DNA of 21,746 nt. It comes from Betaproteobacteria bacterium (GTDB taxonomy: Bacteria; Pseudomonadota; Gammaproteobacteria; Burkholderiales; Usitatibacteraceae). The DNA lies in the NCBI GenBank assembly GCA_012274175.1, contig JAAOZZ010000022.1, positions 1 to 21,746 of the forward strand, written 5' to 3'. Below, in pieces: positions 1 through 21,746 of the stretch. The notes below the pieces were generated by a model. The model had not been told where the DNA came from. It saw nothing but the letters and a program-made list of their open reading frames with translations, and made no database searches. Every line of letters begins with the position of its first letter. Position 1 is the stretch's first letter. The position numbers were made by a program, and so were the translations under genes.

Positions 1-1
1 G

Positions 2-193
2 CTGGGGGACGTGACGGTGGTGGAAAGGGGGGCCCGGGCGGGCGCCTATACCGAGGAGCAGGGGCGGCGCGTGATGCAGCCCGCCGAGATCGCGGTGCGG
101 GTGACGCTGGGGCGCGGCGAGGAGAGCGCCACCGTATGGACCTGCGACCTTTCCTACGATTACGTGAAGATCAACGCCGACTATCGCAGCTGA
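2..193 (+). CDS. argJ: C-terminal part of arginine biosynthesis bifunctional protein ArgJ (5' end outside the window)
   Basis: The first 63 codons visible are the tail of ArgJ, which moves the acetyl group from N-acetylornithine to glutamate (and in many bacteria also makes N-acetylglutamate from acetyl-CoA) in cytoplasmic arginine synthesis. The final residues, [21 protein letters not shown] read without its first residue, match the very conserved ArgJ C-terminus in which a short WTCDL segment leads to an invariant Y-V-x-I-N-A-D-Y-R-S end. The catalytic threonine at the self-cleavage site lies in the missing upstream part, so activity cannot be judged. The stop is TGA at 191-193, and the next gene begins 11 bases later with its Shine-Dalgarno sequence overlapping the stop, so the two are probably co-transcribed. 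Confidence 0.93.
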
Positions 194-204
194 GGGAGCG
201 GGCC

Positions 205-870
205 ATGGCCGACTTGAAGAGCACGACGCCGCACCTGGAGCGGTACTACGCGAAACGCGCCTCGGAATACGAGCAGATCTACGACAAGCCCGAGCGCCAG
301 AACGAGCTCGAGTGGCTGCGCCGCCGGGTACCGGAGATCCTGCGGGGCAGGACGGTGCTCGAGGTGGCGTGCGGCACCGGCTACTGGACGCAGTTCATCG
401 CGCGCGAGGCGGCGCACGTGCATGCCTGCGACATCAACGACGCGGTGCTCGAGATCGCGCGCGAGAAACCGATCGCCGCCGGCCGCGCCAGCTTCTTCAA
501 GGCCGACGCGGTGACGCTCGAGGGCGTGCCGCCGGGATGCGACGCCGCGTTCGCCGGCTTCTGGTGGTCCCACGTGAAGAAGAGCGACATCGCGCGCTTC
601 GTCGAGCGCCTCGCCAGGCGTCTCGCGCCCGGCGCGTTGGTGGGGATCCTCGACAACCGCTTTGCGGAAGGCAGCTCCACGGCGATCTCCCGGCGCGACG
701 CCGAAGGCAACACCTACCAGATGCGCCGCCTCGCGAGCGGCGAGGAGTACGAGGTGCTGAAGAATTTCCCGACCGCCGAAGAGCTCGCCGACGCGGTGCG
801 CCCGATCGCGCGCGAGGCGCACCTGGAGACGCTCAACTACTACTGGCTGCTCGTCTTCCGCCTGCGATGA
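205..870 (+). CDS. Class I SAM-dependent methyltransferase, substrate unknown
   Basis: A 221-residue cytoplasmic protein with a single Rossmann-like SAM-binding domain. Motif I, VLEVACGTGYW, lies at about residues 51-61. The acidic residue that would hold the SAM ribose is D76 in HACDIND. A segment equivalent to motif IV is the FWWSHV stretch, and the C-terminus ends in beta-strand residues typical of class I enzymes. I chose ATG 205 over an upstream in-frame ATG at 136 because 205 is preceded by a GAGGGAG Shine-Dalgarno and the longer form would overlap argJ by about 58 bases with no homologous sequence. Its stop overlaps the next start in an ATGA arrangement, implying translational coupling to the DUF815 ATPase. 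The closest families act on small molecules or quinone-like substrates, but nothing here identifies the substrate. Confidence 0.85.
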   Translation: MADLKSTTPHLERYYAKRASEYEQIYDKPERQNELEWLRRRVPEILRGRTVLEVACGTGYWTQFIAREAAHVHACDINDAVLEIAREKPIAAGRASFFKADAVTLEGVPPGCDAAFAGFWWSHVKKSDIARFVERLARRLAPGALVGILDNRFAEGSSTAISRRDAEGNTYQMRRLASGEEYEVLKNFPTAEELADAVRPIAREAHLETLNYYWLLVFRLR

Positions 871-1754
871 GCGACCCGCTCAAGCGCATCGCCGATCGAC
901 TGGACGAGCTGGCCGGGCGCCTCGAGCGACTGCTGCCCGGCGGGGGCGGGGAGCCCGACTGGAGTGCCACGGCCTATCGCTGGCGCAAGCACGCCCGCGG
1001 GGGCTACCTCGAGGCGATACGCCACCCGCACTCCATCCGCTTCTCCGACCTGAAGGACATCGACGAGCAGAAGCGTCGCCTGCGGGACAACACCGCGCAG
1101 TTCGTGGCGGCACGGCCCGCGAACAACGTTTTGCTCACCGGGGCCCGCGGCACGGGAAAGAGCTCGCTCGTGAAGGCGGCGCTGGACGAGTTCTCCGACA
1201 GGGGCCTGCGCCTGATCGAGGTCGACAAGCGCGACCTGGTCGACCTGCCGGACATCGTGGACCTCATCGGCGAGCGCAAGCAGCGCTACATCATCTTTTG
1301 CGACGACCTCTCCTTCGAGGCCTCCGACGCGGGCTACAAGTCGCTCAAGGTGGCGCTCGACGGCTCGATCGCCGGGTCGGCGGACAATGTGCTGATCTAC
1401 GCCACCTCGAACCGCCGCCACCTCATGCCCGAGTTCATGGAGGAGAACCTCGAGGCGAAGCACGTGGGCGGCGAGATCCATCCGGGCGAGACGACCGAGG
1501 AGAAGATCTCGCTATCGGAGCGCTTCGGCCTGTGGCTGTCGTTCTATCCGTTCGACCAGGACCAGTACCTGGACATCGCGGACCACTGGGTCGAGCGGCT
1601 CGGGGGCACGGCAAGCGAGGAGTCGCGCAAGGCCGCGCTCCTGTGGGCGCTCGAGCGGGGATTCCGCAGCGGGCGCGTGGCATGGCAATTCGCGCGCGAC
1701 TACGTGGGCAGGAAAAGGGGTCAGGTTACTTTTTCAGGGAAGGCGAAAAAGTAA
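867..1754 (+). CDS. DUF815-family AAA-type ATPase
   Basis: A 295-residue predicted P-loop ATPase of the DUF815 family, which sits next to argJ and mutT-like genes in many betaproteobacteria; its cellular role is unknown to me. The N-terminal ~80 residues are helical and charged. The Walker A motif GARGTGKSS is at 92-100, Walker B YIIFCDDL at about 141-148, and a sensor-like YATSNRRHL follows. The start ATG 867 overlaps the TGA of the methyltransferase. The 3' end is odd: the last dozen codons (after about VGRK) are read through the left arm and loop of the inverted repeat at 1713-1767, and the stop TAA lies in the right arm. The native C-terminus has therefore probably been replaced by repeat-encoded residues (RGQVTFSGKAKK). 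The ATPase core is intact, so the protein is likely functional. Confidence 0.88.
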   Translation: MSDPLKRIADRLDELAGRLERLLPGGGGEPDWSATAYRWRKHARGGYLEAIRHPHSIRFSDLKDIDEQKRRLRDNTAQFVAARPANNVLLTGARGTGKSSLVKAALDEFSDRGLRLIEVDKRDLVDLPDIVDLIGERKQRYIIFCDDLSFEASDAGYKSLKVALDGSIAGSADNVLIYATSNRRHLMPEFMEENLEAKHVGGEIHPGETTEEKISLSERFGLWLSFYPFDQDQYLDIADHWVERLGGTASEESRKAALLWALERGFRSGRVAWQFARDYVGRKRGQVTFSGKAKK

Positions 1755-1767
1755 CCTGACCCCTTTT
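1713..1767. repeat. Perfect 23-bp inverted repeat (REP-like element or hairpin terminator)
   Basis: Two perfectly complementary 23-base arms, 1713-1735 and 1745-1767, enclose a 9-base loop (agggaaggc). The arm reads AAAAGGGGTCAGGTTACTTTTTC without its last three bases in the first 20. Its AT-flanked GGGGTCAGGTTAC core is unlike the surrounding GC-rich coding sequence. I associate such GGGGTCAGGTTAC-type palindromes with dispersed REP-like repeats mobilised by RAYT (TnpA_REP) transposases in proteobacteria; only one copy lies in this window, so dispersal cannot be shown here. Because the hairpin ends in a T-run on either strand, it could also act as a bidirectional transcription terminator between the ATPase and Nudix genes. 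The left arm and loop are translated as the ATPase C-terminus. Confidence 0.85.
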
Positions 1768-1788
1768 TCATCCGCCGGCGTCACCGAG

Positions 1789-2697
1789 GTGGCGGCCGCC
1801 GTGATCGAGCGGCCGGGCGAGTTCCTGCTCGCCAGGAGGCCCGTGGGCAAGCCTTACGCGGGCTATTGGGAATTTCCGGGAGGCAAGATCGAGGCGGGCG
1901 AAAGCGCCCGCGAAGCGCTGGTGCGCGAGCTGCGCGAAGAGCTCGGCATCGAGGTGCGCGAGGCCACCCCGTGGATCACGCGCGTCTACGCGTACACCCA
2001 TGCCACGGTCCGGCTGCACTTCTTCCGCGTAACGAGCTGGGAGGGCGAGCCCCGGCCCCTCGAGGACCAGGCGATCGAGTGGCAGCGCGTGTTGGCGCCC
2101 GAAGTGCAGCCGATGCTGCCCGCCAACGCGCCGGTGCTGGCCGCGCTCGCGCTGCCGGCCATCATGGTGGTCTCGAACGCTTCCGTGGCGGGAATCGAGG
2201 CGTGGACCGAGGCGCTCGCCGAGCGCGCCGTGGACGAACGGCTCCTCGTGCAGTTGCGCGAGAAGGGCATGGAGCGCATGCGCGTGCAGCACCTCCTGTC
2301 GCGTACCCTCGCGCGTGTCGAGCCGTTCGGCTCGCGCGTCGTGGTGAACAGCGACTGCGGGCATTTCGCGCAGTGCGACGGCGTGCACCTCACGGCGCGC
2401 GCGCTGATGGAGGCGAAGGCGCGGCCTGCGGCGCGCCTCGCGGGCGCTTCCTGCCACGACGAGCGGGAACTGGACCGCGCCGCGCACCTGGGCCTGGACT
2501 ACGCCGTCGTGGGGCCGGTACAGGCCACCGCATCCCATCCGGGCGCTGCCGCCATGAGGTGGGATCGGTTCGCGTCCCTCGCGGCCGGGCGACCGATGCC
2601 CATCTACGGGATCGGAGGACTCGCCCGGAGCGACCTCGCCACGGCGCGCCGCCATGGCGCACACGGGGTCGCGCTGCTCAGCGCGGCGTTTGGCTAG
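1789..2697 (+). CDS. Nudix hydrolase fused to a thiamine-phosphate-synthase-like domain (MutT-ThiE fusion)
   Basis: A 302-residue two-domain protein. Residues 1-130 form a Nudix domain with a complete Nudix box: G32, E38, then R46-E47-x2-E50-E51-x-G53. Together with the preceding YWEFPGG this is MutT-like, the class that removes 8-oxo-dGTP from the nucleotide pool. Residues of about 120-302 resemble ThiE/TenI TIM barrels (VVNSDCGHFAQCDGVHL, YAVVGPVQATASHPG, IYGIGG), but the usual ThiE residues for pyrophosphate transfer are not clearly complete, so thiamine synthesis is doubtful. This fusion is a recurrent betaproteobacterial form. The start is uncertain: GTG 1789 has no Shine-Dalgarno, and homologues usually begin a few residues earlier, where here the codon is GTC right after the inverted repeat. 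The repeat may have displaced the native start. The 3' end overlaps the convergent HAD gene by 20 bp. Confidence 0.85.
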   Translation: MAAAVIERPGEFLLARRPVGKPYAGYWEFPGGKIEAGESAREALVRELREELGIEVREATPWITRVYAYTHATVRLHFFRVTSWEGEPRPLEDQAIEWQRVLAPEVQPMLPANAPVLAALALPAIMVVSNASVAGIEAWTEALAERAVDERLLVQLREKGMERMRVQHLLSRTLARVEPFGSRVVVNSDCGHFAQCDGVHLTARALMEAKARPAARLAGASCHDERELDRAAHLGLDYAVVGPVQATASHPGAAAMRWDRFASLAAGRPMPIYGIGGLARSDLATARRHGAHGVALLSAAFG

Positions 2698-3346
2698 GGC
2701 GCAAGTTCCCGAGCGATTCGCCGAGGGCCTCCGGGGCTTCGCACAGCGCCTGGGCTCCGTGCTCCAGCAGCTCTTCGCGGGTCCCGTAGCCCCAGAGGGC
2801 GCCCACGGCCGCGAGGCCATGGTGCCTTGCCGCCCGCATGTCGGGGCCGCGGTCGCCGATCATCGCCGCCCGCGGCGCCGCTATCCCATGGTGCGCGATC
2901 ATGTAATCCAGCAGGTCGCGCTTGTCCTCGAGGGTTCCGTCGAGCTCGCAGCCGTGCACGTCGACGAAATGCGCGTGCAGCGCGAAATGCTCGACGATTC
3001 GCCGTGCGTACACCTGGGGTTTCGACGTCGCGACGAAAAGCCGGGCGCCGGAGTCGGCGAGCTTCGCCAGCGCCTCGTCGATGCCGTCGTAGGGCCGATT
3101 CTCGAACAGACCCACGTCGGCGAACCGCTCGCGATAAAGCGCCACCGCCCGCTCGACGGCGATATCCGATTCCGTGCCCAGGAGCCGCGCGAACGAGGCC
3201 CGCAGGGGCGGTCCGATGGCGAACACGAGCTCGTTGGACGGGGGAGGCGCGATCCCCATGCGCTCGAGCGCGTAGGCGATCGAACGCGTGATGCCCTCGC
3301 GCGGATCGGTGAGGGTGCCGTCGAGGTCGAAGAGCAGCGTGTTCAT
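2678..3346 (-). CDS. HAD-superfamily hydrolase, phosphoglycolate-phosphatase-like
   Basis: A 222-residue cytoplasmic phosphatase-type HAD protein. All four HAD motifs are visible: motif I DLDGT with nucleophile D7 and acid D9, motif II TSK at 107-109, the motif III lysine K142 in LEDKRDLL, and motif IV GDRGPDM at 164-170. The helical cap between about residues 15 and 85 is of the C1 type seen in phosphoglycolate phosphatases and 5'-nucleotidases. The ATG overlaps the TGA of bioD (ATGA), so it is the last gene of the biotin operon and translationally coupled. No known biotin step requires a HAD phosphatase, so its substrate may be a phosphorylated by-product, or it may simply ride in the operon. 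It converges on the Nudix gene with a 20-bp overlap. Confidence 0.88.
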   Translation of the reverse strand: MNTLLFDLDGTLTDPREGITRSIAYALERMGIAPPPSNELVFAIGPPLRASFARLLGTESDIAVERAVALYRERFADVGLFENRPYDGIDEALAKLADSGARLFVATSKPQVYARRIVEHFALHAHFVDVHGCELDGTLEDKRDLLDYMIAHHGIAAPRAAMIGDRGPDMRAARHHGLAAVGALWGYGTREELLEHGAQALCEAPEALGESLGNLRPSQTPR

Positions 3347-4035
3347 GGGGCGGGCCCCAGGAGCGATTCCACCGCGAGCCGCGAGGCGAACTCCACGGGG
3401 CGAGCGCCGGGATGGTGGGGCAGGTGACCCAGCAGCGGGCCGGGCAGCCGCTCCCGCAGCGCCTGGACGTTTTCCCCCATGGCCGCCATCGAGGGATCGA
3501 TCGTGTTGGCAATCCACCCCGCCAGGGGGAGTCCTGCCGCTTCGAGCGCCCGCGCGGTGAGCAGCGCGTGGTTGAGGCAACCCAGCCGCAACCCCACGAC
3601 GAGCACCACGGGCAACGCGACGGCGCGCGCCAGATCCACGGTGTCAAGGCGCTGGCCGAGGGGAACGCAGAAGCCGCCGACCCCTTCTACGATGAGGAAT
3701 CCGGTGTCCTCGCGCAGCAGCGCGAGCGCGGCGAGGATGGGCGCGAGCGCGATGCGCACTCCTTCCCGCCGAGCCGCGATGTGGGGAGCGATGGGCTCGC
3801 GCAGCAGCACCGGCGTCACGCGGCCCAGGGCCTCCGGGCCCAGTCCGGCCGCCTCCATGAGGGCGAGGGTGTCGTCGTTGGCGGGCCGGCCGCCATGGTC
3901 GGCCGCGCCGGCGGCCACGGGCTTCATCGGCAGGGCGCGTACACCCCTGGCCGCGAGCGCATGGATGAGCGCGCAGGCCGCGAGCGTCTTGCCCACGCCC
4001 GTGTCGGTACCGGTGACGAATACGCCGCGACTCAT
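3343..4035 (-). CDS. bioD: Dethiobiotin synthetase BioD
   Basis: BioD is the ATP-dependent carboxylase that closes the ureido ring of 7,8-diaminopelargonic acid to give dethiobiotin, the penultimate step of biotin synthesis. The 230-residue length is normal. The P-loop GTDTGVGKT at residues 9-17, with K16, is the BioD form of Walker A. K38 in MKPVAAG is the conserved substrate-binding lysine. The ND that binds phosphate and metal appears in PANDD, and VEGVGG matches the conserved E-G-x-G-G segment. The ATG (4033-4035) overlaps the bioC TGA, and its own TGA overlaps the HAD start, so it is tightly coupled on both sides. Confidence 0.95.
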   Translation of the reverse strand: MSRGVFVTGTDTGVGKTLAACALIHALAARGVRALPMKPVAAGAADHGGRPANDDTLALMEAAGLGPEALGRVTPVLLREPIAPHIAARREGVRIALAPILAALALLREDTGFLIVEGVGGFCVPLGQRLDTVDLARAVALPVVLVVGLRLGCLNHALLTARALEAAGLPLAGWIANTIDPSMAAMGENVQALRERLPGPLLGHLPHHPGARPVEFASRLAVESLLGPAP

Positions 4036-4907
4036 GGGGCGGCGCGCGGCACGAAATCGATCACCTGCCTCCCGTCCGCCGTCTTCCGGGGGGCGGCCTT
4101 CCAGGCATGGCCGTAAATCACCTCGAAGGTCGCGGGCAGCGCGCCCCCGCGGCGATCGCGTTCGTAGCGCTCCACCATGCGCCGCCACCGCTCGCGTCCG
4201 CACAGCCCCCGGTCGCGTGCGGCAAGCGCGTTGTGTCCGCCGCCGCCCTTCAGGTCCCGCGCGAGGGAGTCGACGCTGGCGTATTCCACGGTGATCGTCT
4301 CCATTTCCATCACGGGGTCCGCGAATCCCGCGTGCACCAGCGAGTCTCCCAGGTCGTGCATGTCGACGAAGGAATGGACATGTGCTTCGTCGTCCGCGGC
4401 GGCGAAAGCGGTGCGCAGCTCCTTCAACGTGTCCGGACCGTAAGTCGAGAAGAGGAAGAGGCCGCCGGTGGCGAGCACCCGTCCCGCCTCGGCGAACACC
4501 ACCTCGGGGCGGCACCATTGCAGCAGGAGATTGGAGAATGCGAGCTGCGCGCACCCGGTGGCGAGCGGCAGGGCTTCCGCATCGGCGCAGGCGAGCGCCG
4601 GCCCGCGCCGGGAGAAAGTCCTTCGCCACCAGGAGCCGCGCGCGCGGGCTTCACGCAGCATCGCGGGCGCGAAGTCGATCCCGATCGTTTCGGCTTTCGG
4701 ATATCGCGCCCGCAACCCGGACACGAAGCGCCCCGTGCCGCAACCGAGGTCGATCACGCGCGCCGGGTCCAGCCGCATCGGATCGAGGTGCGCCAGCAAG
4801 CGCGTTCCCACCTCCTGCTGCAGCACCGCATGCCGGTCGTAGCCGGCGGCGGCGCGCTCGAATGCCCGACGCGCCGCGCGCTTGTCGGGATATGGCGGCT
4901 CAGCCAA
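4032..4907 (-). CDS. bioC: Malonyl-ACP O-methyltransferase BioC
   Basis: BioC methylates the free carboxyl of malonyl-ACP so that fatty-acid enzymes can build the pimeloyl moiety of biotin. The 291-residue protein carries the SAM motif VIDLGCGTGRF at 51-61, an acidic residue in IGIDFAP, and the BioC-typical NLLLQWC segment. It is about 40 residues longer than E. coli BioC, mostly in the C-terminal half, as is usual in betaproteobacteria. The start is a TTG (4905-4907) with GGGAG seven bases upstream; no in-frame ATG precedes the conserved PDKRAARRAFERAA region. It starts 15 bp after bioF and overlaps bioD by four bases. The esterase that normally removes the methyl group (BioH or an analogue) is not in the window. 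Confidence 0.92.
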   Translation of the reverse strand: MAEPPYPDKRAARRAFERAAAGYDRHAVLQQEVGTRLLAHLDPMRLDPARVIDLGCGTGRFVSGLRARYPKAETIGIDFAPAMLREARARGSWWRRTFSRRGPALACADAEALPLATGCAQLAFSNLLLQWCRPEVVFAEAGRVLATGGLFLFSTYGPDTLKELRTAFAAADDEAHVHSFVDMHDLGDSLVHAGFADPVMEMETITVEYASVDSLARDLKGGGGHNALAARDRGLCGRERWRRMVERYERDRRGGALPATFEVIYGHAWKAAPRKTADGRQVIDFVPRAAP

Positions 4908-4922
4908 CGCGCCGCTCCCGGC

Positions 4923-6083
4923 TCACGGGGCCAGGCACTCCGCCAGGGCGAGGGCGAGGTGCTCCACGTCGCCGCGCTCGTGGGCCGCGCTCAACGAAAT
5001 GCGCAGCCGCGAGGTGGCCTCGGGAACCGTCGGCGGCCGGATGGCGGGCACGAGCAATCCGCGATCGAGCAGGCGCGCGGACATCTCGAGCGTGCGCGCG
5101 GCGTCTCCCACGATGACGGGCTGGATCGCGGTGGCGGATTCCACCACGGCCACGCGGGCGGCGGCGCACGCCGCCCGGAATTCCGCGATGCGCCCATGCA
5201 GGCGATCCACGGGCGAATCCTCGCCCTCCAGGATCTCGAGGGCGGCGAGCACCGCCGCCGCCATCATGGGAGGAAGGGCGGTCGAGTAGATGTACGTGCG
5301 CGATTTCTGCACCAGCCAGTCAACCACTTCGCTCGAACCGCACGCGAATGCGCCGTAGCCTCCGAGCGCCTTGCCGAGCGTGGCCATGTAGACGATGCGC
5401 GGCGATGCGACGCCGAATCGGGCCAGCGCTCCCCGTCCCTGATGCCCGAGGACGCCGATGCCGTGGGCGTCGTCGAGCACGAGCCACGCGTCGTGCCGCT
5501 CGCAAAGCGCAAGCAACTCCCCCACGGGTGCCACATCGCCGTCCATGCTGAAGACCACGTCGGTGGCGACCACGCGCAGGGCGGCCTCGGAGCGGGCCAG
5601 CTCGCGTTCCAGCGCGACGAGGTCGAGATGGGGATAGCGCGTGTACCGGGCCCGCGACAGCCTCGCGCCATCGTGAAGGCACGCGTGATTGAGGCGGTCG
5701 CCGAAGATCTCCCCTTCGGGACCCGCGAGCGCGCCGAGGATGCCGATGTTCGCCGCATATCCGCTGCCGAAGAGCAGCGCCCGCGGCAGCCCGCAGAACG
5801 CGGCGAAGCGCGCCTCGGCTTCCTCGTGGATGCGCAGGTGCCCCGTCACGAGAGGCGAGGCGCCCGCGCCCGCGCCGTACGTGTCGAGGCTTGCGCGCAT
5901 CGCCTCCCGCAAGAGCGGGTGGTTCGCGAGCCCGAGGTAGTCGTTGCTCGCGAAGTTGAGCACCTCGCGGCCGCCCAGGCGCACGTGCCGTCCCTGGGGC
6001 GAGTCGAGCACGCGGCGCGTTCGGCGCAGGTCCTCTCGCTCGAGCGCGGCGAGGCCCGCGACGAGCCGGTCGGAGACGCCCAC
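4923..6083 (-). CDS. bioF: 8-amino-7-oxononanoate synthase BioF
   Basis: A PLP-dependent alpha-oxoamine synthase that condenses pimeloyl-ACP (or CoA) with L-alanine to form 8-amino-7-oxononanoate (KAPA). The 386-residue length is typical. The PLP Schiff-base lysine is K238 in TLGKALGG. The pyridine-nitrogen aspartate D204 and histidine H207 lie in LDDAHGIG, and the substrate-binding FASNDYLGL is at 44-52. The start is GTG (6081-6083) with AGGGG close upstream; it lies 6 bp after the bioB stop. In the same operon it feeds BioA (not present in this window), then BioD and BioB. Confidence 0.95.
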   Translation of the reverse strand: MGVSDRLVAGLAALEREDLRRTRRVLDSPQGRHVRLGGREVLNFASNDYLGLANHPLLREAMRASLDTYGAGAGASPLVTGHLRIHEEAEARFAAFCGLPRALLFGSGYAANIGILGALAGPEGEIFGDRLNHACLHDGARLSRARYTRYPHLDLVALERELARSEAALRVVATDVVFSMDGDVAPVGELLALCERHDAWLVLDDAHGIGVLGHQGRGALARFGVASPRIVYMATLGKALGGYGAFACGSSEVVDWLVQKSRTYIYSTALPPMMAAAVLAALEILEGEDSPVDRLHGRIAEFRAACAAARVAVVESATAIQPVIVGDAARTLEMSARLLDRGLLVPAIRPPTVPEATSRLRISLSAAHERGDVEHLALALAECLAP

Positions 6084-6089
6084 GGGCCC

Positions 6090-7067
6090 CTAGGCCGGGG
6101 CGAAGCCGAGCGCGGTGAAGAGCGCGTCGTCGCGCTTCACGTCGGGATTGCCCGTCGTGAGCAGCTTCTCGCCGTAGAAGATCGAATTGGCGCCGGCGAA
6201 GAAGCACAGCGCCTGCACGGGCTCGCTCATCGCCGATCGTCCCGCGGACAGCCGCACCATGCTGCGGGGCAGGAGGATGCGCGCCACTGCGATGGTGCGG
6301 ACGAATTCGACCCAGGGCAGCTTTTCGGTTCCGGCAAGCGGCGTTCCCTCGACCTGGACCAAATCATTGATCGGCACCGATTCGGGCTGCGGGTCGAGGC
6401 TCGCCAGCTGCGCGATCAACCCGGCGCGAGCTTCGCGCGATTCGCCCAGCCCGACGATGCCTCCGCAGCAGACCTTCAGCCCCGCGCCCCGCACTCGCTC
6501 GAGGGTCGCGAGGCGATCGCCGTATTCGCGCGTCGAGACGATCTCGCCATAGTGCTCGGGCGCCGTATCGAGGTTGTGGTTGTAGTAGTCGAGGCCGGCG
6601 TCCTTGAGCTGCTGGGCCTGGCCGTCCTTGAGCATTCCCAGGGTGCAGCAGGTCTCGAGTCCCAGGGACTTCACCTCCCGCACCATGTCGAGAACCGGCG
6701 CCAGGTCGCGCGCCTTGGGTCCGCGCCACGCCGCGCCCATGCAGAACCGGGTGGCGCCGTGTTCCTTCGCGAGGCGTGCGGCGGCGACGACGTCATCCAG
6801 GGGGAGGAGGCCCTGCTCTTCCACGCCCGTGTGGTAGCGTGCCGCCTGCGGGCAATATCCGCAGTCCTCGGGGCATCCGCCGGTCTTGATCGACAACAGC
6901 GTGGATCGTTGCACACGAGCGGTATCGAAATGCTCGCGGTGCACGGTATGCGCCATGAACAGCAGATCGTTGAAAGAAAGCGCATAGAGCTCGAGCGCTC
7001 GGTTCCGCAACGCCTGGTGGGCGGCGTCCGCGGGTGCGGCAGCGTGGAAAGTAATGGCCGTGTCCAT
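6090..7067 (-). CDS. bioB: Biotin synthase BioB (radical SAM)
   Basis: BioB inserts sulfur into dethiobiotin using a SAM-derived radical, with a [4Fe-4S] cluster and a sacrificial [2Fe-2S] cluster. The 325-residue protein has the radical-SAM CxxxCxxC as C65-C69-C72 within [10 protein letters not shown]. Cysteines consistent with the second cluster occur in RFCMG, ETCCTLG and KVCCGG, and the conserved arginine motif RLSAGR is present. The ATG at 7065-7067 has AAGGAG four bases upstream. It is the first gene of the minus-strand run bioB-bioF-bioC-bioD-HAD, in which all gaps are 15 bp or less, so a single transcript is very likely. bioA and birA are not in the window. Confidence 0.96.
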
Positions 7068-7089
7068 GGGGCTCCTTCGTAAGGCGCTG

Positions 7090-7118
7090 ATAATTCATGT
7101 TTTTAAAAATCATGTCAA
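7090..7118 (-). promoter_or_regulatory. Probable sigma-70 promoter of the bio operon in an AT-rich island
   Basis: On the minus strand a perfect -35 TTGACA (complement of 7113-7118) is followed after 17 bases by AATTAT (complement of 7090-7095), matching four of six -10 consensus positions. Transcription would start near 7083 and leave a short leader before bioB. The spacer contains the 10-bp palindrome TTTTTAAAAA flanked by CATG on both sides, a possible operator. I see no match to the enterobacterial BirA operator (TTGTAAACC with inverted half). The plus strand of the same stretch also has a GATAAT that could serve comF. Confidence 0.6.
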
Positions 7119-7858
7119 ATTTTTCTGGGATAGCGTCCTTGCAGCTGCCCATTTCATGGGCGACGGCGGGCACCCGTGCGTGGTTCCCGGAAGACTGCAT
7201 GCTTTGCGCGGCGCGTTGTCGCGACGGCCCGGTCTGTCCGCAATGCGCGAGCGCGCTCCCTCGAGCGGGCTACCGCTGCGCCCATTGCGCTTCTCCCCTC
7301 GATCCGGGAGCGCTCTGTTCTACCTGTCGCAGGCGACAATTCGCGTTCGACGATGCGACCGCTTGCTTCGAATACCGGTTTCCCATCGACCGGCTGGTCC
7401 AGCGATACAAGTACGCGGCGGATTTCGCCTGTGGACGGTGGCTCTGCCTCGAGCTCGCGCGATGCGTGGAACGGGAAGCCCGCCCGGACGTGCTCGTCGC
7501 TCCGCCCCTTTCGGCCGAGCGTCTGCGCGAGCGCGGCTTCAACCAGGCGCTCGAGCTCGCGAAGGCGGTCGGAGCGCACCTGGAGATTCGCTGCGATCCC
7601 GCCGCGCTGGCCCGCTTGCGCGATACGCCCGCCCAGGCTGGATTGTCGCGGCGCGAGCGGTTCGCCAACCTGCGCCGGGCCTTCCGGGTGCGGCGTGCGC
7701 TGGATGGCGCCCACGTCGCCATCGTGGACGACGTGCTGACCACCGGCGCGACGGCCGAGGCGATCGCACGGGAGCTCAAGCGCGCGGGCGCGCGGCGCGT
7801 GAGCGTGTGGGCCGTGGCACGGGCGCCCGAACCGGGGAAGCGGCGTTGTTCGAAGTAG
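7097..7858 (+). CDS. comF: ComF-family protein (phosphoribosyltransferase-like)
   Basis: A cytoplasmic protein of the ComF/GntX family, linked in naturally transformable bacteria to uptake of single-stranded DNA. Its N-terminal region carries zinc-finger-type cysteine pairs: CMLC, CPQC, CAHC and CSTC. The C-terminal half is a phosphoribosyltransferase fold with the PRPP-binding motif IVDDVLTTGATA. The RGFNQALELAKAV segment is a family hallmark. The start is unsure: ATG 7097 gives 253 residues, and ATG 7112 is in frame five codons later. The conserved part begins near FPEDCMLC, and neither start has a clear Shine-Dalgarno. The first codons overlap the divergent bioB promoter. The 3' end overlaps trmL by 13 bp. 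Confidence 0.88.
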   Translation: MFLKIMSNFSGIASLQLPISWATAGTRAWFPEDCMLCAARCRDGPVCPQCASALPRAGYRCAHCASPLDPGALCSTCRRRQFAFDDATACFEYRFPIDRLVQRYKYAADFACGRWLCLELARCVEREARPDVLVAPPLSAERLRERGFNQALELAKAVGAHLEIRCDPAALARLRDTPAQAGLSRRERFANLRRAFRVRRALDGAHVAIVDDVLTTGATAEAIARELKRAGARRVSVWAVARAPEPGKRRCSK

Positions 7859-8337
7859 TGCTCTTCCAGCCCGAGATTCCGCCCAATGCGGGCAACGTGA
7901 TCCGGCTCTGCGCCAACGCGGGCGCGCGATTGCACCTCGTGGAGCCCCTGGGCTTCTCGCTCGACGATCGCCGGCTGCGCCGTGCCGGGCTCGACTACCA
8001 CGACCTCGCGACCGTGCTGGTCCACCCCGACTGGGCGCACTGCCTCGAGGCGATCTCGGCGGGCCGGGTCTTCGCAGTCTCGTCTCGAGGCTCGATTCCT
8101 TATACGCAGCCCGTATACCGGCCTGGGGATGCCTTCGTGTTCGGACCCGAGACCGCCGGCCTGCCCCAGGATGTCCTCGAAAGCTTTCCTGCGGCAAATC
8201 GACTACGGCTCCCCATGCGCCCCGGCAATCGCAGCCTCAACCTCTCGAATGCGGTCGCCGTCGTGGTCTTCGAGGCCTGGAGGCAACAGGATTTCGCCGG
8301 CGCCTCCGCTTCCCCTGCCGGCGGCCGACATATATAG
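7846..8337 (+). CDS. trmL: tRNA (cytidine(34)-2'-O)-methyltransferase TrmL
   Basis: A SPOUT-superfamily enzyme of 163 residues that 2'-O-methylates the wobble base of tRNA-Leu isoacceptors. The visible family signatures are NAGNVIRLCANAG near the N-terminus, FGPETAGLP in the middle and NRSLNLSNAVAVVVFE near the C-terminus, which together form the knotted SAM site. The start is TTG at 7846 with GGGGAAG five bases upstream. It opens directly on the MFEVVLFQPEIPPN sequence expected for TrmL and overlaps the comF stop by 13 bp, so it is probably coupled to comF. The next gene lies 242 bp downstream. Confidence 0.93.
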   Translation: MFEVVLFQPEIPPNAGNVIRLCANAGARLHLVEPLGFSLDDRRLRRAGLDYHDLATVLVHPDWAHCLEAISAGRVFAVSSRGSIPYTQPVYRPGDAFVFGPETAGLPQDVLESFPAANRLRLPMRPGNRSLNLSNAVAVVVFEAWRQQDFAGASASPAGGRHI

Positions 8338-8452
8338 GGGCGGCGTCCCAGACCTCCTTTTGCCGGCAGGTGAAACATTCGCGTCCGTCCGGACTGTAGC
8401 CATTTCGTTACAAAGCAGTTACCGTTGCAACGCCAAAACCTGCCAAAATCAC

Positions 8453-8575
8453 ATGAATACAGAGGGTTCTGTGCAGAACCTCACAGCGGGCGGCCTTTGG
8501 TGGGCGCCTAATGACGTCCATGAACACGGCCATTTCGGCCTGCTGAACCCGAACCCAACCCTGAAGATGGAGTGA
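8453..8575 (+). CDS. Possible 40-residue leader peptide or small protein (doubtful)
   Basis: An ATG-initiated ORF of 40 codons ends four bases before the start codon of the first exported protein. The peptide has a WWAP segment and a histidine-rich centre (VHEHGHF) but no signal peptide or membrane segment. No Shine-Dalgarno precedes the ATG. Codon third positions are only moderately GC-rich, unlike the neighbouring genes. If translated, its stop lies next to the downstream start and could couple translation; otherwise it is leader RNA. I rate it as possible rather than likely. Confidence 0.25.
   Translation: MNTEGSVQNLTAGGLWWAPNDVHEHGHFGLLNPNPTLKME
8465..8480. repeat. 16-bp dyad GGTTCTG-TG-CAGAACC in the leader
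   Basis: Two perfect 7-base half-sites are separated by two bases. In RNA it would form a 6-bp stem with a GUGC loop, and in DNA it looks like a dimeric regulator site. It lies about 100 bp upstream of the first exported-protein gene. No second copy was seen in the window. Confidence 0.45.
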
Positions 8576-8579
8576 CACG

Positions 8580-9197
8580 ATGAATACCAAAACCAAGATC
8601 CTGAAAACCGCCCTCGCGCTGAGCCTGGGTACCGCGCTCGCCGGGGCGATCCCGGCCCATGCCGAGCGGACCACGACGACCGGCGGTGGCGCCCTCAGCA
8701 CCACGGCCCACGTCGACTTCTCGATCGTGATCCCGCGCTTCCTTACCTTCCGCGTGGGCACCGCGTCGGGAACGATCGACCTGATCACGTTCACCGTCCC
8801 GGCGGCCAACGTCGGCGATTCCACGCCGATCGCGGGCACGGGCGGCGACGCCGGAGCCGGTACGGCGGAGAACGTCTCCGTCCTGGGCAACGGCGGCCAG
8901 GTGACGATCACCGAGAGCAACAACAGCGCCGGTGCGGGCCTTGCGCACGCCACCCTCGCCGAGAACATCCCGTACACCGAGATCACGACCACCTCGAGCG
9001 ACACGGCCAACCTGCAGCGTCCGGTCCTGTCGAACGCCGGCGGCAACACCAGCCTGCCGGTCCTCAACTCGGGCAATGTGACGAACCGTTCCGCGACCTG
9101 GACGTACGCGTACGCGAACACGGCGGTCCACTCGGCCGGTACGTACGGTACGAGCGCGAAGGGCGGCCGCGTCACGTATACTGCCTCGATGCCGTAA
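8580..9197 (+). CDS. Exported beta-rich protein, putative surface-fibre subunit (paralogue of the next gene)
   Basis: A 205-residue Sec-exported protein. The signal peptide is clear: MNTKTKILK, a hydrophobic core, then IPAHA with cleavage expected after A28. The mature part is rich in T, G, S, A and N, has no cysteine, and is predicted to be all beta. Features shared with the next gene are an N-terminal V-G-x3-G-T-I segment followed by FTVPAANVG, and the C-terminus SAGTY..GRVTYTASMP, preceded here by ATWTYAYAN. The closing strand resembles the final Ig strand of spore-coat-U and DUF4402 fimbrial subunits. GGAG lies 7 bases before ATG 8580. A strong terminator follows, so this may be the most abundant product of the cluster. 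I recall such proteins as common hypotheticals in proteobacteria; the fibre-subunit role is inferred from fold, export and the chaperone nearby. Confidence 0.8.
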   Translation: MNTKTKILKTALALSLGTALAGAIPAHAERTTTTGGGALSTTAHVDFSIVIPRFLTFRVGTASGTIDLITFTVPAANVGDSTPIAGTGGDAGAGTAENVSVLGNGGQVTITESNNSAGAGLAHATLAENIPYTEITTTSSDTANLQRPVLSNAGGNTSLPVLNSGNVTNRSATWTYAYANTAVHSAGTYGTSAKGGRVTYTASMP

Positions 9198-9221
9198 TCG
9201 CTGGTCGGCGCAGAGAAAAGG

Positions 9222-9254
9222 AAAGCCGGGGTAGCGAAAGCGCCCCGGCTTTTT
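9222..9254 (+). terminator. Rho-independent terminator between the two exported paralogues
   Basis: A perfect 10-bp stem (AAAGCCGGGG 9222-9231, CCCCGGCTTT 9243-9252) encloses an 11-base loop containing GCGAAAGC, itself a very stable mini-hairpin, and runs into a T-tract (9250-9254). It ends only six bases before the ATG of the next gene. Downstream genes must therefore be expressed by read-through or from a promoter not visible here. Confidence 0.88.
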
Positions 9255-9260
9255 GTCTCC

Positions 9261-9839
9261 ATGAAGACATTGCTTCCTCTCCTCCTCCTGGCCGCCCTGG
9301 CTGCTTCCGGGGCGATTGACGCGAATGCCGCGACCGTGGTGATCGGCAACGGCGGCGGGCGCCTGATCCTCCAGGTCGGCAGCACCGGGGGCACGATCAA
9401 CAAGGTCAACTTCAGCATTCCCGGAGCGAGCGTCGGCAACGGCGTCGCCGCATTGAGCTCGAGTGTGACGCCGGCAAGTCCGACCTGCCCCGCCAACACC
9501 GTCCTGATCGACGCCCAGGCGCGTTCCCAGGCCGCCAACCCCAGAACGGCGACATTGACGGCGAACTCCTCCACGCCGCTCACGGCGGGGACGTTCACCA
9601 TCCCGTTTACGCAGGTGTCCTGGTCTTCGTCGACTCCCGGTGGCGGGCCCAACGGATGCCTCAATGCGCCGATCACGATTCCTTCGGGAACCTTCAACGG
9701 TTCCGTGGGGCAGGCGCTCATCACCTTCAATACCTCGAGGCGCGCTTGCGTGTGCGCGCAGTTCAGTTACCTGAACCAGAACGTCGTGTCTGCCGGCACA
9801 TACACCGGGCGGGTCACCTACACGCTCGCGATGCCATGA
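9261..9839 (+). CDS. Exported beta-rich protein with four cysteines, putative minor fibre subunit
   Basis: A 192-residue Sec-exported protein, paralogous to the product of 8580-9197. Signal peptide MKTLLPLLLLAALAASG ends at IDANA with cleavage expected after A23. The mature protein aligns with its neighbour through LQVGSTGGTINKVNFSIPGASVGNG (first 20 residues quoted or fewer: LQVGSTGGTINKVNFSIPG) and the C-terminal SAGTYTGRVTYTLAMP. Unlike the paralogue it has four cysteines (PTCP, NGCL, RACVCA), enough for two disulfides. The ATG lies six bases after a strong terminator and has no Shine-Dalgarno, so expression is probably low, as expected for a minor or capping subunit. Its TGA overlaps the next ATG (ATGA). 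Function is inferred. Confidence 0.78.
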   Translation: MKTLLPLLLLAALAASGAIDANAATVVIGNGGGRLILQVGSTGGTINKVNFSIPGASVGNGVAALSSSVTPASPTCPANTVLIDAQARSQAANPRTATLTANSSTPLTAGTFTIPFTQVSWSSSTPGGGPNGCLNAPITIPSGTFNGSVGQALITFNTSRRACVCAQFSYLNQNVVSAGTYTGRVTYTLAMP

Positions 9840-10321
9840 TCCGCGGAGCGCTCCTGTTCGCCGCCGCCTTCGCTTGCTGCACTTTCGCGGCCGCCTCGAC
9901 GCGCCTGGACGATTCCCTTTCTCCGCGCCAGCGCGTCCAGACCACCACCCACTGGCTCTTCGACGGCACCGGCGACTGGAACGAGGAGCAGATGAACGCC
10001 CTGGTAGCGGACGTGAGCGCCATGGAGTTTCGCCTCCGGACCGCGCCGTATATCGGCAAGAACGCCGAGATCTATCTCACGATTCCGCGCCAGGTCATCG
10101 GGTTGAAGGTGCCCACGGCGATGCGCATCGAATGGAAGACGCGGGGCACCTTCACGCCGGGAACCCTCGTCCCGGGGGATCGCGCACTCGTTTATCGCGG
10201 TAAGATAACGCAATCCGTGATGTCGGATTTCTTCGATTTCCGGATCTTCCTCGACGCACGAACCTCGGAGCGCGGCATTGAGTTCGACCCGGTTTTCGAA
10301 ATCGAAATCGTGGGTTCCTAG
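9836..10321 (+). CDS. Exported protein of unknown function, part of the chaperone cluster
   Basis: A 161-residue protein with a Sec signal peptide (MIRGALLFAAAFACCTFAAA, cleavage probably just after). The two adjacent cysteines lie inside the hydrophobic core and do not make a good lipobox. The mature part has a short amphipathic segment around DWNEEQMNALVADVS, then alternating strands (EIYLTIPRQVIG, MRIEWKTRGTF, ALVYRGKI, FFDFRIFLDAR) and a final strand DPVFEIEIVGS. I recognise no domain with a known function. The start overlaps the preceding stop, and the end overlaps the chaperone start by 44 bp, so it belongs to the same transcript. It could be a tip or adaptor subunit, or a periplasmic assembly factor. 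Confidence 0.75.
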   Translation: MIRGALLFAAAFACCTFAAASTRLDDSLSPRQRVQTTTHWLFDGTGDWNEEQMNALVADVSAMEFRLRTAPYIGKNAEIYLTIPRQVIGLKVPTAMRIEWKTRGTFTPGTLVPGDRALVYRGKITQSVMSDFFDFRIFLDARTSERGIEFDPVFEIEIVGS

Positions 10322-11138
10322 CGGGCTCGCCGCCGTCTCCTCGCTTGTCTTCCTGCTGGCCTCGGCGCAAGCCCATGCCTTCGCGGGCCTGGTGAGCCCC
10401 CCGCGCTTCGAGCTCAAGGCCAAGCCGGGGGAAGTGCTGCGCCAGATCCTCGAGATCGGCAACGACGCGGTGGTGGCCGATGAATTCGCCGTGTCCACCG
10501 CCGACTGGCACCTCAATGCCCAGGGTGGGGTCGAGTTCCACGACACCCTGGATCAAGGAAGCTGCCGGCCGTGGGTGCGCATCGAGCGCCGCACGGTGAA
10601 CATGCAGCCGAAGAGCGTGCGCAAGTTCCGCTTCGAGTTGCACGTGCCCCCGGACGCCGCTCCCCAGGAGTGCCGCTTCGCGATCATCATCGAGCGGGCA
10701 TCCTCGAACGTACCCCAGGTAGAGTCGGGCGGGATCCAGATCCCGTTGCAGGGCCGCATAGGAGTGATCGTCTATGCGGCCGTGGGTGACGTGGCTCCGA
10801 AGCTCGAGCTGCGTTCCGTGGGACTGAAGGAATTCAATGGCCGCCTCACCCCTGCCGCGACGTTCTTCAACAGCGGCACCTCCCACGGCCGGCCGGAAGG
10901 CGTGCTCGAGGGCCGGGACGCGGCGGGAAGCTCGCTGGAATTCGTCGTCTCCTCCCTCCCGATCCTGCCCGGCGAGACGCGCTCGGTCGCGCTGTGGGCC
11001 CAGGAAGGCCCCGACAGGAAGGCTCCCGTGATCGCCTACCCGCTGCGACTGCGCGGGACCATCGAGTGGGACGGCGGAAAGCAGTCCATCGATTCGACGC
11101 TCGCACCCTCGGTCGCGGTCAAGGCCGGATCCTCGTAA
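10278..11138 (+). CDS. Periplasmic two-domain Ig-like pilus-type chaperone
   Basis: A 286-residue exported protein (signal ending in ASAQAHA, cleavage about residue 34). The first domain begins VSPPRFELKAKPGEVLRQ, recalling the PapD-type first strand with its conserved arginine. It continues to the typical VNMQPKSVRKFRFELHVPP stretch before a second Ig-like domain (LPILPGETRSVALW). The pattern also resembles the DUF916/DUF3324 pair of Gram-positive WxL-interacting proteins, so it may be a divergent chaperone rather than a classical FimC/PapD. The start is TTG 10278 with GGAG seven bases upstream; it overlaps the previous gene by 44 bp. No usher gene lies beside it. Its TAA overlaps the convergent barrel gene by 20 bp. 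Confidence 0.72.
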   Translation: MSSTRFSKSKSWVPSGLAAVSSLVFLLASAQAHAFAGLVSPPRFELKAKPGEVLRQILEIGNDAVVADEFAVSTADWHLNAQGGVEFHDTLDQGSCRPWVRIERRTVNMQPKSVRKFRFELHVPPDAAPQECRFAIIIERASSNVPQVESGGIQIPLQGRIGVIVYAAVGDVAPKLELRSVGLKEFNGRLTPAATFFNSGTSHGRPEGVLEGRDAAGSSLEFVVSSLPILPGETRSVALWAQEGPDRKAPVIAYPLRLRGTIEWDGGKQSIDSTLAPSVAVKAGSS

Positions 11139-13476
11139 GCGGGATCTCCACGCTCGCCTCTCCGCGCAGCGGCACATTGGTCACCGGAGGATGGTCTTCG
11201 CTGAAGGTCCAGGGCAGCGGAAGCGACTCGCTGGGAATGCGCAGGGCGTGGCTGCCCGGGGTAACCGCCGGAAAATTGAATCGACCCTGGGGATCGGTCG
11301 TCACCGGGAATCGCCCGTCGAGGTAAACGGTGACGTTGGGCGCTCCCCGTTCCGTCGGTTGGCGCAGCCCGTCGCCGTTGTCGTCGAAGAAGACGATGCC
11401 CGTAAGGCGCCCGCTGCCGGTTCCACCCTGCAAGCCCAACGACTGGTACGGCGTTCCCGAGGCGGCCTCGTATCGCACGCCCAGGAGGAAACGCTTGTCC
11501 CGCTGGACCGGCAGCGCCTCGCTTCCCGGAAGCGGCGGGACGGGATCGAAAGTATTGATGCTGATCTGCGCCAGGGCCGACCAGTTGCGCGCGACCTGCC
11601 ACGTCGCGGTCGCGCTCACGTTGAAGTCGTTCTCGGCGCCCTGGGGGCTTTCGACGCGCCCGTACACCACGCTCGCGTCCCACGATACGTCGCTCAGCGG
11701 CGCGCCGTGCGCGGATAGCCCCAGGCTGGAGCGGCGCGTGCGCACGCCCTGCGCCAGCTCCTGCGAGCGCGTCAGCGTCGAGGTGAGGTGCACCGGCCCA
11801 AGCGGCGGCCAATCCTGGCTCCACGACAGGGTATCGATGTCGTCGTCGGATTGCCCGCTCGCAGTCGCGCGGAATGCGGAAAGATCGAAGCGGCTGAGAC
11901 CCCACGGGTTGTTCCACGACGCGTAGGCGTTGCCGGAAACCGTGGATGCGCGCGGCGAATCGGTGAAGCGGATGCGGGCCTGCTGGTAAGTGATGCCCGC
12001 ACCCACGGAAAGGTTGCGATCGATGCGCAGCGAAAACGTGCCGTAGGCGCTGCCCGAGCGCGTAGCGGCCCTCGACGGATCGTCGCGAATGTTGGTTTGA
12101 CCGAGGTCGGCACCGCCGGACAACGTGTATTTCAGCAACCGGTAGTCGCCCCGCCAGTAGGCTCCGCGCTGGTCGTTGGCGAGTTGCCCGTCGCCCCAGG
12201 CGAGGTTCGGATCGAGCTGGAATGCCCCGAATCGCTGCCGCACGCGCCCGCTGGTCACGTCGCCGTCGAACCATGCGCCGAGATTGGAATCGCTGTCGGC
12301 CACGACCTGCGCCTTGTGGTGGACGAGCGCGCCGATCGTTCCGTATTCGGCCGCTACGCTCGCCGCGTCGTGATCGCGCACCTGCGGGTCTCCCCGCAGG
12401 CTGATGGTCTCGCCGGCCACGCTCCACGCCCCGAAGCGCCGCGTGTAGCCGATTCCCCCCACGGTGCCCGGCGTCGGATCGAATGTCTGGATGGCCGAGC
12501 CCTCGAGCCGCCCGAGGCGGCCGGCGTAAGCGATGAAGGATTGGGAGTTGTCCGAGACGACGGTGGTCGCTCCGGAAAACTGCGAGGTCGGCAGGAAGAT
12601 CCGGTACGACGAATTGATGAGGGAGTTGGGAGGCGTGCGCGCCACGCCCAATACGGAGTCGGCCAGCCACGCTTCGCCGATCGGAAAATGCACCTGGTAG
12701 AGGGTGAAGCTGGCGCCATTGCGGCGCTCGACCGAAGCGTCGCCGGGGGCGGGGCGGGTGTCGCGAACCCCGGCGTCGAGATATAGATCGCCGTAGTTGA
12801 GCGTCTCGCGCCGCAGGTGAATCTGGACGCCCTGTTCGAGCCCGCGACCGCCGCCCGGTGGATCGATCGCCTCCGCGCGGTATTCGGCCGAAATGAAGCG
12901 TCGGCCCGGTACGGACTGCTCCTCCCCGATCGATTCGATGCTTTCCGGCTCTGCGCCTGCGCCCCCGATGAGCTGGTCCACGTAGGGCGCCGCTTCGGGG
13001 GATTTCGGCTTCACGTGCGCCGGCGGATTGGCGTCGAATTCGGGAGTCGCATTCGCTGCGCTCCCTGCCGCGTTCGCGGCGCCGGGCTGCGTCTTCGGCA
13101 CGCCCTGCGCGGCAGGGGCCGAAGTCGCGCCCTCGTCGCGACGGACCAACTCCGGCGGAAGGATGAGGCGCGCGCCCACCCGCAGCCGGTCCCTGTCCCC
13201 GCCCGCGAAGGCTCGAGGATTCCTGGCGAATAGCGCCTCGCTCAGTTGCCGTTCGCGCGCGCGGTCGCCGGGATAGAACTGCCGCGCGATGAGGCGAAAG
13301 TGCTCTCCGCGCTCCACGATCCAATAGCCGCGCGCACGGGCTTCGAGCGCCTTGTGGGCCCGAGCCTGGGCCAGGGATTGGCGGGCCGGAGAAGCATCGC
13401 GCGCCGCCGCGACGGGGGAGACTGCCGTGAGGACCGCCAGAAAAAACCAGACGATCAGGGCGCCTTGTCGCGGCAT
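11119..13476 (-). CDS. Exported LysM-like / beta-barrel / SdrD_B-domain outer-membrane protein
   Basis: A 785-residue protein. Residues 1-24 form a signal peptide (LIVWFFLAVLTAVSPVAA). About 48-105 is a LysM/FimV-like segment (GYWIVERGEHFRLIARQFYP ... LRVGARLILPPE) that could bind peptidoglycan. A Pro/Ala-rich linker follows to about 180. About 185-680 is a long run of alternating beta strands with aromatic ends and D/N/G turns, consistent with a large outer-membrane barrel. Residues 689-785 contain an SdrD_B-like domain with a calcium-type loop DDNGDG. Size is close to an usher, but usher plug and terminal domains are not recognisable. ATG 13476 opens the signal peptide; upstream in-frame sequence to 14493 is antisense to gpsA and is excluded. 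It faces the chaperone gene with a 20-bp 3' overlap. Role as export or anchoring component is inferred. Confidence 0.75.
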   Translation of the reverse strand: MPRQGALIVWFFLAVLTAVSPVAAARDASPARQSLAQARAHKALEARARGYWIVERGEHFRLIARQFYPGDRARERQLSEALFARNPRAFAGGDRDRLRVGARLILPPELVRRDEGATSAPAAQGVPKTQPGAANAAGSAANATPEFDANPPAHVKPKSPEAAPYVDQLIGGAGAEPESIESIGEEQSVPGRRFISAEYRAEAIDPPGGGRGLEQGVQIHLRRETLNYGDLYLDAGVRDTRPAPGDASVERRNGASFTLYQVHFPIGEAWLADSVLGVARTPPNSLINSSYRIFLPTSQFSGATTVVSDNSQSFIAYAGRLGRLEGSAIQTFDPTPGTVGGIGYTRRFGAWSVAGETISLRGDPQVRDHDAASVAAEYGTIGALVHHKAQVVADSDSNLGAWFDGDVTSGRVRQRFGAFQLDPNLAWGDGQLANDQRGAYWRGDYRLLKYTLSGGADLGQTNIRDDPSRAATRSGSAYGTFSLRIDRNLSVGAGITYQQARIRFTDSPRASTVSGNAYASWNNPWGLSRFDLSAFRATASGQSDDDIDTLSWSQDWPPLGPVHLTSTLTRSQELAQGVRTRRSSLGLSAHGAPLSDVSWDASVVYGRVESPQGAENDFNVSATATWQVARNWSALAQISINTFDPVPPLPGSEALPVQRDKRFLLGVRYEAASGTPYQSLGLQGGTGSGRLTGIVFFDDNGDGLRQPTERGAPNVTVYLDGRFPVTTDPQGRFNFPAVTPGSHALRIPSESLPLPWTFSEDHPPVTNVPLRGEASVEIPLTRIRP

Positions 13477-13519
13477 GATGTTGCGCGCGGTTCCTCGCCG
13501 GAGGCGTTGGGGTGATCGG

Positions 13520-13525
13520 ATTATA
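13520..13525 (-). promoter_or_regulatory. Consensus -10 element upstream of the barrel gene
   Basis: The minus strand carries a perfect TATAAT (complement of 13520-13525) about 44 bases upstream of ATG 13476, in the 65-bp gap after gpsA. It would start transcription near 13513. No good -35 is found at 16-18 bases, so it is a weak or activator-dependent promoter, or an extended-type one. It would let the barrel gene be expressed independently of gpsA. Confidence 0.5.
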
Positions 13526-13541
13526 ACCACCCCGAGTACGC

Positions 13542-14522
13542 CTACTCCGAGCGGGGATCCCGGGTGAGGAGCCGCTCGACCGCTTCCCCGGGCGCGACGC
13601 CCTCGAACAGCACGGCGCACACCGCTTCGGTGATGGGCATTTCGACACGCCGCTCCCGTGCGAGGCCGCGCACGGCGCGCGCCGACTGCACGCCTTCGGC
13701 CACGTGGCCCAGGCTCGTGAGGACGTCGTCGAGCGCCCGGCCGCGGGCGAGCCCGATTCCCACCTCGCGATTGCGCGAAAGGTCGCCGGTGCAGGTGAGC
13801 ACCAGGTCGCCCACGCCCGCGAGCCCCATGAACGTTTCGGCCTGGCCGCCGAGCGCTACCCCCAATCTCACGATCTCCGCGAGGCCTCGCGTGACGAGCG
13901 CCGCGCGGGCGTTGCGGCCGAGCGCCAGGCCGTCGGCGATCCCGGCCGCGATCGCGATCACGTTCTTCACCGCGCCCCCCAGCACCACGCCCACGACGTC
14001 GTTGCTCGAGTACAGGCGCAGCCGCGGGGAATTGAGCGCGGCGGCGATCGTCGCGGCGAACCCCGGCTCGCGCGACGCGATCACGAGCGCGGTGGGCAGC
14101 CCTTGGGCGACTTCGAGCGCGAAACTCGGACCCGATAAGGCGCCCACGCGGCGGGCATCGGGAAGCGCGCGCTCGGCGATCTCGTGGGGCATGCGGCTCG
14201 TCGCGGCGTCGAAACCCTTGCAGGCCCAGACGAGCGAGGGTTGCGGCATCCACGCGCCCACCGCCTCGAGCGTGTGGCGCAATCCCGAGGTCGAGGTGGC
14301 CACGATCACCAGGCCGGCGCTTTCGAGCGCCTTGCGCAGGTCCGCTTCGACGGCGATCCGCGCGGGCAGGCGGGACTGGGGAAGATACCGGCTGGAGCGG
14401 CTGTGGGCGGTGGCCTCGCATGCGGCCCGGTCGCGCGACCACAGGCGCACCTCGTGAGTCGGCGCGAGCGCGATCGCGAGTGCCGATCCCCACGCTCCCG
14501 CGCCGAGGATGGCGATTCTCAC
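13542..14522 (-). CDS. gpsA: NAD(P)-dependent glycerol-3-phosphate dehydrogenase GpsA
   Basis: GpsA reduces dihydroxyacetone phosphate to sn-glycerol 3-phosphate, the backbone precursor of phospholipids. The 326-residue protein has the N-terminal dinucleotide-binding motif GAGAWGSA at 7-14, the CKGF segment with K102, the SGPSFALEVAQG block at about 130-141, and the catalytic lysine K186 in GGAVKNVIAIAAG. The GLAGVGDLVLTCTG segment is also typical. The start is GTG (14520-14522), four bases after the SH3 gene stop, because homologues begin MxIAILGAGAWG. It is the last gene of the rhodanese-grxC-secB-SH3-gpsA run on this strand. Co-occurrence of secB and gpsA is common in proteobacteria. Confidence 0.95.
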   Translation of the reverse strand: MRIAILGAGAWGSALAIALAPTHEVRLWSRDRAACEATAHSRSSRYLPQSRLPARIAVEADLRKALESAGLVIVATSTSGLRHTLEAVGAWMPQPSLVWACKGFDAATSRMPHEIAERALPDARRVGALSGPSFALEVAQGLPTALVIASREPGFAATIAAALNSPRLRLYSSNDVVGVVLGGAVKNVIAIAAGIADGLALGRNARAALVTRGLAEIVRLGVALGGQAETFMGLAGVGDLVLTCTGDLSRNREVGIGLARGRALDDVLTSLGHVAEGVQSARAVRGLARERRVEMPITEAVCAVLFEGVAPGEAVERLLTRDPRSE

Positions 14523-14526
14523 CGGG

Positions 14527-14967
14527 TCACGCGCCCCAGACTTGCGAGAGTCGGATGTAGCCCTGCTGCCCGTCGCGGTGGCGCACCTTGACCCAGCCGT
14601 CGGCCGGGGGTTCGACCACCTCCAGCAGCACCTGCTTGTAGGCCTCGAAGACCAGGGGGGATTGCGTGCTCGCGTTCGCATGCACGTCGGCGAGGGGGAC
14701 GGTGACGACTACTGTCCGTAGGTCGCCCAAGGCCCCGTTGTCCACCCAGGCGACTTCGCCGTTCACGTCGCGCACCTTGGTCCACTGGTCGAGCTTCACC
14801 AGGACCTCGAACGGATAGTGGCGGGTGGCGACGAAGAGGCGATCGGCCTTCGCCGAAGGTGCGTCGTAGAGGATCGCGGGCCGGTCACCCAGGGAGCGGT
14901 ACTCGGCGGCGAGCGCGCTCGCGGCGGCGAGCGCGAGGAGGGCGACGCAAGCGCTCGCGGCTCTCAC
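14527..14967 (-). CDS. Exported SH3-domain protein
   Basis: A 146-residue protein with a signal peptide (GTG start, CVALLALAAASALA, cleavage near residue 20) followed by two bacterial SH3-like repeats: RPAILYDAPSAKADRLFVAT to VAWVDNG, and then VHANASTQSPLVFEAY to QQGYIRLSQVWG. Such domains in periplasmic proteins usually bind cell-wall peptides, often to localise other activities; here there is no catalytic domain. GTG 14967 is chosen because it begins the signal peptide and lies five bases past the secB stop. It sits between secB and gpsA with gaps of 4 bp, so it is part of that transcript. Exact role unknown. Confidence 0.85.
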   Translation of the reverse strand: MRAASACVALLALAAASALAAEYRSLGDRPAILYDAPSAKADRLFVATRHYPFEVLVKLDQWTKVRDVNGEVAWVDNGALGDLRTVVVTVPLADVHANASTQSPLVFEAYKQVLLEVVEPPADGWVKVRHRDGQQGYIRLSQVWGA

Positions 14968-14971
14968 GGCC

Positions 14972-15454
14972 TCAGTGCGAAACCGTGGGAGTGATGATCT
15001 GCACCGCCGGCTGCTCGGCGGCGGGCTGCGATTCGCGCTGCTGCTGGTAGATCGCCTCGAAATTCACCGGGTTCAGCATCACCGGCGGGAAGCCCGCGCG
15101 CGTCACGACGTCGGAGACCACCTCGCGCACGTACGGGAACAGGATGTTCGGGCAGGCGATGCCGAGGACGGCCTCGATCTCCTGCGCCGGAATGTTGCGC
15201 GCCACGAAGATGCCCGCCTGCGCGGCCTCCACGAGGAACAGGGTGCGGTCCTTGATCTTCGCGGTGACGGTCACCGTGAGGACGGTCTGGTACACGCCGT
15301 CTTCCACGCTCGTGGAGTTGTGGTGCAACTGGATGTCGACCGTGGGAGCTTCGCGCTCGAGGAAGGCCTGGGGGGCGTTCGGGATCTCCAGGGAGAGGTC
15401 CTTCACGTAGATTTTCTCGATCGAGAAGACGGGCTGGTTCTGGGCTTCGCTCAT
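14972..15454 (-). CDS. secB: Protein-export chaperone SecB
   Basis: SecB keeps precursor proteins unfolded in the cytoplasm and hands them to SecA for Sec-dependent export. The 160-residue size is normal, and family segments are plain: [19 protein letters not shown] near the N-terminus, [15 protein letters not shown] in the middle, and the [19 protein letters not shown] block with its C-terminal NPVNFEAIY. The ATG at 15452-15454 follows a strong GGAAGGAAG ribosome-binding site. An in-frame upstream stretch is excluded because it lacks SecB similarity and overlaps grxC. grxC lies 44 bp upstream, a standard pairing in beta- and gammaproteobacteria. Confidence 0.97.
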
Positions 15455-15498
15455 GAAACTTCCTTCCGGTGGGATTTCGTCTTGTTTCGGTCCGGCGC

Positions 15499-15759
15499 TC
15501 AGGGCGCCGCGAGCAGCGGATCGAGCCCTCCCGCGCGGTCGAGCGCGGCAAGATCGTCGTACCCGCCGACGTGGCGCTCGCCCACGTAGATCTGCGGGAC
15601 GGTCCGGCGCCCGGTGCGCTCGGTCATTTCCTGGCGGCGCGCGGGGTCCAGGTCGACGCGCACCTTCTCGATCTGCGTGACGCCCTTGGACTGGAGCAGC
15701 CGTTCGGCCATCTGGCAATACGGGCAGACTCCCGTGGAATACATCAGCACCTTGGCCAT
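15499..15759 (-). CDS. grxC: Glutaredoxin 3 (GrxC)
   Basis: An 86-residue dithiol glutaredoxin that reduces disulfides and glutathione-mixed disulfides with glutathione as donor. The active site CPYC is at residues 12-15 ([12 protein letters not shown]). The cis-proline TVPQIYVG and the GSH-binding GGYDDL segment are both present and correctly spaced. Length matches the family. The ATG is four bases after the rhodanese stop, and secB follows. Confidence 0.96.
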
Positions 15760-15763
15760 CGGA

Positions 15764-16177
15764 TCATCTCTCCACGGGCAGGCTCGCCTGCTCCCAGGCG
15801 GTGACCCCGCCCTTCAGCTGGTAGACCGTGGTGAATCCGGCCCGTTTCAGCACGCGGCTCGCGGAGCTCGCGCGCGGGCCGGTGCGGCACGTGACCACGA
15901 CGGCCTTTTCCTTGAATTTCGCGATCTCTCCCACGCGCTGCGGGAGCTCCTTCAGCGGGATGTGCCGGGCCCTGGGGAGGTGTCCCGCCGCGTACTCCGC
16001 GACTTCGCGCACGTCCAGCACGAGGGTCGAGCCCTGGTTCATGAGGCGCGTGGCCTCGAGCGTGCCGATCTCGTTGCTCGCGCCGATGAGCCGCGCGAGC
16101 TCCGGCCATACGAGCATCACGCCGCTGCCCAGGAAGAGCGCGACCAGCGCGAGGTGGCCCATGACGAATTCGCCCAC
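15764..16177 (-). CDS. Membrane-anchored rhodanese-like sulfurtransferase
   Basis: A 137-residue protein with one N-terminal membrane segment (GHLALVALFLGSGVMLVW) and a rhodanese domain. The active-site loop is CRTGPR in VVVTCRTGPRASSAS, with the catalytic cysteine intact; the LVLDVREVAEYAAGHLPRA motif marks the domain start. Such proteins handle sulfane sulfur on the membrane; the substrate is unknown. I favour GTG 16175-16177, which has GAGGA five bases upstream and gives a short cytoplasmic lead; an ATG five codons later (16160-16162) is the alternative. It heads the grxC-secB-SH3-gpsA run; longer in-frame upstream sequence is antisense to azlD and excluded. Confidence 0.85.
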   Translation of the reverse strand: MGEFVMGHLALVALFLGSGVMLVWPELARLIGASNEIGTLEATRLMNQGSTLVLDVREVAEYAAGHLPRARHIPLKELPQRVGEIAKFKEKAVVVTCRTGPRASSASRVLKRAGFTTVYQLKGGVTAWEQASLPVER

Positions 16178-16218
16178 GGAAATCCTCGAGGGCGCTATCG
16201 GCCCCGAAAAAAGGGACA

Positions 16219-16224
16219 ATTTTA
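16219..16224 (-). promoter_or_regulatory. Extended -10 promoter candidate for the rhodanese-grxC-secB run
   Basis: On the minus strand TGG-TAAAAT (hexamer complement of 16219-16224) matches an extended -10 element. It would start transcription near 16212 and leave about 35 bases before the rhodanese GTG. No -35 hexamer lies at the right distance. It falls in the 71-bp gap after azlD, where no terminator was recognised. Confidence 0.45.
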
Positions 16225-16248
16225 CCAGACGCGGCGCCAACGACGCTC

Positions 16249-16575
16249 TCAGGCCAATCGGGCGAAGAGCCACTGCAGCAGCCACAGCGTCCCCATGCCA
16301 GTGGCGATGGCGGCGGTCGCGTTCCTCACGTGGAAGGTGGCCACGATCGCCACGAGCCCCGCGATGAGGCGCGGATTGGAAGCCGACAGGTCGAGCGTGC
16401 CGTTGGCCATCACCAATCCCGGCACCACGATCGCGGCGAGCACCGAAGGCGGAACGAAGGTGAGCGCCTGGCGAAACCAGTGGGGGAAGCGGTGCGGATC
16501 GACGAACACGATGAACGAGGCCCGCAACAGGAACGTCGAGAGCGAGACCCCGGCGATGGCGAGCCACGTGCTCAT
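16249..16575 (-). CDS. azlD: AzlD-family small subunit of a branched-chain amino-acid exporter
   Basis: A 108-residue, four-helix inner-membrane protein. Hydrophobic segments run at about 4-22, 38-56, 68-82 and 85-103, and the polar FVDPHRFPHWFRQALTFVPP stretch lies between the first two. AzlD works with AzlC as a two-component exporter; the family exports branched-chain amino acids or analogues. The ATG (16573-16575) overlaps the azlC TGA, so the pair is translationally coupled, as usual. Substrate cannot be told from sequence. Confidence 0.9.
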   Translation of the reverse strand: MSTWLAIAGVSLSTFLLRASFIVFVDPHRFPHWFRQALTFVPPSVLAAIVVPGLVMANGTLDLSASNPRLIAGLVAIVATFHVRNATAAIATGMGTLWLLQWLFARLA

Positions 16576-17267
16576 CGCCGCCTGCGCGCCTCGATCGCCA
16601 TGCCGACCGCGATGCCTCCGATCGACGCCACCACGAGCGCAAGGCGGTAAGGCAGTCCCGCCGCCATGAGCGAGATTCCCCCCGCGATGATCGCCGCGGC
16701 GAGGTCCGCGCGCGTGCGCACCGCCGGCACCAGGAGCGCGATGAAGGTGAGCACGACCGCGAAATCGAGGGACCAGGAGGCGGGAACGCTCGCGCCGGCC
16801 ACGACCCCGATCACCACCGACGCTTGCCAGGAGACGTAGAGCGTGAGGGCGGAGCCCAGGAAATGCCAATGCCTGCCGGCGCCCGGTCCCGGCTGGCTGA
16901 AGCGCGCGATGGCCGAGGCGAAGCTCTGGTCGGTCATGAGGAAGGAGAGCAGCGCGCGCCAGCGGCGGTCGAGGTGCGCGAGGTGCGGGGCGATCGCGGC
17001 GCTATACATGAGGAAGCGCAGGCTCACCACGAACGCCGCCGCCACGGTGACGATCGCGGGCGAGTGTACCGCGATCAGCTGGCTCGCCACGAGCTGCGCG
17101 ATGCCGGAGAAGGAGAATACCGAGAGCGCGATGCCCTGCGCCGGCGACATGCCGGCCGCCACGGCGGCCACGCCCGCGACGAAGCCGAACGGAACGGTGC
17201 CGAGGAGCACGGGTGCCATCTGGCGGGAGCCGGCGAGCAATTCGCGGCGCGGGGAAGCGGTATCCAA
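16572..17267 (-). CDS. azlC: AzlC-family large subunit of a branched-chain amino-acid exporter
   Basis: A 231-residue multi-span inner-membrane protein of the AzlC/YgaZ family. The hallmark N-terminus [20 protein letters not shown] is followed by [14 protein letters not shown], the [13 protein letters not shown] segment and the MTDQSFA motif between helices. The start is not secure: TTG 17265-17267 is chosen because it places a short charged tail before the first helix and gives normal length, but it has no visible Shine-Dalgarno. The longer in-frame ORF to 17435 would run antisense into gpmA. It diverges from gpmA, with a 70-bp gap (17268-17337) that must hold promoters for both. Confidence 0.85.
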
Positions 17268-17337
17268 GGAACGCGGGGAAAACCGCCAGTGTAAGAGAAC
17301 GCGGGGCGCACGGCGATCGTTTGCTAACATTCGTGCC

Positions 17338-18084
17338 ATGAAGAAGATCGTCTTGCTGCGCCACGGCGAGAGCGCGTGGAACCGGGAGAACCGTTTTACG
17401 GGATGGAAGGACGTGGACCTCACGGCGTTGGGCATCGAGGAGGCGCGCGCCGCCGGGCGGCTCCTCGCCGAGGAGGGTTACGACTTCGACCTCGCGTTCA
17501 CTTCCGTGCTCACGCGCGCGATCCGCACGCTCAACTTCGTGCTGGAGGAGATGGACCGCCTCTGGATTCCGGTCACGAAGGACTGGCGGCTGAACGAGCG
17601 CCATTACGGCGCGCTCCAGGGCCTCAACAAGGCCGAGACCGCGGCCCAGTTCGGGGAAGCGCAGGTGCTCGCGTGGCGGCGCAGCTACGACGTGCCGCCT
17701 CCCGCCCTCGAGGCGGGCGACGAGCGCGACGCCTCCCGCGACCCGCGCTACCGCGCGCTCGCGCCGGGACAGGTCCCTCTCACGGAGTGCCTCAAGGACA
17801 CCGTGGAGCGGGTCGTGCCCTGCTGGAACGAGCGCATCGCGCCCTGCGTGGTCCGCGGAGAGCGTGTCCTCGTTGCCGCCCACGGCAACAGCCTGCGCGC
17901 GCTCATCAAGTATTTCGACGGCCTGTCCGACGAGGCGATCGTCAAGGAGAATGTGCCCACGGGCATCCCGCTCGTATACGAATTCGACGACGGGATGCGC
18001 GCCCAGCGCCGCTACTACCTGGGCGATGCGAAAGCCGTCGAGCAGGCCATGAGCTCGGTGGCGAGCCAGGGCAAGGCGCGGTAG
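17338..18084 (+). CDS. gpmA: 2,3-bisphosphoglycerate-dependent phosphoglycerate mutase GpmA
   Basis: GpmA interconverts 3- and 2-phosphoglycerate in glycolysis and gluconeogenesis. The 248-residue protein carries the phosphohistidine motif [10 protein letters not shown] with H9 or H10 as the phosphorylated residue, the [13 protein letters not shown] segment that binds substrate, the [16 protein letters not shown] motif, and the second catalytic histidine in [16 protein letters not shown]. It starts at ATG 17338 after a poor Shine-Dalgarno; a longer in-frame ORF from 16843 is antisense to azlC. A TGnTAACAT extended -10 sequence lies about 12 bases upstream and might give a nearly leaderless mRNA. 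The next gene begins five bases after the stop. Confidence 0.97.
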
Positions 18085-18089
18085 CCGCG

Positions 18090-19340
18090 ATGGGTCTCGC
18101 GCGCCGGGCGCGCGTGCTGCTGGCCGCCGCGCTCGTGCTGCAGGCCCTTGCGGTTCCGGCCGCTGCGGACGCGAAGCGCGGCGCGGCCGCGAAGGGCGCG
18201 GCCTCGAAGGGTCCGGCCGCGAAGGCCGCGGCAAGCGAGGAGCAGCTGCGGGAATTGCGCGAGCGCATCGAGCGCCTGCAAGCAGCGCTTTCCGCGACGG
18301 AGGAATCCCACGGCGAGGCGGCCGACCTGTTGCGCCAGAGCGGCAAGGCCATGAGCGAGGCCCACCGGGCGCTTTTCGAGCTGGGCCAGCGCCGCCGGGG
18401 CCTCGAGGACGAGCTCGCGGGCATCACCGTGCGCGAGCAGGAAACGCGCGCGAGCCTCGCCGAGCAGGAGGCCCTCGCGGGCAAGCTGCTGCGGCTCCAA
18501 TACCGGCAAGGCGCGCCGGACCGCCTGCGCCTCGCGCTGGAGGGCCGCGATGCCGCCACCGTCGCGCGGCACATCCAGTACTACGCCTACATCCAGCGCG
18601 GCCGCGCGGACCTCATCTTGGGGTTGCGCCGGAAGGCGGAGCAGCTCGCCGCGCTCGACCAAGACGCCCAGGCGCGACGCGACGAGCTCGCGCAGAACGA
18701 GGCCGCGCAGTCGCGGGAGACGCGCCGCCTCGAACAGGAACGGGCCGCTCGCGCGGCGGTGGTGTCGCGCCTGGCGGGCGAGATCGCGAAGGGTCGGCGG
18801 GAAATTGGCCGCCTGAAGCGCGACGAGGCCCGGCTCTCCCGGCTGGTGCAGGAGATAGCGCGGGCGCTGGCGGCCAAGCCGGCACCATCGAAAAAGCACG
18901 GCAAGACCGTCGAAGGAGTCGCGGACGCGTCCGTTTCGGCCAAGCCTTTCGCCAAGCTGAAAGGGCGGCTCAAGCTGCCGGTGCGTGGCGAGCTGATGAA
19001 TCGCTACGGGGGACCGCGCGAGGAGTCCGGCGGCACCTGGAAGGGCCTGTTCATCCGGGCCGTGACCGGCGAGACGGTGCACGCGGTGGCCGACGGTCGG
19101 GTGGTGTATGCCGACTGGCTGAGGGGGTTCGGAAACCTGCTCATCCTCGATCACGGGTCGGGGTTCATGAGCCTGTATGCGTACAACGAGGGACTGCTGC
19201 GCCGGGTCGGGGATTCGGTGCGCGGCGGTGACCCGATCGCGAATGTGGGCGCCTCGGGCCAGAGCGCGGAATCGGGTCTATACTTTGAGTTGCGCCGCGA
19301 TGGCAAACCCTTCGATCCGTTGAAGTGGACGGCCCCGTAG
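18090..19340 (+). CDS. envC: EnvC-like murein hydrolase activator (degenerate LytM)
   Basis: A 416-residue exported protein with signal peptide (VLLAAALVLQALAVPAAA, about 1-27), an Ala/Lys-rich linker, a long coiled coil (about 48-270, rich in E, R, L and Q) and a C-terminal LytM domain (about 305-416). The domain matches EnvC in the TWKGLFI, DGRVVYADWLRGFGNLL, LDHGSGFMSLYAYN and LYFELRRDGKPFDP segments. The zinc-site residues are missing: where LytM has H-x3-D there is W-K-G-L-F, and the second histidine is Y in YAYN. It should therefore not cut peptidoglycan, but activate septal amidases (AmiA/AmiB type) during daughter-cell separation. It starts five bases after gpmA; ctpA follows 61 bp downstream. 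Confidence 0.93.
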   Translation: MGLARRARVLLAAALVLQALAVPAAADAKRGAAAKGAASKGPAAKAAASEEQLRELRERIERLQAALSATEESHGEAADLLRQSGKAMSEAHRALFELGQRRRGLEDELAGITVREQETRASLAEQEALAGKLLRLQYRQGAPDRLRLALEGRDAATVARHIQYYAYIQRGRADLILGLRRKAEQLAALDQDAQARRDELAQNEAAQSRETRRLEQERAARAAVVSRLAGEIAKGRREIGRLKRDEARLSRLVQEIARALAAKPAPSKKHGKTVEGVADASVSAKPFAKLKGRLKLPVRGELMNRYGGPREESGGTWKGLFIRAVTGETVHAVADGRVVYADWLRGFGNLLILDHGSGFMSLYAYNEGLLRRVGDSVRGGDPIANVGASGQSAESGLYFELRRDGKPFDPLKWTAP

Positions 19341-19373
19341 GACGCGGCGGGCGGGTTGCTCGACAGAAATTGC

Positions 19374-19389
19374 GCCCCGGCACCGGGGC
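19374..19389 (+). other. GC hairpin just upstream of the ctpA ribosome-binding site
   Basis: GCCCCGG (19374-19380) pairs with CCGGGGC (19383-19389) across CA, in practice a 5-bp stem with a 6-base loop. There is no T-run, so it is not a terminator. It ends immediately before the AAGGGA ribosome-binding site of ctpA and may affect its translation or mRNA stability. Confidence 0.35.
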
Positions 19390-19401
19390 AAGGGACGAGG
19401 A

Positions 19402-20874
19402 ATGGGCAAGAAGCTTCAACAGTTGGGCCTGGTGGCACTCGGCGCGGCGCTCGGCATCGCGGCGAGCCTTCATTTTTCGGCGCTGGCGGATCGCCAGTCC
19501 ACCACGCTCGCGCTCCCGGTCGACGACCTGCGCCTCTTCAGCGAGGTGTTCGAGCGCATCAAGACCGACTACGTGGAGCCGGTCGAGGACCGCAAGCTCC
19601 TCAAGGAAGCCATCAACGGCATGCTCACGGGGCTCGATCCCCACTCCGCGTTCTTGGACCAGGACGCCTACCGGGACCTGCAGGTGGGAACCCAGGGCGA
19701 GTTCGGGGGCCTGGGCATCGAGGTGGGCGCCGAGGACGGATTCGTGAAAGTAGTTGCACCCATCGAGGACACGCCGGCGTACCGCGCGGGCGTGAAGGCG
19801 GGTGATCTCATCATCAAGCTGGACGACGTCTCGCTCAAGGGCATCTCGCTGAGCGACGCGGTCAAGAAGATGCGCGGCAAGCCCAACACCGAGGTCAAGC
19901 TCACCGTGCTGCGCAAGGGCGAGGCGCAGCCCCTCGAGTTCATGGTCCGCCGGGACGTGATCCGGGTGAAGAGCGTGAAGGCCCGCATGATCGAGCCCGG
20001 GTATGGCCTCGTGCGCATCACGCAGTTCCAGGAGCACACCGGCGAGAGCCTGGTGAAGGCGATCAACGCCCTCTACAAGCAATCCAACGGCAACCTCAAG
20101 GGACTGGTGCTCGACCTGCGCATGAATCCCGGCGGACTGCTCAACTCCGCGGTGGCCGTCTCTTCGGCGTTCCTCCCCAAGGATTCCCTCGTGGTCTACA
20201 CCGACGGGCGCACCGAGGACGCGAAGATGCGCCTCACCGCGAACAGGGAAAATTACGTGCGCGGTGCATTCAAGGAGGATTACATCGCGAAGCTGCCGGC
20301 GGCCGTGAAGAGCGTTCCGCTCGTGGTGCTCGTGAACGGCGCGTCGGCATCGGCATCGGAAATCGTCGCGGGTGCGCTCCAGGACCACCATCGCGCGACG
20401 ATCCTCGGCACCCAGACGTTCGGCAAGGGCTCCGTGCAGACGATCCTGCCCCTGCCCAACAACCAGGCGGTCAAGCTCACCACGGCGCGCTACTACACGC
20501 CCAGCGGCCGCTCGATCCAGGCCAAGGGCATCTCGCCCGACATCGTGGTCGAGGATGCCGGCGACGCGAAGATCCTCCTGCGCGAAGCCGACCTCCAGCA
20601 CCATCTCGCGGTCGAGGACGACAAGTCCGCGTCCGCGGCGCCCGATTCGGGCGCCAAGCCCACGGAAAAGGTCGTCGCGGGTCCCGGGGCCGGCAAGCCA
20701 GTGGCCGCGCCGGTGAAGGCGGCCAAGGTCGAGCCGAAGCCCGAGGCGAAGGTCCCGGCCAAGGCGGACCCGAATGCCAAGAAGGAAGACTTGCAGCTCG
20801 ATGCGGCGCTGAGGCATCTCAAGGGGCTGCCGGTCAACCCGAACGCCACCGCCACCGCCGCCGTCGCGAAATAG
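19402..20874 (+). CDS. ctpA: Carboxy-terminal processing protease CtpA (S41)
   Basis: A 490-residue periplasmic, N-terminally anchored serine protease. Residues 7-28 (LGLVALGAALGIAASLHFSA) act as signal or anchor. A PDZ domain spans about 97-185 (GLGIEVGAEDGFVKVV, AGVKAGDLIIKLDD). The S41 core follows with LDLRMNPGGLL, the nucleophile in NGASASASE (S317 by family spacing) and K342 in TFGKGSVQT, 25 residues later as in other Ctp proteases. The C-terminal ~130 residues are a low-complexity K/A/P-rich tail (VAAPVKAAKVEPKP) before a short conserved end. Such enzymes trim C-termini and help control cell-wall hydrolases, which fits its place after envC. AAGGGA six bases before ATG 19402 supports the start. 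Confidence 0.95.
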   Translation: MGKKLQQLGLVALGAALGIAASLHFSALADRQSTTLALPVDDLRLFSEVFERIKTDYVEPVEDRKLLKEAINGMLTGLDPHSAFLDQDAYRDLQVGTQGEFGGLGIEVGAEDGFVKVVAPIEDTPAYRAGVKAGDLIIKLDDVSLKGISLSDAVKKMRGKPNTEVKLTVLRKGEAQPLEFMVRRDVIRVKSVKARMIEPGYGLVRITQFQEHTGESLVKAINALYKQSNGNLKGLVLDLRMNPGGLLNSAVAVSSAFLPKDSLVVYTDGRTEDAKMRLTANRENYVRGAFKEDYIAKLPAAVKSVPLVVLVNGASASASEIVAGALQDHHRATILGTQTFGKGSVQTILPLPNNQAVKLTTARYYTPSGRSIQAKGISPDIVVEDAGDAKILLREADLQHHLAVEDDKSASAAPDSGAKPTEKVVAGPGAGKPVAAPVKAAKVEPKPEAKVPAKADPNAKKEDLQLDAALRHLKGLPVNPNATATAAVAK

Positions 20875-20908
20875 CGCTGTCCGGCACGCCGGCATGGAGT
20901 GATGTCCG

Positions 20909-21670
20909 TTGGACGATCCCCAGCGCCTGCGGTATAGCCGCCACCTGCTCCTGAACGAGTTCGGCGAGGATGCGCAGGAGCGCCTCCTCGCTTCCCATGC
21001 GCTCGTGGTCGGCGCCGGAGGGTTGGGCTCGCCGGCGCTGCTTTACCTGGCCTCCAGCGGGGTGGGACGGATCACCGTGTGCGACGGCGACCGCGTCGAT
21101 CTCACGAACCTGCAGCGCCAGATCGTGCATCGCAACGACGCGATCGGTCGCCCGAAGGCGGCCTCGGCCGCGTCGACGCTCGCCGGCGTGAATCCCGAGA
21201 TCCGGGTGGAGGCGCTCGACGAGCGCGCCGGTCCCGAGCGGCTTGCCGTGCTCGCGCGCGGCGCCGACGTCGTCCTCGATTGCTCCGATAATTTCGCCAC
21301 GCGCCACGCCCTCAATCGCGCATGCGTGGCGGCGCGCCGCCCCCTCGTGTCCGGGGCCGCCATCCGCTTCGACGGGCAAGTGGCGGTGTTCGACCTGCGG
21401 CTCGAGGACGCGCCCTGCTACCACTGCCTCTTCGCCGAAGATGCCCAGGCACCCGAGGAGCGCTGCGCGACCATGGGCGTTTTCGCTCCGCTGGTGGGCA
21501 TCATCGGAACTTTCCAGGCCCTGGAGGCACTCAAACTCCTCGCGGGGATCGGCGAATCGCTCTCGGGCCGGCTGCTGCTCTTCGACGCGCTCGCGAGCCG
21601 CTGGCACGAAGTGCGTTTGGCGCGTGACCCCCATTGCCGCGTGTGCGGGATGGCTCGGGCCGCGGCATAG
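20909..21670 (+). CDS. MoeB/ThiF-type adenylyltransferase (E1-like)
   Basis: A 253-residue protein of the E1-like superfamily, which adenylates the C-terminal glycine of small sulfur-carrier proteins (MoaD or ThiS) in molybdopterin or thiamine synthesis. Seen are the opening RYSRHLLLNEFGEDAQ, the nucleotide-binding GAGGLGSPALLYL, the DxxxNLQRQ motif (DRVDLTNLQRQIVHRNDAIG), DCSDNFATR, and two zinc-binding pairs CYHC and CRVC. The start is TTG 20909 with GGAG nine bases before; the in-frame ATG 20894 runs straight into a stop, so a longer form is impossible. The length lacks the C-terminal rhodanese domain of some MoeBR proteins. MoeB and ThiF cannot be separated by sequence alone, because no moaD or thiS is adjacent. 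Confidence 0.9.
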   Translation: MDDPQRLRYSRHLLLNEFGEDAQERLLASHALVVGAGGLGSPALLYLASSGVGRITVCDGDRVDLTNLQRQIVHRNDAIGRPKAASAASTLAGVNPEIRVEALDERAGPERLAVLARGADVVLDCSDNFATRHALNRACVAARRPLVSGAAIRFDGQVAVFDLRLEDAPCYHCLFAEDAQAPEERCATMGVFAPLVGIIGTFQALEALKLLAGIGESLSGRLLLFDALASRWHEVRLARDPHCRVCGMARAAA

Positions 21671-21678
21671 GAGGTGTA

Positions 21679-21746
21679 ATGAACCGCAGACCCGGAATTC
21701 GCCTGGCCACGGCCTTGGCGACCACCGTGCTCGTGGCGAGCTTGCC
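21679..21746 (+). CDS. 5' end of an exported protein (truncated by the window edge)
   Basis: The first 22 codons of a gene: ATG 21679 preceded by a near-perfect AGGAGGTG Shine-Dalgarno at 21669-21676, overlapping the stop of the previous gene. The peptide MNRRPGIRLATALATTVLVA is a positively charged start plus hydrophobic core, i.e. a Sec or possibly lipoprotein signal. Nothing more can be said about its identity. The very strong ribosome-binding site suggests good expression and co-transcription with the E1-like gene. Confidence 0.7.
   Translation, partial: MNRRPGIRLATALATTVLVASL

Follow-up and report, generated by a model that had tools for sequence, protein, structure and literature searches.

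According to an excerpt of PMC8410936, an usher has five domains, i.e. an N-terminal domain (NTD), the barrel, a plug and two C-terminal domains (CTD1 and CTD2). By profile, the nearest known chaperones and ushers to the locus described below are those of the archaic pathway (Csu of Acinetobacter, CupE; SCPU-type) from related genomes, and the likeness includes the order subunits-chaperone-usher and two anchor arginines kept in the chaperone. The locus differs from the archaic pathway in that its subunits are not SCPU, its alignments as scanned contain no match to PF00345, PF00577 or PF05229 at E 1, its putative usher appears to lack NTD, plug and CTD2, a proline replaces the anchor tyrosine of the chaperone, and one of its proteins (unk3) has no known counterpart. 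The classical and alternative pathways (Fim/Pap; Ecp, CFA/I) resemble it in predicted folds (the first subunit is like FimA, the PapG pilin domain and CfaB, and the barrel is like FimD and PapC), but they give no profile match and the putative usher is reduced. In Gram-positive WxL/WxLIP systems, according to an excerpt of PMC10599100, clusters combine two WxL proteins with a single Ig protein of two domains, a strand of WxLIP is predicted to insert into WxL, and the WxL partner has a membrane helix; our locus likewise has two surface subunits and one two-domain Ig-like partner with weak similarity to theirs, but it has no WxL domain or family-level match, and it has an outer-membrane usher-like barrel.

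The window (the whole stretch of DNA that was analysed, 21,746 nucleotides) contains five neighbouring genes whose most likely product is a hair-like fibre on the cell surface, assembled via a very diverged chaperone-usher machine. As the initial annotation had described, four exported products are encoded on the plus strand (8580-11138) and face a convergent barrel gene, and all five ORFs were recovered: sub1 (8580-9197, plus strand), an exported pilin-like subunit predicted to be the major (rod) subunit; sub2 (9261-9839, plus strand), a paralogue of sub1 without its N-terminal extension, predicted to be the tip or first subunit; unk3 (9836-10321, plus strand), an exported protein encoded between sub2 and the chaperone; chap (10278-11138, plus strand), a putative periplasmic chaperone and diverged member of the PapD superfamily; and the barrel gene (11119-13476, minus strand), encoding a putative reduced usher-like outer-membrane protein of 785 aa. 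Judged by eye, all five products carry a hydrophobic N-terminal signal sequence. The reading frames of unk3 and sub2 share 4 bases, and the chaperone and barrel ORFs overlap tail to tail by 20 bases. We set the chaperone start at a TTG codon because P0036, a homologue with 86% identity, begins there. As ORFs were called mechanically, many rows (alignments A1, A2 and A3, and locus ORFs) begin upstream of the true start; in alignment A4, most of row L022 is out of frame, and rows L030-L033 were later removed.

The order sub1-sub2-unk3-chaperone-barrel is a conserved unit. Named loci were picked by the chaperone alone (80 of 149 confirmed loci are listed), and a barrel was counted if it scored >150 bits and lay within 1 kb of the chaperone. 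Among the 80 listed loci (of 149), the barrel gene adjoins the chaperone in 77 (67 on the same strand and 10 convergent), unk3 is found in 78 and sub2 in 75; the three misses for the barrel are L076 (Polaromonas JS666), with no barrel found in the locus, L118, with the barrel upstream, and L120, at a contig end. In 41 relatives, all 17 other chaperone places have sub2, unk3 and a barrel alongside, and barrel matches >200 bits occur in exactly those 16 genomes that have the chaperone. With partners in 17/17 of these places and in 77, 78 and 75 of the 80 listed loci, the arrangement is far beyond chance, and the co-occurrence of chaperone and barrel without a recognised usher, which had been proposed as a check on the initial reading, is borne out. 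On the chaperone tree, the split by barrel orientation needs only 1 change (as compared to a mean of 10.5 with shuffling), so the arrangements of both genes have a common history. Cultured carriers of the module belong to Variovorax, Hydrogenophaga and Novosphingobium; it is also found in numerous drafts of environmental Beta- and Gammaproteobacteria. Eight phylum-level chaperone matches were found, of which five are weak (E 5.6e-8 to 1.9e-20); none of these five has a barrel at E 1e-30, and inspection of the loci of four of them (G525 was left out) gave no barrel match.

By profile and model comparison, the barrel protein is a highly diverged and reduced usher homologue. Its fold was predicted from the 43-row alignment A1 (27 of the 33 barrel proteins plus P0001 of the window; P0018, P0021, P0023, P0025 and P0032 were left out), and the AlphaFold2 model contains 26 strands with a mean pLDDT of 78. 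Searched against PDB by Foldseek, the model finds FimD or PapC at all of ranks 1-15 (best E 7.3e-15; the next unrelated hit has 1.4e-8). According to hhalign, the barrel matches archaic ushers with a probability of 92.8 (local) or 93.0 (global), as compared to 0.5 for a reversed-profile control, and most of the confident part of the match lies in the 220 C-terminal columns. There is no match to classical ushers alone (6.5), PF00577 is found in 0/43 barrel proteins at E 1, and six comparisons of ushers with window-type barrels alone (33 rows) gave 42.9 once (local, mixed set) and at most 1.9 in the other five. The structural and profile matches favour the usher role that had been suggested for the barrel. 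The statement that no usher is present stands in part: a local usher profile gave 0 matches across the 80 listed loci (of 149), but the barrel itself is probably a diverged, reduced usher, so the module would replace, rather than lack, an usher.

The domain plan is shorter than that of known ushers. The predicted 26-strand beta-barrel (residues 193-673; 11458-12900, minus strand) is preceded by a LysM-like domain (about residues 50-108; 13153-13329, minus strand) and by a disordered tail with the motif YVDQLIGG (residues 165-172; 12961-12984, minus strand), a candidate chaperone-docking tail, and it is followed by a C-terminal Ig-like domain (SdrD_B-like; 11122-11412, minus strand) as the putative counterpart of usher CTD1. 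The initial annotation had read this protein as a LysM/barrel/SdrD_B protein. The FimV/LysM match (FimV_core, E 3.3e-4) is weak and, like the SdrD_B match (E 4.7e-5), below the cut-off (the curated one for FimV/LysM); the LysM-like stretch folds as beta-alpha-alpha-beta in the model. These parts agree with that reading, but the LysM wall-binding part is not general (3/10 convergent and 0/70 co-directional barrels in the listed loci). Y165 and D167 are invariant in the 43 barrel rows, and in 74 of the 80 barrel ORFs of the listed loci, the looser pattern [YF]-x-D-x-x-[ILMV] lies within the first 400 residues. The longest inter-strand segment has 34 aa (42 to 123 members per loop), and with no insert of at least 50 residues there is no room for a plug. 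Likewise, the stretch before the barrel is as short as 57 aa among 68 co-directional members, too little for an N-terminal domain, and the stretch after it (median 111 aa) corresponds to one C-terminal domain. The five-domain plan is thus not matched by the barrel (NTD, plug and CTD2 are absent by segment lengths), and the gate and docking domains of known ushers seem to be missing from its pore.

It is improbable that the barrel is instead a porin, an adhesin or an inverse-autotransporter-like anchor, with the subunits using a classical usher encoded elsewhere. Porins rank highest for the barrel model in VIA, and the combination of LysM, barrel and Ig domain is reminiscent of inverse autotransporters such as YeeJ; this stands against the 15 ushers listed first by Foldseek, the archaic-usher profile homology and the shared history of chaperone and barrel arrangements. 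As for an usher elsewhere, a separate SCPU/PapD/usher operon does adjoin the module in two relatives (G003 and G010), but 10 of the 16 module-bearing relatives have no PF00577 (the Pfam usher). Two of these ten are rated 100% complete (G004, a single contig, and G034), and six are drafts rated 80-93%. A classical usher conserved beside the cluster, which the initial annotation had named as evidence against its reading, was therefore found in form only, as the usher in G003 and G010 belongs to another operon. A related case is the LysM-carrying usher of 999 aa at L021:12752-15751, which has the same N-terminal FimV-like LysM as the window's barrel (E 3.6e-19), but unlike that barrel contains PF00577 and a PapC C-terminal domain, and belongs to a separate operon next to the module, together with SCPU and PapD_N genes.

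An Ig-like chaperone had been proposed, and by profile comparison the chap product is remotely homologous to the archaic PapD-type chaperones, matched over its whole length with a probability of 97.0-97.2 (reversed-profile control, 0.1). It has no hhalign match to classical chaperones (3.5) or to EcpB alone (4.5) and is below Pfam detection; some of its homologues are already named fimbrial or pili assembly chaperone in JGI and UniRef. Alignment A2 holds 17 of the 120 chaperones listed (of 2509); its rows L027 and L028 are short at the N-terminus, and P0087 seems to hold a frameshifted stretch. R124 and R196 are conserved in 83 and 84 of the 84 chaperone rows, respectively, and MAFFT places them on EcpB Arg89 and Arg148 (R124 in two runs), which according to an excerpt of PMC4654587 belong to the non-classical carboxylate anchor. 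R124 is offset by two columns from the archaic rows, in which the archaic arginine itself matches CsuC Arg89. R109 was considered as the counterpart of CsuC Arg89 and ruled out in favor of R124 by the CsuC alignment, MAFFT and EcpB numbering. The anchor tyrosine (CsuC Tyr196, EcpB Tyr169) is not kept: 82/84 rows have a proline, which stands opposite a tyrosine in all five non-classical reference rows. Basic residues are also kept at R34 (84/84) and R151 (78/84) of the chaperone. The classical PapD basic pair is Arg8/Lys112. R34/R151 was set aside as this pair, given that archaic chaperones have no such analogues according to the same excerpt (PMC4654587).

There is only a slim chance that the locus is a Gram-negative counterpart of WxL/WxLIP, in which the PapD-like protein would be a permanent envelope partner and the barrel only an anchor, with no fibre. 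Besides the cluster composition and strand insertion described above, this reading could draw on the only PDB sequence matches of the chaperone profile, which are to EfmWxLIP1 (E 0.003), and on weak matches of 14/31 chaperones to WxLIP_PGBD (PF06030; best E 0.011), but no chaperone reaches E 0.001 for PF06030, PF13731 (WxL) is found in 0/33 subunits at E 1, the archaic-chaperone profile match is far stronger (97), the barrel is usher-like and nearly always beside the chaperone, and, judged by eye, the chaperone of the window does not end in a membrane helix. In the window's genome, neither PF13731 (Lactococcus control positive) nor PF06030 (two controls positive) has a match.

The two subunits are paralogous as had been proposed (sub1 versus sub2, hhalign profile-profile probability of 99.4-99.5), and they are likely the fibre subunits. 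The AlphaFold2 model of sub1 (pLDDT 89.5) finds chaperone-usher pilins at all of Foldseek ranks 1-13 (E 0.013-0.19, none <0.001; probability up to 0.96), and 38 of 50 rows in VIA are chaperone-usher subunits or adhesins (hand count). Profile comparison with pilins gives no match (5.2 for sub1 and 20.4 for sub2); SCPU (PF05229) matches 0/33 subunits at E 1, and hhalign of the subunits against SCPU gives 0.3-23 over just 8 to 26 columns. Alignment A5 holds 46 of the 120 subunits listed (of 1971). The hydrophobicity pattern of sub1 residues 41-51 (8700-8732, plus strand) suggests a donor-strand-like N-terminal extension: residues 45, 47, 49 and 51 are strongly hydrophobic in 96-100% of 147 rows, as compared to 0-3% for residues 44, 46 and 48 and 56% for residue 50. 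The stretch is found in 18/18 sub1 rows and 0/15 sub2 rows. There is a conserved alanine inside the extension, by which the residue count after the A-x-A site was misled, and that count was not used. The slimmest chance goes to a periplasmic or outer-membrane-bound scaffold, in which pilin-like proteins would close off the barrel or fasten it to peptidoglycan. The occurrence of LysM in the window's genus and the lack of a recognisable adhesin or lectin domain in any of the five products suit this reading, but sub1 has a donor-strand-like extension, is duplicated (2 copies in 11 of the 80 listed loci of 149, 3 copies in L021) and is followed by a strong hairpin, and the pore is usher-like according to Foldseek.

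We consider it very probable that the locus encodes a chaperone-usher pathway that has diverged far and whose usher is reduced. If barrel and chaperone are diverged forms of an usher and of an archaic PapD-type chaperone, respectively, the locus is a new chaperone-usher branch and not a new kind of system. The initial description as an undescribed surface system thus holds insofar as this is one conserved system and searches of open-licence PMC papers brought up no account of the module or of ushers that lack plug or NTD, but it would be a branch of a known pathway. For its working, we infer fibre formation, the steps after Sec entry and a role for unk3 as follows. Sec would bring sub1, sub2 and unk3 into the periplasm, where the two-domain chaperone would supply one of its strands to complete the open Ig folds of the subunits sub1 and sub2, its buried arginine gripping their conserved C-terminal end. 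The barrel may dock chaperone-subunit complexes via its short N-terminal tail (Y-x-D motif) and single C-terminal Ig domain; sub2, having no donor strand, would go first as the tip-side subunit, sub1 would polymerise after it by donor-strand exchange, and the fibre would exit through the barrel, which LysM may pin to peptidoglycan in the window's genus.

More tentatively, and with a chance that we rate a little short of even, this could be a widespread chaperone-usher branch whose usher consists of a pore plus one Ig domain, without plug gate, folded recruitment domain or CTD2, with recruitment by the ~30-residue Y-x-D tail, and gating by the subunits or by unk3 as plug or tip in trans. For unk3, which had been set down as an unknown exported protein, Pfam and PDB profile searches gave no credible match and hhalign against pilins, chaperones and usher domains stayed <8 throughout, and a reading as any of these was set aside. 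The Thiotrichaceae variants L118 and L120 gave no unk3, which counts against a general role for this protein as plug or tip. Surveys of fimbriae by Pfam usher, PapD and SCPU models would miss the module. If plug, NTD and CTD2 are truly missing from its usher, the best-studied machine for pilus secretion can do without these parts, and the module offers a natural minimal system in which to test subunit recruitment and pore gating.

Folding predicts a terminator-like hairpin between sub1 and sub2 (9220-9254, plus strand), an attenuator candidate; the region 9198-9262 has an MFE of -32.2 (z -3.58). A consensus terminator scan gave 5 sites (shuffled mean 3.3), and this hairpin is not among them. 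Hairpins of -20 or below were found in 11 of 67 other junctions, as compared to 7 of 1340 shuffles, and a strong hairpin after sub1 fits an abundant first subunit.

All five genes that the initial annotation proposed for 8580..13476 are found as open reading frames: sub1 (8580-9197) and sub2 (9261-9839), encoding paralogous exported subunits, unk3 (9836-10321), encoding another exported protein, and the periplasmic chaperone gene (10278-11138), all on the plus strand, and, on the minus strand at 11119-13476, the gene of a barrel protein of 785 aa. One entire contig of a draft genome (3.1 Mb, 81% complete) makes up the window. Searches of the module products against Pfam and NCBIfam gave nothing beyond two matches below curated cut-offs, both in the barrel protein: an SdrD_B-like end (Pfam) and a weak LysM/FimV match (NCBIfam). 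The relatives that bear names are Usitatibacter (P0012, P0107 and P0197). The expectation that relatives would be known as hypotheticals holds for the barrel and subunit homologues that are named among the matches listed ('hypothetical protein') and fails for some chaperone homologues, called 'fimbrial chaperone protein' or 'Pili assembly chaperone N-terminal domain' (JGI and UniRef names). The module is real and conserved, and we consider it highly probable that it represents a chaperone-usher pathway branch whose usher is reduced. No description of it was found in open-licence PMC literature (listings and abstracts), so the proposed system is undescribed as far as that shows, while its archaic-type chaperone and usher matches (below) place it within the chaperone-usher pathway.

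The chaperone is found in 16 of 41 relatives, at 18 places, and sub2, unk3 and the barrel adjoin it at all 17 places outside the window (tblastn); sub1 is found there too, except where the contig begins (2-3 copies in some). Barrel matches above 200 bits occur in precisely the 16 chaperone-bearing genomes and in none of the 25 others (the G020 barrel gene is divided across contig ends). A scan of named genomes by chaperone patterns confirmed 149 loci, of which the 80 examined include Variovorax, Hydrogenophaga, Polaromonas, Novosphingobium, Pseudotabrizicola, Thiothrix, Steroidobacteraceae and many Beta- and Gammaproteobacterial drafts. The predicted co-occurrence of barrel and chaperone genes is borne out, the two adjoining in 77 of the 80 (67 on the same strand, 10 convergent), with unk3 in 78 and sub2 in 75. 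The distribution is patchy: the chaperone is matched in 9/300 genomes of the order and 8/398 of the phylum, the latter comprising three strong matches with a barrel and five weak ones with no barrel at E 1e-30. On the chaperone tree, the 11 rows with a convergent barrel and the 68 with a co-directional one are parted by just one change (support 96/82; 5 rows are in neither group), as compared to a mean of 10.5 changes in shuffles (0/500 as low as 1), so chaperone and barrel have travelled together. Two genomes contain two complete tandem modules, one with a convergent and the other with a co-directional barrel.

Some loci depart from this arrangement. Thiotrichaceae variants L118:5115-9960 and L120 have an altered gene order (barrel-sub1-chap-sub2-sub1 in L118), and unk3 was not detected in either by profile search. 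Polaromonas JS666 (L076:8741-14150) retains subunits, unk3 and chaperone; no barrel was found beside them, and a pair that by eye is two-partner-secretion-like is there instead. Chaperone-like proteins in more distant genomes of the phylum (L133:7865-8893, L134:7714-8562, L135:7226-8254) have no other module gene matched by profiles within 16 kb. At L136:3989-9075, a distant chaperone-like gene adjoins a pilin-like gene (by eye) and an ORF that weakly matches the local usher profile (E 1.5e-4); this locus is possibly an intermediate between archaic systems and the module.

The chaperone profile matches archaic PapD-type chaperones of related genomes over its full length (probability 97.0-97.2; reversed control 0.1), one of these references in turn matching CsuC (E 9.8e-8), and scores 1.3-3.5 against classical chaperones and 4.5 against EcpB alone. 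Its sole PDB sequence match is WxLIP (E 0.003), a weak lead to a possible WxLIP kinship, to be set against the full-length archaic match. F26, P32, R34, C87, R109, C123, N189 and R196 are invariant in 84/84 rows, and R124 is present in 83/84. In both MAFFT alignments R124 and R196 correspond to EcpB Arg89 and Arg148 (mature numbering, checked), which belong to a non-classical carboxylate anchor (Pakharukova et al., excerpt of PMC4654587), and P219 faces Tyr169. The anchor thus retains two of its three residues, the tyrosine being the exception; R124 lies two columns off relative to archaic rows, which makes the exact register a judgement. The SPOR domain (PF05036) of one chaperone homologue, P0112, hints at a further variant linked to peptidoglycan.

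The usher role proposed for the barrel is supported by profile and predicted-fold similarity. Its profile scores 92.8 (local) and 93.0 (global) against archaic ushers (reversed profile 0.5), the confident part being mostly the C-terminal domain and the final strands; co-directional barrels score 91.9 versus 1.9 for window-type barrels. An AlphaFold2 model from 43 sequences (pLDDT 78) predicts 26 strands, preceded by a LysM-like domain and a disordered tail and followed by a single Ig-like end. Foldseek ranks 1-15 are all FimD and PapC; their TM-scores, by query length, are low (0.29-0.38). VIA instead ranks porins over PapC, which has the lowest rmsd and longest alignment within its 50 rows. 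The reading of the whole module as a chaperone-usher branch is slightly weakened by sub1's low Foldseek scores and by the barrel's miss against classical ushers alone (6.5).

Known ushers have an NTD, a 24-strand barrel, a plug, CTD1 and CTD2 (excerpt of PMC8410936). In comparison, the barrel, with its predicted 26 strands, appears to lack the NTD, plug and CTD2 and to keep one CTD-like domain, because inter-strand segments reach at most 34 residues (each loop counted in 42 to 123 members), as few as 57 residues, signal peptide included, precede the first strand in some co-directional members (median 83 in 68 members, many starts being over-extended), and a median of 111 follow the last strand. 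All rows of the 43-row alignment share a short Y-x-D motif in the tail ahead of the barrel; since the classical NTD binds the chaperone mainly via its N-terminal tail and surface residues (partial text of PMC9452303), this tail is a candidate docking site. In the window's barrel, 192 residues (LysM and disordered tail) precede the first strand. The wall-binding-like N-terminus exists here and is not general (LysM in 3/10 convergent and 0/70 co-directional barrels), and LysM is an addition in the window's lineage outside the system's core.

PF00577 is found in 15 of the 41 relatives and is absent from 10 of the 16 module carriers, including G004 (one contig, rated 100% complete), G034 (100%) and two rated 99% (G009, G015); the remaining six are drafts with ratings of 80-93%, in which a missing match carries less weight. 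The local usher profile has no match at E 1e-3 in the 80 listed loci. The claim that no recognisable usher is present therefore stands for these family searches, with the barrel itself now read as a reduced usher. A conventional usher does lie beside the module in G003 and G010, as part of a separate, directly adjoining SCPU, PapD_N and Usher operon. The LysM domain of the window's barrel also occurs on the G003 usher (PF00577, L021:12752-15751; FimV-like LysM), a sign that parts move between neighboring fibre systems. On contig C269 of G007, one 955-aa open frame contains both a match to the usher and an N-terminal match to the barrel profile. Between the trmL-like gene and gpsA (window 7858-8337 and 13542-14528), several relatives carry fibre modules, sometimes two systems, and this interval is possibly a hot spot of surface structures.

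On the 3' side of sub1, at 9220-9254, lies a GC-rich hairpin that has a T run (z -3.58). Hairpins of -20 kcal/mol or lower follow sub1 at 11/67 junctions of other loci versus 7/1340 dinucleotide shuffles (16/67 versus 135/1340 at a laxer -10 cut-off), a pattern that, for part of the family, fits partial termination behind a major subunit made in abundance.
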